NCBI RefSeq assembly: GCF_030412785.1
Contig: NZ_CP125295.1
Coordinates: 5,704,001-5,768,000, forward strand
Source: Paraburkholderia sabiae
Lineage (GTDB): Bacteria > Pseudomonadota > Gammaproteobacteria > Burkholderiales > Burkholderiaceae
Direction: 5' to 3'
DNA: 64,000 nt
Shown: positions 1-64,000 of the stretch, piece after piece
Layout of the letters: each line of letters begins with the position of its first letter
Numbering within the stretch: the first letter of the stretch is position 1
Notes under the pieces: model-generated
What the model saw: the letters and a program-made list of their open reading frames with translations, nothing else
The model's database searches: none
What the model was told of the DNA's origin: nothing
Program-made: the position numbers and the translations under genes

Positions 1-570
1 GGCGAAGGCAACGTGACCAAGGGCGACGTGATTGGCTTCGGCAATGAAAACTGCTTCCTGCAATCGTCGGGCGGCCGCCTGGTGGCAGCTGTCGGACTGG
101 AGGATCTGATCGTTGTCGACACGGACGACGCGGTTCTGATTGCGAACAAAAAGGACGTCCAGCACGTCAAGAAAATCGTCGAGAAACTGAAGGCCGAACA
201 GCGATCGGAAGCCGTTCAGCACCGCCTGGTCTACCGTCCGTGGGGAAGCTACGATTCGATCGACAAAGGCGCGCGCTATCAGGTCAAACGCATCACCGTG
301 AACCCCGGCGCCAAGCTCTCCGTGCAGATGCACCATCATAGGGCAGAGCATTGGGTGGTTGTTTCGGGCACCGCCCGTGTTCAGAACGGCGAGCACGAAA
401 CGCTGCTGACCGAAAACGAGTCGGTTTATATTCCGGTGGGGAACGTCCATGCGCTGGAAAATCCAGGAAAAATCCCACTGGAATTGATCGAGGTCCAATC
501 CGGCGCTTATCTCGGCGAAGACGACATCGTGCGCTTCGACGACCGCTACGGTAGACACGAAAGGAATTAA
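1..570 (+). CDS. manC: Mannose-1-phosphate guanylyltransferase / mannose-6-phosphate isomerase, C-terminal part (partial at left edge)
   Basis: This is the 3' end of a bifunctional GDP-mannose biosynthesis enzyme (ManC/AlgA/CpsB type) cut by the left window edge. The frame is open from base 1, so the GTG at 13 is an internal codon and not the start. The visible part holds the end of the nucleotidyltransferase domain, with a stretch reading [13 protein letters not shown], and then a cupin-fold type II phosphomannose isomerase domain with the metal-binding pattern [15 protein letters not shown]. The enzyme makes mannose-1-phosphate and GDP-mannose in the cytoplasm. It fits the polysaccharide genes that follow. 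Family identity is clear; only about 190 residues are visible. Confidence 0.93.
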
Positions 571-721
571 AGGTCAAGCCCCCGGCGCGTGCGCCTCACC
601 GCGCTCGTCGCCGGGTGCCCGTTCATGTACCATACGGCACTTGGCAGTCTTGCGACCGAAAGGACAGCACTCCTCGCGCAAACGGTGTGGGCCGTCGATA
701 TCCCACTTAGGCAACCAGCAT

Positions 722-1180
722 ATGACCCGCTTCTTTTCGATCGCCTTTATTAGGGAAATTTTTGCATTCGGTGTCGTCGGTACAATCGGCTTTGTCGTCG
801 ACACCAGTGTCCTTTATCTGACGAAAGGCCATTTCGGCCTCTTCTACGGCCGGGCGACCTCTTTCGTCTGCGCTGCATTCACGACCTGGCTCATCAACCG
901 GGCGTGGACTTTCAAGAACAAGCGTTCGTCGCTCGACGCGAAATCCGAATTCGCAGTTTATTTCCTTCTCATGCTGATGGGGGGCGCCGTCAATTATTCG
1001 GCCTACTATTTCGTTGTATCGAAATACCCCGTTGCGGCGTCACATCCGATCATCGGCGTCGCCGTAGGCAGTATCGCCGGCATGTTCGTCAACCTCATGA
1101 GCTCTCGCATGATCCTGTTCAAACACCGGGACCGGTCGGTCGAGACCGCCGATGTGCCGCTTCATGCCGAAATTGGTTGA
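722..1180 (+). CDS. GtrA-family membrane protein (lipid-linked sugar flippase type)
   Basis: This 152-residue protein has about four hydrophobic helices. It starts with the typical GtrA layout: an N-terminal helix beginning FGVVGTIGFVVDTSVLY and a loop TTWLINRAWTFK that matches the family pattern NF..NR.WTF. GtrA proteins are thought to flip undecaprenyl-phosphate-linked monosaccharides across the inner membrane. An in-frame extension back to 641 exists, but the ATG at 722 puts Met directly ahead of the first conserved helix and gives the family length, so it is preferred. The next gene is a GT2-GtrA fusion, which fits a shared role in lipid-linked sugar supply. Confidence 0.85.
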   Translation: MTRFFSIAFIREIFAFGVVGTIGFVVDTSVLYLTKGHFGLFYGRATSFVCAAFTTWLINRAWTFKNKRSSLDAKSEFAVYFLLMLMGGAVNYSAYYFVVSKYPVAASHPIIGVAVGSIAGMFVNLMSSRMILFKHRDRSVETADVPLHAEIG

Positions 1181-1501
1181 TCGCCAGAAGTCGGCCGGCC
1201 GTCATTTGGCCACCGCGTCGACTCTTCGCTAAATTACGACTGCGCTGCCGTGCACGCGTGCGGTCGCGCCGTCATGCGCATTGCCACCTGGAGCGGCTTT
1301 GCGTATTCATTCAGAAGAATGACTCGCCATTTATTAAAAACTGGAGCCAGCTGCCAAGGCTTGCGTGACCCGTATCCTGCGAATCCGGCCATACGCCGGC
1401 GCTGAATCGAGAACAGGAACACCCCGCGGGACAGCCGACCGCCAGCACTTCAATCGCTCCTTTTACGAAATTTAATGATAGTGTTCAAGGAATCGCCCTT
1501 C
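1181..1501. other. Intergenic region without a recognisable gene
   Basis: About 320 bases lie between the GtrA gene and the GT2-GtrA gene. No reading frame here resembles a known protein, and I see no strong terminator or tRNA. An AAGGAA at 1487-1492 serves the start at 1502. Confidence 0.5.
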
Positions 1502-2632
1502 ATGCATTCCACGCATCCGCAACAATCGATCGCGCCGGTCAACGCTTCAATCGCACCCGAGCTGTCGATCATCGTCCCGACCTATAACGAAAAGGCCAAT
1601 GTCGGTGAACTCGTTCGCCGGTTAGACCGCGTTCTCGCAGATATCCGCTGGGAAGTCATCTTTGTCGACGACAACAGCCCGGACAAGACGTTCGAAACGG
1701 TCAAGCAGCTCGCCCACGGCGACGCACGGGTTCGCTGCATTCACCGCATCGGACGCCGAGGTTTGTCGGGCGCCTGTATCGAGGGCATTCTGTCGAGCGC
1801 GGCGCCAACGGTCGCCGTGATGGATGCCGACCTGCAGCACGACGAGTCGATCCTGCCGAAGATGTACCAGGCGATCAGGGACGGTGCAGATCTCGTGATC
1901 GGCACCCGCTATGCGGGCGAAGAAGCATCCAGCCAGGGCCTTTCGCCAATCAGGCAATGGGGCTCCAACCAGGCTACCAATCTGGCGCGCAAATTCCTGC
2001 GCATCGACGTGAGCGACCCGATGAGCGGCTTCTTCATGATTCCACGCGCTCGCGTCGACGCCATCGCCGGCAAACTGTCCGACGAAGGCTTCAAGATCCT
2101 GCTCGACATCATCGCGTCCACGCCGACGCATCTGAAGACGGTCGAAGTCCCCTATCACTTCCGGCAGCGCGTTGCGGGCGAGTCCAAGCTCGACACGCTG
2201 GTGACCGCCGAATATCTGGGGCTGCTATTCTCCAAGCTGTCGGGCGGGTTCCTGCCGATCCGCTTCCTGATGTTCCTGATCGTCGGCGCCACGGGGATCG
2301 CGGTGCACCTCGCCGTGCTGCAGGTCGCCCTGCACGCGTTCGGACTGCCCTTCCCGTCCGCCCAGTTGACGGCTACGCTGGTCGCGATGGCCTGGAACTT
2401 CGTGCTGAACAACCAGCTCACCTACCGCGATCGACGGCTGAAGGGCATAAAATTCGTGATTGGCATGGCGACGTTCTATCTGGTGTGCAGCCTCGGCACC
2501 TTTGCGAATGTCGGGGCGGCCAGCTGGCTCGTCCAGTTCGAGCCTAACCAGATTCTTGCGGGCCTCGCCGGTGCGATCCTCGGTGCTGTCTTCAACTATG
2601 CGGCGTCGTCTGTTCTCACGTGGCACAAGTAA
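1502..2632 (+). CDS. GT2 polyprenyl-phosphate sugar synthase fused to a GtrA domain
   Basis: This 376-residue protein resembles dolichol-phosphate-mannose synthase at its N-terminus and GtrA at its C-terminus. The GT2 part shows IIVPTYNE near residue 23, FVDDNSPD near 54 and the metal-binding MDADLQHDE near 109. From about residue 245 several hydrophobic helices follow, with WNFVLNNQLTYR as the GtrA-like loop. The predicted role is to load a sugar onto undecaprenyl phosphate and help move it across the inner membrane. The ATG at 1502 has AAGGAA nine bases upstream. The earlier ATG at 1475 has no visible ribosome-binding site. The sugar is not predictable from sequence. Confidence 0.85.
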   Translation: MHSTHPQQSIAPVNASIAPELSIIVPTYNEKANVGELVRRLDRVLADIRWEVIFVDDNSPDKTFETVKQLAHGDARVRCIHRIGRRGLSGACIEGILSSAAPTVAVMDADLQHDESILPKMYQAIRDGADLVIGTRYAGEEASSQGLSPIRQWGSNQATNLARKFLRIDVSDPMSGFFMIPRARVDAIAGKLSDEGFKILLDIIASTPTHLKTVEVPYHFRQRVAGESKLDTLVTAEYLGLLFSKLSGGFLPIRFLMFLIVGATGIAVHLAVLQVALHAFGLPFPSAQLTATLVAMAWNFVLNNQLTYRDRRLKGIKFVIGMATFYLVCSLGTFANVGAASWLVQFEPNQILAGLAGAILGAVFNYAASSVLTWHK

Positions 2633-2675
2633 GCGCGCGAGCCCGGACCACCTATAGCATCTGCCCCAGTTCAAC

Positions 2676-4574
2676 ATGAAGAGATATGTCAACCTCGCCC
2701 AGCGGTTCATTGGCCTCGTCCGACGGGACGGCGGCTATCCGTTGTTGAAGAAAGGCGTGGACGTATTCAGGCGCGAAGGGTTGACCGGGCTGAAAAGGCG
2801 TATCGGCAGTCGGCCGATTCCCGGCGCCGACTACGCCGAGTGGATCGAGAAGTTCGACAAGCTCGACGCAAAGGTCATCGCCGCGCTGAAGGCGGAGGTC
2901 GCGGCGATGGTCGCGGCGCCGCGCATCTCGCTGGTCATGCCGACGTATAACGCGGATCCCGTGTGGCTGGCGGAAGCCATCGACTCCGTCCGCAATCAGG
3001 TCTATCCGCACTGGGAACTCTGCATTGCAGACGATGCATCGACGAACCAGAATGTGCGTCCGCTGCTCGAGCGCTACATGCAGGAAGATTCGCGCATCCG
3101 CGTCGTGTTCCGTGACAAGAACGGGCACATTTCCGCCGCATCGAATAGCGCGCTCGAACTGGTGACGTCCGACTGGGTCGGCCTGCTCGATCACGACGAC
3201 CTGCTCGCGCCGCATGCGCTCTACTGCGTGGCGAAGGAAGTCGTCCGCCACCCCGACGCCCGCCTCTTCTATTCCGACGAAGACAAGATCGATGTAAAGG
3301 GCCGGCGTCACGATCCGTACTTCAAATGCGATATGAACATCGACCTGTTCTATTCGCAGAACATGATTTCGCACTTCGGCGTGTATCAGAAGCGTCTGCT
3401 CGATGAAATCGGCGGCTTTCGCACCGGACTCGAAGGCTCGCAGGACCACGACCTCGCGCTGCGTTGCCTGGAGCGTATTGGCGCCCAATCGATCGTCCAC
3501 ATCCCGCGTGTGCTGTATCACTGGCGGGTTCATCCTTCGAGCACGGCGGCATCGGGCGATGCCAAGCCCTATGCCGTCATCGCCGGCGAGCGCGCGCTGA
3601 ACGAGCATTTCGCTCGGCAAGGGGTCGACGCCAGTGCCGAAGGTCTGCCGTTCGGCTATCGCGTGCGCTATCACCTGCCCAAGCGTCTGCCGCTCGTCAG
3701 TCTGATCATTCCGACGCGCAATGGCGTCGGTTTGCTCAGTCAGTGTATCGACAGCATCCAGAAGAAGACGACATACGCGCCGTACGAAATCATCGTCGTC
3801 GACAACGGCTCTGACGAGCAGGCCACGCTCGACTATCTGGAGAGCCTGAAGTCCGCCGACAACATCCGCGTGATTCGCGATAACCGCCCGTTCAATTACT
3901 CGGCGCTCAACAACATGGCAATCGCGAGCGCGAACGGCGAACTCGTCGGCCTCATCAACAACGACATCGAGGTGATCACCGACACGTGGCTCGAGGAGAT
4001 GGTGTCGTTGGCCCTCCAGCCCGGCGTCGGTGCCGTCGGCGCGAAACTGCTCTATCCGGATGGGACAGTACAGCACGCGGGAGTCGTTACGGGCCTCGGC
4101 GGCGTAGCAGGTCATGCGCACCGCCTTTTCCCGCGCGACAGCTTCGGCTATTTTTCGCGCAACGCGCTGGTCAGCTCGTTCTCCGCGGTAACGGCCGCCT
4201 GCCTGATTATCCGCAAGTCCATCTACGAAGAGGTGGGCGGCTTGAACGAGGCCGATCTGACCGTCGCGTTCAACGATGTCGACTTCTGCCTGCGCGTCAG
4301 AGAGACCGGCTATCGCAACGTCTGGACGCCTTTTGCGGAGCTGTATCATCACGAGTCCGCAACGCGCGGCACGGAAGACAATCCGGAGAAGGTGGCGCGT
4401 TTCGGCCGCGAAGTCGAGTATATGCAGACGCGCTGGGGATATACGTTGAACTACGACCCAGCCTACAGTCCGAACCTGGCGTTGGACCGTACCGACTTCT
4501 CCCTCGCCTGGCCGCCCCGGATCGAACCGCTGCCGCGCCATGCCGCGCCGCTCGACAATAAGGAAATGGCATGA
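2676..4574 (+). CDS. Two-domain family 2 glycosyltransferase
   Basis: This 632-residue soluble protein carries two GT2 domains in tandem. The first begins near residue 88 with ISLVMPTYN and has IADDAS and the DxD-like LLDHDD. The second begins near residue 345 with LVSLIIPTRN and has VVDNGSDE and INNDIEV. Tandem GT2 enzymes of this type usually build the backbone of rhamnose- or fucose-containing O-antigens or capsules from nucleotide sugars on the cytoplasmic side. The stop overlaps the start of the next gene by four bases (ATGA), so the two are probably translationally coupled. Donor and acceptor cannot be read from the sequence. Confidence 0.85.
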   Translation: MKRYVNLAQRFIGLVRRDGGYPLLKKGVDVFRREGLTGLKRRIGSRPIPGADYAEWIEKFDKLDAKVIAALKAEVAAMVAAPRISLVMPTYNADPVWLAEAIDSVRNQVYPHWELCIADDASTNQNVRPLLERYMQEDSRIRVVFRDKNGHISAASNSALELVTSDWVGLLDHDDLLAPHALYCVAKEVVRHPDARLFYSDEDKIDVKGRRHDPYFKCDMNIDLFYSQNMISHFGVYQKRLLDEIGGFRTGLEGSQDHDLALRCLERIGAQSIVHIPRVLYHWRVHPSSTAASGDAKPYAVIAGERALNEHFARQGVDASAEGLPFGYRVRYHLPKRLPLVSLIIPTRNGVGLLSQCIDSIQKKTTYAPYEIIVVDNGSDEQATLDYLESLKSADNIRVIRDNRPFNYSALNNMAIASANGELVGLINNDIEVITDTWLEEMVSLALQPGVGAVGAKLLYPDGTVQHAGVVTGLGGVAGHAHRLFPRDSFGYFSRNALVSSFSAVTAACLIIRKSIYEEVGGLNEADLTVAFNDVDFCLRVRETGYRNVWTPFAELYHHESATRGTEDNPEKVARFGREVEYMQTRWGYTLNYDPAYSPNLALDRTDFSLAWPPRIEPLPRHAAPLDNKEMA

Positions 4575-5503
4575 GAATTACCGTCTTCGGTGGCGGCGGG
4601 TTCATCGGATCGACGATCGTCGATCGCCTGCTGCGCGACAACCACGAGATCTGCGTGTTCGAGCGGCCGCGTGTCGGTCCTTATCGCCCGTTCAACGACA
4701 GCGAAAAAGTAAACTGGATGACAGGTGATCTCACCAGCATGCACGACGTCACGGAAGCCATCGACGGCTCCGACATCGTCGTGCATCTGGTGTCGACGAC
4801 GCTGCCGAAAAGCTCGAACGACGATCCCATCTACGACGTCCAGAGCAATCTCGTCGCCACGCTGCAGTTGCTGAACGCGATGGTCGCGAAGAACGTGAAG
4901 AAGATCGTGTTCATTTCGTCAGGCGGGACCGTGTATGGCGACCCGGTCTATCTGCCCATCGACGAAAAGCATCCGACCAATCCGAAGGTGTCGTACGGCA
5001 TCACCAAACTGGCGATCGAGAAGTACCTGCTGCTCTACCAGTATCAGCACGGGATCAAGGCGAACATCCTGCGAGTCGCCAATCCTTACGGGGAGCGGCA
5101 GCGTGTGGAGACAGCGCAAGGCGCCATCGCCGTCTTTCTCGACAAGGCGCTCAGGAAGCAGCCATTCGAGATCTGGGGCGACGGCACCGTCACACGCGAT
5201 TACCTGTACATCAGCGACGTCGCCGAGGCCTTTGCCCGCGCTGTTCAATACGATGGCAGCGAGTCCGTGTTCAATATCAGCTCGGGCTACGGCACGAGCC
5301 TGAACGAAATCATCGGCAAGATCGAAGCGATACTCGAGCATCCTGTGGAGCGGACATATCGTGCGGGACGTCCGTTCGACGTTCCCGCGAGCGTGCTCGA
5401 TAACACGCTCGCGAAAAGAGAACTCGGCTGGGAACCGAAGGTTGCGTTGGACGCTGGAATTAAAATGACAGCCGCATGGCTGCGCTCTCAGATCCACGAA
5501 TAA
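4571..5503 (+). CDS. NAD-dependent epimerase/dehydratase (UDP-glucose 4-epimerase-like)
   Basis: This 310-residue protein is a short-chain dehydrogenase/reductase of the extended type. It has an N-terminal Rossmann fingerprint GGGGFIGST, the conserved FISSGGTVYG strand, and a catalytic YxxxK in SYGITKLAIEK. The motif RVANPYGERQ and the DYLYISDVAEA segment are typical of sugar-nucleotide epimerases. It probably changes the configuration of a nucleotide sugar used by the neighbouring transferases. It overlaps the tandem GT2 gene by four bases. Whether the substrate is UDP-, GDP- or dTDP-linked is not visible. Confidence 0.82.
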   Translation: MRITVFGGGGFIGSTIVDRLLRDNHEICVFERPRVGPYRPFNDSEKVNWMTGDLTSMHDVTEAIDGSDIVVHLVSTTLPKSSNDDPIYDVQSNLVATLQLLNAMVAKNVKKIVFISSGGTVYGDPVYLPIDEKHPTNPKVSYGITKLAIEKYLLLYQYQHGIKANILRVANPYGERQRVETAQGAIAVFLDKALRKQPFEIWGDGTVTRDYLYISDVAEAFARAVQYDGSESVFNISSGYGTSLNEIIGKIEAILEHPVERTYRAGRPFDVPASVLDNTLAKRELGWEPKVALDAGIKMTAAWLRSQIHE

Positions 5504-5588
5504 CGTCTGGAGCCTACGCGGGGACGGGCCGCCTCGCGCACGCATCAGCGTAACGGGCGCTGCGCACGTGGTACCGGCCCGATGAGAA

Positions 5589-5622
5589 AAGGCATGCGGC
5601 CGCTCCCGGACCGGCATGCCTT
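5589..5622. repeat. Inverted repeat downstream of the epimerase gene
   Basis: AAGGCATGC at 5589-5597 is the reverse complement of GCATGCCTT at 5614-5622. It could form a nine-base-pair hairpin with a G+C-rich loop. No T-run follows, so it is at best a weak or Rho-assisted terminator between the epimerase gene and the large membrane protein gene. Confidence 0.4.
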
Positions 5623-5701
5623 GCCGCGACCCGGATTCAGGAGCATGACAGCGCCCCGCCCCACGCGGCCGGGCGCGTTCGGATTCACTCGGGGATAACC
5701 T

Positions 5702-8356
5702 TTGTCGACGACAATCTGGCGTATTCGGCGAACGGACGCAGTTCCGTTGCTGTTGCTTTTTTTGCTGCCTGTCATCGCGGCGCTGCCCGGACTCGCAGGC
5801 CTTTACCACGCGAACCCGATGCTGTATCTGGGCATGGTGGCGCAGCACTACAAGCCAGGCCTGACGCAAGGCATTCCGTACGTCGATCCCAACAACGCCT
5901 TTACCGCTCAAGCGCTTGGCTATCGCGCGGCGCTGGACTGGCTCAACGGCACTGTTCCCTGGTGGAATTATTTCTCGGGCGTCGGCTTGCCGCTCGCTGC
6001 CGAATATCAGCCCGCCGCATTCTTCCCGCCGACCTTGATGCTGCTGTTGCCCAACGGGATGCTGCTGCAGCACATCCTGCTGCAAATCATCGCGGGCTGG
6101 GGCACGTACGGCCTGTTGCGGCAGTTGGGACTGAGCCGCTTTGCCGCCGCGACGGGCGGCGCGCTCTTCGCGTTCAACGGCGCGCTCGCGTGGTTCGATC
6201 ACGCACCGGCGCTGCCTGTGCCCTTCCTGCCGTGGATGCTGTGGGGCGTGGAGCGCGCGTTCGCCAAGGCTCGGCTCGGGACGCCGCGCGGCTGGCGCCT
6301 GTTTGCCGTCGCGTTGTGGATGAGCGTCGTCGCCGGTTTTCCCGAAACCGCGTATCTCAATGGCCTGCTCGCGCTCGCGTGGTCGCTCTTGCGCTTGTGG
6401 CAGGCGCCGGGTTTCAGGCTGGCGTTTATCGTCCGTCTCGCGATCGGCGGCGTGGTCGGACTGGCGCTTTGTGCCCCGCAAGTCCTCGCCTTCTTCGAGT
6501 TCCTGCCGCACGCATGGCTCGGCGGCCATGACGGCGGCTTCGCCAATGCCGCGCTCGATCCGGCAGGCCTCTTGCCTAGCCTGCTGTTCCCGTATGTGTT
6601 CGGTCCCATTGCCGCAGGCGGGTTTGCGTGGGACCGTCTCGGCGGAATCTGGGGCAGCATAGGCGGCTATCTCAGCTTGATCGTGGTTGTCGTCGGGTTG
6701 TACGGCGCGATGTTGCGACGCACGCCGCTCACGTGGCTGCTGCTGGCCTGGCTGTTCATGGTGCTGGGCAAATCGTTCGGCGTCCCCGTCGTGAGCGCAC
6801 TGTGGAATCTCATCCCCGGGGTTTCGCAGGCCGCGTTCTACCGCTATGCGGTGCCGACGTGGGAACTCGCGTTCATCATTCTGGCGGCGCAGGCTGTCGA
6901 CGATCTTCGTGCACAACAGCAGGAGCATGCCACGCATCGACGCCACATCGCGACCCTGTCCGCGCTGCTGCTGATTGGGGGCGTCGTCTACGTGGCGTCC
7001 CTGTGGCCTCATCTTCGCGGCTTCGTGCCCGTCCGAAATGCCGCTATCGCGTCCGTCCTGTGGGGCGTGATTTCCGTGGCCGCGCTCGGCGCGATCCTGT
7101 GGCGCTGCCGTCCGGCGCGGGGTGCCACGGCGATTGCGGTGTTTCTCGTCGTCGACAGCGTACTGATGTTCTCCGTGCCAACGCTGAGCAATCCACGCTC
7201 AGGCGAGGTGGACATGGAAGCAATCGGCTTCCTGCAAAAAAACATCGGACTGCAGCGGATCTATTCGCTTGGTCCGATCCAGGCCAACTACGGTGCCTAC
7301 TTCGGCCTCGCCGCAATCAACCACAACTACTTGCCCATCAACCGGCGCTGGGTTGACTGGATTCGTGGGAATCTCGACGCCTATGCGGATCCCATCTCCT
7401 TCATCGGCAACTATCGAGCTCCCGGTTCCACGGTGCCGACGTCAAGTGAGGAGCTGATCCGCAACCTCGAGAACTACGAATGGATCGGCGTCAAATACGT
7501 GATCGCCCGTGCCGGCGACAACCCATTCGTCCCGACGCTCACCAGCAAGACGAACACCGCGAAGCAATCTCCGCTGCCGATGATGCCCAGCGAAGCTGTG
7601 TCAGGGACGTTGCCTGCCGGCATGACGGATAAATCCGTCACGATCGATCAGATCGGCGTGTCCGTCGGCAACTATGGCAACACGTCGGACGGCATGCTCA
7701 CGGCGGAAGTCTGCGTCGACTCCGTTTGCTCCGGTGGACAGCGGGATTTGAAGGAGTCGAACGACAATTTGACGTTCTATATCCCGTTGTCCCGGGCGCT
7801 GTCGGTTGACGCACGCGCTATCGTTCGCTACCGGTTTGCGCGCAGCGGCGGCACCAAGCCCCTCGTGCTGTGGATGGCCCCCGTTCGCGAGCGTGCCGAC
7901 GATCAGCAACTGACGGGACCGGCGGGTGTACAGACCGCGCACGGCTTACAGATCAAACTGCCGATCCAGGACGACAAGCCTTCGCTGGCCAGGCAGGTGT
8001 ATGCCGACCAGGTCATGAACATTTTCGAACTCGACCAGCCGAAGCCGTACTTCGAAGCGGCCGATGAGGCGTGCCGCATCACAGCGCACGACCGCGAACA
8101 CGTGACGGCCGACTGCGCGGCCCCCTCCACCCTGCTGCGGCGCGAATTATTTTTCCCTGGCTGGACGGCGAAGGTCAACGGTTCGCCAACATCGATTGCG
8201 GAACACAGAGACCTGTTCCAGGCCATCGCTTTGCCCGCAGGCAAAAGCAGCGTCGTCTTCGGCTACGAGCCACCGCATATGATCTGGGCGTGGCTCGCCA
8301 TGCTCGTCGCGTTCGGCATGTTGCTCATGCCTGCCATGAAAAAGAAATCGCAATAA
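5702..8356 (+). CDS. YfhO-family polytopic membrane protein (putative GT-C glycosyltransferase)
   Basis: This 884-residue protein has about a dozen hydrophobic helices in its first two thirds and a large hydrophilic C-terminal region that ends with one or two more helices. The N-terminal layout, including the LYHANPMLYLGM loop and the WWNYFSGVGLPLAAEYQPAAF segment, is that of YfhO proteins. In Firmicutes YfhO transfers a sugar from undecaprenyl phosphate to lipoteichoic acid on the outer face of the membrane, in a set with a CsbB-type GT2 and a GtrA-type flippase. The same three kinds of gene occur here. The start is TTG at 5702, with GGGGA at 5691-5695 as a possible ribosome-binding site. 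Confidence 0.75.
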   Translation: MSTTIWRIRRTDAVPLLLLFLLPVIAALPGLAGLYHANPMLYLGMVAQHYKPGLTQGIPYVDPNNAFTAQALGYRAALDWLNGTVPWWNYFSGVGLPLAAEYQPAAFFPPTLMLLLPNGMLLQHILLQIIAGWGTYGLLRQLGLSRFAAATGGALFAFNGALAWFDHAPALPVPFLPWMLWGVERAFAKARLGTPRGWRLFAVALWMSVVAGFPETAYLNGLLALAWSLLRLWQAPGFRLAFIVRLAIGGVVGLALCAPQVLAFFEFLPHAWLGGHDGGFANAALDPAGLLPSLLFPYVFGPIAAGGFAWDRLGGIWGSIGGYLSLIVVVVGLYGAMLRRTPLTWLLLAWLFMVLGKSFGVPVVSALWNLIPGVSQAAFYRYAVPTWELAFIILAAQAVDDLRAQQQEHATHRRHIATLSALLLIGGVVYVASLWPHLRGFVPVRNAAIASVLWGVISVAALGAILWRCRPARGATAIAVFLVVDSVLMFSVPTLSNPRSGEVDMEAIGFLQKNIGLQRIYSLGPIQANYGAYFGLAAINHNYLPINRRWVDWIRGNLDAYADPISFIGNYRAPGSTVPTSSEELIRNLENYEWIGVKYVIARAGDNPFVPTLTSKTNTAKQSPLPMMPSEAVSGTLPAGMTDKSVTIDQIGVSVGNYGNTSDGMLTAEVCVDSVCSGGQRDLKESNDNLTFYIPLSRALSVDARAIVRYRFARSGGTKPLVLWMAPVRERADDQQLTGPAGVQTAHGLQIKLPIQDDKPSLARQVYADQVMNIFELDQPKPYFEAADEACRITAHDREHVTADCAAPSTLLRRELFFPGWTAKVNGSPTSIAEHRDLFQAIALPAGKSSVVFGYEPPHMIWAWLAMLVAFGMLLMPAMKKKSQ

Positions 8357-8367
8357 AGGAAACAACA

Positions 8368-9312
8368 ATGAGGCCGTGCAAGATCGCAGTTCTGATTCCC
8401 TGTTACAACGAGGAAGTTGCCATTGGCAAGGTGGTCCGTAACTTCAGGGAAGCGCTCCCCGACGCGACGGTCTATGTCTACGACAACAACTCTCGCGACA
8501 ACACGGCTAGCGTTGCCGCGCAGGCGGGTGCCGTCGTGCGGAAAGAAACGCAGCAGGGTAAGGGCCACGTCGTGCGCCGGATGTTCCGCGACATCGACGC
8601 CGATTACTACATCATGGCCGACGGCGACGATACGTACGAAGCCAGCCTCGCGCCCGACATGTTGCGCACGGCCATGTCCGGTCCGTACGACCTGGTCAAT
8701 TACATCCGCAAGGAAACCGAGGACGCGGCCTATCGGGGCGGCCATCGCTTCGGCAACCGGATGCTGACGGGCGTCGTGCGCAAGATCTTCGGCAACCGTG
8801 TCAAGGACATGCTATCGGGCTACAAGGTGTTTTCGCGACGCTTCGTGAAGTCCTTTCCTGCGTTGTCGGCGGGCTTCGACATCGAGACTGAACTGACGAT
8901 CCACGCGCTCGAACTGTCGATGCCGATTTCACACGTCGAGGGTCCGTATCGGGGCCGGCCCGAGGGATCGGAAAGCAAGTTGAACACCTATCGTGACGGT
9001 TACAGGATCCTGATGTTGATCATGAAGCTGATTCGTCACGAACGGCCGATGTTCTTTTTCACCTGCTTCGGCACGCTGCTGACGTTGATCGCGTTGGTGC
9101 TGATCGAGCCGGTTTTCGCACACTACGTGGAGACGGGTCTGGTGCCGCGCCTGCCGACGGCCATTCTGTCGATGAGCCTCGTGATACTCGCGTCGTTGAG
9201 CGTGATGACGGGGATGATTCTGGACACCGTCAGCCGCGGGCGTAGAGAGGTGAGGTTGCTGGCTTACTTGCAGTATTCGCCGTTTAGCTCAACGGAAGGG
9301 GTTGAGGTGTGA
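8368..9312 (+). CDS. GT2 polyprenyl-phosphate glycosyltransferase with C-terminal membrane helices
   Basis: This 314-residue protein starts with the GT2 signature VLIPCYNEE and continues with VYDNNSRDNT and the metal-binding MADGDDTYE. A conserved stretch MLSGYKVFSRRF is typical of polyprenyl-phosphate sugar synthases. The last 80 residues contain two membrane helices, as in CsbB, GtrB and ArnC relatives. It probably makes an undecaprenyl-phosphate sugar for the YfhO-like protein encoded just upstream. The open frame continues upstream to 8071, but the ATG at 8368 directly follows AAAGGAAACAACA and the stop of the yfhO-like gene, so it is the likely start. Confidence 0.85.
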   Translation: MRPCKIAVLIPCYNEEVAIGKVVRNFREALPDATVYVYDNNSRDNTASVAAQAGAVVRKETQQGKGHVVRRMFRDIDADYYIMADGDDTYEASLAPDMLRTAMSGPYDLVNYIRKETEDAAYRGGHRFGNRMLTGVVRKIFGNRVKDMLSGYKVFSRRFVKSFPALSAGFDIETELTIHALELSMPISHVEGPYRGRPEGSESKLNTYRDGYRILMLIMKLIRHERPMFFFTCFGTLLTLIALVLIEPVFAHYVETGLVPRLPTAILSMSLVILASLSVMTGMILDTVSRGRREVRLLAYLQYSPFSSTEGVEV

Positions 9313-10487
9313 GACGTCGGAAAATGCTTTACGCAAGCTCCCATCCGAAAGCGCGTACGTCCATGAAGAATGTTGACATGCCGACTGTCGTGCTTACCGA
9401 CAACGAGCGTTCTTAACGCATCGTACGTGAGCTCCAGCCATACTAGGCTTTAAAGGTGCCACATTGACGTTAAAGTCGGTGCTCATAGCCAACTCCATAG
9501 CTCGCACGAAGACTTAGTCGGGTAGTACGCAGACGGCACGCATCAGTGCTTCCACCGTGCATACGCCCCGCGCCCGGTTCCGCCCGCACTGAGCGCACCG
9601 GTCGGCAGCCGCCTTACGAGCCTTTGCTAAATGGAGCCGGCCGCGACTGACTTCTCTTTGGAACCAATCCTCCTGATTTGCGTACGCGCCGGCGTTTCGA
9701 TGAACGTCCAAAGCAAAGGTGCAATCGTTACCGCAGCTATCTAATATGCGATGCAGAGAGTGGAATCTGAGCCCCTAAGTTACCTCGATAGCGGTCAACC
9801 ACCCTCAACAGCAGCAGATGAGATAAAAATTGGGCAAAGCCTGGGCTCTCCCAAAACGACGAGCGGGCGAACCGAGATCAGCTTTGAGAATAGCCCGTTA
9901 CCGAGCGCAAATACCAGAATCAACAGCGGGAAAGCTGGCGCGTCGGTACATTCAGCATTCAACCGACATTAGCAAGGCAGCCGTGGGCACGGTCGGCAAC
10001 ACCTATACGCCGGTCCAGCGTAAGCGCTCGGCAAACCCGACTTGACGGGTGGAGCTAGCCGAAGGATGTATCTCCACGCCGCGCGCACAACCCAGACACG
10101 ACTCCGATGGCGACGCCAGCGCAAGCCGAACTTTCTGCTGGCAACGAGATTACCAGTTCGAGCGCGCCAGCGATGACTTACGCCTGCGCTCCGCTAAGCC
10201 ACGCTGACATCGTCGCGATAGAAACCAGCTTGAACGCGGGCAAAGGATTTCTAGGAGGCGCGCCGACGTAAGGCTACCCGACCGTCGGCGGTGTGTTGCA
10301 CACGTTCAGTGAAACGGTTTTCTCGATCTTTGCAGCTGCAGTTCGGGATTTCGTCTATGGGTGCAAGTCCGCTGCTGCCGGGCAAATTTCGACGCTGCCG
10401 AGCGCAAGGGGCGCGATGCTATAGGCGCTACTAAAGCTGCTTGTCTTTCCGTCGGTTAATCGGACGGCGGCAAGAGGCTGGGTCACT
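9313..10487. other. Long region without a convincing gene at the junction of two gene blocks
   Basis: About 1.2 kb lies between two converging blocks of glycan genes. Reading frames of 60-75 codons exist on both strands (for example 9514-9711 minus, 9751-9972 plus and 10107-10271 plus), but none has a recognised motif, a good ribosome-binding site or consistent codon use. Stop codons are frequent in all frames compared with the flanking genes. It may be remnant DNA left by an earlier insertion, but no transposase fragment was recognised. Confidence 0.45.
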
Positions 10488-11999
10488 TCACTCATTACTG
10501 CTTCGGAGTAGTCGGCGGAGCAAAATCCCACTGAGAACGACAATCGGCAACTGGATGAGATACGATGGCCAACTCATCCAAGGCCCATAATGCATAAACA
10601 ACATCTGCTTGGGGAAGTCGAGTAACCCATCGCCGTCGCCCCCTGTCCACGGCGCCAGGTTCAGCTTTAGCCAGAACTGCGCATATAAGATAGCAAGCGC
10701 GAAAAACGCAATTGTGAACGGCCTGCTCAACTTGCTTTTCGCGAGGACCAGAACAAGCGCCACAACCACGAATGGCCATGCGCCGAGCACGTAGCGAGGC
10801 TCGGTCACGAGTCCAAGCGGCAGGGTCATAGCGACTACACCCATGACGCCGGGTCCTAATTTGCGAACCTCAACGCATACATCCGGCCAGTAGATCACCG
10901 ACAATAAAATCGCGGGACCCCAAGTGAGTGTGAGTGTTAGCAGAGGCAACAGGAATTTTCCCTCTCCATTGAGAGGAAATACCGCCCACTCGAGCACTTG
11001 AAGGAAGCCGTTCGGGTCTGGGAGAGCTGGGTTTGAGATGAGTCGCACGATGCAAGCAGGGATAAGCAGACCTGCTGCGGCCAAAATCCAAAGATGGATC
11101 TTGACCGTTCTGCGTTGCGCGACTATTGCGGACAGATTTTGCAGGGATCCTAGAACCATAAGCATCGCGACGATCACCGCCAACAACGAGGGAGCGCCGG
11201 CAAAGAAGCGCTCAAAGACATGAACGCGCTCCGAGTTTTGAGGCGCGAATCGAAGTACGAAAGCGATGATGCAATACGCTGTGATCGAGAGCGCAAGTAT
11301 GACCAAAAAAGACGCCTTGAATACGAAGAAGAATTTCTTAGAGTTGAAGGTGGAGCGGGGGGGATTCGCGCTCTCATCATTCATGGTCATACATAAGGAT
11401 AGCATCAGCATTGCACCGTATATGCTGGTTATCTGCCAAACGAAAGATCCAACGACAGTGATGGTAAACAGCGGGATGGGGCTGCGCTTTAAATAAAAAA
11501 GAAGTAGAAGAAGGCTAATTAGTACAGCCGTGACATCTGTTGACACGGGGTAGTACATAACCTGCTTCGAAACAATAAAATTTACGAATATTCCGGAAAA
11601 TCCTAGCCAGCGTCCGGTGACTGACAGCGAAAGATGGTTTGCGATGCGTTTCCATGCAATGGTTGCACATAGCAAAAGGGTGAGGTTATATATGGAGAAT
11701 GCGTGAATGATGTTGATGTTGGTAAATGGCGCACGCCACATCAAGAGCATTGTTCTCACAACTGCGGAAGGAAGGATGCGCTGAGCGTAGTAATGACTGA
11801 GTTTGCCATCACTGATCAGAGATCCCAGGTTGCGGACCATGTCAGCATAGGTGACTCCATCCCAACCAAACCCTCCGCCAGCGGGGACGATTTCGCCGAA
11901 GAAAAAGTTGAATAGCCCCAAAACGAGCACGAAGCACGTCATCAGTCTGTGGCTACCGTCTGCATTCTGAAAAGATAGCCACTGGCCCGCAGATTTCAT
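10488..11999 (-). CDS. Polytopic membrane protein, possible GT-C-type glycosyltransferase
   Basis: This 503-residue protein has roughly eleven hydrophobic helices. After the first helix comes a periplasmic loop with WDGVTYADMVRNLG, an acidic residue setting like that of polyprenyl-phosphate-dependent GT-C enzymes. No family name is certain. It lies next to a GtrA gene, a methyltransferase gene and a GtrB-like GT2 gene on the same strand. In serotype-conversion cassettes such a third membrane protein (Gtr-specific) transfers the lipid-linked sugar to the O-antigen. Base composition is clearly more A+T-rich than that of the core genes, which suggests transfer. Confidence 0.6.
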   Translation of the reverse strand: MKSAGQWLSFQNADGSHRLMTCFVLVLGLFNFFFGEIVPAGGGFGWDGVTYADMVRNLGSLISDGKLSHYYAQRILPSAVVRTMLLMWRAPFTNINIIHAFSIYNLTLLLCATIAWKRIANHLSLSVTGRWLGFSGIFVNFIVSKQVMYYPVSTDVTAVLISLLLLLFYLKRSPIPLFTITVVGSFVWQITSIYGAMLMLSLCMTMNDESANPPRSTFNSKKFFFVFKASFLVILALSITAYCIIAFVLRFAPQNSERVHVFERFFAGAPSLLAVIVAMLMVLGSLQNLSAIVAQRRTVKIHLWILAAAGLLIPACIVRLISNPALPDPNGFLQVLEWAVFPLNGEGKFLLPLLTLTLTWGPAILLSVIYWPDVCVEVRKLGPGVMGVVAMTLPLGLVTEPRYVLGAWPFVVVALVLVLAKSKLSRPFTIAFFALAILYAQFWLKLNLAPWTGGDGDGLLDFPKQMLFMHYGPWMSWPSYLIQLPIVVLSGILLRRLLRSSNE

Positions 12000-12074
12000 T
12001 GATTTCTCTTGAATCAGAGTTTTTGTTAGTCTTGGTTCCGCAGCCCGATAAACTCTAGGCTGCAGCCCTATTAT

Positions 12075-12500
12075 TTAGCGCTCATGCTTGAGCAAAGGCG
12101 ACGCCGATCTAAAGACGAACCATCGGGTAACAGCATACATAAGGGCTGTGTACGTCACGGTAGCGAGTAGCTGCGCCAAGTTCGCATTGAGGTGAAACTC
12201 ATTGATGGCAATGTAAAGCGTGGCAAGGTTCACCGCGAAGCACGCGAAAAAGGCGACCAGATACCGAAGTCCTTCCTCGACGAATCTGCCATTGCTGCGA
12301 AAAACAAGCTTTTTGGAGACAAAAAAGCTAAGCGCAAGCCCGATAGCATAGCCGCCAATATTGGCTACGACCGGTGATGTCCCGCATTTCATGAGCACGA
12401 AAATCGCGCTAAACCCTGCAATCGTGTTCAGGACGCCGCTGCCCGCGTAGCGGGACAGAAGCGCTGACTCACTTTTCCATCTGGACATAGTATTGCGCAC
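12075..12500 (-). CDS. GtrA-family membrane protein
   Basis: This 141-residue protein has four predicted membrane helices and the GtrA pattern, with YAGSGVLNTIAGFSAIF near the N-terminus and a segment FFVSKKLVFRSNGR where the family has NF..NR.WTFR. GtrA proteins flip undecaprenyl-phosphate sugars. Its first codons overlap the end of the upstream methyltransferase gene by 32 bases, so the start could be slightly downstream of 12500. It forms a likely operon with the methyltransferase, the GtrB-like GT2 and the 503-residue membrane protein. Confidence 0.8.
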   Translation of the reverse strand: MRNTMSRWKSESALLSRYAGSGVLNTIAGFSAIFVLMKCGTSPVVANIGGYAIGLALSFFVSKKLVFRSNGRFVEEGLRYLVAFFACFAVNLATLYIAINEFHLNANLAQLLATVTYTALMYAVTRWFVFRSASPLLKHER

Positions 12501-13143
12501 CGAGAGGCAATCGTTTGAGGTACGGTTCGAAGCCGCGGAGAGCAGCCAGCGGACGAGGGAAGAACAATGTGTAGCCGTGTTGCTCGGTTGAAAATCCGGC
12601 GGCTTTCGTTAGATCCAATGCAGTTCTGAGACTCAGCATCTCCGCGTCGACGTCAAATGGACAACGCTCAAATATCCAACGCGTCGCCGGATTCAGCGGA
12701 TTGTGTTCGAAGAGGAACATGATTCCATTAGGAGCTAACGCTCGATTGCAGCGATCGAGCGCTAGCGGCCTTTGATCTGGAGGAATATGGTGAAACACAT
12801 TGGCTGCGACGATCGCGTCGAAGCTAACGTATTCTGCAATTGACCAATCAGAGAACAGGTGCGCCGAAGGCGTTCGTTCATGCGCGAAATTTAACGAGTC
12901 TTGGGAGACGTCAAACCCCCAAAGTTCTGCATCAGGGAAATATTGCGCCAGATGAGGTAGGCTGCGTCCAGCGCCGCAACCGAAGTCTAAGATTCGTCGT
13001 GGTTGACGATCTTTGAGACGCTTGGCCATCAACGCGATCTTGTACTCAGCAAAATAACCGTCTTCGTTTAGTCCATCCGGGATTGACTCGCCGAGAACAC
13101 GATCATAGTCTTGCGCAAACTTGTCGAATTCGGATTTGGCCAT
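12469..13143 (-). CDS. Class I SAM-dependent methyltransferase
   Basis: This 224-residue protein has a clear SAM-binding motif I, ILDFGCGAGRSLPHL, near residue 50, followed by the acidic strand LWGFDVSQ and the motif FDAIVAANVFHHIP. These are typical of Rossmann-fold methyltransferases acting on small molecules or sugars. Its place between GtrA- and GtrB-like genes suggests methylation of a glycan or of the lipid-linked sugar, but the substrate is not visible. It starts only a few bases after the stop of the upstream GT2 gene, so it is probably co-transcribed. Confidence 0.8.
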   Translation of the reverse strand: MAKSEFDKFAQDYDRVLGESIPDGLNEDGYFAEYKIALMAKRLKDRQPRRILDFGCGAGRSLPHLAQYFPDAELWGFDVSQDSLNFAHERTPSAHLFSDWSIAEYVSFDAIVAANVFHHIPPDQRPLALDRCNRALAPNGIMFLFEHNPLNPATRWIFERCPFDVDAEMLSLRTALDLTKAAGFSTEQHGYTLFFPRPLAALRGFEPYLKRLPLGAQYYVQMEK

Positions 13144-13146
13144 TGT

Positions 13147-14097
13147 TCAACCTTCCCAAGTTCGATGAGCGACAACATATTGTGGCTTGCGATTTAGCTT
13201 CAGATATGTCCGGCCGAGATACTCGCCGACCATCCCGATGCAGAGCGTCTGAATACCGCCAATAAACAAAATTGTCGCAATTAGCGAGGACCATCCGGCC
13301 TGAATCTCAGGGTGACGAAGCTTCTCGATGATCACGATCGCAATAAACACCATGCTCAATGAAGCGAGCGAGAACCCGGCTATTGAGGCGATTCTGAGCG
13401 GCAGGACTGAAAAGCTAGTAGCCATCTTCAACCAAAGGGAAAGCGAGCGGGACAGATTGTAGTTTCCCTTTCCGTCTTGGCGTGCTTGGTGATGGATGTC
13501 TACAGTCTTGATGGACCTAGTGACGTCGAGAATCAATCCGTCCAGATATGCATAAGGGCCATCGTATTTAATGACTTCATCTACGACTTCCTTTCGTAGG
13601 GCCTTGAACGAGGAAAGGTAAAGTCCTTTTGGCTTGTCAAGCAAGCGGGTGGCTACCCAATCATTGAACTTGCTACCAAACTTCTTCCATGCGGCATGCT
13701 GGCGGTTCAGATAGTTTGTGTAGCAAACGTCGTAACCTTCAAGAAGGGTTGCGACCATCGTTCCAATCGCCGATGGAGGGTGCTGAAGGTCGTCGTCCAT
13801 GATGACGACGAACTCGCCGGTCGCATGGTTAAGGCCAGCCATGGTGGCGTTATGCTGGCCGAAATTGCGTCGTAGCGATATTCCCTTAACGAATGGGAAT
13901 TCCCTTGCGAGGGTGCGAATCACTTCCCACGAGTTGTCCGGGCTCGAATCGTTCACGAGCACTAACTCGAAGCGTCCATCAAGTCCAGCCGAATGCATTT
14001 CCTCGCCGACTGTTCGCACGAGCAACGGCAAGATTTCTGCGCTGCGGTAGACTGGCACGACGATTGAAAGGCTATAGGTTTTTTGATCGACTCGCAT
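13147..14097 (-). CDS. GtrB-like GT2 (undecaprenyl-phosphate glycosyltransferase)
   Basis: This 316-residue protein has the GT2 core with LSIVVPVYRS, LVNDSSPDNSW and the metal site VIMDDDLQHPP, and two C-terminal membrane helices, as in GtrB and ArnC. It likely transfers a hexose from a nucleotide sugar to undecaprenyl phosphate at the inner membrane. The frame can start at a GTG at 14166, but the ATG at 14097 lies just ahead of the conserved first strand and gives the family length. The choice is not fully secure because neither has a strong ribosome-binding site. The GtrA gene two places downstream completes the pair. Confidence 0.85.
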   Translation of the reverse strand: MRVDQKTYSLSIVVPVYRSAEILPLLVRTVGEEMHSAGLDGRFELVLVNDSSPDNSWEVIRTLAREFPFVKGISLRRNFGQHNATMAGLNHATGEFVVIMDDDLQHPPSAIGTMVATLLEGYDVCYTNYLNRQHAAWKKFGSKFNDWVATRLLDKPKGLYLSSFKALRKEVVDEVIKYDGPYAYLDGLILDVTRSIKTVDIHHQARQDGKGNYNLSRSLSLWLKMATSFSVLPLRIASIAGFSLASLSMVFIAIVIIEKLRHPEIQAGWSSLIATILFIGGIQTLCIGMVGEYLGRTYLKLNRKPQYVVAHRTWEG

Positions 14098-14622
14098 AGG
14101 AACTTTTTGACGGGGGCTCCGTTTGATTCGCGTGGTCTGTTTCGTGGGGAGGGATCCCAAATCCACGAAGCGGGGATCCGGCCAAACACCCCGCTATCGA
14201 TGCTTAACCCACGAGTATACTCGAGCCGCAAAATGGCGTAAGGAGATCAGAATCTGCCTTGGGCTCGAGCACATCTGCATCGTTCTACAATGGCGCCGTT
14301 TGTAGCCGATCACGTGGACATCGCCGGCATCGTCGCTCCAGAGCGGCGGGACGTTGCGGATTGCACCTGTTGCTCCCGGTGAAGTAGTGCCACCGGCGAC
14401 AACCGGCGCGACGGACCAATATCCGACCCGTGCGGAGATACATCGTCGACGATCCCGCAGCGGCGCGGTCAGGTCGTCGCACGTTTCGTCGATCCCGTAC
14501 TTCGTGAACTTCGCTGCGCAGCTCGGCTAACGGGATCGCACCAGGCATTCGCGCCGGCCTGATTGTCCGAATACGGGCACCCGCGCGGGGCGCCTATCCG
14601 AGCTGAATTGTAAATAGCCGCC
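14098..14622. other. Intergenic region without a recognisable gene
   Basis: About 500 bases separate the GtrB-like gene from the next membrane protein gene on the same strand. The most open frame is 14285-14548 (minus, 87 codons), whose product is arginine-rich and resembles nothing I recognise. A promoter for the GtrB-like operon probably lies here, but I cannot point to a clear one. Confidence 0.4.
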
Positions 14623-16380
14623 TCATTTCACCGCAACGCCCGCGTTGCAACTCGCCACATTTCTTTTCCATACAGCAAGATGCTGCCCAGGTCGCGGTGT
14701 TGGAAAATCTCTCACGTGCTCGAAGCCTAAGGATTTCAAAGCAATTGTCATCGAGGCCAGATCGGCTCTCGGTGAGAACTCTCCATGTTGATCATTAAGC
14801 ATCATCGCGAAACACGCGGCATCTTGAGGAGGCCGAGCGAGCCAACTCGTATACGAATCCAATTTTGGCTCGAGAAGAGCAGGATCGACTTGAACCATCG
14901 GCAACATGAAGCCAGACTGTTTGATCATTTCCAATCCGATTGAATTGACATTCAATATCATGTGACGAGACAGGAGTAGAACAGGACTTTTGTTGAAATC
15001 TTCCGTAGCCAGATAAGTTGAAACCGACCTGTTCAGATTGCGCCAGGCGATGGCCTCATCCCGATCCAGAATAAAATTCTGCTTATTTTCGAGCGGCGGG
15101 AAGTCGTTTTGTTGCAGAGACATATGCACAAGGGTACCGCAGTCCAGCAAGGGGCCAGTCCAGGCATCATCGCCACCAAAACCTTGGGAAAAAGGCTTGG
15201 ACATTGCCACACAGCGATAGAGATCCTGGTGAGCATAAGCGGATAGCGCGAAGAATCCGATGAATAATGTGAAATATGCTGCCTGAAGCCATCGCAAGCC
15301 AATTGTTCCAAGCCACGCCGCCACGCAATAAATCATGACGGTATAAATAGGCGCATCAAATCCTGTCCCCATATTTTGACTCGTCCAAAGAATGCCAAAA
15401 CATGCAAGACAAAGCGCGGAGCCTGCGATAATCAAATTCCCTGTGACACCCCTCTTTCTACCGATTAGCACAGATAACAGCCCGATCAGGAAGATCGGCA
15501 CGACAAAAAAGAAATGCGGCAAACGCATCTGGACAAAAATCCAGCGAAAGCGCAAGCTCAAATTCGCCCAAGTAAATATTCCCTGTGAGTGCCCATATTC
15601 TGCCGCGTGCGCGCCATAGCCAAACGAAAACAGATAGCCGAAGACGCTCGCAAAATTCCTTATATACCAAGGGAGTGCGACTATGAGAAACACGATTACC
15701 GACAGCAAAATATTTTTCAGTGTTTCTCGCGAAAAACCGCGTGCCAAGTAAAGGTAAAGAAGAAACGAAAAAGCAAATGCTGGTAGGAAGGCAACAGCCA
15801 TTGTCCTCGACAAGATCATGCATCCGAGAGCCGCACCTACCAGCGCGGAATAGGAGCTAAGCCGGAAGCCATCAGAAAGAACGAAACAGGCGAAGCTGGC
15901 AAAGAAGAAAAACGTTGTAGGTGTGACAAATTGAAAGCCGCGGCTGAACACCACGAAATCCGACAGCGAAGCGAGGAGAATACATGCCAGCAATGCATGC
16001 AGCAAAGACGAGCGTCTGAGTACGACAAACATCAATACCAACGTGCCAACAGCAAACCCCACGTTGCAAAGAAATCCATAGTTCTCGTTAACGCCAAAGC
16101 CAATCATCGCCAATGATGCCACTATAGGCGCCATCGGTGCGAATCCAAGCGGCGCAGAAAGCGCTCGCAACCAGCCGGTCCAACCACCGTATATTTTCGC
16201 CTTTGCAAAAGCGACCGAGAGCGCCAGATATCCAGACTCGTCGATATCCAGTGATTGACCGAACCGATATTCGATTAGCCAGTGCACCGACTGATAAATG
16301 AACAATGCCAGCAGCGCGGCGAACAGAATGTATATAACTGCGTCAGTGCGACGAGAATTAAGAATTTTATGTTTCGTCAT
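14623..16380 (-). CDS. GT-C-type membrane glycosyltransferase (ArnT/PMT-like architecture)
   Basis: This 585-residue protein has about eleven membrane helices. The first periplasmic loop carries SLDIDESGYLALS, where Asp and Glu match the acidic pair used for catalysis and metal binding in GT39/ArnT-like enzymes. The C-terminal third is hydrophilic and probably periplasmic. It likely transfers a sugar from a polyprenyl-phosphate donor to an exported glycan or lipid. The ATG at 16380 is preferred over a GTG at 16410 because it precedes the first helix directly and has GGATG upstream. The gene is A+T-rich compared with core genes, like its neighbours. Confidence 0.72.
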   Translation of the reverse strand: MTKHKILNSRRTDAVIYILFAALLALFIYQSVHWLIEYRFGQSLDIDESGYLALSVAFAKAKIYGGWTGWLRALSAPLGFAPMAPIVASLAMIGFGVNENYGFLCNVGFAVGTLVLMFVVLRRSSLLHALLACILLASLSDFVVFSRGFQFVTPTTFFFFASFACFVLSDGFRLSSYSALVGAALGCMILSRTMAVAFLPAFAFSFLLYLYLARGFSRETLKNILLSVIVFLIVALPWYIRNFASVFGYLFSFGYGAHAAEYGHSQGIFTWANLSLRFRWIFVQMRLPHFFFVVPIFLIGLLSVLIGRKRGVTGNLIIAGSALCLACFGILWTSQNMGTGFDAPIYTVMIYCVAAWLGTIGLRWLQAAYFTLFIGFFALSAYAHQDLYRCVAMSKPFSQGFGGDDAWTGPLLDCGTLVHMSLQQNDFPPLENKQNFILDRDEAIAWRNLNRSVSTYLATEDFNKSPVLLLSRHMILNVNSIGLEMIKQSGFMLPMVQVDPALLEPKLDSYTSWLARPPQDAACFAMMLNDQHGEFSPRADLASMTIALKSLGFEHVRDFPTPRPGQHLAVWKRNVASCNAGVAVK

Positions 16381-16508
16381 TACCACATCCAGCGTTGAAG
16401 TCTTAAACACGGCTGTCGCGTCAGCCGCAAATTCCTGGGTTGCAGCTGGCTTCTCACGACTCGCTCCAGCTTAATTCGAATCGAGAATCTGGCGACACAT
16501 TCTCGCGG

Positions 16509-17339
16509 CTAATCTTGATGTTCAAGATAAGTCCTGAAAACCCGATCGTAATCAGTCTGGTAATAGATCTCTGCCCATCGCGGTGAAAAACTCTCAGCCA
16601 GAACAGCATACATTTGCATATCGACAGCATTCAATTGTTCCGCCAGCCGGATATCTTCGGGATCGACATCGGCATAGCTCGAATCCGAGATCCTGATATT
16701 GTGGCGCGGGGAAAATCTCATACCGGTCATTGCGAACAGCAACTTGACGGAGGCGACATAATTCTCCTGGATCCCCACCCAATAGTAATTTCGCTTGATC
16801 CACTCTGCCGCGTCGGCACCATTGCTGACCAAATCTGGTGTCAGCTGGCGACAGATTGCATTGATGTTTTCTGGAGCCCGAACAAAATCACGAAATGTCG
16901 GATAATCCCTTTTGAACGAAGCATTATCCGGATGCGCACTCGAGCAATGATACTTATAAAAAGAGACGAGTCTAGAAATGGGGTGTCTGATGAAAGTCAC
17001 CAACCTGCCCTGAACCAGATTTTTCTTTCCAGAAATCTGACCATATGTAAAATGCCCGGACACCATCCGGCAACGAGTCATACGGCGTCCATTCACTTCC
17101 AGAAGATTGCCATCCATTATTGCCGCATACTTTTTTAAATCGATGGGCAATTCGATTTTTGAAAAATCGACAAACACATTCTCGGACGGCTGAAATCTTT
17201 CCGCGAGTTCTTCGCGGAAAGACGAACCCGCAGTTTTGGCGACATGGAGAAAAATGATCGGCTTCGCTTGCTCTTCTCTGTCATCGAGACTACGAAGAAT
17301 AAATGCCTCGGCGCCGAGGTCGAACAAATCGTTAATCAT
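16509..17339 (-). CDS. Sulfotransferase family protein
   Basis: This 276-residue cytoplasmic protein has the 5'-phosphosulfate-binding loop HVAKTAGSSFREEL near residue 32, in which Lys-Thr-Ala-Gly-Ser-Ser contacts PAPS. It also has the 3'-phosphate-binding stretch FIRHPISRLVSFYKYH near residue 136. These are the two signatures of PAPS-dependent sulfotransferases. It therefore probably adds sulfate to a carbohydrate made by this cluster. PAPS could come from the APS kinase encoded at 45,301. Base composition is A+T-rich like the adjoining genes. Confidence 0.85.
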   Translation of the reverse strand: MINDLFDLGAEAFILRSLDDREEQAKPIIFLHVAKTAGSSFREELAERFQPSENVFVDFSKIELPIDLKKYAAIMDGNLLEVNGRRMTRCRMVSGHFTYGQISGKKNLVQGRLVTFIRHPISRLVSFYKYHCSSAHPDNASFKRDYPTFRDFVRAPENINAICRQLTPDLVSNGADAAEWIKRNYYWVGIQENYVASVKLLFAMTGMRFSPRHNIRISDSSYADVDPEDIRLAEQLNAVDMQMYAVLAESFSPRWAEIYYQTDYDRVFRTYLEHQD

Positions 17340-17721
17340 TTCGCTTTTCCTGATATTGCATTAGTCGCCGGACTCATTGCTCGCATCGGTGTCCTTCGCT
17401 TTCGTCCACATAACCTCGACGCCAACCGCGACACCACGAGATCCGTGACACGGAAAGCACTCACCATCGTGTACGCGCGGTTGAGTACGCGCTGGAAGTG
17501 GGAATGACAGCCGACAGACACTGGACGCCGACAACTTCGCAGCCAACGTGTGCTGGCAAACCCGTATTAGACCCCGTCTGACCGCCCTTGTATAGGCGCA
17601 GCAAAGCCGGTTTGGTTCGGCGGTAAGGCCGGGTAAGCTGTTTTTCGTAATCCCGAGCCCCGTATTAAACCCAACACCCGGTCGCTATAATGGCAGTTTC
17701 AGTTCGGGGAATTTCCTGAAT
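17340..17721. other. Divergent intergenic region
   Basis: This 382-base region separates the minus-strand sulfotransferase from the plus-strand propeller protein. I see no gene in it. A -10-like TATAAT is present at 17686-17691 for the plus-strand gene. The rest shows no clear repeat. Confidence 0.5.
17686..17691 (+). promoter_or_regulatory. Candidate -10 element for the propeller/dioxygenase genes
   Basis: TATAAT stands 30 bases before the ATG at 17722. No good -35 match is found at the usual distance, so this is a weak or activator-dependent candidate. Confidence 0.4.
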
Positions 17722-18645
17722 ATGCAATGGCTTAAACGCGGGCTTGTCTATCGCACCGATCAGGATGCTCCAGCTGGGACCGTGCGCGCCATGGTTCCGA
17801 CCCCTTTGCTCGTCGACGATCGCACCATCCGCATTTTCCTCACCGTTTGCGATGCGGACAATGTCGGACGACCGTATTTCGTCGACGTCGACGCGTCCGA
17901 TCCCACGAAAATCGTTGGGAAATCGACCGGCCCTCTGATGCAAACGGGTGCTCCAGGAGCATTCGACGAGCGGGGCATCGTCTGTGCGCAAGTGCTCCGA
18001 AATCCGGATGGCGCCTTGATGATGTACTACTCCGGTTTTGAACGGTCCGACTCCGTCCGATACAAGATATTCATGGGCCTCGCAAAAAGCGTCGATAACG
18101 GCGAGAACTTCATACGTGTATATGATGCACCCATCCTCGGGCCCACCGAGGCGGAATCGATGTTTCGCTGCGCACCGTTCGTCATAGCGACCGAACGCGG
18201 CTATCAAATGTGGTACACCGCCGGGTCAAGCTGGGAAATCGTCAGCGGCAAAGAAGTCCCGCGCTACTCGCTGAAATACCTAGAATCGACCGACGGAATC
18301 GACTGGGGAAGTGAAGGTGTTCCCTGCATGCGCTTTGGACCCGATGAACATGGCATTGGCCGTCCGTGGATCACGAAGTCGGCAGAGGGCAAATACCAGC
18401 TCTACTACTCCGTCCGCCGTATTTCGCTCGCTGCATATCGTCTCGGTTACGCCGAGTCCGACAATGGTCTCGACTGGAGTCGGATGGACAATCAACTCGG
18501 ATTAGACGTTTCTCCCGGGTCGTTCGACTCCGATGGGATGTCGTACACAGCGTTGATCAGCGCTGGCGACAAGACTTACTGTTTCTACAACGGTAACGGG
18601 TTCGGTCGCGATGGATTCGCGGTTGCAGAACTCATTGCCCCTTAG
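17722..18645 (+). CDS. Glycosidase-like five-bladed beta-propeller protein (GH43/GH32/GH130-like)
   Basis: This 307-residue protein has no signal peptide and repeats short strand patterns such as RIFLTVCDADNVGRPYFVDVD, split by loops that hold acidic residues. It also contains MYYSGFERSD, MWYTAGSSWE and LYYSVRRIS. Repeated aromatic strand motifs of this type are characteristic of five-bladed propeller glycosidases and of related proteins found inside polysaccharide clusters. No catalytic assignment is safe. GGGGAATTT lies upstream of the ATG at 17722. The next gene follows within 25 bases. Confidence 0.6.
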   Translation: MQWLKRGLVYRTDQDAPAGTVRAMVPTPLLVDDRTIRIFLTVCDADNVGRPYFVDVDASDPTKIVGKSTGPLMQTGAPGAFDERGIVCAQVLRNPDGALMMYYSGFERSDSVRYKIFMGLAKSVDNGENFIRVYDAPILGPTEAESMFRCAPFVIATERGYQMWYTAGSSWEIVSGKEVPRYSLKYLESTDGIDWGSEGVPCMRFGPDEHGIGRPWITKSAEGKYQLYYSVRRISLAAYRLGYAESDNGLDWSRMDNQLGLDVSPGSFDSDGMSYTALISAGDKTYCFYNGNGFGRDGFAVAELIAP

Positions 18646-18667
18646 ATTGCGCTCGCAAACCTCCGAC

Positions 18668-19501
18668 ATGAAAGACTCTGAAACGGCAGTACTGACGCAC
18701 GGAGTATCGCAACGACTCGCGTGCGAAGATGTCATCGACGAGGCGGTTGCTGAACTCCGTATCAACGGATATACGGTAATAGACAGTGGCCTACCTGCCG
18801 AGTTGATTGAAAAACTCAAATCGGGAATCGACCGGATTTATCAGACTCAGATTCGCGAGCTTGGCGATGAGCAGGCACTCGCGAGCATCAGCGACACGGA
18901 CATCGCTCGTTGTGTTCTGACTTATGACGCCGACTTTCTAAGCGTCGCAACGGCTCCAAATCTGATGAAGCTTGCGACCAGGCTGCTGGGAACAGAATTC
19001 GTGTTGATGCAACAGAATGGCATCATCAACCGACCTGACCGCCAGAACTATCAGGTGAAGTGGCATCGTGACCTCAGCTATCAACACTGGACGAGTTCGA
19101 AAACAATCGCGTTCAACGCGTTGTTATGCGTAGATGAGTTTACCCTCGAGAACGGCGCGTCCTTCGTTCTGCCTGCAACACATCATATCGAGGCATTCCC
19201 CACCGACCAGTTCGTGCGCCAGCATGAAAGACAAATTGCGGCGCCAGCTGGATCGTTCATTGTGCTGGACGCGATGCTGTATCACCGGGGTGGAATTAAT
19301 GTATCGAACGACGTTCGTCGGGCCGTCAATCACCTCATTGGCCTGCCGTTTCTCGCGCAACAAGTGAATTTCGAAACCGCATTCGAAAGCACGGGCATGT
19401 CGGCACCCACCGATCCAAACGTGCGAAAGTATCTGGGCTTCCGCTGGTCACCGGCGGCGAACGCCAGGGACTGGCGGGAACGCCGCATGCCCTCGCGATA
19501 A
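18668..19501 (+). CDS. Phytanoyl-CoA dioxygenase (PhyH)-family Fe(II)/2-oxoglutarate oxygenase
   Basis: This 277-residue protein has the iron-binding H-x-D in VKWHRDLSYQ (His133, Asp135) and the distal histidine in LYHRGGIN (about His206), with a double-stranded beta-helix layout between them. PhyH-family enzymes hydroxylate or otherwise oxidise small molecules, and several act on modified sugars or polyamines. Which substrate is used here is unknown. An in-frame ATG at 18611 would overlap the preceding gene, and the extra residues look like out-of-frame reading of it, so 18668 is preferred. It probably forms an operon with the propeller gene. Confidence 0.75.
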   Translation: MKDSETAVLTHGVSQRLACEDVIDEAVAELRINGYTVIDSGLPAELIEKLKSGIDRIYQTQIRELGDEQALASISDTDIARCVLTYDADFLSVATAPNLMKLATRLLGTEFVLMQQNGIINRPDRQNYQVKWHRDLSYQHWTSSKTIAFNALLCVDEFTLENGASFVLPATHHIEAFPTDQFVRQHERQIAAPAGSFIVLDAMLYHRGGINVSNDVRRAVNHLIGLPFLAQQVNFETAFESTGMSAPTDPNVRKYLGFRWSPAANARDWRERRMPSR

Positions 19502-19536
19502 CTTCGATCGCGATGCGTCCGCCCTCGGGCGAGATT

Positions 19537-19559
19537 CCAGGCCGCGCAATGCGGCCTGG
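19537..19559. terminator. Hairpin between converging genes
   Basis: CCAGGCCGC at 19537-19545 and GCGGCCTGG at 19551-19559 form a perfect nine-base-pair stem with a five-base loop. It lies between the dioxygenase stop (19501, plus) and the methyltransferase stop (19580, minus). There is no T-run, but the position suits a bidirectional terminator. Confidence 0.55.
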
Positions 19560-19579
19560 TTAGCGCGGACATGCCCCGC

Positions 19580-20605
19580 TCAGTTTGGGCTACGGTCGAT
19601 CGCTTCGCGAATTGCGCGCTCGAGCCACTCCGCCACACTCGTTTTCTGTTCGGATGCGATCGCGAGCACGGCCTCTTTAAGCTCAGGCGCCACACCCTCC
19701 AATTGCCCGTAGTAGCGCGAACGCATCGTGCCACCGCGCCGACCCACATGAGGCACGTCAGGATCGATGAACGGCCCTGAGGAGCGCTTCTCGAAGTCGA
19801 TCAGATAGAAGCAGTTTCCGAGTACCCAGCTCAGGCTTGGATCGACTGCCTCGTGAGGAAGCAAGTCGATCGGCGCCCGATGCGCCCAAAGATAGTTGTT
19901 TGCAATCACCATGCGGCCGTATTCGGTGTTTGCCAACCACGGCGCAACCCCTTCGTCGCCGAACACGACGCGCCCAGCTTCTTTGGTCACCCGCGTCATT
20001 TCGTGAATGGCGCCTTTCACATCATCGAACAGATTGATTCCGCCGAAGTGGAAAGCAGCATCGAAGAAACCCGTTTCGAAGGGCAAACTACTTGCATTGC
20101 AAACCGAGAGACTCGTGCGCGCAAGTGCATCGGGGCCCTTCTCCGCAAGTGCGGCATGGGTCGCAACGACCATTTCGGGCGCGAGATCAGACGCGTAGAC
20201 GCGCCCGGTGGGCCCGACCACCTTTAGTGCCGCCAATACGTCGTCGCCGTTTCCACAGCCAGTGATGAGCACACGTGCGCCATCCAAGACGCGCAGACGA
20301 CGAATCAGATCGTTTCGAAACTCAGTCTCGTCCACACGGAACGTGCGAAACATCCACGAGAGAAAGTTCCTGTACACCTGCCGGGCCCCTTCGAAATCGT
20401 ACATCGCAAGGGACGTCTGTCCCCCTTCTTCAAGAGCCCCGATATCACGGAAATCGGGAATCCGGACGTTTGCGTCCAGGCCCGCAAGATAACGATAGGT
20501 ACGGCCCGCGCCAGCGAGGCCGTCTGCCTGGATGACAAGACGCGAATGATCGTCTGGCGACACGTAGTGTTGGAGGGCCGCATACGCGTCAACATCGTGG
20601 CTCAT
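19580..20605 (-). CDS. SAM-dependent methyltransferase, last gene of the O-antigen operon
   Basis: This 341-residue protein has an N-terminal region of about 90 residues without known motifs, then a Rossmann methyltransferase domain with LITGCGNGDDVLAAL near residue 117, followed by VYASDLAPEMV and FETGFFDAAFHFGG. It resembles UbiE/COQ5-like and class I sugar methyltransferases. The ATG at 20605 is preferred over an earlier in-frame start at 20677, because the upstream hairpin lies between them and AAGAGA precedes it. As the last gene of the operon it may methylate a sugar or a chain end. The substrate is not visible. Confidence 0.75.
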   Translation of the reverse strand: MSHDVDAYAALQHYVSPDDHSRLVIQADGLAGAGRTYRYLAGLDANVRIPDFRDIGALEEGGQTSLAMYDFEGARQVYRNFLSWMFRTFRVDETEFRNDLIRRLRVLDGARVLITGCGNGDDVLAALKVVGPTGRVYASDLAPEMVVATHAALAEKGPDALARTSLSVCNASSLPFETGFFDAAFHFGGINLFDDVKGAIHEMTRVTKEAGRVVFGDEGVAPWLANTEYGRMVIANNYLWAHRAPIDLLPHEAVDPSLSWVLGNCFYLIDFEKRSSGPFIDPDVPHVGRRGGTMRSRYYGQLEGVAPELKEAVLAIASEQKTSVAEWLERAIREAIDRSPN

Positions 20606-20641
20606 AGCGTAGTCTCTTAAGTGATCAATTACGAGAATGAC

Positions 20642-20680
20642 ATATTGCTTCTGCCCGGAAATGTGGGCCAGAAGCAATAT
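20642..20680. repeat. Perfect 12-bp inverted repeat between two operon genes
   Basis: ATATTGCTTCTG at 20642-20653 is the exact reverse complement of CAGAAGCAATAT at 20669-20680. The loop is 15 bases and contains CCC and GGG that could extend the stem across a bulge. It lies between the GT4 gene and the last methyltransferase gene on the minus strand. No T-run follows, so it may limit or stabilise the transcript and need not be a classical terminator. Confidence 0.6.
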
Positions 20681-20754
20681 CGGAGTCGACGTTCTTCACG
20701 CCTGCAAATGGCGGTGACCTGTGTGCTAGCCGGCTACCGGACGGCTAAGCCGCA

Positions 20755-22158
20755 TCAGTTCATCTGCGCAACGGGTTTGACCAGCGCGACGATCTCGTCG
20801 ACGTATCGCTCCATGTCGAAACTATCGGCAACGTGTGCGGAAAGCTGGGACGCCACCTGCGCCCGCAGGTCGGCCGAAAGAAGCAGGCGGCTCGCCTTGT
20901 CAGCCATATCCTCGACATCGAGATAAGCCGCAATACAGAGCTCTTTCAAGCCGGCTCCCTCTAGGAACGACACGATACCTGTCGTCTTGTCGAAGCAAAG
21001 CAGCGGCTTGCTAAAGGACATCGCGTCGATCGCGACATTCGGCAACGGGTCAAGTCTCGAACTCAACAGGAAAAGATCCGACAGCTCGTATGCGGTCTCG
21101 ATCTCCGTCGTCTCATCAATGATTTCGACGGCTTCCGTTAAACCAGCGCGCATGATCTGGTCTTCGAGATACACCGAATACGCAGCATCCTTTCTCGGCT
21201 CATACCCTTGGCCAATCCAGACGAACCGGCATTGATCCTCGCCCACCTTAGACAAGATCTGACGGGCGCACTGCAAGAAAAGGTCGACACCCTTGCGAAA
21301 ATTGACTGACCCGGCGCCGAGGACCACATACTTTCTCGCGCCCTCGGTATCAGGCCGCAAGATCGACCGCAACCGTTGTTGTTCCTTTTCCGTCGATTCG
21401 TCCTTGACACGTTTGCCAGGTATGCTGGAACGTCCCTGAGGCAAGATGTGTATCTTTTCCGGCTCGAATTCGTCGACAAAGCGAACTGCGTCCTTGTACG
21501 TGATCTCCGAGGAAAAGACGACCTGCTGCGGCACTGTCATCATGGCCTTGAAACGCGCCGGAGGATCGGGGTAGCACGACGCGAACTCGTGAATCAGACT
21601 CACCGAGGGAATACCGGTCCGCTTCAATGGCTCGACGACCAGTTGCGATTCGATGCTATTCACAATCGCAAAATCAACCTTGAAGCGCTTCGCGATCTTC
21701 TCGACGACGTACTCAGTATGCACGCTGCTAAAACGCGCATGGTGTGCAGGCACATACGCAATATCGAGTTCCTTGAACAACGGCTCGAGCATGCCCGGCC
21801 CCAGTGACAGAACGACTACGTTCCTGCTGCGGGACAATACCTCGGCTATGTTGTAGACAAGTACGGGGGCACCCGTCAACGAACACTCGTGAGTGACGAG
21901 CAACACGGTGTCGCGCGCCGGATCGAAAGCCTTGTTCTCGAAACATTCGAACGGCGGGAAACGAAACGTTCTTTTCTCGGACCGGCCGTGATTGATATAG
22001 TGCAGCAACGGATCGACACCCGCTTCGCGAACGTCGGGATTCAGCTTCAAGTAGGCTTCAGGGTCGAAATCCTTAAAGTCTTCTATTCGCTGCCCAATCT
22101 TCTTACTACTCTTCTGAAATAGATTCTTAAAGGTTTTCACTGATTCACACCAAAGCAA
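20755..22158 (-). CDS. GT-B fold glycosyltransferase (family 4-like)
   Basis: This 467-residue protein begins with a short module containing FDPEAYLKLNPDV and DPLLHYINHGRSEKR, a repeat often found at the start of GT4 enzymes in polysaccharide clusters. A GT-B domain follows, with LVTHECSLTGAPVLVYN as the acceptor-side glycine loop. The C-terminal nucleotide-sugar site has ETAYELSDLFLLSSRLDP and a phosphate-binding helix of the GT4 type. It is cytoplasmic and probably extends the O-antigen. The gene follows the coiled-coil transferase gene by about 30 bases on the same strand. Sugar specificity is unknown. Confidence 0.8.
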   Translation of the reverse strand: MLWCESVKTFKNLFQKSSKKIGQRIEDFKDFDPEAYLKLNPDVREAGVDPLLHYINHGRSEKRTFRFPPFECFENKAFDPARDTVLLVTHECSLTGAPVLVYNIAEVLSRSRNVVVLSLGPGMLEPLFKELDIAYVPAHHARFSSVHTEYVVEKIAKRFKVDFAIVNSIESQLVVEPLKRTGIPSVSLIHEFASCYPDPPARFKAMMTVPQQVVFSSEITYKDAVRFVDEFEPEKIHILPQGRSSIPGKRVKDESTEKEQQRLRSILRPDTEGARKYVVLGAGSVNFRKGVDLFLQCARQILSKVGEDQCRFVWIGQGYEPRKDAAYSVYLEDQIMRAGLTEAVEIIDETTEIETAYELSDLFLLSSRLDPLPNVAIDAMSFSKPLLCFDKTTGIVSFLEGAGLKELCIAAYLDVEDMADKASRLLLSADLRAQVASQLSAHVADSFDMERYVDEIVALVKPVAQMN

Positions 22159-22191
22159 TAGGTAACGAAGTTTAGGATACCGTGATCGGAT

Positions 22192-23805
22192 TTAGCCTTG
22201 CTTGTTCAGCATCACGTCGATCAACTTTCTGGTCTTCCATTTCCATGATCGTCGAACGCGATCATCTTCAAGTTGCTGCGAGATCACTTCCTGTTCGACC
22301 AGCGACATCTCCAACTGATGCTTTCGCTCCGTCAGCCGCTCGATGAGCACCTGTTGATTCAGGATCGTTTTAGTGTGCTCTTCATACGCATTGCGAAGTT
22401 TTTCCCATTCGCCGAATATCCTGTTCCTTTCTGTTTCGTTTCGCAACCGCAGCGCCTCCCGCTGCCGCCTCGTATCGAGGTAGCTTTGCAGCGGGTTCCC
22501 ACGATAGGCGCGCAATGGCGGAACATCTGGAGTGCTGTTCGGATCGCGTGCGAAGGCACTCAAAAAGGCTTCCTTCGAGTAGTAACGCTCGAAGTGCTGT
22601 AGGGCCAATTCGCCGTGCTGCTCCAGCAACGCCTGATTCCATTGCTCGAAAATGCGGGAAAGCTCGTCGTATCCGCGCCAGATCTTACTGTCAGGATAGG
22701 TAAGTTCACATCCCCCATGATAGCGGGAGCGATACGACTCATGCGTGACAACAGGCACGCCGACAGACATCGCCTCAATCAGCGCTTTTCCCCCACCCAG
22801 CGGGAACGAACCGACATACACGTCCACCGAATGCTCGATCAGCGCCTTCGACAGCGAAGGCACCCACTCAATGTGAATGAAGCGATTACGGCTAACCTCT
22901 CCAGCGTCGAGTTCCGCGTAAATCCTTTGCAAAAAAGCGTCGGACAACTCGCCGATGTGCACGTGATAACCACGCGAAGCTTTCAGGATACAGGCGACAG
23001 CGCGCTCATAGCATAGCGCATACGATCCCGACTCGAACTTGGATTCTCGCCCGCATGAACCACTCGTCAAGACGCCTCTATTCAGGAAGCTGGTCTTGCG
23101 CTCCGACGGCCTGACAGCACTGAGCGGCCAGTAGCGTTGTTGCGACACGCCGATCTCGTGTCTGCACAGTTCATACGACATGTTGTGCAAGTCGACATGC
23201 TGAAAAGCTTCGCACGTCACACCGAGGGAAAGATGGTGGTCGCCGTGGTGGATGTAGTACCTGTTCGTTGCGCCAGGAAAGTGCGCCGCCACGATGGATA
23301 CAACGTCCTGGTTGTGACCCAGCGTCAAAATGGTCGACGGATTCCATTCGCCAAGCTTTGCAGACAGTGCGTCTAACTTGTCCTCCAAGCCGGTTTCCAT
23401 CGCAACGAACACCTCGCATCCGAGCACGCTCTCCCAGTCCCGGATGGTATCGTGATCGATCCGATTGAACAGGTCCGTCAGAGCCACGCGCACTGGGCTT
23501 TCGAACAGCCCAAGGGCGAGATAGTCCTTGATCAGTTCGACATGCCCACCTGCCCTGACCAGTTCGGATGCCAGAATGACAGTGCCCCGCCCTTCGGTTA
23601 CATGCTGATCGCCGTAATAGGCGTCGGCCAGCGTACGGCACAAGTCATCGAGCTCACGGCTCGCGAAAACTACAGCAATAGACTCCGGATCGTTGATGAT
23701 CTGCTCCACGAACGATTTGATGCGCACCATCGCATCGTCGTAGTGCGACAGGGAAATACATTTCACGACCGATTCATGCAATCGGTCGAGATCAAAATCT
23801 TGCAT
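22192..23805 (-). CDS. Putative GT-B glycosyltransferase with C-terminal coiled coil
   Basis: This 537-residue protein has an irregular N-terminal half containing VILASELVRAGGHVELIKDY and TRDW-type segments, then a glycosyltransferase nucleotide-sugar site with GGGKALIEAMSVGVPVVTHE near residue 340. From about residue 450 to 515 it is rich in Glu, Lys, Gln and Leu with heptad spacing, which predicts a coiled coil. The end is basic and amphipathic, with RRSWKWKTRKLIDVML. Its start overlaps the stop of the aminotransferase gene (TAATG). In the known WbdD system a coiled coil of this kind sets O-antigen length, but here it is attached to a transferase domain. Confidence 0.65.
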   Translation of the reverse strand: MQDFDLDRLHESVVKCISLSHYDDAMVRIKSFVEQIINDPESIAVVFASRELDDLCRTLADAYYGDQHVTEGRGTVILASELVRAGGHVELIKDYLALGLFESPVRVALTDLFNRIDHDTIRDWESVLGCEVFVAMETGLEDKLDALSAKLGEWNPSTILTLGHNQDVVSIVAAHFPGATNRYYIHHGDHHLSLGVTCEAFQHVDLHNMSYELCRHEIGVSQQRYWPLSAVRPSERKTSFLNRGVLTSGSCGRESKFESGSYALCYERAVACILKASRGYHVHIGELSDAFLQRIYAELDAGEVSRNRFIHIEWVPSLSKALIEHSVDVYVGSFPLGGGKALIEAMSVGVPVVTHESYRSRYHGGCELTYPDSKIWRGYDELSRIFEQWNQALLEQHGELALQHFERYYSKEAFLSAFARDPNSTPDVPPLRAYRGNPLQSYLDTRRQREALRLRNETERNRIFGEWEKLRNAYEEHTKTILNQQVLIERLTERKHQLEMSLVEQEVISQQLEDDRVRRSWKWKTRKLIDVMLNKQG

Positions 23806-24902
23806 TACTCGAAACCCGCGATAATTTCACAAACATAAGCTGCTTGCTCGAGCGTCATATGAGGGCCGATGGGCAGACTCAGCTCTGTCTCGGCCATCGC
23901 TTCGGCAATGGGAAAGGCGCCCTTTTCGTACCCGAGGAACCGGTACGCCTGTTGCAGATGAGGCGGAATCGGGTAGTGAATCAGCGTCTCGATTCCAGCC
24001 TCTTTCAGCCTCGCCTGCAACGCATCGCGTCGCCGCGAAAAGACGGGAAACAGATGCCATGACGACACGCAATCTGGAGGCGAAACAGGCACCCGCACGC
24101 TCGTGTTTTGCAAGTGACGCTGGTAGTACTCCGCGATTTGCACGCGACGCGTGTTCCACTCCTCCAGATGCGGCAGCTTGACACTCAGTGCTGCGGCGTG
24201 AAGCGGATCGAGCCGGCTATTCACACCGCACACCTCGTTGACGTATTTCACCTTCGAGCCGTAGTTCGCAATGGTCCGGATTTGCTCAGCGAGTTCTGCG
24301 TCGTTGGTCGTCACACCGCCCGCGTCGCCGAATGCACCGAGATTCTTGCCGGGATAGAAACTCCAGGTGACGGCATCGCCGTGGCCGCCAATGAGTTCTC
24401 CACGGTAGCGAGCACCGTGTGCCTGCGCTCCATCTTCGAGGACGCGAACACCCTTGCGACGCGCCAGTTCGAGGATCGGACCCATTTGAGCTGGCAGTCC
24501 GTACAGATGCACGGGCAGAATGACCTTGGTCTTGCTGGTCATGGCCTGCTCGATGCGCTGCGGATCGATATTGAGCGTGTTTGCGTCGGGCTCGACAGGT
24601 ACCGGATGTGCACCGCACTGCGTAACGGCCAGCCACGTCGCGATATAGGTGTTGGAAGGAACGATGACTTCATCTCCTTCCGACACACCCATCGCCATCA
24701 GGGCGATACGCAGCGCATCGAGGCCGTTGCCTACGCCGATCGCAAAGCGGGTACCGGTGTAGTCGGCAAACGACCTTTCAAATCGCGCGACCTCTTCCCC
24801 GAAGATATACCAGCCGGAATCTAGCGCTCGAGAAACGGCCTCATCGATCTCGGACTTGAGTTCAATATAGGCGCTGCGGACATCAAGGAATGGCACTTTC
24901 AC
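23805..24902 (-). CDS. fdtB: DegT/DnrJ/EryC1/StrS sugar aminotransferase (FdtB/QdtB-like)
   Basis: This 365-residue PLP enzyme shows the family signatures: EVIVPSNTYIATW, the PLP-phosphate and Asp site VLEDGAQAHGA (Asp157, Gln160) and the Schiff-base lysine in SFYPGKNLGAFGD (Lys186). It is expected to transaminate a dTDP-3-keto-6-deoxyhexose at C3. An FdtA-like ketoisomerase is encoded 84 bases upstream, which is why FdtB or QdtB is proposed over ArnB-type enzymes. Its stop overlaps the next start by one base. The product would be dTDP-3-amino-3,6-dideoxy-galactose or -glucose. The symbol is by analogy. Confidence 0.85.
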   Translation of the reverse strand: MKVPFLDVRSAYIELKSEIDEAVSRALDSGWYIFGEEVARFERSFADYTGTRFAIGVGNGLDALRIALMAMGVSEGDEVIVPSNTYIATWLAVTQCGAHPVPVEPDANTLNIDPQRIEQAMTSKTKVILPVHLYGLPAQMGPILELARRKGVRVLEDGAQAHGARYRGELIGGHGDAVTWSFYPGKNLGAFGDAGGVTTNDAELAEQIRTIANYGSKVKYVNEVCGVNSRLDPLHAAALSVKLPHLEEWNTRRVQIAEYYQRHLQNTSVRVPVSPPDCVSSWHLFPVFSRRRDALQARLKEAGIETLIHYPIPPHLQQAYRFLGYEKGAFPIAEAMAETELSLPIGPHMTLEQAAYVCEIIAGFE

Positions 24903-24986
24903 AATTGTGTTCCTTACTCTCGAATAGACTCATTCCGACAGCAACGTCTTGGCAACAGACGTCGCTCACTCCTCTCGCAAGACAGT

Positions 24987-25397
24987 TCAACGTGAACGGA
25001 CCGCAGCCAGATAGTCGTCGTAGTCGCGATAATAGTCAGACTCGTTGAATTCCATCGACGCCAAAACCAGGCAAACCGAACCCGGATCGAAATTCAATTC
25101 GGCCGCCCAGATCATGGGTGGGATATGCAGTCCTTGCCACGGACGATTCAGGTGAACCATCTTCTTTTCCGACCCATCGTCGAGCGCAACATCGAAGCTG
25201 CCGGACAGGCAGATCAACAACTGATGCAATTGCTTGTGCGCATGCGCGCCGCGAGCCGCTCCCGTCGGAATATCGTACAGGTAGAAGATTCGCTTGATAT
25301 CGAAGGGCACATGGCGGCTACCTTCGAGAAAGGTCAGGTTTCCCCTCGGGTCTGCGATCTTGGGGAATTCAATAATCTTGCAATCAGACACCGGCAT
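24987..25397 (-). CDS. fdtA: dTDP-4-keto-6-deoxyglucose 3,4-ketoisomerase (FdtA/QdtA-like cupin)
   Basis: This 136-residue protein is a small cupin of the WxcM C-terminal/FdtA type. It shows RGNLTFLEGSRHVPFDIKR, followed by the metal- or substrate-binding GAHAHKQLHQLLICLSG and the segment LHIPPMIWAAELNF. These match 3,4-ketoisomerases that move the keto group from C4 to C3 of dTDP-4-keto-6-deoxyglucose. The ATG at 25397 has AGGTG upstream; a GTG at 25406 is also in frame. Together with rmlA, rmlB, the aminotransferase and an acetyltransferase it completes a route to dTDP-Fuc3NAc or dTDP-Qui3NAc. Sequence alone does not decide between the two. Confidence 0.85.
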   Translation of the reverse strand: MPVSDCKIIEFPKIADPRGNLTFLEGSRHVPFDIKRIFYLYDIPTGAARGAHAHKQLHQLLICLSGSFDVALDDGSEKKMVHLNRPWQGLHIPPMIWAAELNFDPGSVCLVLASMEFNESDYYRDYDDYLAAVRSR

Positions 25398-26358
25398 TCT
25401 GAGCACCTAATAAATCGACGTCGTAAAACTCGTGCACGGCGCCTCCACCTCCGTACTCATGCTTGTACTGGTAGAGGCTTTCATTCAGAACCGTGCCCTC
25501 ACTCTCGTTGCTCGTACCGAAGTCGAAATACCTGACTCCGGCGGCTTTAGCCCCGGCAATTGCATGGTCGAATACGGCATCGAGCGCGGAAACCGAATAG
25601 GCCGCCTCGCTTGCAGCAATATACTGCGCGTGCCACACAGTACGCGTCTTGAACACCACGACACCTGCCTCGACCCGCCCATCCATCGTGGCGCAAAAAA
25701 ACTCAATCGCTTCGGGGAATAGCCCGGCTAATTGTTCCATCTCCTGCGCGCTATGGACGGGAGCAGCGTCGTGCTTGCGAGCCAGGTTGTCCATTAGCAC
25801 GCCCCACAGCGGCCGCAGTTGCGCCCTACCTGCCTGCACCGTCACCGATTTGAGCGCCTTTTTGAGCCCGCGCCGACGCCGCTCGGAAGGCTTGGCGCGA
25901 TCGTACAGATCGATTGCGCATGACAGGTCACAGCGAGTTCGACGCGCACCGATCCGGAACAACGCATACAGGTCGTCCTGCGACGGCCTGGCCTGATACA
26001 CGTGAGGAACTGCCTTGTACCTCAGACGTTCATATCCCATCGCCCGATAATGCGCGCGCAACTGCTCCATCGCCTCGATCATTTTGCCTCCGGACAAGGC
26101 GCCGTCATGGACGATACCGCCATAAGTAATGCCCGGATGGCTGACGACCATCGCGCGATCGGCGGGCGCCTCCGCCGCAGCAAATACGCCAACGATGACG
26201 CCACCCTGCATGAGCAGGGCCGAGATGTCCTTAAACCGGTCACCGTGGTAACCGAGAAAACGGCGCGTATGAAGGAACGTACTGTTGACCGCGTCCGCGC
26301 AGAAGGTGTCCCACGCGTCCATCGATGCCGGTTGAAAAGGAATGACGTCGACGGTCAC
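25384..26358 (-). CDS. GNAT/FemAB-like acyltransferase
   Basis: This 324-residue protein resembles FemAB-type and GNAT-fold N-acyltransferases. It has FLHTRRFLGYHGDRFKD near the N-terminus and a second domain with AGVVVFKTRTVWHAQYIAAS followed by YFDFGTSNESEGT. The GTG at 26358 directly follows the stop of the upstream gene, with GGTAAAGG ahead of it, so it is preferred over the longer frame starting at 26433. It may acylate the amino sugar made by the neighbouring genes, in which case the NeuD-like gene would do something else. Its stop overlaps the fdtA start. Confidence 0.7.
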   Translation of the reverse strand: MTVDVIPFQPASMDAWDTFCADAVNSTFLHTRRFLGYHGDRFKDISALLMQGGVIVGVFAAAEAPADRAMVVSHPGITYGGIVHDGALSGGKMIEAMEQLRAHYRAMGYERLRYKAVPHVYQARPSQDDLYALFRIGARRTRCDLSCAIDLYDRAKPSERRRRGLKKALKSVTVQAGRAQLRPLWGVLMDNLARKHDAAPVHSAQEMEQLAGLFPEAIEFFCATMDGRVEAGVVVFKTRTVWHAQYIAASEAAYSVSALDAVFDHAIAGAKAAGVRYFDFGTSNESEGTVLNESLYQYKHEYGGGGAVHEFYDVDLLGAQNAGV

Positions 26359-26360
26359 TT

Positions 26361-27038
26361 CTATGCCTTTACCTTGAAAAACCGGCGCGCCGACACCTTC
26401 GCGGCCTGAGGCTGCTCGCCCTTGAAAATGCAATCCGGCTCGGTATTGCCGAGGATGTTGACGCCCACGCCCAGCCAGTTGTCCGCGCCAATGACGACGT
26501 TATTGGCGATCGCCGAATTGACGCCGATGAACGTGTTCGCTCCGACCGTGCAAAACCCGGAGATCACGGCGTGAGACGAGATGAAGCAGTTGTCCTCGAT
26601 CGTCGAATGATGGCCGACGTGATTGCCGCTCCACAACACCACGTTGTTGCCGATCTTCACGAAAGGCTGGATGGTGTTGTCTTCGAAGATAAAGCAGTGT
26701 TCGCCGATCACGGCATTGGGCCATACGAACGCCCGGCTGCTGACGTAACTGGCGGCCCGATAGCCCCTGCCTTTGGCTAGATCGTAAAAGCGCGTCCTCA
26801 GCCGGTTGAGTTGGGAATAGACGAGCGCGGCATAGAATTCGACCTCGGCGGGATCGAAAAAACGCTCGATCTCCTCGAACGGCACGACGGGCAAGCCAAA
26901 CAACTGATCGCGACCAAGGAAGGCCGAGTCGACGGAGAAACCGACGACCTCATATTCCGAGTCGTGCGTGAAGCACTCGTACGCGACTTCCGCGAAGGCG
27001 CTGTCGCCGAGAATGACCAGCTTTTTCGTCTTTGTCAT
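26361..27038 (-). CDS. NeuD/PglD-like sugar acetyltransferase (left-handed beta-helix)
   Basis: This 225-residue protein has an N-terminal Rossmann-like half starting LVILGDSAFAEVAYEC and a C-terminal left-handed beta-helix made of hexapeptide repeats, with VIGEHCFIFEDNTIQ, GHHSTIEDNCFISSHAVISG and IGVNSAIANNVVIG. This is the fold of NeuD and PglD, which N- or O-acetylate nucleotide sugars in the cytoplasm using acetyl-CoA. The likely substrate is the dTDP-3-amino sugar made by the FdtA/FdtB pair. It lies just downstream of a methyltransferase gene and just upstream of the GNAT gene, all in one operon. Confidence 0.82.
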   Translation of the reverse strand: MTKTKKLVILGDSAFAEVAYECFTHDSEYEVVGFSVDSAFLGRDQLFGLPVVPFEEIERFFDPAEVEFYAALVYSQLNRLRTRFYDLAKGRGYRAASYVSSRAFVWPNAVIGEHCFIFEDNTIQPFVKIGNNVVLWSGNHVGHHSTIEDNCFISSHAVISGFCTVGANTFIGVNSAIANNVVIGADNWLGVGVNILGNTEPDCIFKGEQPQAAKVSARRFFKVKA

Positions 27039-27047
27039 ATCGTGCCC

Positions 27048-27797
27048 TCAAGGTCTGACGATGAGGATGTCCTCGCGCCGGTTGGCCATTGGAAGCGCCG
27101 GATCCTGGGGCACCACGTAAGCGTCGAACCCCTGCGCGCGCGCCCGTTGGACGAGCGACATCAAGACGGCATCGTCGATCTGGTCGAACTCGACCTTGTT
27201 GAATTCGACGACGGGCGCGTCGTCCGTCTTCATGTAATCCTTGTGGAAGCGCACGCCCGTCTCGCTGGCGAAGAAGCGCTTGCGCTTCGAGATGTTGGGT
27301 ATGTCACCGATCAGCATCTGACCTCCCGGCGCCAGCAACGACAGCGACGCGTCGAGAAAACGGAAGAAGCTCACGTCGACGAACACGTAGTGCAGCACGC
27401 TGTAGCACAGGATCACATCGACCTTGCCAGCCTGCCCGGCAATCCAGTCCGGGCATTGCGGGTACATCGCATCGACCTTTTCGATGAAAGGCGCATCGTC
27501 GAGTAGATTCAGCATTTCCTGGCTGTCAATCAGCGTCAACGGATGACCTTTCGACGCGCAAAGATCGACCAACATCTTGGGCAAGTCGCTGCAGCCCGGG
27601 CCGATATCGACGACCTTGCGGCCGTCCTTGTTCAGGTTGGTCAGCTTGGCGCAGATGTCCGCGAAGATAGCCGCTTCGTGGCCCTGACGGTACGAGTCGG
27701 GAAACCCGATACGCTCGTATTTGGACATCGACTCGTCCTGCGCGAAGCGCCGGAAATCGTCGAAGCCGATATGTTCAAACCGGTTGGGTGACGCCAT
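27048..27797 (-). CDS. SAM-dependent methyltransferase in the O-antigen operon
   Basis: This 249-residue protein has the SAM-binding motif KVVDIGPGCSDLPKMLVDL near residue 68, with TLIDSQEML as motif II and VDVILCYSVLHYVF as the post-motif. The start is ATG at 27797: the sequence GGAGGA lies six bases before it, whereas an in-frame ATG at 27803 would overlap that ribosome-binding site. It follows wzt by 27 bases. In O8/O9-type ABC systems a methyltransferase caps the growing chain and the cap is read by the Wzt C-terminus. A similar role is possible here but not shown. Confidence 0.78.
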   Translation of the reverse strand: MASPNRFEHIGFDDFRRFAQDESMSKYERIGFPDSYRQGHEAAIFADICAKLTNLNKDGRKVVDIGPGCSDLPKMLVDLCASKGHPLTLIDSQEMLNLLDDAPFIEKVDAMYPQCPDWIAGQAGKVDVILCYSVLHYVFVDVSFFRFLDASLSLLAPGGQMLIGDIPNISKRKRFFASETGVRFHKDYMKTDDAPVVEFNKVEFDQIDDAVLMSLVQRARAQGFDAYVVPQDPALPMANRREDILIVRP

Positions 27798-27824
27798 GCT
27801 CATTCCTCCACCAACACATTCTCT

Positions 27825-29180
27825 TTACGCCGCAACGCCCGCACTGATTTCCCTGATCTGGAACTCGACGTCCTGCCAGACCATCGCCGGGAAAATGTTC
27901 TCGGCCTGCGAGCCGAAGGTGCTCTGGAATACCCGCGCGTTTTCGAGCACGTCCAGATATTGATGCACCTTGTTCTGCTGAACGATGTTCTCGACGCCGA
28001 CATTCACGGTATATCCGCCTTGAGCCAGCATGTTGACCCCGGTGATATCGACACAATAAGTCTTACCCGCTTCGAACGACGGCATGTTGACCTGGGGGAA
28101 GTTGGAGTTCATCGCCCCAACGATCTGGTTCCCCTTGAAGTCCCGCAGCGAATATCCAATGGCCGGGTTCTCGACGTCGGTGTTCGCCCTGACGATCACT
28201 CTCAGCTTGTACGGCTCGTGCAACTCGAGCAATTCCGTTCCATGTCCTTGCTGATCCATCAGCGTGACGTCCAGAATGGTCGCGCGGCCGTCACCGTAGC
28301 GACTGTGACCGTCGAGGAACGCCACCGGCTCATGCGGGACGACTTGCTCGACCGGATCCGGCAACGGCTGCGGCGGCTCGGCTTCGGACACTTTCTTTGT
28401 CGTAATCCGGTTGATGTCGAGGTTCATCTCGCTGACGTAAGACCCCACCACCTGCTTCGGATCGCCATACGCGACTGCGCGTCCCTGCTTCAGCCAGAGC
28501 ACCTTGCTGCAGATATTGCGCACGCTGCTCATATCGTGGCTCACGAACAGCACTGTCGTGCCGCGGTCCATCAGTTCGCGAAGCCGGACCATGCACTTTG
28601 CCTGGAACGCGAGATCGCCAACAGCCAACGCTTCGTCGACGATCAGAATGCTCGGATCCATGCTCGCGGCAATCGCAAACGCCACGCGGACATACATCCC
28701 CGACGAATACATTTTGACGGGCTGATCGATGAACATGCCGACGTCGGCGAACGCGACGATATCGTCGTAGCGCGCTTCGATTTCCTGCTTGCTGAGACCA
28801 AGCAGCGTCCCGTTCATGAAAATGTTCTCGCGCCCGGTGAATTCCGGGTTGAAGCCCGCGCCCAGTTCGAGCAACGCAGCCACGCGGCCGTTCACCTCGA
28901 CATGGCCCTGCGTCGGGCTCAAAGTGCCGCAGATCATCTGCAGCAACGTGGACTTGCCACTCCCGTTGCGACCGATGATACCGACCGTCTCTCCCTTCCT
29001 CACCTCGAAGGACACGTCGTTGAGCGCCCAGAACTCGCTGAAGTAGTGCTTCGGCTGCCCGCCAACCAACCGCTGAACGCGCGGCAGCACGAACTGCTTC
29101 AGCCGGTCGCGCGGCGTTTCGTAGATCTGGTAGCGTTTGGCGAGCTGGTGTACGCCGATAGCGATATCGTCAGAGGACAT
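27825..29180 (-). CDS. wzt: O-antigen ABC transporter ATP-binding protein with C-terminal glycan-binding domain
   Basis: This 451-residue protein has an ABC ATPase domain with Walker A GIIGRNGSGKSTLL, signature YSSGMYVRVAFA and Walker B ILIVDEALAVGD. A C-terminal beta-rich domain occupies roughly residues 290-450. The second domain is the Wzt_C type that recognises the end of the finished polysaccharide in chain-terminating O-antigen systems. With Wzm it exports undecaprenyl-linked O-antigen across the inner membrane. ATG at 29180 has AAAGGGG upstream and overlaps wzm by 11 bases. The longer frame beginning at 29237 lies inside wzm and is rejected. Confidence 0.92.
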   Translation of the reverse strand: MSSDDIAIGVHQLAKRYQIYETPRDRLKQFVLPRVQRLVGGQPKHYFSEFWALNDVSFEVRKGETVGIIGRNGSGKSTLLQMICGTLSPTQGHVEVNGRVAALLELGAGFNPEFTGRENIFMNGTLLGLSKQEIEARYDDIVAFADVGMFIDQPVKMYSSGMYVRVAFAIAASMDPSILIVDEALAVGDLAFQAKCMVRLRELMDRGTTVLFVSHDMSSVRNICSKVLWLKQGRAVAYGDPKQVVGSYVSEMNLDINRITTKKVSEAEPPQPLPDPVEQVVPHEPVAFLDGHSRYGDGRATILDVTLMDQQGHGTELLELHEPYKLRVIVRANTDVENPAIGYSLRDFKGNQIVGAMNSNFPQVNMPSFEAGKTYCVDITGVNMLAQGGYTVNVGVENIVQQNKVHQYLDVLENARVFQSTFGSQAENIFPAMVWQDVEFQIREISAGVAA

Positions 29181-30024
29181 CGGCGAACCCCTTTCTTGTC
29201 TTCTGGAACCACGCATACCCGGCCCACGCGACGACACACGCCGCGATCAGGTATACGGCCAGCCCCAGCCAGTTGGGCTGTTTTCCCCAAACCAGCACGT
29301 CGCGCGCCTGCTCAATGATGAAGGTCAGCGGGTTGGCCATGATGATCGGCTGAAAACGCGGCGGCACGGCGTCCACGGGATAAAACACAGGCGAGACGAA
29401 CATCAGCACGGTGGTCAACAGCGAGATGGTTTGCCCCACATCGCGCAGGAAAACGCCGAGCGAAGCGAAAATCCACGCCAGCCCCAGCGTGACGATGACG
29501 AGCGGCAGCAGCACGAGTGGGAAGAACACCACCGTCCAGGGCAGACTACCGTTGAAAACGAGGATCGCGCACAACAGCACGGCCACACTAACGCAACCGT
29601 GGAACAACGCCGCACCCATCGTGGAAACGGGCAGCACTTCGATCGGAAACACGACTTTCTTCACGAAATTGACGTTCGAGATCACCAGCGTGGGCGAGCG
29701 ATTGATTACTTCCGAAAACAGGTTCAGCACGATCAGCCCGACGAACAGCAGCACGGCGAACTCGGTCTTGCTTTGCACGGCGCCCGCACCGCCCCAGCGC
29801 GCCTTGAACACCTCGGAAAACACGAAGGTGTAGACGGTCAGCATGAACAGCGGCTGGACAAAAGACCACGCGAGTCCCATCGCGGAACCCTTATAGCGGC
29901 CGAGCACCTCGCGCCGCGTCATCTGTGCGATCAGCTGGCGGTTGCGCCACAACCCCGCCACCAGGGAAACAGGGCCGCAAGGCGTCGCCGCGTGCGGGTC
30001 GAACGCCCGGGTCGGTACGTTCAT
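29170..30024 (-). CDS. wzm: O-antigen ABC transporter permease
   Basis: This 284-residue integral membrane protein has about six helices and the amphipathic entry helix typical of ABC-2 polysaccharide permeases. It carries LIAQMTRREVLGRYKGSAMG near residue 35 and LFVGLIVLNLFSEV in the second helix. It forms the channel for Wzt. ATG at 30024 has GGAG nine bases upstream, so the longer frame to 30090 is not used. A 158-base gap separates it from the upstream glycosyltransferase gene. Confidence 0.9.
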   Translation of the reverse strand: MNVPTRAFDPHAATPCGPVSLVAGLWRNRQLIAQMTRREVLGRYKGSAMGLAWSFVQPLFMLTVYTFVFSEVFKARWGGAGAVQSKTEFAVLLFVGLIVLNLFSEVINRSPTLVISNVNFVKKVVFPIEVLPVSTMGAALFHGCVSVAVLLCAILVFNGSLPWTVVFFPLVLLPLVIVTLGLAWIFASLGVFLRDVGQTISLLTTVLMFVSPVFYPVDAVPPRFQPIIMANPLTFIIEQARDVLVWGKQPNWLGLAVYLIAACVVAWAGYAWFQKTRKGFADVL

Positions 30025-30182
30025 GCGTAACACTCCAAAATAAGCTCCTTCAATCCGTGATCGCGGGTAGCGCGGCCGCTTTGCCTGCACCGCCCAATTA
30101 CACTCACACTCACGTAGTCATAAAGTCGCGCAGCCCACCGCTCGCAAGCCACGTCGCAATCGAATGGCCGGGCGCCGTCGCC

Positions 30183-31094
30183 TCAGTGGCGCCCCAGGCG
30201 GCCAGCCCAGCCGTCTCGCAGACCCCGCAGGGCCATCATGATGTGCTGCGAGCGCTGGTCGGGGAAAAACGAATAGACCACGAGACGGACGGGCAGCTTG
30301 ACCAGCTCCGTGGTCTTCCAGCTCCACGGCATGTACGGGCGCTTGAGCAAAGCGATGACGTTCCGGAACTGATAATAATGGCGCAACGGCCCGTGCATCG
30401 GGTAGGGGCGGCCAAAGATTCGCACGGGCTCGGCGCCGAGTTCGTGGCTCATCCGGATCCAGGGCAGCCCCAGAATACGATAGCCCTTCTGCTTCGCCCG
30501 CACACACCACTCCAGATCGACGAAATCGATAAACAGCGCGTCGTCCATCGGTCCCACTTCGGACCAGTAGCGCAGATTGATGCAGGAACCGGATGTAATC
30601 AGAAAGTCGACGTCGATGGGCTCATTCCCCTCCGGCACCAGCCGTTCGAGTTTCCAGTGACGAAACCGCACGAACGGCGCGACGCCGCCAAGACGCGGAT
30701 CGTCATAGGCGGGGCCGACGAGCGCAACCCGTTCACCTGCTTCGTTCGACCGGGCGACTTCGGCCGGAAGATCCGATAGGAGCGCAGCGGGGGGATCGCT
30801 GTCCTGGTCGAACAACAGCGCCATCTCGATGCCATTGCACCTGAGCACTTCGATGCCCTGATTGAGCGCGGTCGCAATACCCACGTTCTCGCCGTTCGGA
30901 AGATACTCGACCGCCTCCGACAGGCCAAGACTGGCGGCTGGGCGAATGGCTGGCGTGTTGTCGACCACGACGCAGGGCATCGTCGACGCGAGCCGGTTGG
31001 CTCGTTCGACACACGCTGCGTCCGGGTTGAAGAAAACGACCACCGCACCGGCACGGGGCGCAGCCGATGTCTGCGTCAAGGTGCCGCCATGCAT
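30183..31094 (-). CDS. GT2 glycosyltransferase, rhamnosyltransferase-like
   Basis: This 303-residue protein resembles RfbF/WbbL-type rhamnosyltransferases. It has AVVVFFNPDAACVERANRL at the start, CVVVDNTP as the first acidic loop, NVGIATALNQGIEV, and the DxD-like ALLFDQDSDPP. The stretch DFLITSGSCINLRYW and LFIDFVDLEWCVRAKQKGY match the acceptor and catalytic region of that family. A role in adding L-rhamnose fits the adjacent rml genes. Its 5' end overlaps the rmlD stop by 19 bases. An alternative in-frame TTG start lies a few codons downstream. Confidence 0.82.
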   Translation of the reverse strand: MHGGTLTQTSAAPRAGAVVVFFNPDAACVERANRLASTMPCVVVDNTPAIRPAASLGLSEAVEYLPNGENVGIATALNQGIEVLRCNGIEMALLFDQDSDPPAALLSDLPAEVARSNEAGERVALVGPAYDDPRLGGVAPFVRFRHWKLERLVPEGNEPIDVDFLITSGSCINLRYWSEVGPMDDALFIDFVDLEWCVRAKQKGYRILGLPWIRMSHELGAEPVRIFGRPYPMHGPLRHYYQFRNVIALLKRPYMPWSWKTTELVKLPVRLVVYSFFPDQRSQHIMMALRGLRDGWAGRLGRH

Positions 31095-31969
31095 AGCTGC
31101 AATGCTTCACGCCAGTCGGGAGCACGCACACCGAATGCAGCGGCCAGCTTGTCGTTCGACATCGACGAGTTGGTCGGTCGGCTTGCCGGTGTCGGATACG
31201 CGGAGGCGGGAATGGGCTTCACGGCCGGTTTTTTCTGCAGGCTCGATAACTCGAAGATCGCCTCGGCGAAGCCATGCCACGACGTGACGCCGCCGGCCGT
31301 CAGATGGTAGACGCCCGAATACTCGCGCCACCACTGCTCGCCATCGGCGGCAGCGGCCTGGGCCAGCACGTGTGCCGTCGACGTCGCAATCGTGTTCGAC
31401 CACGTCGGCGCGCCGAACTGATTGGACACGACGCTCAGTTCCTCGCGCTCTGCGCCAACGCGCAACATAGTCAGAAGAAAGTTCTTGCCACGCGTGCCGT
31501 ACACCCAGCTGGTGCGGAAGATCAGGTGCGCACCGCCGACGGCGGCGATGGCCTGCTCGCCGGCGAGCTTGCTGCGCCCGTAGACATTGATGGGATTGAC
31601 TGCATCGCTTTCGACATACGCACCGTCGTTCGTGCCGTCGAAAACGTAGTCCGTCGAATAGTGGACGAGGGCCGCGCCAAGGCGCTTCGCCTCTTCCGCG
31701 AGCACGGCGGGCGCTTCGGCGTTGATCCGCATCGCAGCGTCGACGTCTGTTTCCGCCTTGTCGACAGCCGTGTAAGCCGCAGGGTTCACGATAAGCGCGG
31801 GCTTCACTTCGCGCACGACACGGCGAACCCGCTCGAGGTCGGAAAGATCGAGTTCGCTGCGGCGCGGCGCGACGACGGTGCCGAGCCCCTGAAGGCTGCG
31901 AGCCAGTTCGAATCCAACCTGGCCATTGACACCAGTCAGCAGGATGGTCCGTTGCACAGACGCCTTCAT
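31076..31969 (-). CDS. rmlD: dTDP-4-dehydrorhamnose reductase
   Basis: This 297-residue NADPH-dependent reductase catalyses the last step of dTDP-L-rhamnose synthesis. It has the N-terminal nucleotide-binding GVNGQVGFELARSL, the catalytic YxxxK in NVYGRSKLAGEQA, and FRTSWVYGTRGKNFLLTMLR. ATG at 31969 has GAGGG upstream; the five-codon-longer frame would place that ribosome-binding site inside the gene. It follows rmlC with a gap of seven bases. Confidence 0.95.
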   Translation of the reverse strand: MKASVQRTILLTGVNGQVGFELARSLQGLGTVVAPRRSELDLSDLERVRRVVREVKPALIVNPAAYTAVDKAETDVDAAMRINAEAPAVLAEEAKRLGAALVHYSTDYVFDGTNDGAYVESDAVNPINVYGRSKLAGEQAIAAVGGAHLIFRTSWVYGTRGKNFLLTMLRVGAEREELSVVSNQFGAPTWSNTIATSTAHVLAQAAAADGEQWWREYSGVYHLTAGGVTSWHGFAEAIFELSSLQKKPAVKPIPASAYPTPASRPTNSSMSNDKLAAAFGVRAPDWREALQLCMAAP

Positions 31970-31976
31970 ATAACCC

Positions 31977-32528
31977 TCACGCAAAGCATTCGGCTTCGCT
32001 CAGGCGCTTTCCGGCTGCGTCTTTGGCGGCCAGCACCGGCTCGAAATCGATGGGCCATTCGATGCCGATCTCGGGATCGCTCCAGACGATGCTGCGCTCG
32101 TGCTCCGGAAACCAGTATTCGGTCGTCTTGTAGAGAAATTGCGCCACCTCCGACAACACGACGAAACCATGCGCGAACCCGGGTGGAATCCAAAGCTGCC
32201 TGTGGTTGTCGCCCGACAGCAGCACGCCTTCCCACTTGCCGAAATTCGGCGAGCTTTTGCGGATGTCGACTGCGACGTCGAACACTTCACCTTCGACCAC
32301 GCGCACGAGTTTTCCTTGCGCACGCTCGATTTGATAGTGCAGCCCGCGTAGCACGCCCTTCGCAGAACGCGAATGGTTGTCCTGCACGAACTCGACGCCC
32401 GCTTCGACCTTCTCTGCAAATTCCCGCGCGTTAAAGCTTTCCAGGAAAAACCCGCGCGCATCACCGAATACCTTCGGCTCGATGATCTTGACTTCAGGAA
32501 GCGCCGTTGCAGTTACGCTGATGGCCAT
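31977..32528 (-). CDS. rmlC: dTDP-4-dehydrorhamnose 3,5-epimerase
   Basis: This 183-residue cupin shows the RmlC signature motifs: [31 protein letters not shown] with the catalytic His, and [12 protein letters not shown]. It inverts C3 and C5 of dTDP-4-keto-6-deoxyglucose. The ATG at 32528 gives the normal family length, and the longer frame back to 32624 lies inside rmlA. Its first codons overlap the end of rmlA by 16 bases, which suggests translational coupling. Confidence 0.95.
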
Positions 32529-33406
32529 GCGACTTGGTCCGTAAGAAGGTTCTGCAGATACTGCCCGTACGCGTTCTTTGACAGCGGCCCGGCGAGCGCA
32601 AGCAATTGCTCGGCATTGATCCACTTGCGCCGATACGCAATCTCTTCAGGGCATGCAACCACAAGCCCCTGCCGCTTCTGCAGCGTCGCGATGAACGTCG
32701 CCGCTTCGATCAGCGAATCGTGCGTACCCGTATCGAGCCACGCATAGCCGCGGCCCATAATCTCGACGTCGAGCTTCTTCTGCGAGAGGTAGCGCGAGTT
32801 CACGTCGGTGATCTCAAGCTCGCCAAGAGCCGAAGGCTTGATATCGGCAGCAATATCGCAAACTTGATTGTCGTAGAAGTACAGGCCCGTGACGGCGTAG
32901 TTCGAACGCGGCTTCGCGGGCTTTTCTTCGATCGACAGCGCGCGGAAGTCCTTGTCGAACTCGACCACGCCGTAACGCTCCGGATCGTGCACGTGATACG
33001 CGAACACCGTCGCGCCATCCGCACGCGCATTCGCGCGCTCGAGTTGCTTGGCGAGATCGTGACCATAGAAAATGTTGTCGCCGAGAATCAGCGCCGACGG
33101 ATCGTTGCCGACGAATTCCTTGCCTATGATGAACGCCTGCGCGAGGCCATCCGGCGACGGCTGCACCGCGTACTGAATGTTCATCCCCCACTGACTGCCG
33201 TCGCCGAGCATCGCTTCGAATCGCGGCGTATCTTGCGGCGTCGAGATGATCAGCACATCGCGGATGCCCGCAATCATCAGCGTCGACAGCGGGTAGTAGA
33301 TCATCGGCTTGTCGTAGACGGGAAGCAGCTGCTTCGAAACGACATGCGTTATAGGATACAGCCGGGTGCCCGAGCCGCCCGCCAGAATAATGCCCTTGCG
33401 CGCCAT
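32513..33406 (-). CDS. rmlA: Glucose-1-phosphate thymidylyltransferase
   Basis: This 297-residue enzyme makes dTDP-glucose from dTTP and glucose-1-phosphate. The nucleotidyltransferase signature [20 protein letters not shown] stands at the N-terminus, followed by [20 protein letters not shown] and [16 protein letters not shown] at 33406 has AAGGGCGGAA upstream. The frame is open to 33592, but that part is antisense-like arginine-rich sequence inside rmlB. The product feeds both the rhamnose branch and the proposed 3-amino-sugar branch. Confidence 0.96.
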
Positions 33407-33416
33407 CGTTCCGCCC

Positions 33417-34478
33417 TTACGCGCGTTGCGCGTAGTTCGTTTCGACCCACTTGCGGTACTCGCCCGAAGCCACTTCGTCCGCCCATTCCTGGTTGTCGAG
33501 ATACCACTGCACCGTCTTCGCGAGACCCGTTTCAAACGTTTCCGCCGGCGTCCAGCCAAGCTCGCGCTCGAGCTTGCGCGCATCGATCGCATAGCGACGG
33601 TCGTGGCCGGGACGATCCGTCACATACGTGATCTGATCGCGATACGAGCCTTGTGCCTTCGGACGCTTCTGGTCCAGCAGATCGCACAGCGTATGCACGA
33701 CTTCGAGATTCTTTTTCTCGTTCCAGCCGCCGACGTTGTACGTCTCGCCCGGCACGCCGCGTGCGAGCACTTCGCGGATCGCGCTGCAATGGTCGCCGAC
33801 GTACAGCCAGTCGCGCACATTCTGACCGTCGCCATAGACAGGCAGCGGCTTGCCGCCGAGCGCGTTCGCGATCATCAGCGGGATGAGCTTTTCGGGGAAC
33901 TGATACGGACCGTAGTTGTTCGAGCAGTTGGTCGTCAGCACGGGCAGCCCGTACGTGTGGTGATACGCACGCACAAGATGGTCGGAGCCCGCCTTGGTGG
34001 CCGAATAAGGACTGTTCGGTGCGTACGGCGTCGTTTCGGAGAATTGCGGATCGGTCGCGGACAGCGAGCCGAACACTTCGTCAGTCGACACGTGCAGAAA
34101 GCGGAAGGCTGTCTTGTCTGCAGTATCCAGCGTGTTCCAGTACGATCGGGCTGCTTCGAGCAGCGTGAAGGTGCCGACCACGTTGGTCTGCACGAAGTCG
34201 GCGGGACCGTGGATCGAACGATCGACGTGGCTTTCAGCAGCGAAGTGCAGCACCGCGCGCGGCTTGTGTTCGGCGAAGAGTTTGTCGAGTGTCTCGCGGT
34301 CGCAGATGTCGGCGCGCACAAACACGTGACGGGGGTTGTCCTGTTGCGATTTCAACGTGCCCAGATTGCCGGCATAGGTGAGCTTGTCCAGATTCAGGAC
34401 CGGCTCTTCCGAGGCGTTCAACCATTCAAGCACGAAATTGGCGCCGATAAAGCCGGCACCGCCCGTTACCAGGATCAT
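33417..34478 (-). CDS. rmlB: dTDP-glucose 4,6-dehydratase
   Basis: This 353-residue extended SDR enzyme converts dTDP-glucose to dTDP-4-keto-6-deoxyglucose, the branch point for rhamnose and 3-amino sugars. It has the nucleotide-binding motif [19 protein letters not shown], the catalytic Thr-Asp-Glu in [11 protein letters not shown] and YxxxK in [17 protein letters not shown] at 34478 follows AAGGAA. It is the first gene of the long minus-strand operon, with a 200-base gap upstream that should hold the promoter. Confidence 0.96.
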
Positions 34479-34619
34479 GGGATTCCTTCTTGAGATTTTC
34501 TTGGCCGAGTGATCCGGGCACCGGGGGCGGCAGTCGTCCGGCAATTTTACCTGACTGGTCGATACCGCCGGCAAAAATGACCGGACGTCACACGAGCGCA
34601 CGTGGGTACGTAACCGGCC

Positions 34620-34625
34620 ATTATA
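34620..34625 (-). promoter_or_regulatory. Candidate -10 element for the O-antigen operon
   Basis: On the minus strand these six bases read TATAAT, 142 bases before the rmlB start. No convincing -35 partner was found at 16-18 bases. Listed as a weak candidate. Confidence 0.3.
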
Positions 34626-34677
34626 AAGGTGTCGAAGAGAAACACCAGCGCACTAACAAACTGATGCAGTTTGCAAA

Positions 34678-35580
34678 TCAGGCCAAGGCAAGCATCCAGT
34701 CGATGGTGTCTTCGAGCCCGATAGCGGGCATGTCGGGCACAACGCGATTCAGCCGTTCGGCCGATCCAACCAGCACTTTGACTTCATTTTCGCGAACGAA
34801 GGCGGGATTTACGCGAATTTCGAGATCATGGCCGGACGCCTCGCGGACGAGGTCGATGATATCGGTCAGCGTGCGCGGGCTGCCGCTGCAGACATTGAGC
34901 GTCTCTCCCGCGACAGGCGATTCCAGTAATGCGCGATAAGCGCGAGAAACCATCCGCACGTCAGAAAAATCGCGCGCGACATTGATATTTCCCAATTCGA
35001 TAAACGGCCGTCGGCGGACGAAATGGGAAACGATTTTCGGAACCAGGAAACGCTCGGATTGCCCGCGCCCCGTGTAATTGAACGGCCGCGTGACAACGAT
35101 CGGCAGCCGGTCGAACCATGTCCGCGCCAGATGCTCCATCGCCAGCTTGCTCGCCGCGTAGTGATTGACGGGCGCAGCAGGCGTGTCCTCGTCGACGACA
35201 CCTTCCGCGTTCCCGTAGATGTTCGCGCTGCTCGCAATCAGGATCTTGCGCGGCTCGTGTCCGACGTCGACACACGCCTGCAGCAAATTCGTCGTCCCAA
35301 TCACGTTGACGTTGTACATTTCCAACGGATCGTCGTGCGCGACGAAGCTGATGGCGGCCAGATGCACGATGAACGCCGGCTTCAGTTCGCCGATCAGGCG
35401 GCGGCAGTCCGACAGCGACGTGATATCGAGCGTCCGTTCACCGGCCTGCGGCTCGCCTGCCGTCGTACCGATGACCTCGTAGCCCGCGTCGGCGAGTTCC
35501 TCGCGCACGTAGGCACCAGTGAAACCGCTCGCTCCCGTGATGAGAACGCGATGGACGACTGGTGTAGACGGATGCCGCAA
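34678..35580 (-). CDS. rmd: GDP-4-keto-6-deoxymannose reductase-like NAD-dependent epimerase
   Basis: This 300-residue SDR protein has the Rossmann motif LITGASGFTGAYV, FIVHLAAISFV, ASSANIYGN and the catalytic YxxxK in NHYAASKLAMEHLA. The segment RPFNYTGRGQSERFLVPKIV is shared with Rmd and GDP-6-deoxy-talose-forming enzymes. It would reduce GDP-4-keto-6-deoxymannose made by Gmd, which is not in this window; the partial manC at the left edge supports a GDP-mannose pool. The start is probably TTG at 35580, because GGGAGGA stands just upstream. The ATG at 35631 would place that site inside the gene. The symbol is tentative. Confidence 0.72.
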   Translation of the reverse strand: MRHPSTPVVHRVLITGASGFTGAYVREELADAGYEVIGTTAGEPQAGERTLDITSLSDCRRLIGELKPAFIVHLAAISFVAHDDPLEMYNVNVIGTTNLLQACVDVGHEPRKILIASSANIYGNAEGVVDEDTPAAPVNHYAASKLAMEHLARTWFDRLPIVVTRPFNYTGRGQSERFLVPKIVSHFVRRRPFIELGNINVARDFSDVRMVSRAYRALLESPVAGETLNVCSGSPRTLTDIIDLVREASGHDLEIRVNPAFVRENEVKVLVGSAERLNRVVPDMPAIGLEDTIDWMLALA

Positions 35581-35934
35581 ATCATTTCCTCCCTGATCTG
35601 GATGTGCCCGGATGCGAAGCGCGCCTATCATATCGGACGAATGAATCGATCGCTTTTATGCACAAAGGGCGCGGGAGGTTAGTCTGGCCGCTAGAAAATC
35701 CTCCAAAAATCGGAAAAAAATCAAAATAATTCCGTGCTTGCGTACGGGCGGCGGCGATACGGCGCAGCCGTCGGAGAGACCGGGTTTCGTCGCCGGACGC
35801 CACGGGGCACGCGCGCTATCATGTCGCGTTGCGCAATGCAGCCTGGCTGCCCGTGTGTTGAATTCCATGCCGGATGAATCGCGACCCTGCGAACGATGCG
35901 CGACCACGCCCCTTCGGACCACCATTTCTTGCCG
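35581..35934. other. Divergent intergenic region between rmd-like gene and apaH
   Basis: This 354-base region separates two divergent genes and should hold both promoters. It contains an A+T-rich stretch at about 35,690-35,730 in an otherwise G+C-rich context. No clear -35/-10 pair, repeat or RNA gene was recognised. It marks the right border of the polysaccharide region. Confidence 0.5.
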
Positions 35935-36783
35935 ATGACAGCTTCCACCGCTCCCGCCCCCCTCGCGTTCGGCGATCTTCAAGGTTGCCGCACCCAGTTC
36001 CAGCAGCTGCTCGCGAAGGCCGCGCCGCCCGCTGACACACCGTTGTGGTTCGCTGGCGATCTGATCAACCGCGGCGCAGAGTCGCTCGCGACGCTGCGCG
36101 ACATCATCAGCATGGGCGAGCGCGCGGTTCCCGTGCTGGGCAATCACGACCTGCATCTGCTCGCGGTCCACGCGGGCATCCGCAAATGCAAAAAGGGCGA
36201 CACGATCGAGGACATCCTGGCCGCGCCGGACGCGGACGATCTGGTCGACTGGGTGCGTCATCGCCCGCTCGCGCATTTCGAAAACGACATGCTTCTGGTG
36301 CATGCTGGCGTGTTGCCCCAGTGGGATGCGACGCTGACGATGGAACTCGCCGATGGACTGCATCGCGCGCTCATCGCGCCGGACTGGAAGGAGACGCTCG
36401 CCGGTCTCTATGGGAACAAGCCCGACCGCTGGACGAAGAACCTGAAAGGGATCGACCGGTTGCGCGTGACCTGCACGGCGCTCACCCGCATGCGCTTTTG
36501 CAGCGCGGACGGCACGATGGACTTTTCGACGAGCGGCGGACTGGACACCGCGCCCAAAGGCTGCATGCCCTGGTTCGACGTGCCGTCGCGGAAGACGGAA
36601 GACATCACCGTTGTCTTCGGACACTGGGCGGCGCTCGGCCTGACGATGCGCGACAACCTGATCGGACTTGACTCCGGCTGCGTCTGGGGCGAGCAGCTGT
36701 CGGCCGTACGGCTGGCGAAAAAAGCTTCCGAGCGCACCGTCGTACAGGTCGAATGCGAGGGATGCCGCGCGGTCGTCGACTGA
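35935..36783 (+). CDS. apaH: Symmetrical bis(5'-nucleosyl)-tetraphosphatase (diadenosine tetraphosphatase)
   Basis: This 282-residue metallophosphatase hydrolyses Ap4A to two ADP. It carries the three phosphoesterase motifs GDLQGC near residue 13, GDLINRG and GNHDLHLLAV, and the later metal-ligand histidines in LLVHAGVLPQWD and VVFGHWAALG. The ATG at 35935 gives the usual family length; an in-frame ATG at 35896 would add 13 residues and cannot be excluded because neither start has a strong ribosome-binding site. Confidence 0.93.
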   Translation: MTASTAPAPLAFGDLQGCRTQFQQLLAKAAPPADTPLWFAGDLINRGAESLATLRDIISMGERAVPVLGNHDLHLLAVHAGIRKCKKGDTIEDILAAPDADDLVDWVRHRPLAHFENDMLLVHAGVLPQWDATLTMELADGLHRALIAPDWKETLAGLYGNKPDRWTKNLKGIDRLRVTCTALTRMRFCSADGTMDFSTSGGLDTAPKGCMPWFDVPSRKTEDITVVFGHWAALGLTMRDNLIGLDSGCVWGEQLSAVRLAKKASERTVVQVECEGCRAVVD

Positions 36784-36799
36784 CTGACGTGCTTCAGCC

Positions 36800-37630
36800 T
36801 TAATCGGCTGGTCGGGGCATGTCCGGCGTCATATCGCCGATAAGGCCTTCACTCTTGGGCTCCTCGACGGTTTCTATCGCGCTGCGCGGCGCGTGCCGAT
36901 TCTGCAGTTCGGCAAGCGCCGCACCAACAGAAGCCTCCGCCTCAGCCGCCAGCAAACGCCGGTCGGCACCCGGCGCAATCGGCGCGCCGACATACACATG
37001 CGCCGTCAGCGGCCCGCCGCGCAACAACGCATCGAGCGACTGGCCTAGCGTCAGGTCACCGATATAGGCAGGCGCCGTCGACTGCCGCCCCTGCGCATCC
37101 TCGTACATCATGCACACCGGTTGAACCGGCCGCGATGCGGACACGGCCGCCTGAAACATGTTCGCGTGAAACGGCAGCAGTTGAACGCCATCCGACGTCG
37201 TGCCTTCCGGGAACACGCACATCCGCTCGCCAGCGTTCAGCCGCTCGGCAAGGTCATGCATGATGCGCTTCGCGTCGCTGCGCTTCTCGCGCTGGATGAA
37301 CACCGTGCCGAGCTGTTCGGCGCACCAGCCGACCACCGGCCACTTGCGGATCTCGGCTTTCGACAGAAACGGCGTCGGACGCCAGGCGTTGATCACGTAA
37401 ATGTCGATCCACGAAATGTGGTTCGCGACAACAAGCACGCCTTCGTCGAGCCGCGCGCCGTCGTTGTGCACGACGAGGCGCATGCCGCACAGCTGCAGCA
37501 TGCGCAGCGACCAGGCGCGGTTCAGTTCCAGATGCTGTTGCGCGCTCGCGCGCGGAAAACGCGTCCAGAGCTGCCACATGCCGTACACCAGATGCACGAC
37601 CAATCGAACCTTGCGAAACGCGAGCTTCAT
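36800..37630 (-). CDS. plsC: 1-acyl-sn-glycerol-3-phosphate acyltransferase
   Basis: This 276-residue membrane-associated acyltransferase makes phosphatidic acid. It has the NHxxxxD catalytic motif in VANHISWIDIYV near residue 75, a FLSKAEIRKWPVVGW segment and the FPEGTTSDG block that binds glycerol-3-phosphate. A hydrophobic N-terminus (LVVHLVYGMW) fits membrane attachment. ATG at 37630 is used; the frame is open to 37828, but that part lies inside pyrC'. It ends the pyrimidine operon. Confidence 0.92.
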   Translation of the reverse strand: MKLAFRKVRLVVHLVYGMWQLWTRFPRASAQQHLELNRAWSLRMLQLCGMRLVVHNDGARLDEGVLVVANHISWIDIYVINAWRPTPFLSKAEIRKWPVVGWCAEQLGTVFIQREKRSDAKRIMHDLAERLNAGERMCVFPEGTTSDGVQLLPFHANMFQAAVSASRPVQPVCMMYEDAQGRQSTAPAYIGDLTLGQSLDALLRGGPLTAHVYVGAPIAPGADRRLLAAEAEASVGAALAELQNRHAPRSAIETVEEPKSEGLIGDMTPDMPRPAD

Positions 37631-37680
37631 GTTGCGAGTCTTCCGCTTATCTTTCCAATCTCTGCCGATGCGCGATGCGC

Positions 37681-38958
37681 TCAGCGCTGCTCGAACGCGA
37701 TCTGCCCCGACACGACTGTCGCGCGCACGCGCGCCGGCAGTTCGTAGCCGAGGAACGGCGTGTTGTGCCCCTGGCTCTTCAACGCGCGCGGTTCGATGCG
37801 CCAGTGGCCGTTGCGGTCGAAGACGCACAGGTCGGCCGTAGCGCCCGCTTCGACGCGGCCTGCCGGCAACTTCAACACGTTAGCAGGCGCGGCCGTGATG
37901 CGGTTCAGCGCTTTCGCGAGCGGGACGTTCGCCTCGTCGGCCCATTTCACCGTGAGCGACAGCAGCAGCTCCAGCCCCGTCGCCCCGGGCGTCGCTTCGG
38001 CGAATGGCAGCAGCTTCTCGTCGTCGTCGACGGGCGTGTGGTCCGAGCAGATCGCATCGATCGTACCGTCCAGCAGCCCCGCGCGAATCGCCTCGCGATC
38101 GCGCTGCGAACGCAGCGGCGGATCGAGCCGGAACTGCGCATCGAAGTAGCCGATGTCGATGTCGATCAGATGCACGTGGTTGATCGTCACGTCGCACGAA
38201 ACGGGCAGGCCTTCCGCCTTCGCGGCGCGCATCAGTTCGACGCCCGCCGCCGACGACACATGCGACAGATGCACGCGCGCACCCGTCACGCGCACGAGTT
38301 CGAAGATCGTATGCAGCGCGATCGTTTCCGCCGAAACGGGCACGCCCGACAGACCCAGCCGCGATGCAAGCGGACCGCTCGCCGCGACGCCGCCCTTTGC
38401 GAGATACGCATCCTGCGGACGCAGCCACACGGTATAGCCGTATGTGTTCGCGTATTGCAGTGCGCGCAGCAACACCTGTGTATCGACGATCGGCGTATCG
38501 GCTTGTGAAAAACCGATGCAGCCCGACTCCGTCAACGCGACCATTTCGGTAATGACCTGCCCCTTGAGGCCAACGGTCAGCGCGCCGAGCGGATACACAT
38601 GCGCGCGGTTCAGATTGCGCGCACGGAATTTGAGCATTTCGATGAGACCCGGCTCGTCGAGCACGGGGTCGGTGTCGGGCGGGCACACGAGACTCGTCAC
38701 GCCGCCCGCGAGCGCCGCCGCCATTTCCGATTCGAGCGTCGCCTTGTGCTCGTAGCCGGGTTCGCGCAACCGCGCAGACAGATCGACGAAGCCCGGCGCC
38801 ACGAACAGGCCCTGCGCGTCGATGGTTCGTTCCGCGTTGAACTCGGCGGGCGCGTTGCCGAGCGCGACGATTTTTCCGTCCGCGATGAAAACATCCTGCT
38901 GCTGTTCGGTGCCGGCTGCCGGATTGATCAGCGTACCGCCTGCGATATGAATCTTCAT
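37681..38958 (-). CDS. pyrC': Inactive dihydroorotase-like protein PyrC' (aspartate transcarbamoylase partner)
   Basis: This 425-residue amidohydrolase is homologous to dihydroorotase, but the metal-binding D-x-H-x-H ahead of LREPG reads Asp-Leu-Ser-Ala-Arg at residues 59-63, so both N-terminal histidines are lost. Later family motifs such as VHLSHVSS and CSDHTPVDDDEK remain. In Pseudomonas a homologous inactive PyrC' is required to assemble active aspartate transcarbamoylase, and its gene follows pyrB as here. A true dihydroorotase should therefore be encoded elsewhere in this genome. Confidence 0.85.
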   Translation of the reverse strand: MKIHIAGGTLINPAAGTEQQQDVFIADGKIVALGNAPAEFNAERTIDAQGLFVAPGFVDLSARLREPGYEHKATLESEMAAALAGGVTSLVCPPDTDPVLDEPGLIEMLKFRARNLNRAHVYPLGALTVGLKGQVITEMVALTESGCIGFSQADTPIVDTQVLLRALQYANTYGYTVWLRPQDAYLAKGGVAASGPLASRLGLSGVPVSAETIALHTIFELVRVTGARVHLSHVSSAAGVELMRAAKAEGLPVSCDVTINHVHLIDIDIGYFDAQFRLDPPLRSQRDREAIRAGLLDGTIDAICSDHTPVDDDEKLLPFAEATPGATGLELLLSLTVKWADEANVPLAKALNRITAAPANVLKLPAGRVEAGATADLCVFDRNGHWRIEPRALKSQGHNTPFLGYELPARVRATVVSGQIAFEQR

Positions 38959-39012
38959 GCGCTGCCTTTTTGCCTGCTCTATCTAAGACGGATTCTGTGA
39001 CGGATACGCGGG

Positions 39013-40053
39013 TCAGTCGTTATTGCCCGCGACGATGCCCATCACCGCCATACGCACCGCGATGCCGAACGTCACCTGATTGAGAATCACCGATTGCGGA
39101 CCGTCCGCGACTTGCGAATCGATCTCGACGCCGCGGTTCATCGGCCCCGGATGCATCACGATCGCGTCGGGCTTCGCGAGAGCGAGGCGCTCCGGCGTCA
39201 ATCCCCAGCTCTTGAAGTATTCCTGCGCTGACGGCAGCAACGCACCGCTCATCCGCTCGTTCTGAAGACGCAGCATGATGATCACGTCGACGTCCTTCAG
39301 CCCTTCGTCGAGGTTGTGGAACACGCGCACGCCCATTTGCTCGAGGCCGCCCGGCAGCAGCGTGCGCGGACCGATCGCGCGCACTTCCGGCACGCCGAGC
39401 GTGGTGAGCGCGTGAATGTCGGAGCGCGCGACGCGCGAATGCAGAATGTCGCCGACAATCGCCACACGCAGATTCGTGAAATCGCGCTTGTAATGGCGGA
39501 TCGTGTACATGTCGAGCAGACCCTGCGTCGGATGCGCATGACGGCCGTCGCCGGCATTGATCACATGGACGTGCGGCGCGCAGTGCTCGGCGATCAGATA
39601 CGGCGCGCCGCTCGACGCGTGGCGCACGACGAACATGTCGGCATGCATCGCCGACAGATTATTGATCGTGTCGAGCAGCGACTCGCCCTTGCTCGTCGAC
39701 GACGCGTTGATGTTCAGGTTGATCACGTCCGCCGACAGCCGCTTTGCCGCGATTTCGAACGTGGTGCGCGTGCGCGTCGAGTTCTCGAAAAACAGGTTGA
39801 ACACCGATTTGCCGCGCAGCAGCGGCACCTTCTTCACTTCGCGGTCCGTCACGCTGACGAACTGTTCGGCCGTATCGAGAATATGCGTGACGATCGCGCG
39901 CGGCAGGCCTTCGATGGTCAGCAGATGCTTCAGCTCGCCGTTCTTCGTGAGCTGCGGATTGCCCTTCAGGAAACCGTAGCGAAAACGGTCCGCTGAAGCA
40001 GCACCGTCGTTCGGTTGGCTGGAACCTTGGGAAACCGGGTTGGGCGTATTCAT
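39013..40053 (-). CDS. pyrB: Aspartate carbamoyltransferase catalytic subunit
   Basis: This 346-residue enzyme commits carbamoyl phosphate to pyrimidine synthesis. It has the carbamoyl-phosphate site [13 protein letters not shown], the [12 protein letters not shown] segment and the late motif [12 protein letters not shown]. An N-terminal extension of about 35 residues precedes the fold, as in ATCases that associate with PyrC'. It lies between pyrR and pyrC' on the same strand and is probably co-transcribed with both. Confidence 0.96.
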
Positions 40054-40121
40054 GGTGTTCCTGAATCAGACTGGGGACTACGTGTGTTGCCCGTATTGCT
40101 TTCGATGCCGACGCGCCGCGC

Positions 40122-40634
40122 TCAATCCGCGCGCGGCTCGGTGTGAAACGCGAAGCGCTCGCCGTCGCGCGACAGCACGAGCGTCGCATCGGCCGGCACG
40201 TCGATCGTGCCACCGACGAAGCGCGCCGCCACCGGCAACTCGCGCCCGCCGCGATCGGCCAGCACTGCGAGTTCGACCGATGCGGGACGCCCGTAGTCAT
40301 AGAGTTCGTTCAGTGCGGCGCGCACGGTGCGGCCCGTGTACAGCACGTCGTCGACGAGCACGATGCGGCGGCCTTCGACTGCGAACGGCAATGACGTGGG
40401 ACTGGCCTGCGTGTGCAAGCCTTTCTTCGCGTAGTCGTCGCGATGCAGCGCGACGTTAACGACGCCGAACGTCGACACGTTCAGGTCTTTCGCGAGACGC
40501 TCGGCGAGCCACGCGCCGCCGCTGTAGATGCCGGCGAGCACCGCGCCATCGGCGCCACCCAGCGCGTCGCCGTATGCGTCGCGAATCTGTTCGAGCACGG
40601 CGCGATAAAGCGCTTCGGCGTCAATGGAACTCAT
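40122..40634 (-). CDS. pyrR: PyrR bifunctional regulator / uracil phosphoribosyltransferase
   Basis: This 170-residue protein has the PRPP-binding motif [19 protein letters not shown] and the PyrR-type stretch [17 protein letters not shown]. In Gram-positive bacteria PyrR attenuates pyr transcription. In proteobacteria its main shown activity is uracil phosphoribosyltransferase, and the RNA-binding role is uncertain. The ATG at 40634 lies 14 bases inside the end of ruvX. An alternative ATG at 40652 would add six residues. Confidence 0.92.
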
Positions 40635-41076
40635 GATCGTCGCTTGGTCCATCCAGACTTAGTCCGTCCAGATATTGCTGAAGAATGATGCTCGCGGCTT
40701 CGGCGTCGAGCATGCCCGCCTGCCGCGATCCGCTGCGGATGCCCGCCTCTGCTTCCACCGACGTATAACGTTCGTCGACCCACGAGACGGGCAGATTGAA
40801 GCGTCCGTTCAGCTGGTTGCCGAAGCGTTTGGCGAGTTGGGTTCTTTCGTGCGGGGTGCCGTCGGGATGCATGGGCAGACCGACAACGAGCATGTCGGGC
40901 TTCCATTCGTCGATCAGCTTGCCGACGGCTTCGAAGCGATATTCGCGATTGCGGTTCTGCAGAACGACGAGCGGCCGAGCGCTGCGAGTGAGCGAATTGC
41001 CGACGGCGACGCCGATACGTTTTTCGCCGTAGTCGAACGCAAGCAGCGTCGCTTCACGTCCGGCCGCACCGCTCAT
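40621..41076 (-). CDS. ruvX: Putative Holliday junction resolvase RuvX (YqgF)
   Basis: This 151-residue RNase H-like protein has the first acidic strand [30 protein letters not shown] and the third motif [12 protein letters not shown]. YqgF proteins are nucleases linked to 16S rRNA maturation or Holliday junction processing. Its start overlaps the yqgE stop by four bases and its end overlaps pyrR by 14, which indicates tight coupling. Confidence 0.94.
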
Positions 41077-41648
41077 GCGTGACCTGCTTCGCCCGAAAGC
41101 ATCGAAGACGAGATGCCGAGCAGCGCGAGCGCCGCTTCGAAGCGGTCTTCGGCGGGAACGTCGAAAACGATCTTCGGGTCGGCCTGGACCGTAAGCCAGC
41201 CGTTCTTCGAAATCTCGTCCTCAAGCTGACCCGCGCCCCAACCGGCGTGGCCGAGCGTCAGCAGAAAACGCTCCGGGCCCTTGCCGCTCGCGACGGCTTC
41301 GAGCACGTCTTTCGACGTGGTCATTTCGAGGCCGCCGGGCACCTGCATCGACGACGTATACGAGCTTTCCGATGCGTCGTGCAGCACGAAGCCGCGCTCG
41401 GTTTGCACCGGGCCGCCAAAGTACACGGGGACATGCAGCAGCGGTTCGATCTCGAGCTTGAGATCGATGCGATTGAAGAGCGCCTGAAGGTCGATATCCG
41501 TCGGCCGGTTGATGACGAGGCCGAGTGCGCCGCGCTCGCTGTGATCGCAAAGGTAGACCACCGTTCCTGAAAACGTAGGGTCCGCCATGTTCGGCATGGC
41601 GATCAGGAACTGGTTGGTCAGATTGATGCGATCGTTACTCTTGGGCAT
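41073..41648 (-). CDS. yqgE: YqgE/AlgH family protein (UPF0301)
   Basis: This 191-residue protein shows the family hallmarks [27 protein letters not shown] and [12 protein letters not shown], with [17 protein letters not shown] in the middle and [18 protein letters not shown] near the end. Its biochemical function is unknown; the gene is commonly paired with ruvX. ATG at 41648 directly precedes the conserved start. The open frame to 41789 adds arginine-rich sequence without similarity. Confidence 0.93.
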
Positions 41649-41917
41649 AGGTCGAAGTTTAGCAAAGACGATGCGCGACTGCGGGGCCGGCGCCGTGCGC
41701 CAGAATCGTGCAACGGGCGGCTGGCCAGCCGTGCTGGCAGGCAGTTTGCAATGGCGCCGCACGGAAAATCGCAGTCCATGAAACTGCACTCTATCACGCG
41801 CCTCTACCTTGCCGGGAACGACTCGCGTGCGCTATCGCGCGGCGGATGGCATAGGACGAACGACTGTCCGCATCCTGTGGATGCAGCGCCTGTTTTCGAC
41901 CGGTCTTGCTAGTTATC

Positions 41918-43327
41918 TTATGCGCCGCCCTGCTCGATCGCTCGCGTCAGCGCAGCCAGCACGTTCGCCGCCGACTGCGGCGCGACGCCCGCGGCGACCT
42001 TGTGCAGCATCGCGCGCAATGCTTCCGCCGCGGCTTCGAGCGAACGTGCGTCGGGCGCATCGACGACGACATGCGCGCGCACGGCCGGCGTCGATACGCC
42101 CGCATGCGCACGGCGTCGCCACGCGAGACCCAGCGCGTCGGCCAGCAGCGCCACGTGGCCGAGGCCGAGCGCCGACGCCGCCGCGCCCAGACGGTAAGCC
42201 GCGTCGCCGGCCTGCAACGCGGCGCTGGGGTCCGCCTTCTGCGGATTGTCGGCGGCACGCGCGTGATCCGTCAGCGCGGAAATCGCGGCATCGGCGGTTT
42301 GCAAAAAGTCTTCGTACGCGTTCGCGTTGACGGTCAGCACGCCGAGTTCGCGCGACATGCCGACGTGCGCCGCGAGCGTCTCGGCCTGATGCGCGCCAGC
42401 TTCCCACAGTGCTTCCGATGCCTGCGTGCCCGCGATATGCCAGTCGACCGTCAAGCCGTAGTCACGCAGCAGTTCGACGTTCTCGGTGTCTTCGGCGGCC
42501 GCGCCGAACAGCGCGTAGTCGCGCCAGAGCAGCGCGAGCGTCGCGCGAACCAGCGAGCGCGGCGCGAGCGGTATGCCGCGCTGCTCGTCGGCGAGCGCCA
42601 TGTTGCAACGGGCATAGAAACGCCGCGTGTCGATGTCTTCTACCGTGTGGCCGTTCGCGCGCATCGCTCGCGTGCACGCCAGCGCCAACCGCCAGAAGTC
42701 ATAGGGATCGGGACCGGCCAGTTCGACGAGACAGGCGTCGAGATCGTCGAGCGCGGCATTCACGACGCCCGCCACCGCGCTCGTGCTTACATGCCCTTTC
42801 GAGCGCAGCACGGGCAGCAGCGCCCGCTCGTAGCGCGCACGCAGCTGCGCGAGCCGCGCCGCCGATTGCGAACGCAGCGAAACAGGGGGAATGGGCCGCC
42901 CGGTCAGCGCGACGTCTTCGAAAGTCACGCTGTAACCCGGCGTGTGCTGGGCGATATGCGTGCTGAGCGCGCGATAGTGCTCGAAAAGCGCCGCCGAGCA
43001 ACCGAGTTCACGCAGATTGCGCCGCTCAAGCGCCGTACGGAACGCGCGCAGCGCCGCGCCGAAGGTGGCGCGCGCGGCGGCCTCGTCGGCCAGGCCGCTT
43101 GCGGCCATCGGCGAAACGAGAAGCAGCGCGTCGGTGAAACGTTGAGCGGCAATCCAGCCCGCCTCGCGCAGCGCGCGGCCCGCGACGAGCAATTGCGCAT
43201 TCATGTCGCGACGCTGCTCGAACGCGTCGAGCGCGTCGGCAATGGCCTGCTCCGCCGTGCGGACGGTGCCGCCGCGGCGATTGGGTAGAGCGTCGAGCGT
43301 ATCGGGCGATGCGGATCGAAGAGTCAT
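41918..43327 (-). CDS. Conserved helical protein resembling the ChpA N-terminus / FimL
   Basis: This 469-residue protein is alanine-rich and almost entirely helical. It has no catalytic motif. The arrangement of helices and stretches such as LREAGWIAAQRFTDALLLV resemble the N-terminal, degenerate Hpt-domain part of the ChpA/PilL histidine kinase and the related protein FimL, which act in type IV pilus signalling. I am not certain of this. In related Burkholderiales a pil-chp cluster lies between the rubredoxin and yqgE genes, so this gene may be what is left of it. Confidence 0.5.
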   Translation of the reverse strand: MTLRSASPDTLDALPNRRGGTVRTAEQAIADALDAFEQRRDMNAQLLVAGRALREAGWIAAQRFTDALLLVSPMAASGLADEAAARATFGAALRAFRTALERRNLRELGCSAALFEHYRALSTHIAQHTPGYSVTFEDVALTGRPIPPVSLRSQSAARLAQLRARYERALLPVLRSKGHVSTSAVAGVVNAALDDLDACLVELAGPDPYDFWRLALACTRAMRANGHTVEDIDTRRFYARCNMALADEQRGIPLAPRSLVRATLALLWRDYALFGAAAEDTENVELLRDYGLTVDWHIAGTQASEALWEAGAHQAETLAAHVGMSRELGVLTVNANAYEDFLQTADAAISALTDHARAADNPQKADPSAALQAGDAAYRLGAAASALGLGHVALLADALGLAWRRRAHAGVSTPAVRAHVVVDAPDARSLEAAAEALRAMLHKVAAGVAPQSAANVLAALTRAIEQGGA

Positions 43328-43723
43328 GAGCAGGCTGCATGAACGCCGGCACTGTCAGGCGGCATCGATACTGCGCCACCGGAACTGCCGGTATGGCGAA
43401 AGTAATGCAATTGCCGGGCCACCGACTGCATGGCTCCGAAGCAGCGCCGCCGGCTCAGACTGCCGCGCAGACGAAACTCGCCCGACGGCAACATGGCTGA
43501 GAGCGGCCGCTCACGGCGACATCGGCGCGACAAACGCGCCACGCTTACGAAACGGCACCTGCTGGACTAAAACGCGATCAACCGCAAGGAAAGCTCAGTG
43601 ACGAGTTATCTTGCGACATCGCGTGCGCGCGGATGTTCCATCCCGCGCGAAATCGATTCATTCCGGATCGGTCAACCTTGCATGGCAGGCAAAAAACGCC
43701 CCGCCACCGTCACGGCGGATCGA
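43328..43723. other. Intergenic region without a recognised gene
   Basis: About 400 bases lie between the rubredoxin gene and the ChpA-like gene, both on the minus strand. A 72-codon frame at 43324-43542 (minus) is arginine-rich and has no recognised motif. No remnant of a response regulator was seen. Confidence 0.4.
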
Positions 43724-43894
43724 TCAGATCTGCACCATCTCGAAGTCTTCCTTGCGCGCGCCGCACTCGGGACAGGTCCAATTGATGGGAACATCTTCCC
43801 AGCGCGTGCCCGGCGCGATTCCTTCCTCTGGCAGACCGGCTTCTTCGTCATAGATCCAGCCGCAGATCAGGCACATCCAGCTCTTATATTCCAT
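43724..43894 (-). CDS. rubA: Rubredoxin
   Basis: This 56-residue iron protein begins MEYKSWMCLICGWIYDEEAG and has the two Cys-x-x-Cys pairs that bind one iron (Cys8/Cys11 and Cys41/Cys44), the second in TCPECGARK. It is a small electron carrier in the cytoplasm. It is divergent to thiD and located 264 bases from it. Confidence 0.95.
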   Translation of the reverse strand: MEYKSWMCLICGWIYDEEAGLPEEGIAPGTRWEDVPINWTCPECGARKEDFEMVQI

Positions 43895-44157
43895 TCTTGA
43901 GTCGCGTCGAAAAGTCCGTGGAAACGGGAGCCATGATGGTACCGTGTTGCCGCCCCCATGCCTAGCGGATGCGGGGTCCGAGCGATCCGACGCGACATTT
44001 TGCGACGTTATGTGTGACGCGGCACGCCGACAGATGCGAAAAAATGCCCTGGGAACGTATAAGGCCGCATAATTGAGCTGTCCGTGCGGGCCGCACGGGC
44101 GCGCGTGCGCTCTCTCCGGCCTGCCAGTGTTCCGCTCAACGACCCCACCACAATTTC

Positions 44158-45018
44158 ATGGCCAGCGACACCCCTCCGATCGTTCTCACCTTCGGCCTGT
44201 CCGACCCGACAGGCGGCGGCGGGCTGCAAGCCGACCTGATGACGCTTGCCAGCATGGGCTGCCACGGCGTTTCCGTGCTGACGGGCTACACGGTGCGCGA
44301 TTCGGCGAGTTGCGACGAAGTGACCGGGCTCGACCCGGAAGTCGTCGCGACGCAAGCGCGGATGCTGCTGGAAGACATGCCGATCGCCGCCTTCAAGGTC
44401 GGCGCAGCGACGCGCGCGGAAGTGGTCAGCGCGATTGCAGAAGTGGTCGCCGATTACGACGATATCCCGTTGATTCTCGCGCCTGATTTCACGCTCGACG
44501 ACGAACACGTGCTCGCCGCCGACGAACTGCGCGAAGCAATGGCCGATCTGCTCGCCCCTCAAACCACCTTGCTGGTCGCAGATACAGCGGCTCTGCTCGC
44601 GCTGGCGCAACCGGACGGCGACGCCGAAGCACCGACACTCGATGCCGCGATCTCACATTTGCTGTCGCAAGGTTGCGAATACATCCTGTCGACGGAAACG
44701 GGCACGCATCGGCTCGTCAATACGCTGTTCAGCGAAGATGGCCAGCTGAGGCAGGACATGTGGGATCGCACGCAGCAGCGGATCATGGGCGTCACCGATA
44801 CGCTCGGCGCCGCGATCGCCGCGCTGCTGGCGAATGGCCAGGAACCGGCCGAGGCCGTGCGCGAAGCGCAGGAGTATCTGTTTCAGGCGACCCAGGCGGC
44901 CTTCCGGCCGGGCATGGGCGCTTATCTTCCCGATCGTTTCTTCTGGGCACGGAGCAGCGATGATGAAGTGCCGCTCGCAGGCGGGACGGATGCGTCGCCG
45001 GGTGAGGCGCGCCATTGA
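44158..45018 (+). CDS. thiD: ThiD-family phosphomethylpyrimidine kinase, divergent
   Basis: This 286-residue ribokinase-fold protein should phosphorylate HMP phosphate in thiamine synthesis. It begins with LTFGLSDPTGGGGLQADLMT, clearly the ThiD N-terminus, and has GCEYILSTETGTH near residue 175. The usual anion-hole motif (His-Gly-Thr-Gly-Cys-Thr-Leu) is changed to MGVTDTLGAAIAA, and the usual DPVM strand reads APDFTL. Activity on the normal substrate is therefore uncertain, although this form occurs next to rubredoxin in related genomes as far as I recall. Confidence 0.8.
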   Translation: MASDTPPIVLTFGLSDPTGGGGLQADLMTLASMGCHGVSVLTGYTVRDSASCDEVTGLDPEVVATQARMLLEDMPIAAFKVGAATRAEVVSAIAEVVADYDDIPLILAPDFTLDDEHVLAADELREAMADLLAPQTTLLVADTAALLALAQPDGDAEAPTLDAAISHLLSQGCEYILSTETGTHRLVNTLFSEDGQLRQDMWDRTQQRIMGVTDTLGAAIAALLANGQEPAEAVREAQEYLFQATQAAFRPGMGAYLPDRFFWARSSDDEVPLAGGTDASPGEARH

Positions 45019-45300
45019 GTTGTCGCGGCTGGGCCAGCTCCCGATGGAACGATGAGAATGGCTCCAGTCAAGTGTCAATTCGCAAGCCATGCATTACAGC
45101 GGTAATTATCTGTTACAGCAGGGCGACCGCTTAGATAGTACAATTACGAACTGTAATATTCCCCGCCCTGCTGTCCGGTTGACACCTCGTTTGACGCCTG
45201 CGGCGTGCGTATGACCAACGCGACGCGCGCCACAATTTAGGCCAAGCCAGCCAACGGCAGACCGCCGGTTTCTACGGCGGAGAACGAACGGAAAACCGAA

Positions 45301-46047
45301 TTGGAAGAACTTCGCCCCAGCGCTGCCGCTGCCGCTGCGGCTGCCGCCGCCGTTCCCGAGCCGCGCGCACGCTGCAACCAGAGCAGCGCACCGAACAGTC
45401 GCGTGGCACGTGAAGAGCCCGAAGGCCGCGCGCCCGTCGAGCGCATTCAGCCTAATGTCCAACGCTTCAACGGCACGATCACGGGCCGCGACCGCGCTGT
45501 GCTGCTCGGCCACAAGCCCGTCACCGTCTGGCTCACCGGCTTATCCGGAGCGGGCAAATCGACCATCGCGTTTCATCTGGAGCGCGAACTGATGTCGATG
45601 GGACACGCGTGCTATGTGCTCGATGGCGACAACATCCGTCATGGCCTGACGAGCGACCTTGGCTTTTCAAAGGAAGACCGCCGGGAAAACATCCGCCGGG
45701 TCGCCCACGTCGCACGACTGATGAACGACGCCGGCCTGATCGTCATCGCCGCCCTGATTTCGCCGATGCGCGAAGACCGGGACATGGCGCGCGCCATCGT
45801 CGGAAACGGCAATTTTGTCGAGACTTATGTGTCCGCTTCAGCAAACGATTGCGCGAGGCGTGACCCCAAAGGGCTCTATGCGAAGGCGCAAACCGGTGTG
45901 ATCAAGTCGTTCACGGGCGTGTCAGCGCCGTATGAAGCGCCAACGAATCCCGAACTGCTCGTCGATACGGCGGCGCTGACGGAAGAGTCAAGCGTATCGT
46001 GCGTGCTCGATCATTTGCGCGAGCGCTTCCTCGTGCTGCAACGCTGA
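45301..46047 (+). CDS. cysC: Adenylylsulfate (APS) kinase
   Basis: This 248-residue protein phosphorylates APS to PAPS. It has the P-loop TGLSGAGKSTIAFHLE, YVLDGDNIRHGL, GFSKEDRRENIRRV, and the ISPMREDRDMAR segment that contains the catalytic-region Ser. The core begins near residue 50. The first 50 residues are unusual, with ten consecutive alanines, and the only start that keeps them is a TTG at 45301 without a strong ribosome-binding site. A GTG at 45403 is a possible alternative. PAPS could supply the sulfotransferase at 16,509. A strong terminator follows. Confidence 0.92.
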   Translation: MEELRPSAAAAAAAAAAVPEPRARCNQSSAPNSRVAREEPEGRAPVERIQPNVQRFNGTITGRDRAVLLGHKPVTVWLTGLSGAGKSTIAFHLERELMSMGHACYVLDGDNIRHGLTSDLGFSKEDRRENIRRVAHVARLMNDAGLIVIAALISPMREDRDMARAIVGNGNFVETYVSASANDCARRDPKGLYAKAQTGVIKSFTGVSAPYEAPTNPELLVDTAALTEESSVSCVLDHLRERFLVLQR

Positions 46048-46089
46048 GGTCGCCAGGCGCGAACTTCATACCCGAGTGAAACCGGAGCA

Positions 46090-46129
46090 CCAAAAGAAAA
46101 ACCCGCATCGCTGCGGGTTTTTCTTTTGG
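46090..46129. terminator. Bidirectional Rho-independent terminator between cysC and groEL
   Basis: AAAAGAAAAACCCGCA at 46092-46107 pairs with TGCGGGTTTTTCTTTT at 46112-46127 around a four-base loop, and CC/GG extends the stem by two pairs. The A- and T-runs serve as U-tracts for the plus and minus strands respectively. It separates the converging cysC and groEL genes. Confidence 0.92.
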
Positions 46130-46184
46130 CAAGAGAAGCACGCCTCTCAGCGCGCCTCCCACATGCATTCCAGTTGCCCGGAAA

Positions 46185-47828
<1,644 letters not shown>

Positions 47829-47868
47829 CTAACTCCTTGAATTCTTGAGAATGAACCGGGACAAGTGC

Positions 47869-48159
47869 TTACTTGTTGACAACGGCCATGATGTCTTCTT
47901 CGCGCATCACCAGCAGTTCGTTGCCGTCGACCTTGACGGTCTGACCAGCGTACTTGCCGAACAGGACGCGGTCGCCGACCTTCACGTCGAGCGCAATGGG
48001 AGCGCCCTTGTCGTCACGCTTGCCCGGGCCGATAGCCAGCACTTCGCCTTGATCCGGCTTTTCTGCGGCTGCGTCGGGGATCACGATGCCCGATGCGGTC
48101 TTGGTTTCCTGATCCAGACGCTTGACGATCACGCGATCATGCAAAGGACGAAGGTTCAT
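47869..48159 (-). CDS. groES: Co-chaperonin GroES (10 kDa)
   Basis: This 96-residue protein is the lid of the GroEL chamber. It starts [18 protein letters not shown], has the mobile loop [18 protein letters not shown] and ends [14 protein letters not shown] at 48159 has GAGAGG upstream. The open frame to 48219 has no similarity to GroES and includes the leader. Confidence 0.99.
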
Positions 48160-48231
48160 GGATAGATCCTCTCTTGATTGGGACTGAAGAACGCTGAGGT
48201 ATACCGGCTGGCGAGCCAACCGGCGATGTTG

Positions 48232-48258
48232 TTAGCACTCTCGTGCGGTGAGTGCTAA
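48232..48258. promoter_or_regulatory. CIRCE operator (HrcA binding site)
   Basis: TTAGCACTC at 48232-48240 and GAGTGCTAA at 48250-48258 form the canonical perfect nine-base inverted repeat with a nine-base spacer. HrcA binds CIRCE and represses groESL. The operator starts at the last base of the -10 element. Confidence 0.98.
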
Positions 48259-48286
48259 TTATATGGACGGGGAATTACAAATTCAA
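48258..48286 (-). promoter_or_regulatory. groESL promoter (sigma-70 type)
   Basis: On the minus strand TTGAAT (48286-48281) and TATAAT (48263-48258) are separated by exactly 17 bases. The CIRCE operator overlaps the last base of the -10 box and covers the start region, which explains how HrcA would block it. Confidence 0.85.
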
Positions 48287-48687
48287 GAAGAGAGGGGCAC
48301 GAACCGCTGCGCGGACGTGAAAAATCGGGGGAAAGGCAGTCCGCTCGGCCGCTCACCCTTACGAATCAAGGATTTAGCCGGGCAGGCAAGGAATCGAACA
48401 TATCATGACGGCGCTGTCCCACGGCGCTTCCCGATACCCTTCCCGTATCCAGGGAATTCCCGAACTCACGCGTTCGAGCACCGCGACGGACGAAAAACCG
48501 GGCGTCGGACTACGGCGGCTTTTTCGCGTATCCGATACTGTGCGATGACGAACACGCACATCGAATCGCAGCGGATAGCATCGATCTCGAGTCACTGAGA
48601 ACCGCAATCAAATGGAGGAGCGCGAAGGCGCTTTCCATGTTTCGGCTTTCGCCCGTGGCGCTCCGATTGGAACCCTGGAGAAGAGCG

Positions 48688-49512
48688 ATGCATCGAGCAG
48701 AAAAGGGGAAAATCGGCGTTTGCGCCAGCGACATCGAGTACACGCGCAGCCCGGAAGAACTGCTTTCCGAACTGTCTTCGATGGTTGCGAAAGTACTCAA
48801 CGCGAGCCGTTGCACGATTCATCTGCTCAGCGAACGACAGGTCGCTGAAATCGGGCCCCGTCAGCGGGCTGAATTCGGCGGCCCCGCCATTTCCCGCTAT
48901 GACATGGTAAGCATGCGCCGGTGCGAAACGCGCGACCTCTACACCATGGGTTCCGAAGGCGTCGGCGCGCTCGTCGTGGCAAGTCCAAGGGAGGCAGACC
49001 CGGAGGTCCACGTCAGGAGCAGCATGTCCTCGGCGTTGGTGCTGCAAGGAAAGACGATGGGTATCGTCCATGCGCATCACCCGCTGGAAAAGCCGTACTT
49101 CGAAAAGGAAGATCTCAGGCTGCTCGACAATCTCGCCCCTCTGATTGTCAAGGCGATTCACGCGAACCAGATCCAGCACCTGATGAAATCACGCTTCACG
49201 CAGGCGGCGCTCACGCGCTCTTCGGAACGGACCGTCAAAGAGATCATTGCAGGGTCAGCCCAGAACACGAATCAGATTGCCAGAATCCTCGCGAAGTCGT
49301 TTTATCGTGAGATGACCAATGCCGGGTTCAACTTCAATCAGATCATTCACGCAGCGTCGGAGATCATTTCCGAACTGAGTAATAGCGTGCGCAAACATAA
49401 GAATTCACGTCACCACCGCGCTGAGATCAATAGCACGCACGACAGCGGAGTACTTCCCTACGCGATCGACGAATCGTTTCCCCGCGACTACGAAGTGTCG
49501 AGCGAGCTGTAG
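48688..49512 (+). CDS. GAF-domain protein of unknown function
   Basis: This 274-residue cytoplasmic protein has an N-terminal GAF domain of about 150 residues, with LLSELSSMVAKVLNASRCTIHLL, GVGALVVASPREA and KTMGIVHAHHPLEKPYFEKED. A helical C-terminal part contains NFNQIIHAASEIISELSNSV. It has no kinase, cyclase or classical HTH motif that I can name. The ATG at 48688 has GGAG seven bases upstream, so it is preferred over the ATG at 48637. It probably senses a small ligand and acts by protein or nucleic-acid contact; the partner is unknown. Confidence 0.72.
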   Translation: MHRAEKGKIGVCASDIEYTRSPEELLSELSSMVAKVLNASRCTIHLLSERQVAEIGPRQRAEFGGPAISRYDMVSMRRCETRDLYTMGSEGVGALVVASPREADPEVHVRSSMSSALVLQGKTMGIVHAHHPLEKPYFEKEDLRLLDNLAPLIVKAIHANQIQHLMKSRFTQAALTRSSERTVKEIIAGSAQNTNQIARILAKSFYREMTNAGFNFNQIIHAASEIISELSNSVRKHKNSRHHRAEINSTHDSGVLPYAIDESFPRDYEVSSEL

Positions 49513-49683
49513 AGATAGCGGCAGCGTATCTCGCCCTTCGTCATCCCTCTCTTCAATGTCATCACACGCTTCGTTGCGTTCTGTGCGAAGGCGTACAGCC
49601 CGACGGCCATCGCGCAAATAGACTGCCCACAACATCGTCGGATCGCGACGATATGTCTACCATGCCGATTCCGGATTTGCGCC

Positions 49684-49893
49684 ATGACCAACGCCATCCA
49701 TGCCGTCCGCCAGTTTCAATCTTTCCCGGACTACGTGAAAGAAGAACAGTGCAAATCTCGTCCGAACCCGCGTATCGAGAAAGCTGTTCTGATGCCGATC
49801 GAGCCATCGAGCCATGTGGTCATTTCACAGGAAGCAAGCCGGCGCCTGTCCGCGGAGCAGCAACGCAAACAGCAGTGGGATTGGGATATCTGA
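49684..49893 (+). CDS. Small hypothetical protein (69 residues)
   Basis: This frame encodes 69 residues, hydrophilic and without a signal peptide, ending in a Gln/Trp/Asp-rich tail (QQRKQQWDWDI). Codon use is not unlike neighbouring genes. No clear ribosome-binding site precedes the ATG and no family is recognised. The rest of 49,513-49,969 shows nothing else. It may be real but is weakly supported. Confidence 0.35.
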   Translation: MTNAIHAVRQFQSFPDYVKEEQCKSRPNPRIEKAVLMPIEPSSHVVISQEASRRLSAEQQRKQQWDWDI

Positions 49894-49969
49894 CCGGCGT
49901 GTTTCTCCGTTCCGTGTGTCTCCGCTTGCAAGAACACTGGGAGAAGGAAGGCCACTCGCGTCGAACGCA

Positions 49970-50989
49970 TCACCCGTTTCCGGGTGTCGCGTTGTCCGCC
50001 GGTATGCCAGGCGGCAGCGGCGGCGAGAGTGTCGGGAGTGTCGGTATGGGCGGCACGCTCTTCGCGACTGGCCGTGGCGGATCGCGCCTCGCAGGCTTGG
50101 GTGCAGCGGCTGTTGCACGGGTTGAAAGCGGCCGCCAGCCCGTCGACACGATCGCGCGCTCCAGCAGAATCTGCGCATCCTTGCTGCTCGAATCGATGGC
50201 CAACGCCTGATTCGCCTGTTTAACCACGCAACTCCACAGTCCGTCGTTCGCGCAGGTCGCTGCCACTCGCAACGCCACGTCGCGCTCGCTCTCGCGTTCC
50301 GCGATATCGCCTTGCAGACGCAACGCTTCGTCATTTCGAGGAGCAACCAACAGGACTTCTGAAATTGCCGCCTTTGCCGCCGTCAGATTCTTTTGGGCGA
50401 GACTTGCATGCGCGTCGTTCAGTGCAGCAGGAACGCCCTTACCGTACTGCGCAGACACAGGGACCGCGCTCGCGGCAAGGGGCGTGCTGGTGCCAGGCGC
50501 GTTTGCGCCAGCGTTCGAAGGCTGAGCGTTTGCGCCAGGCGGCACGCTGGACGACGACAAGACGTCCGCGCGCTTCATCGCTGTTGCAGTCGGCTCAATG
50601 ACGTTGGCGTTGCGGTGAAGCGCATTGAGGCGCAGATAGGCGGCACCGCCCAGTGCAAGCATCAGCGCCATCGCGATCGCACTGCCCGTTACCACTCGCG
50701 GCAACGGCCATTGAAAGAAGCGTTTCCCCGGAGCGGCCGGCACGGCGGCGAAGCTCGACCAGATGATTTCGGGCGAAGGCGATTCGTCTGCGTCGTTGGC
50801 AGCAACGGCCGGATGCGGGGCTTGCTTCGCGACCGCCCGTAACGGGGCCTCGGCACGCTTGCGCTGATCGCTGCCGATCGGCTGGTTCACGCCGCAATAC
50901 GGACAGAACGCTACGTGGTGGTATAAAACACCACCGCAACGGGTACACGGTGTCGGGAACCGTTGGACGGATCTCATTTCAGCAGACAT
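49970..50989 (-). CDS. Zinc-ribbon, single-helix membrane protein with a TPR-like region
   Basis: This 339-residue protein begins with a zinc ribbon with two Cys-x-x-Cys pairs (TPCTRCGG and FCPYCGVN). A Pro/Ala-rich linker and one membrane helix at about residues 105-125 (SAIAMALMLALGGAAYL) follow. A helical tail has YGKGVPAALNDAHASLAQKN and LRLQGDIAERESERDVALR, which resembles TPR repeats, and a Pro-rich C-terminus. Start choice: ATG at 50989; the frame extends to 51229 but the added residues look random. Function is unknown. Proteins of this layout often serve as scaffolds at the inner membrane. Confidence 0.55.
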   Translation of the reverse strand: MSAEMRSVQRFPTPCTRCGGVLYHHVAFCPYCGVNQPIGSDQRKRAEAPLRAVAKQAPHPAVAANDADESPSPEIIWSSFAAVPAAPGKRFFQWPLPRVVTGSAIAMALMLALGGAAYLRLNALHRNANVIEPTATAMKRADVLSSSSVPPGANAQPSNAGANAPGTSTPLAASAVPVSAQYGKGVPAALNDAHASLAQKNLTAAKAAISEVLLVAPRNDEALRLQGDIAERESERDVALRVAATCANDGLWSCVVKQANQALAIDSSSKDAQILLERAIVSTGWRPLSTRATAAAPKPARRDPPRPVAKSVPPIPTLPTLSPPLPPGIPADNATPGNG

Positions 50990-51348
50990 GCCAGAACCCC
51001 AAGCTGTTGGGTGTAATGCCATCCACATGCTCAGGATCGAAGTTGATGCAAACGATCGAGTTGGCGGAACTCGCGATCCAAACCCGCTGGCAAGCGGTTC
51101 GCCCAGTCCTTTCGTCGTGGGCCGCAGTGAGTGCAATATAGGATTTTTCGCACGCCACCCGTATACACGTGTGTTGCCTGTCGCACACATGTATCGCGAT
51201 TGCGCCGGAAAAACGACGATGCCGGGCATCGGCGTGACACATCACGGTGTGCTGGACAGCACGATCTGCAACTTTCCTTCAGCCCCTCAAAAAAATCGCC
51301 AGCACGCAAGGTACTGGCGATGATCGACAATCGCACGACCGAAAGACA
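50990..51348. other. Intergenic region between narK and the zinc-ribbon gene
   Basis: About 360 bases separate the two minus-strand genes. The narK terminator occupies the right end (51288-51321). The remainder should hold the promoter of the zinc-ribbon gene, but no clear promoter or RNA gene was recognised. Confidence 0.45.
51288..51321 (-). terminator. Rho-independent terminator of narK
   Basis: On the minus strand ATCGCCAG (51321-51314) and CTGGCGAT (51302-51295) form an eight-base-pair stem, followed by a run of Ts (51295-51289). It lies 28 bases past the narK stop. Confidence 0.9.
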
Positions 51349-52746
51349 TCAAGCCCCGCTGTCGACCCTCACGCCCGCACGGATCGGCTCGACGATGACA
51401 GCGCTTTCCTTCGGCAGCGCCCATTCGAGCCACCGCGCGCGATGCAGCACCACCAGGCCGAACGCGAGCGCCGACAGCACGCCGAACGTCGCGAAGCCCA
51501 TCTGATAGCTGCCCGTGCCTTCCTTCGCGATGCCCATGATCACAGGCAGATAGAAGCCGCCGATACCCCCCGCCGCGCCGACGATGCCCGACATCAGACC
51601 CGTCTTGCCCTTCCAGCGTTGCGGCACGAGCTGGAACGTTGCGCCGTTGCCCAGACCGAAGCACACATACATCGCAATCAGCAACGCGATACCCGCCGAC
51701 ACCGGCGGCATCCACGCGGCGAACAGGAAGTCGCACAGCGAGATCGCCGCGAGCAGAATCACCAGCGCGCGCACGCCCGAAATACGATCCGCGACCAGCC
51801 CGCCCACAGGCCGCACCAGCGCACCGATACACGCCAGCAGCGACATGAAGAGACCCGCTTCGAGACGCGGCATCTGATACAGCGAAATCAGCAGCGTCGT
51901 CACATACGACGACATGCCGACAAAGCCGCCGAACGTGATGCTATAGACGAGCATCACGACCCACGTATCGCCCTCGACGAGCACGCTGCGATAGTGCTTC
52001 GGCAGCACGGCAATCGCGAGCAGCGCACCGAGCACGGGCAGCAGCAGCACGCCCGTCTTGCCCGCGCCGAACACGCCAGCATGCACGGCGACGACGAGCG
52101 CGACGAGACCCACGAGCGTTACGATGAAGCTGCGCAGCGCCTGCGCGCCGCTGCCCGTCTTTTGTCCGAGATCCTTCGCCCAGAAGAACAGCCCGACGGC
52201 GGCGAGACCCAGCAACGGCAGCGCGGCGCCCGCCGCTTTCGCCCAGCCGAAATGATCGGCGAGCGCCGGAAACATGAAGCCGTCCAGCACCGCGCCGATG
52301 TTGCCGGCAGCCGCGAGCCCGAGCACGAGACCCTGCACTTTCGGCGGATAGTTGCTACCTGCCATCGGCAGCGCAACGGCGAAGCTCGCGCCGCCGACAC
52401 CGAGGAAAACGCCGAGAATCAGCAGCAGCGTGTACGACGGCGTGCCGGGCATCAGCAGCAGCACGATCGACGGAATCGCCGACAGCGCGACGCCCATCAA
52501 CGCCACGCGCCGTCCGTCGCAAGCCTGATAGAGATTGCCGAGCGTCACGCGCAAAATCGCCGCACCGAGCACGGGCACCGCGACGAGAAAGCCCAGTTCC
52601 GCGGGCGACATCGCGATGCTCTTGTTGATGAACGGCGCGAGCGGCCCGAACATGACCCAGACCGTGAAGCCGGTATCGAAGTAGAGGAAGCACGCGAGCA
52701 GCGGGCGCCAGTTACCGCTCGCAAGCGAATTCAACAGGTTTTTCAT
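51349..52746 (-). CDS. narK: NarK-type nitrate/nitrite transporter (MFS, NNP family)
   Basis: This 465-residue protein has about twelve membrane helices. It begins with WRPLLACFLYFDTGFTVWVMFGPLAPF-type sequence characteristic of nitrate-nitrite porters, and includes the helix LGVGGASFAVALPMAGSNYPP with the glycine-rich nitrate signature. It imports nitrate or exports nitrite at the inner membrane. GGAGAAACTG precedes the ATG. The gene is followed by a terminator. Upstream lies an IS200/IS605-family element that separates it from a PilJ/NarX-box receptor gene on the same strand. Confidence 0.88.
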   Translation of the reverse strand: MKNLLNSLASGNWRPLLACFLYFDTGFTVWVMFGPLAPFINKSIAMSPAELGFLVAVPVLGAAILRVTLGNLYQACDGRRVALMGVALSAIPSIVLLLMPGTPSYTLLLILGVFLGVGGASFAVALPMAGSNYPPKVQGLVLGLAAAGNIGAVLDGFMFPALADHFGWAKAAGAALPLLGLAAVGLFFWAKDLGQKTGSGAQALRSFIVTLVGLVALVVAVHAGVFGAGKTGVLLLPVLGALLAIAVLPKHYRSVLVEGDTWVVMLVYSITFGGFVGMSSYVTTLLISLYQMPRLEAGLFMSLLACIGALVRPVGGLVADRISGVRALVILLAAISLCDFLFAAWMPPVSAGIALLIAMYVCFGLGNGATFQLVPQRWKGKTGLMSGIVGAAGGIGGFYLPVIMGIAKEGTGSYQMGFATFGVLSALAFGLVVLHRARWLEWALPKESAVIVEPIRAGVRVDSGA

Positions 52747-52859
52747 CAGTTTCTCCGAAGGACTTCAGCGTTTTGGCGCGGGGACAAAGGAGACGGTTCT
52801 GATGTTGCACCCGTACTCCAGCTAGTGACCTCACACGGATCGATGGTATTGTGTGAGCT

Positions 52860-53993
52860 ATGAACGTTAAGCGTGCTTACCGATTCCGGTTCTACCCCAC
52901 ACCCGAGCAGGAAGCGACTCTTGCACGGACGTTCGGATGCGCACGCTTCATCTATAACCACATGCTCCGAGAACGGATGGAGGCGTGGACCGAGCGGCAA
53001 GAGCGCATGGGCTACCACGAAACCTCCGCCGCGTTGACAAAGCTAAAAAAGTCTGAGGAGCACAGCTGGCTAAAAGAGGTAAGCGCAGTTCCGGTGCAGC
53101 AGGCGCTCCGACATTTGCAGACAGCGTTCGCTAATTTTTTCGCGGCGCGCGCGAAGCACCCGACTTTCAGGCGAAAGGATGGTCCGCAGTCAGCCGAATA
53201 CACCGCCAGCGCTTTCAGGTGGGACGGCACGACGCTCAAATTGGCAAAGATGGACGAGCCGCTAGCGATTCGCTGGTCTCGCACAATCCCTAAGGGCGCA
53301 AAGGTAACGACGGTTACCGTGTCTCGAGACACTGCGGCCCGATACCACATTTCAATCCTATGCGACGACGTGGTAACCAAGCGTCCGCTCGCTGAAGGAA
53401 AGATCGGAGTCGATCTAGGACTTGCCCATTTCGCCGTCCTTTCTACAGGCGAAAAGATTGCCGCGCCGAATGCGTTTCGCAAGTACGAGGCGAAACTCGC
53501 AAAATTGTCGCGTCGTCTGGCTAAGAAGCAAAAGGACTCGGCCAATCGGAGGAAAGCGAGGCTGAAGGTCGCACGCATGCATGCCAAGGTGGCAAACTCA
53601 CGTTGTGATTTCCTGCATAAACTTTCAACCCGGCTGATAAACGAAAACCAAGTGATCGCCATCGAAAGTCTGTCTGTCAAGAACATGCTGAAGAACCGTT
53701 TTCTGTCGAAGTCCATCAGCGATGCAGGCTGGCACGAGTTCACACGGCAACTGGAGTACAAAGCGAAGTGGTATGGGCGAACACTGATCGATATCGAACG
53801 CTGGTATCCGTCTAGCAAGCGGTGCAGTGAGTGCGGCCATACCCGCGTCAGGATGCCGCTGAATATCCGCGAATGGACGTGCCTAGAGTGCAGGGCAGTC
53901 CACGATCGCGACGTCAACGCCGCGCGTAATGTTTTGGCCGCCGGGCTGGCGGTGTCAGCCCATGGAGAAAGCGTAAGTCCCATATCTCTTTGA
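52860..53993 (+). CDS. tnpB: TnpB RNA-guided nuclease of an IS200/IS605-family element
   Basis: This 377-residue protein has the split RuvC nuclease centre with Asp185 in GVDLGLAH, Glu269 in AIESLSVKN and Asp351 in HDRDVNAARN. Between the last two motifs it has a zinc finger with CSECG (Cys322, Cys325) and CLEC (Cys341, Cys344). The N-terminus AYRFRFYPTPEQE and FIYNHML are also typical. All catalytic residues are present, so it is likely active or recently active. TnpB enzymes are guided by an RNA made from the right end of their own element. Confidence 0.94.
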   Translation: MNVKRAYRFRFYPTPEQEATLARTFGCARFIYNHMLRERMEAWTERQERMGYHETSAALTKLKKSEEHSWLKEVSAVPVQQALRHLQTAFANFFAARAKHPTFRRKDGPQSAEYTASAFRWDGTTLKLAKMDEPLAIRWSRTIPKGAKVTTVTVSRDTAARYHISILCDDVVTKRPLAEGKIGVDLGLAHFAVLSTGEKIAAPNAFRKYEAKLAKLSRRLAKKQKDSANRRKARLKVARMHAKVANSRCDFLHKLSTRLINENQVIAIESLSVKNMLKNRFLSKSISDAGWHEFTRQLEYKAKWYGRTLIDIERWYPSSKRCSECGHTRVRMPLNIREWTCLECRAVHDRDVNAARNVLAAGLAVSAHGESVSPISL

Positions 53994-54054
53994 GATGATG
54001 TTGGGTTGCGTTCTATGAAGTGGGAACCCCTTTCTTTCAGCCAGGGGATGTCAA
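53960..54054 (+). ncRNA. Predicted omega RNA (reRNA) scaffold at the right end of the TnpB element
   Basis: TnpB guide RNAs start within or after the end of tnpB and run to the right end of the element, with the guide taken from flanking DNA. Here ATCTC-TTT-GAGAT (53984-53996) and the terminal CCCCT/AGGGG hairpin (54027-54047) lie in the expected place, and the scaffold should end at 54054. The first guide bases would be those from 54055 onward. The 5' end is estimated. Confidence 0.6.
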
Positions 54055-54079
54055 GGGTCTCTCTCATTGAGTAAAGGTG

Positions 54080-54817
54080 TTACTGCGTGACGCGAGGACT
54101 AGCGGACAGCTGCACTACGCGACGCGGCCGCTTCCGCGATAAATCCTTCCCAGAAGAAGGCGCATCCGCGTCGCGATCAACGACGCTATAAATCAGCGCG
54201 TCCATCTCCTTGATGATGTCGGCGAGCACTTGCGTGATGACGGCGAACTCACGGCCGAAAGAACCTGCACGCGCCGCAGAAATGCGCGCATTCAGCGCGA
54301 CGATGTTCGCCTGCATCGAAATGCCCGACAGCTGTTCCGCAATCGCGGCCTGACGGCGCTGCGTCGCCGCTTCGATGCCTCGCATTTCGTGCTGGTACGC
54401 GAGCGTGATCTCCTGCAACAGTTCGAGCAGCGGTGTTGCCTGTGCGACGAGCGCATCGACGTGCGTGCTGGCTGCGTCGTCACGCGCCTCGACACGGGCA
54501 ACCGTTTCGTCCGTCATCGCGACGAAGCGCTGCACGCGCTCGTCTGCCTTGCGCGTGCCGAAATAGAGCTGTTGCAATGCTTCGGAAAACACGCCGGGCA
54601 GATGATCGTCGCCGTGCACGAGCACGCGATGCGTCGACGCGAACGTCACGAGACATTCGCGCACGACGGCAAGCGCCGCTGCATCGCCGTGCGATGCGAG
54701 CACCACATGCAGCACGATGCGTTGCGACAGCATCCGCTGACGGCCGGACAGATTGATCAGTTCGCCGATCGTCTGGCCGGAGACTTCGATGCGTTGCGTG
54801 GTGATCTGCTCGTTCAT
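54080..54817 (-). CDS. Soluble PilJ/NarX-box receptor with minimal methyl-accepting signalling region
   Basis: This 245-residue protein has no membrane helix. Residues 15-120 form a PilJ-type N-terminal domain with GELINLSGRQRMLSQRI, close to the P-box by which NarX and NarQ bind nitrate. Residues about 150-215 hold a short methyl-accepting-type coiled coil with MQANIVALNARISAARAG and GREFAVITQVL. It may perceive nitrate or nitrite in the cytoplasm. The leader holds a predicted ANTAR-type attenuator. The ATG at 54817 fits the fold; the frame extends to 54946, but those bases form the terminator stem. It was probably joined to narK before the TnpB element inserted. Confidence 0.7.
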   Translation of the reverse strand: MNEQITTQRIEVSGQTIGELINLSGRQRMLSQRIVLHVVLASHGDAAALAVVRECLVTFASTHRVLVHGDDHLPGVFSEALQQLYFGTRKADERVQRFVAMTDETVARVEARDDAASTHVDALVAQATPLLELLQEITLAYQHEMRGIEAATQRRQAAIAEQLSGISMQANIVALNARISAARAGSFGREFAVITQVLADIIKEMDALIYSVVDRDADAPSSGKDLSRKRPRRVVQLSASPRVTQ

Positions 54818-54855
54818 AGCGCTGGATCGCGTCGGTGCGCGGGTTTCGGTTGCGC

Positions 54856-54935
54856 AAAAAAAAGCGTCCCGAAACGCTCGCGCGTCGCCCGATCTCATGG
54901 ATCGAACGCTCGTCGCGCGTTGCGTTTCGGGACGC
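54856..54935 (-). terminator. Leader terminator of the predicted attenuator
   Basis: On the minus strand GCGTCCCGAAACGC (54935-54922) pairs perfectly with GCGTTTCGGGACGC (54877-54864), with further internal pairing through CGCGCG on both sides. It is followed directly by eight Ts (54863-54856). It stops transcription before the PilJ-like gene unless the stem is prevented. Its 5' arm shares bases 54929-54935 with hairpin 2 and its loop. Confidence 0.85.
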
Positions 54936-54944
54936 CGTTGCCCC
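54929..54944 (-). promoter_or_regulatory. Predicted ANTAR target hairpin 2 (antiterminator)
   Basis: On the minus strand GGGGC (54944-54940), the loop AACGGC (54939-54934) and GTCCC (54933-54929) form a five-base-pair stem including one G-U pair. The loop has A at position 1 and G at position 4, as in known ANTAR sites. Its 3' arm is part of the terminator's 5' arm, so the two structures exclude each other. Confidence 0.75.
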
Positions 54945-54991
54945 ATCGGTGCGCCCGCATCGCGAGCGCGCCTGAAAAATTGTCGATACGT

Positions 54992-55011
54992 CGAAGCCGC
55001 CGTTGGCTTCG
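54992..55011 (-). promoter_or_regulatory. Predicted ANTAR target hairpin 1
   Basis: On the minus strand CGAAGCC (55011-55005) and GGCTTCG (54998-54992) form a perfect seven-base-pair stem around the loop AACGGC (55004-54999), which has A1 and G4. The loop sequence is the same as in hairpin 2, 47 bases further on. Confidence 0.78.
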
Positions 55012-55178
55012 CAGCGGATTAACGCAATAGGTATGCCATCGGCCTGTTTTGCGCCGCTGGATGCGTGTCGAAAGCGCGTTGATCGCGCGCGTGAAAACCG
55101 CGCAATCGCTTGATGGACAGGACTCGCGCGGCTCTACTATTTTTTTGACGCGCTACGTTCCAGCTACGTGATCAACCA

Positions 55179-55205
55179 ACAAAAAGCGCCCTTTTCAGGG
55201 CGCTT
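55179..55205 (-). terminator. Rho-independent terminator of the xylose transport operon
   Basis: On the minus strand AAGCGCCC (55205-55198) and GGGCGCTT (55191-55184) form an eight-base-pair stem followed by Ts (55185-55181). It lies about 80 bases past the xylH stop. Confidence 0.92.
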
Positions 55206-55283
55206 GAGACCTACTCCGCGCGCCTCAACGAAGCGCGCGGATGCTGTGACGTGGTGCAGCGCACCACGTCCGTGCGCTCTTCG

Positions 55284-56480
55284 CTAGCGCCGCTCGGACC
55301 CCGAGATCACGTCGATCCACACAGCCAGCACGAGAATGCCGCCCTTCACGATCATCTGCCAGTACGAGTCGACGTCGAGCATCGACATGCCGTTGTCGAG
55401 GCTCGCCATCACGAGCGCGCCGATCAGCGCGCCGTAGACGGTGCCCGAGCCGCCGCGCATCGACGTGCCGCCGATAAAGCACGCCGCGATCGCATCGAGT
55501 TCGCCCATCGATCCCGCCGACGGCGAACCGGCCGCCAGCCGCGCCGTGTTGATCAGACCACCGAACGCGCACATCAGCCCCATCAGCGCGAAGATCGCGA
55601 GCTTCACGCGGTTCGTGTTGACACCCGACAGACGCGTCGCTTCGAGATTCGAGCCGACTGCATAGATGCGTCGTCCGAACACGGTCTGCGTCGCGATGTA
55701 CGTGAAGATGCCGAGCAGCGCGAGCAGCAGCAACACGGGCACGGGAATGCCGCCGTAACGGTTGAGCGTCGCGACGAACGCGAGCAGGATCAGCCCGGAC
55801 GCGACGATCTTCACCGCGTCTTGCCACATCGGCACGACGCTCAGGTTGTAGTGCTGACGCTTCTGACGTTGCCGCACGGTCAGCGCCGCGAGCAATACGA
55901 ACAGCACGACGGCGAGCGTGTCGCCCGCGATGCGCGGCAAGTAGCCCTGGCCGATAAAAACGAGGTTGTCGGACACGGGTGCGATCGTCGAACCGCCTGT
56001 GATGCCGAGCAGCACGCCGCGATACGCGAGCATGCCGCCCAGCCCGACGATGAACGACGGCACACGCAGATACGTCGACCACCAGCCGTTGAAAAGACCG
56101 ACGATCACGCCGAGCAGCATCACCACAGGCAGCGTCGCAGCGAGCGGCCAGTGAAACGTCACATCGAGTATCGCCGCAACGCCGCCGAGCAAACCGAGCA
56201 GCGAACCGACGGACAGATCGATCTCGCCCGAGATGATGACGAACACCATCCCGCACGCGAGCATGCCCGTAATCGACATCTGCCGCAGCAGGTTCGACAG
56301 ATTGCGCGGCGTGACGAAGGCGCCTTCCGTGAGGAACGAAAAGAACACCCAGATGACGGCGACGGCCAGCAGCAACGCGAGCAGCTTGTAGCGTGCGAAC
56401 AGCAGCTTGATGCGTTGCCCGGATGCTAGCGAGGTGCCGTGCTTGCCTTGGCTATCGGAAGAAGTGAGATCAGGAGTCAT
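55284..56480 (-). CDS. xylH: Xylose ABC transporter permease
   Basis: This 398-residue integral membrane protein has about ten helices and the family motif [16 protein letters not shown]. Later segments are [21 protein letters not shown] and the EAA-like [23 protein letters not shown]. It forms the channel of a high-affinity xylose importer with XylG and XylF. ATG at 56480 overlaps the xylG stop by four bases; the much longer open frame to 57257 is antisense-like sequence within xylG. A terminator follows. Confidence 0.93.
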
Positions 56481-58060
56481 GCGACGCTCGCCAGTTGAGT
56501 GGGGCCTTTCGTGTCCGTGCCGTGAATGCCGGTTGCAGCGTTCGCCGTGATGGCAGCCGTGAGGATGTGTTCCTGCGTGAGCCCATCGTTGACGAAATCG
56601 CCGCGCAATTCGCCTTCGCCGATCACGAGCACGCGATCGCTCACACCGAGCACTTCCGGCAACTCCGACGACACCATGATGATCGACACGCCGCGCTTCG
56701 CGAGCGCGAACATCAGCTTGTAGATTTCGTACTTCGCGCCGACATCGACGCCGCGCGTCGGCTCGTCGAGTATCAGCACGGACGGATCGGTGAGCAGCAT
56801 GCGCGTGAGCACCGCCTTCTGCTGGTTGCCGCCCGACAGACTCGCGATCGACAGCATCGGCGACGCTGCGCGCACCGACAGGCGCTTCATCTCCGAGTTG
56901 ATCGTGTCGAGTTCGGAAGCCGTGTCGATGCGCCCGCCTTTCGCGAAGCGTTGCAGCACCGCGAGCGTGATGTTGTGACCCACGCCGAGTTGCGGCACGA
57001 TGCCGTGACGCTTGCGATCTTCGGGCACCATCGCAATGCCCGCTGAAATTGCATCGGCGGGTGCGCGGATTTTCAGGCGCCTGCCGTCCATCCACACTTC
57101 GGCTTCGCTCATGCCCGGATACGCGCCGAAGATCGCCTGCATCAGTTCCGTACGGCCCGCGCCGACCAGACCCGCAACGCCGAGTATCTCGCCCTTGCGC
57201 AACACGAACGACACGTTGTCGACGCGCTTGCGGTTCGTGTTCGTCACGTCGTAGCACGTCACGTTGCGTGCTTCGAACACGACGTCGCCGATGTCATGCT
57301 GCTCACGCGGAAAGAGATTCGCGATCTCGCGGCCGACCATCATCGCGATGATGCGATCGGTGGTGAGCTGCTTCATCGGCTGCGTGCCGACATGCTTTCC
57401 GTCGCGTATCACGGTGATCGTGTCGCACACGGCTTCCACTTCATCGAGTTTGTGCGAGATGTACACGCACGCGACGCCGCGCTTCTTCAGATCGCGCACG
57501 ATATCGAGCAGGATTTTCGTTTCCGCTGCCGTCAGCGACGAGGAAGGCTCGTCGAGTATCAGCAGCCTGGCCTGCTTGTTCAGCGCCTTCGCAATTTCGA
57601 TCAGTTGCTGATGCCCGCCGCCATAGTTCATCACCGGCTGCGCGACGTTGATGCCCGTGATGTTCAATTCGCGCAGCAGTTCGTCGGCGCGCTGATACAT
57701 CGCCGCATAATTCATGCGGCCGCCGGGCAACGTGATTTCATTGCCGAGAAAAATGTTCTCAGCCACCGACAGCTGCGGCACCAGCATCAGTTCCTGGTGA
57801 ATGATGACGATACCCGCGCGTTCGGTATCGCGGATGTTCTGTGCGACGAGCGGCTTGCCGTCCCACATGATTTCGCCCGACCAGTCGCCGTGCGGATAGA
57901 CGCCGGAGACGATCTTCATCAGCGTCGATTTGCCTGCGCCGTTTTCGCCGCACAGTCCGACGCATTCGCCGGGCGCGACGACGAGATCGATACCGTCGAG
58001 CGCCTTCACCCCGGCAAACGATTTGGCGATGCCGCGCAACTCCAGAAGCGCTTGTGCCAT
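56477..58060 (-). CDS. xylG: Xylose ABC transporter ATP-binding protein (two ABC domains)
   Basis: This 527-residue protein has two ABC domains, as usual for sugar transporters of the CUT2 group. Domain 1 has Walker [14 protein letters not shown], signature [13 protein letters not shown] and Walker [12 protein letters not shown]. Domain 2 has [12 protein letters not shown] in place of a full Walker A, the signature [14 protein letters not shown] and [15 protein letters not shown]. It energises xylose uptake. AGGA precedes the ATG at 58060, and a 99-base gap with a strong hairpin separates it from xylF. Confidence 0.95.
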
Positions 58061-58099
58061 GCGTAGTGTCCTGCGAGGTGTCCTGGATGGATGAAAGAT

Positions 58100-58153
58100 G
58101 CGCGGGCGCTTGCCGTCCTGACGTCTGCCATCAAGACGACAAAGCGCCCGCGC
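58100..58153. repeat. Intercistronic hairpin between xylF and xylG
   Basis: GCGCGGGCGCTT at 58100-58111 is the exact reverse complement of AAGCGCCCGCGC at 58142-58153. A 12-base-pair G+C-rich stem would form in the xylFGH message without a following U-run. Such hairpins often protect the upstream binding-protein message from 3' decay and give more XylF than XylGH. Confidence 0.8.
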
Positions 58154-58159
58154 CCGCTA

Positions 58160-59188
58160 TCAGTTGCCAGCCAGTTGCGACTGCGTGTAGAAGCCGTCCT
58201 TGATCACGACATCGACATTGCTTTTCGTGAGCAGCGTCGGTTGCAGCAGCACGGTATCGACCTGCTTCTTGCCGTTGTCGTATTTCGCGTTGAACGCGGG
58301 CTTGTCGCCCTTCGCGAGATCGACGGCGAGCTTGGCCGCTTCGCCTGCGATCAGCTTCAGCGGCTTGTAGACGGTCATCGTCTGCGTGCCCGCGATCACG
58401 CGTTTGACGGCGGCAAGGTCCGCGTCCTGGCCGGACACGGGCACCTTGCCCGCCATCTTCTGTGCGGCTAGCGCCTGGATCGCGCCGCCTGCCGTGCCGT
58501 CGTTCGACGCGACGATCGCATCGATCTTGTTGTTGTTCGCCGTCAGCGCATCTTCCGTGATGCGCAGCGCCGTTGCCGCGCTCCACTCAGGCACCCACTG
58601 CTGGCCGACGATCTTCACGTCGCCGCGATCGATCGCGGGCTTGAGCACCTTCATCTGCCCTTCGCGCAGCATCTTTGCGTTGTTGTCCGTCGGTGCGCCG
58701 CCCAGCAGGAAGTAGTTGCCCTTCGGTTGCGCATTGAAGACGCCTTGTGCCTGCAGTTCGCCCACCTTCTCGTTGTCGAACGAGATATACGCGTCGACAT
58801 CGGCATCGAGAATCAGCCGGTCATACGACACGACCTTGATGCCCGCCTTGTGCGCTTCGGCGACGACGTTGCCGAGCGTCTTCGAATTGAACGGCACGAT
58901 CACGATCACATCGACCCCGCGCGAAATCAGATTCTCGATCTGCGAGATCTGACGGGCTTCGCTGGCATCGGCGGATTGCACGGACACTTTCGCACCGAGC
59001 TTCGTCGCTGCGGCAACGAAATAGTCGCGATCGCGCGACCAGCGCTCGACGCGCAGATCGTCGATGCAGAAGCCGATTTCCGGCTTGTCCTTGCTCGCAT
59101 GCGCGAGCGGCGCAACCATCGTCAGGCCGGCGGCCATCGCGGCGCAAACGAGGGAACTCAATACGGAACGACGCATTGCAGATTTCAT
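58160..59188 (-). CDS. xylF: D-xylose-binding periplasmic protein
   Basis: This 342-residue protein has a Sec signal peptide (basic MKSAMRRS, hydrophobic core, ending ...APLAHA-S at about residue 31). The mature part is a periplasmic-binding protein with IGFCIDDLRVERWSRDRDYF, IEDLI-type helices, VVSYDRLILDADVDAYISFDN and IVASNDGTAGG. These match the xylose-binding protein XylF closely. It delivers xylose to XylGH. GGAG precedes the ATG, and a candidate XylR site lies 160 bases upstream. Confidence 0.95.
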   Translation of the reverse strand: MKSAMRRSVLSSLVCAAMAAGLTMVAPLAHASKDKPEIGFCIDDLRVERWSRDRDYFVAAATKLGAKVSVQSADASEARQISQIENLISRGVDVIVIVPFNSKTLGNVVAEAHKAGIKVVSYDRLILDADVDAYISFDNEKVGELQAQGVFNAQPKGNYFLLGGAPTDNNAKMLREGQMKVLKPAIDRGDVKIVGQQWVPEWSAATALRITEDALTANNNKIDAIVASNDGTAGGAIQALAAQKMAGKVPVSGQDADLAAVKRVIAGTQTMTVYKPLKLIAGEAAKLAVDLAKGDKPAFNAKYDNGKKQVDTVLLQPTLLTKSNVDVVIKDGFYTQSQLAGN

Positions 59189-59347
59189 GTCTCACTCCAT
59201 TTAGGGTTGCGTGCAGTTTCGAATGCGAGAAGTCGAACCGCCGTCTTAACCTCAGGATGCGCCGCGAATACCTGTTCGCGAGCGTCGATTGTCGAAAGCT
59301 GCCCCATTTTTATTCGCACGACAGCGTGTGCCGTGCGCGCCGGCGGA

Positions 59348-59370
59348 GCAATTGCGAAATCTACCGGCGC
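59348..59370. promoter_or_regulatory. Candidate XylR operator upstream of xylF
   Basis: The 23 bases starting GCAATTGCGAAATC agree at 20 of 23 positions with the sequence at 60826-60848 upstream of xylA. The core ATTGCGAAAT resembles the XylR operator core known from enteric bacteria. Both copies are in the same orientation, and this one ends 160 bases before the xylF ATG. Confidence 0.7.
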
Positions 59371-59414
59371 TGCTAACGATTTTTCGTGCTGCTGTGGTGT
59401 GTTGCTTGAGTGCG

Positions 59415-60740
59415 CTATTTCGCGGATGAGTAGATCGCCTGGTTGACGATGTTCTCAAGACGCTCCTGCTGTCCGCTCACATGGCGCGGCGCGATGTTCC
59501 GTTGCACGGCATCGCTCGCCAGCGACTCGAGCGTATAGCCGCCCGCCAGCACCTTGCGTCCGAAGTCGCTGTCCCAGCCTGCGTAGCGCTGCTGCTTGAA
59601 TTCGGCCAGACGATCGTTTTCGATCAGATGCGCGGCGCGCTCCAGCGCAACGGCGAGTACATCGATCGCACCGATATGGCCATGCACGATGTCTTCGGCG
59701 TCGATGCTCTGACGCCGCACCTTCGCATCGAAGTTCATGCCGCCCGTCGTGAAGCCGCCATTGCGCAAGATCTCGTAGAACGCGAGCGTCAGCTCTTCCA
59801 CACTATTTGGGAACTGGTCCGTATCCCAGCCGTTTTGCGCATCGCCGCGATTCGCATCGACGCTGCCGAAGATGCCGAGTGCAAACGCATTCGCGATTTC
59901 ATGGTGGAACGAGTGACCGGCAAGCGTCGCGTGATTCGCTTCGATATTCACGCGAATATCGTCCTGCAAGTCGAATTGCGTCAGAAAGCCGTGAACCGTC
60001 GCGACGTCGTAATCGTATTGATGCTTCGTCGGCTCCTGCGGCTTCGGCTCGATCAGCAGTGCGCCCTTAAACCCTGTCTTGTGCTTGTGTTCGACGACCA
60101 TGCTCAGGAAGCGGCCAAGCTGCTCGCGTTCGCGCTTCAGGTCGGTGTTGAGCAGCGTGTCGTAGCCTTCACGTCCGCCCCATAGCACGTAGTTCGCGCC
60201 GCCAAGGCGATGCGTCGCTTCGAGTGCATTGAAAACCTGTGTGGCGGCATAAGCGAACACGTCGGGATTCGGATTGGTCGCCGCGCCCGCCGCGTAGCGC
60301 GAATGCGAGAACAGATTCGCCGTGCCCCACAGCAGCTTGATACCCGTCTGCTCCTGCTTGCGCGCGAGCACGTCCGTCATCGCCTTGAAGTTGTTCACGT
60401 AGCTCTTGATGCTGTCGCCTTCGGGCGCGACGTCGGTGTCGTGGAACGTGTAGAACGGCGTGCCGAGCTTCGAGAACAGTTCGAACGCGTGATCGGCCTT
60501 TGCATGCGCCATTTCAAGCGCATCGCCGGAACGATGCCACGGACGCTCGAACGTACCTCCGCCGAACATGTCCGCACCCGGCCATACGAACGTGTGCCAG
60601 TAGCACACAGCAACGCGCAGATGATCTTCCATGCGTTTGCCGAGCACCAGCTTGTCCTTGTCGTAATGGCGATAAGCGAACGGGTTGTCCGTCTGCGGGC
60701 CTTCATAGCGCACAGCGGGCAAATGTTCGAAGTAAGACAT
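59415..60740 (-). CDS. xylA: Xylose isomerase
   Basis: This 441-residue enzyme converts D-xylose to D-xylulose. It has the catalytic His-Asp in [13 protein letters not shown], the metal-site segments [16 protein letters not shown] and [18 protein letters not shown], and [17 protein letters not shown]. It is full length. AGGAG lies upstream of the ATG. It precedes xylF by 226 bases on the same strand, and the space contains a second candidate XylR site, so xylFGH probably has its own promoter. No xylulokinase gene is in the window. Confidence 0.97.
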
Positions 60741-60825
60741 GCGCGTCTCCTGGTAGTGTCGGCCGATGCACGCGCATCGATCCGTTCATGATGTGACGCC
60801 ATGCTGCCGCTTGCGGGTTTGCGCG

Positions 60826-60848
60826 GCAATTGCGAAATCCGCCAGCGC
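60826..60848. promoter_or_regulatory. Candidate XylR operator between xylA and xylR
   Basis: This is the second copy of the 23-base element described at 59348, starting GCAATTGCGAAATC. It lies 86 bases upstream of the xylA ATG and 158 bases upstream of the xylR ATG, in the 266-base divergent region. XylR is the likely binder by proximity. Confidence 0.7.
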
Positions 60849-61006
60849 GCCTGTTGATTCTTGTTACCCGGAAAAATCCATTGGCGGGCAAGGTCGAGTG
60901 ACGCCTAGAATAAGCAGAACACTTAAATGTGCGGCTGCATGGCGACGCAGCACCTGGGGACAATACGGAGACAACGCGGCGCCAGCGCGCTGCGCCGGGA
61001 GAGTCG

Positions 61007-62230
61007 ATGACACGGCAGCACACTGCTCAACGCACGCATCGGATCGCACTGCTCTTTAATGCGAACAAGGTGTACGACCGCGAGATCATCACGGGTATCG
61101 GCAATTACCTGCTGTCGACGCGCGTCGCGTGGGATCTGTTTCTCGAAGAAGATTTCCGCGCGCGACTCAACGGTATCGCGCGTTTCGAAGGCGATGGCTT
61201 TATCGCCGATTTCGACGATCCCGCCGTGTGCGAAGCGCTCGCCGATTCGCCTTTGCCTGTCGTCGCCGTGGGCGGCTCGTATGAAGACGCGTCCGCGTAT
61301 CCGCCGAATCTGCCGTACATCGCGACGGACAACATGCAGCTCGTGTCGCTCGCGTACAAGCACCTGATCGGCGCGGGGCTGCAACGCTTTGCGCTGTACA
61401 GCCTGCCCGAATCGCCGACCAACCGCTGGGCACAGGAACGCGAACTCGCATTTAATTCGCTGCTGAAGGCGGATGGACTCGAAGGCGACGTGCATCGCGG
61501 GCTTCCGACCAGCGCGCCTGTATGGCACCAGGCGAGCGTGCAACTGACCGAATGGCTGCAAAGCCTGCCGAAGCCCGTCGGCATCATCGCGGTGACGGAC
61601 GCGCGTGCGCGTCAGGTGCTGCAGGCGTGTCTGATCAGCGGTATTCCCGTGCCCGAGCAAGTCGCCATCATCGGCATCGACAACGATCCGTTGACGCGTT
61701 CGCTCACGCGCATTCCGCTTTCGTCGGTGATTCAGGGCACGGAGGAAATGGGCCGCACGGCGGCGCACCTGCTGCATCAGATGCTCGGCGGTGCGCGTTT
61801 TGCGGGCCGCCGCATTCTCGTGCCGCCCGTCGGCATCAACGTCTGCGAATCGACTAAACATGAGCCGCTCGCGAGTCCGTATGTGATGCGCGCGCGTCAC
61901 TACATTCGCCAGTACGCGTGTCAGGGCATCAAGACGGAACAGGTCGCCGATTACGTGGGCGTGTCGCGGTCGTCGCTCGAAGATTATTTCCGGCGCGAAC
62001 TCGGCTGCACCGTGCATCAGGAAATCCTCAAGCACAAACTCGATGTCGCGAAGCAGCTGCTCGCGCAGCAGGACATGTCGAGTGCCGAGGTCGCAATACG
62101 CTGCGGCTTCACTTCGCTGCAGTACATGTATGCCGTGTTCCGGCGCGAACTCGATTGCACGCCGCGCGAGTATCAGGAGCGCATGCAGGCAACACAGTTA
62201 AATCCGGCACCTGATGCGCCATCCGCCTAA
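61007..62230 (+). CDS. xylR: XylR xylose-responsive AraC-type activator
   Basis: This 407-residue protein has an N-terminal LacI/periplasmic-binding-like sensor domain with IALLFNANKVYDREIITGIG and AIIGIDNDPLTRSLTRIPLSSV. A C-terminal AraC-type double HTH has TEQVADYVGVSRSSLEDYFRRELG and SAEVAIRCGFTSLQYMYAVFRRE. This is the layout of XylR. It should activate xylA and xylFGH when xylose is bound. GGGAG precedes the ATG at 61007, so the longer frame from 60929 is not used. Confidence 0.93.
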   Translation: MTRQHTAQRTHRIALLFNANKVYDREIITGIGNYLLSTRVAWDLFLEEDFRARLNGIARFEGDGFIADFDDPAVCEALADSPLPVVAVGGSYEDASAYPPNLPYIATDNMQLVSLAYKHLIGAGLQRFALYSLPESPTNRWAQERELAFNSLLKADGLEGDVHRGLPTSAPVWHQASVQLTEWLQSLPKPVGIIAVTDARARQVLQACLISGIPVPEQVAIIGIDNDPLTRSLTRIPLSSVIQGTEEMGRTAAHLLHQMLGGARFAGRRILVPPVGINVCESTKHEPLASPYVMRARHYIRQYACQGIKTEQVADYVGVSRSSLEDYFRRELGCTVHQEILKHKLDVAKQLLAQQDMSSAEVAIRCGFTSLQYMYAVFRRELDCTPREYQERMQATQLNPAPDAPSA

Positions 62231-62261
62231 ATGCCTTAATCTGGTTCGATCCGCGACCGAC

Positions 62262-63353
62262 ATGAATTTCGCCGACATGCACAGCACCGACACTTCTTTC
62301 TCATCCAGCATCCAGGTCGAACGTTGGGGCACGTTGCCGGGGCTCGGCGACATTCGTCTGTTCACGCTGCGTAACGCGCACGGCATGCGCGCGAGCATCA
62401 GCGATCTCGGTGCGACGCTCGTCTCGTGGCATGCACCCGACCGCGCAGGACGCGTCGCCGATGTGCTGCTCGGCCACGACACGCCCGCCGACTACCTCGC
62501 GAGCCGCTGGTACTTCGGCTCGACGATCGGCCGCTGGGCGAACCGCATCGCGCAGGCGCGCTTCACGCTCGACGGCGTCACGTATCAACTCGATCGCAAT
62601 GACGGCGACAATCTGCTGCACGGCGGTTCGAGCGGTTTTCATAAAGCGTTGTGGCAGGCGCGCGAAGTCGACGGCGCGCTCGTGCTGTCGCATGAATCGC
62701 CCGAAGGCGACGCTGGCTTTCCCGGCGCGGTGACGGCCACGGTGCGCTATGCGCTCGACGACAACGGCGCGCTGACAATCGACTACGACGCCACGGCCGA
62801 CGCACCCACGCCAATCAGCCTGACGAATCACGCGTATTTCAACCTCTCCGGCGACGCACTCGCCGATGCGCCTGAAATTCGCGGTCATGTGATTTCGATC
62901 GATGCCGACGCGTTTTTCGCCGTCGACGAAACGATGATTCCCATCGAACGGAAAGATGTCGCGGGCAGCGTGTTCGACTTTCGCGCGGGCGCACCTATCG
63001 GCGCGCGTCTCGACTGGCCGGATGCGCAACTCGCGCGCGCGGGCGGCTTCGATCATTGCTACGTGCTGCGCAATGGCACCACGGCGATACGCAAGGCCGC
63101 CGCGCTCTACGATCCCGCGAGCGGACGCGAACTGACGGTATCGACGGACGCGAAAGGCATGCAGTTCTACACGGGCAACTTTCTCGCGGGCGTCAACGGA
63201 CGCAACGGCAAGACGTACGGCAAGCACGCGGCGCTGTGCCTCGAAACAGGCGCGTTTCCGGATCAGGTCAACATGCCCGACGCAGAAGACGTCGTGCTGC
63301 GGCCCGGCGAGCGCTATCGCCATACCACCGTCTACCGGCTCGGCGTGCGCTGA
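62262..63353 (+). CDS. galM: Aldose 1-epimerase (mutarotase)
   Basis: This 363-residue enzyme interconverts alpha and beta anomers of aldoses. It has the N-terminal LRNAHGMRASISDLGATLVSW-like strand, WYFGSTIGRWANRIAQARF, the catalytic His in SLTNHAYFNLSGD and FCLETGAFPDQ-type glutamate motif (LCLETGAFPDQVNMPD). It may speed use of the anomer preferred by XylA. An in-frame ATG at 62214 would overlap xylR, so 62262 is chosen; 62277 is also possible. Confidence 0.92.
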   Translation: MNFADMHSTDTSFSSSIQVERWGTLPGLGDIRLFTLRNAHGMRASISDLGATLVSWHAPDRAGRVADVLLGHDTPADYLASRWYFGSTIGRWANRIAQARFTLDGVTYQLDRNDGDNLLHGGSSGFHKALWQAREVDGALVLSHESPEGDAGFPGAVTATVRYALDDNGALTIDYDATADAPTPISLTNHAYFNLSGDALADAPEIRGHVISIDADAFFAVDETMIPIERKDVAGSVFDFRAGAPIGARLDWPDAQLARAGGFDHCYVLRNGTTAIRKAAALYDPASGRELTVSTDAKGMQFYTGNFLAGVNGRNGKTYGKHAALCLETGAFPDQVNMPDAEDVVLRPGERYRHTTVYRLGVR

Positions 63354-63643
63354 GCTTGCATAGCCCTTACGTAATCTGTCGAAACATTGCCGTTGTTGTA
63401 AATCGCGCCCGGCGATTGCGGCATTCACTACACCGTGAAATCATAGGCAGCCTTATCTGATCGCAAAGCCAGCCCACTGCGCGCCCCATTCACGGGCAAC
63501 GCGGCCAGCCAGCCAACGCCATCGCATCCCCCGGCCGATGGTCATTCCGTCTCGAAGCATCACACGCGTCGCAAGTCTCTGCGACTCGACGCGCGTGCAC
63601 GCCATTCGTCGACGGTTGAGGTCAGTGCAACCTGGAGCGACCT

Positions 63644-64000
63644 GTGAACACACCCGAAACCGTTGCCGTCGATCGCACCTCGCGCGTCGACGTCAAGAAC
63701 AAAAGCGCCGGCAATACCGGCAATAGCGCACCGCCCGCCGGCTCGCGCCGTATCACGTTCATCCGATGGCTGCGCAAGGTGCATAGCTGGATCGGCCTGT
63801 GGGGCGCCGCGCTCGGTCTGCTGATGGGCACGAGCGGCTTTCTGCTGAATCATCGCGGCGGGCCGCTGCGCGTTTCGACGGGTGAGCCGCAAGTCGAGTC
63901 GCTGCAGGTGAAGCTGCCGCAGCCCGCGCCCGAATCGCCGCGCGATCTCGCCAGATGGCTGAAGCAGGAACTCAAGGTGCAGGGGAAGCCGGGACGCATG
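63644..64000 (+). CDS. PepSY-associated membrane protein, N-terminal part (partial at right edge)
   Basis: The frame starts at GTG 63644 with GGAG six bases upstream and stays open to the window end (119 codons). A hydrophilic N-terminus of about 40 residues is followed by RKVHSWIGLWGAALGLLMGTSGFLLNHR, in which the His and the following helix match the start of PepSY-TM proteins often linked to iron uptake or reduction. The rest lies outside the window, so the assignment rests on the first helix only. Confidence 0.65.
   Translation, partial: MNTPETVAVDRTSRVDVKNKSAGNTGNSAPPAGSRRITFIRWLRKVHSWIGLWGAALGLLMGTSGFLLNHRGGPLRVSTGEPQVESLQVKLPQPAPESPRDLARWLKQELKVQGKPGRM

Follow-up and report, generated by a model that had tools for sequence, protein, structure and literature searches.

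A probable NasT-type antitermination leader under a sigma-54 promoter ahead of a PilJ-domain gene in Paraburkholderia sabiae

An ANTAR leader ahead of nitrate genes is an already known kind of device, and a paper on Azotobacter vinelandii nasAB reportedly describes one such case, a nas leader under NasT/NasS control. In Paracoccus, according to the part of the source used here, NasT binds the nas leader RNA after nitrate (PMC3795266). The ANTAR dual-hairpin motif was defined, in the excerpted text of its description, with a variable linker (PMC3369931). In the portions of the eut studies drawn on here, linkers measure 5-12 nt, a eutP linker of 3 or 14 nt sharply reduces induction, and the addition of 20 nt to an eut linker abolishes antitermination in vitro (PMC3369931, PMC8934654), while a survey of actinobacterial ANTAR systems gives, in its available text, a curation rule of 2-25 nt for the linker (PMC8164766).

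Here we describe a leader on the minus strand of a 64,000-nucleotide stretch of the Paraburkholderia sabiae genome (contig NZ_CP125295.1; the whole stretch is called the window), and we hold with high confidence that it is a transcription-antitermination leader of the NasT type, transcribed from a sigma-54 promoter. A sequence-only reading of the same DNA had proposed ANTAR antitermination ahead of a PilJ-type gene; the sigma-54 promoter, the match to narK RNA, the 47-nt hairpin-bridged linker and the position of PilJ at the head of the operon in relatives go beyond it. Within the searches made, what is new is the interpretation of narK RNA as a sigma-54/NasT leader, a long linker bridged by a hairpin, and PilJ as the target, with functions that we infer.

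Promoter, leader and genes of the unit

The features of the locus are as follows.
55023..55038, minus strand: sigma-54 (-24/-12) promoter element, TGGCAT-ACCTA-TTGCG, predicted from the sequence, the pattern in PilJ loci and the RF03032 consensus (5' part).
54992..55011 (core 55010-54993), minus strand: hairpin P1, 7 bp, GAAGCC-AACGGC-GGCUUC, with an A1/G4 hexaloop at 55004-54999, from fold and covariation.
54948..54972, minus strand: linker (bridging) hairpin between P1 and P2, from the nascent RNA fold and comparison over 38 leaders.
54929..54944, minus strand: hairpin P2, the antiterminator, GGGGC-AACGGC-GUCCC, with an A1/G4 hexaloop at 54939-54934, from fold and covariation.
54864..54936, minus strand: intrinsic terminator stem-loop, its 5' arm including the P2 3' arm, from fold and covariation.
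54856..54863, minus strand: U8 run of the terminator, from the sequence.
54080..54817, minus strand: PilJ-domain protein (245 aa) whose MCP-type signalling stretch is shortened, the first gene after the leader, from Pfam and alignment.
52860..53993, plus strand: TnpB gene (IS200/IS605 type) between the PilJ and narK genes, from Pfam.
51349..52746, minus strand: narK2, a NarK-type nitrate/nitrite MFS transporter and probable second gene of the unit, from profile matches.

The terminator has its 5' end inside the P2 loop and its stem takes up the entire P2 3' arm, and by sequence and fold P2 and the terminator are mutually exclusive. Earlier claims on this anatomy stood: every coordinate given for two AACGGC hexaloop hairpins on the minus strand was right, the P2 3' arm does form the start of the terminator 5' arm, and eight Ts at 54856-54863, 38 bases before the ATG at 54817, were located to the base. 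Region 54818-55040 folds at -100.5 kcal/mol (z -2.76), with 1 of 200 shuffles equally or more stable. A pair of A1/G4 hexaloop hairpins is by itself unremarkable in this window, which contains 3 of them against a mean of 2.3 in dinucleotide shuffles (at least 3 in 205 of 500); when an overlapping terminator and a T-run are required as well, the window holds a single instance and none of the 500 shuffles has any.

A longer frame of 288 aa (54080-54946, minus strand) starts at ATG 54946 and runs in frame across P2 and the terminator. The leader would be hidden if an annotation chose this start; homologues align from about ATG 54817. Further upstream, between the xyl transport genes and the sigma-54 promoter, an inverted repeat with T5 (GCGCCCTGAAAAGGGCGC-TTTTT, about 55177-55205, minus strand) probably serves, judged by eye, as the xyl unit's terminator.

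The promoter element, read from 55038 to 55023, matches what we take to be the sigma-54 consensus, TGGCAY-N5-TTGC, with GG and GC 10 bases apart. Counted from the -12 element, transcription is predicted to start near 55012, right at P1. The genome encodes two RpoN (sigma-54) proteins over the family cut-off (G000:C1:383294-384778 and C1:2389506-2390942) and an NtrC above cut-off (627 bits). Upstream of the promoter, a search for a conserved NtrC site gave only scattered one-mismatch sites, and for this reason NtrC control is something that we only infer.

The PilJ-type gene seen earlier behind the leader holds up, as its product scores 42.9 bits for PF13675 (cut-off 26.6); PF00015, at 33.9 bits, falls just under its cut-off of 34.6. 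The protein has no obvious membrane segment by eye, and its structural model has a mean pLDDT of 80.9. The published nitrate N-box, as given in the part of the source consulted, reads [IVL]-[ND]-x-A-G-x-Q-R-M-L-[ST]-Q, and in McpN its arginine binds nitrate (PMC6381276). The window protein carries INLSGRQRMLSQ, which differs from this pattern at one residue, S for A, and has its N-box arginine at position 28; among the homologues the strict pattern is found in 9 of 21, and in 21 of 21 when A or S is allowed. For narK2, PF07690 is over its cut-off and TIGR00886 reaches 248.4 bits, under the cut-off of 311.7.

The window unit is PilJ-narK2, interrupted by the TnpB gene; in a near relative (L041), PilJ and narK are adjacent, 67 bp apart, with no TnpB between them. 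Since the order PilJ-narK-nirB-nasA-like is found in four relatives (L042, L043, L046, L049), and since in five other genomes a leader of this kind immediately precedes a narK2 relative, with PilJ absent, PilJ seems to have been added as the first gene of a presumed NasT-controlled unit. A soluble PilJ protein, apparently unstudied, would in this way be tied to nitrate assimilation in Burkholderiaceae. In Cupriavidus (L044, from 10620) and Ralstonia (L048, from 10755), a second PilJ-domain protein (PF13675) follows PilJ and replaces narK; it has a strict N-box and, by eye, a signal-peptide-like start.

Conservation of the leader, the narK RNA family and NasT

Among 200 genomes from the family, 31 encode a relative of the PilJ protein at E 1e-15 or better, and 30 loci, the window included, were opened for comparison of the leader. 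The sigma-54 pattern occurs in 28 of the 30, the exceptions being L011 (a near match by eye) and L039, and in the 27 loci having both pattern and hairpins 32-38 nt separate the promoter from the P1 loop. Both hairpins are present in 28 of the 30 (all except L021 and L039, the latter a distant PilJ relative at 40% identity), and the T-run terminator accompanies them in 26 of these loci (it is absent from L020 and L022). A further 21 PilJ loci from named organisms (L041-L061), which overlap the first set (e.g., L048, L049, L051), were also examined. The promoter element and both hairpins recur in 11 of 11 closer loci, from Paraburkholderia, 'Burkholderia' sp., Caballeronia, Trinickia, Cupriavidus and Ralstonia, and the leader is absent upstream of 10 of 10 more distant relatives in this set (30-42% identity). 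No T-run terminator was seen before the PilJ gene in L020, L022 and L051, which keep the promoter and both hairpins; control may act at another step there.

Alignment of 26 leaders shows covariation in both folds. P1 and P2 are 94.7% paired, with changes on both sides at 7 of 13 pairs, and the terminator is 96.1% paired, with such changes at 6 of 14; shifted controls reach pairing of only 31-53%, and the shuffle controls for covariation are inflated by kinship among the leaders. Alignment columns 125 and 126, common to P2 and the terminator, vary yet remain paired in both folds.

Rfam family RF03032 ('narK RNA'), an independent model, has its best match in the whole 9.9 Mb genome at the window site, with 30.9 bits (E 0.002), below the family's gathering score of 43.2 bits. 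Its consensus consists of GGCaCAgcucUUGCU (a sigma-54 element), a hairpin with an AACGGC loop, and then CGAC-AAAGAC-GUCG, which is a second A1/G4 hexaloop, unpaired in the Rfam structure line; in the alignment, the window site matches the promoter-like 5' part and the AACGGC-loop hairpin. Searches returned 5 matches in 200 genomes of the order (E 1e-5) and 6 in 369 genomes of the class (E 1e-4), 5 of the 11 over the gathering score, and all were opened. All 11 loci have TGGCAY-N6-NTGC, first and second hairpins with A1/G4 hexaloops and a T-run of at least 5, promoter and T-run being judged by eye and hairpins by script; the second hairpin has at least 4 bp in 10 loci and 3 bp in L164 (by eye).

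The genes behind these matches are narK-type (L210, L211), nirB-type (L160), nasA-type (L215) or NasS-like (L161-L164, L212-L214, with another reading frame intervening in L163), and 7 of the 11 loci (L161-L164, L210, L212, L213) include a nasT or ANTAR-domain match within their 3 kb. Because of the shared layout, the nas-type genes behind it and the nasT or ANTAR genes close by, we conclude that RF03032 probably represents the promoter and leader of NasT-controlled genes. For the narK RNA family this would mean a cognate protein and a likely mode of action, and part of its conserved sequence is suggested to be promoter DNA. None of the papers searched uses the names tried for this family.

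The genome itself holds one ANTAR protein (G000:C1:2808210), NasT-like, with receiver and ANTAR domains, on the same contig as the leader and about 2.9 Mb away; an NMT1_2 (NasS-like) gene lies directly behind its gene. The sequence-only reading had looked to a NasT-like regulator, with nasS-nasT to be sought in the genome, and to covarying stems among homologues. This single NasT-like protein beside a NasS-like gene, and the covariation of both hairpin stems and the terminator in the 26 aligned leaders, lend support to its proposal of ANTAR antitermination.

Lists compared by eye place all 31 genomes with a PilJ gene among the 143 of 200 having an ANTAR protein. A model of P1-linker-P2 built from 28 PilJ leaders and searched in the 200 family genomes (E 1e-4) gave 77 matches in 70 genomes. 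All 70 are, again by eye, among the 143 (7e-14, uncorrected), a co-occurrence confounded with genome size and kinship, as the 57 genomes without an ANTAR protein include many small ones. By our assignment, the matches comprise 29 PilJ leaders (28 of them used for the model), 1 leader before a PilJ remnant (L198) and 47 others, 24 of which lie 243-2299 bp from an ANTAR domain.

Ten of these 47 and L198 were opened, and the promoter element and both hairpins were found in 11 of 11. The 10 leaders precede narK2 relatives (L199, L201, L204, L205, L207), narK1-nirB (L200, L203, L208) or NasS-like genes (L202, L206); L203 has only a weak T-run, and that of L199 is interrupted. In L198 (G136, 999-1377) the leader is intact and the PilJ gene mostly missing; the stretch fetched behind the leader gave no narK, nirB or nasA match. 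On contig 2 of the P. sabiae genome, at about 1855219-1855325 (L129, L003), a second leader precedes narK1-nirB-nasA, with P1, P2 and the inverted repeat present and a poor T-run.

The long linker and the proposed mechanism

P1 and P2 are separated by 47 nt in the window; across the 28 PilJ leaders this linker ranges from 25 to 54 nt, and across the other 10 from 35 to 59 nt. The spacing in the window fits the variable-linker definition and fails the 2-25 nt rule, as both stand in the parts of the sources used (PMC3369931, PMC8164766), and because of its 47-nt linker the leader is filed as a variant rather than as a plain member of the ANTAR-target dual-hairpin class. Of the 38 Burkholderiaceae leaders, 29 have a perfect stem of at least 5 bp ending no more than 7 nt from P2, where shuffled linkers would give 10.3; the 38 are related by descent, and the count is not an independent one. 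In the Ralstonia leader L038, nearly all of the 25-nt linker is the bridging hairpin. Such a hairpin would shorten the path from P1 to P2. Since 22-28 nt of the window linker still remain unpaired with the hairpin folded out, NasT may perhaps merely be more linker-tolerant than EutV. The hand-over model of ANTAR antitermination, in its current form, has behind it a linker limit with which these natural leaders conflict. L202 (2264-2346) and L206 (reverse strand, 1336-1418), two leaders found immediately downstream of nasT and upstream of a NasS-like gene, carry a third hairpin with an A1/G4 hexaloop inside the linker.

When nitrogen is short, sigma-54 RNA polymerase, presumably activated by NtrC, would start near 55012, so that P1 forms the 5' end of the RNA. 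In the absence of nitrate, NasS would hold NasT, the terminator would replace P2, and transcription would stop at the U8 run before PilJ-narK2. With nitrate present, NasT would be freed, recruited at P1 and able to hold P2; the terminator would then be blocked and PilJ-narK2 transcribed. The hairpin in the 47-nt linker probably draws P1 and P2 together. Several points speak against this mechanism: the RF03032 score under the gathering level, the 47-nt linker, the lack of a conserved NtrC site, the three loci (L020, L022, L051) without a T-run terminator, the confounding of the ANTAR co-occurrence, the restriction of the PilJ gene to only 31 of the 200 family genomes, and the missing leader in all 10 of the more distant PilJ relatives.

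The best-surviving alternative, which we nevertheless consider improbable, is that the leader is NasT-controlled in general and largely inactive here, in a decaying unit. The TnpB gene splitting PilJ from narK2 in the window and not in L041, the main nas operon, which has a leader of its own on contig 2, and the leader retained with only a PilJ remnant in G136 (L198) could all be read in this way, and the strict linker limits of EutV, as reported in the excerpted sources (PMC3369931, PMC8934654), would make the long linker a poor NasT target. However, the window retains P1, P2, the terminator and U8 undamaged, linkers as a rule span 25-59 nt across the 38 leaders, and pairing is kept in both folds. 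Another RNA-binding protein or a small molecule might instead act at the switch, with NasT working elsewhere, and Rfam files RF03032 as a cis-regulatory RNA with no mechanism found there; this is very unlikely, given the single ANTAR protein in the genome, the A1/G4 loops that are kept, the nas genes behind the leaders and the nasT genes close by in many relatives. Just as implausible is a constitutive attenuator with a functional terminator, coincidental hexaloops and no ANTAR protein acting: A1/G4 hairpin pairs are common by chance in this window, but their combination with an overlapping terminator appeared in none of the 500 shuffles, loops and stems are conserved and covarying, and matches of the leader model lie beside nasT genes.

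The NasT-type antitermination leader is the preferred reading, and a wider and clearly more tentative picture can be drawn around it, which we regard as possible though doubtful. Burkholderiaceae NasT leaders may break the ANTAR spacing rule, with P1 and P2 up to 59 nt apart and joined by a bridging hairpin, which in some genomes would be a third A1/G4 hexaloop, with hand-over of NasT along three hairpins. The narK RNA would be the version of this sigma-54/NasT device that has a short linker, and the soluble PilJ protein an intracellular nitrate receptor feeding back on nitrate assimilation.

Comparison with known systems

The locus and narK RNA (RF03032) share the order of sigma-54 element, AACGGC hairpin and second A1/G4 hexaloop; the loop-to-loop distance is 22-46 nt in the RF03032 loci where it was measured, whereas that of the window is 65 nt. 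With the NasT/NasS nas leaders, as represented by Paracoccus denitrificans nasA in the portion of the source used (PMC3795266), the locus has in common the NasS-NasT pair, an ANTAR protein and a hairpin leader before nitrate-assimilation genes, but here a PilJ protein comes first and the 47-nt linker carries an extra hairpin. The EutV/eut leaders and the ANTAR dual-hairpin motif likewise contain two hairpins bearing A1/G4 hexaloops, the second of which (P2) overlaps the terminator (PMC3369931, in part), and differ in their much shorter linkers, 5-12 nt in the sections consulted (PMC3369931, PMC8934654). The Klebsiella NasR-nasF leader, according to the excerpts of PMC3369931 and PMC3795266, also combines nitrate, ANTAR and a leader terminator, ahead of a nitrate-assimilation operon. 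In Klebsiella, NasR is a single NIT-ANTAR protein, in contrast to the NasT-NasS pair found here. Finally, McpN of Pseudomonas aeruginosa is a PilJ-domain nitrate chemoreceptor that senses in the periplasm and whose transcript falls with nitrate; the PilJ protein of the window, unlike McpN, appears to be soluble, carries an MCP stretch of reduced length and would be expected to rise with nitrate.
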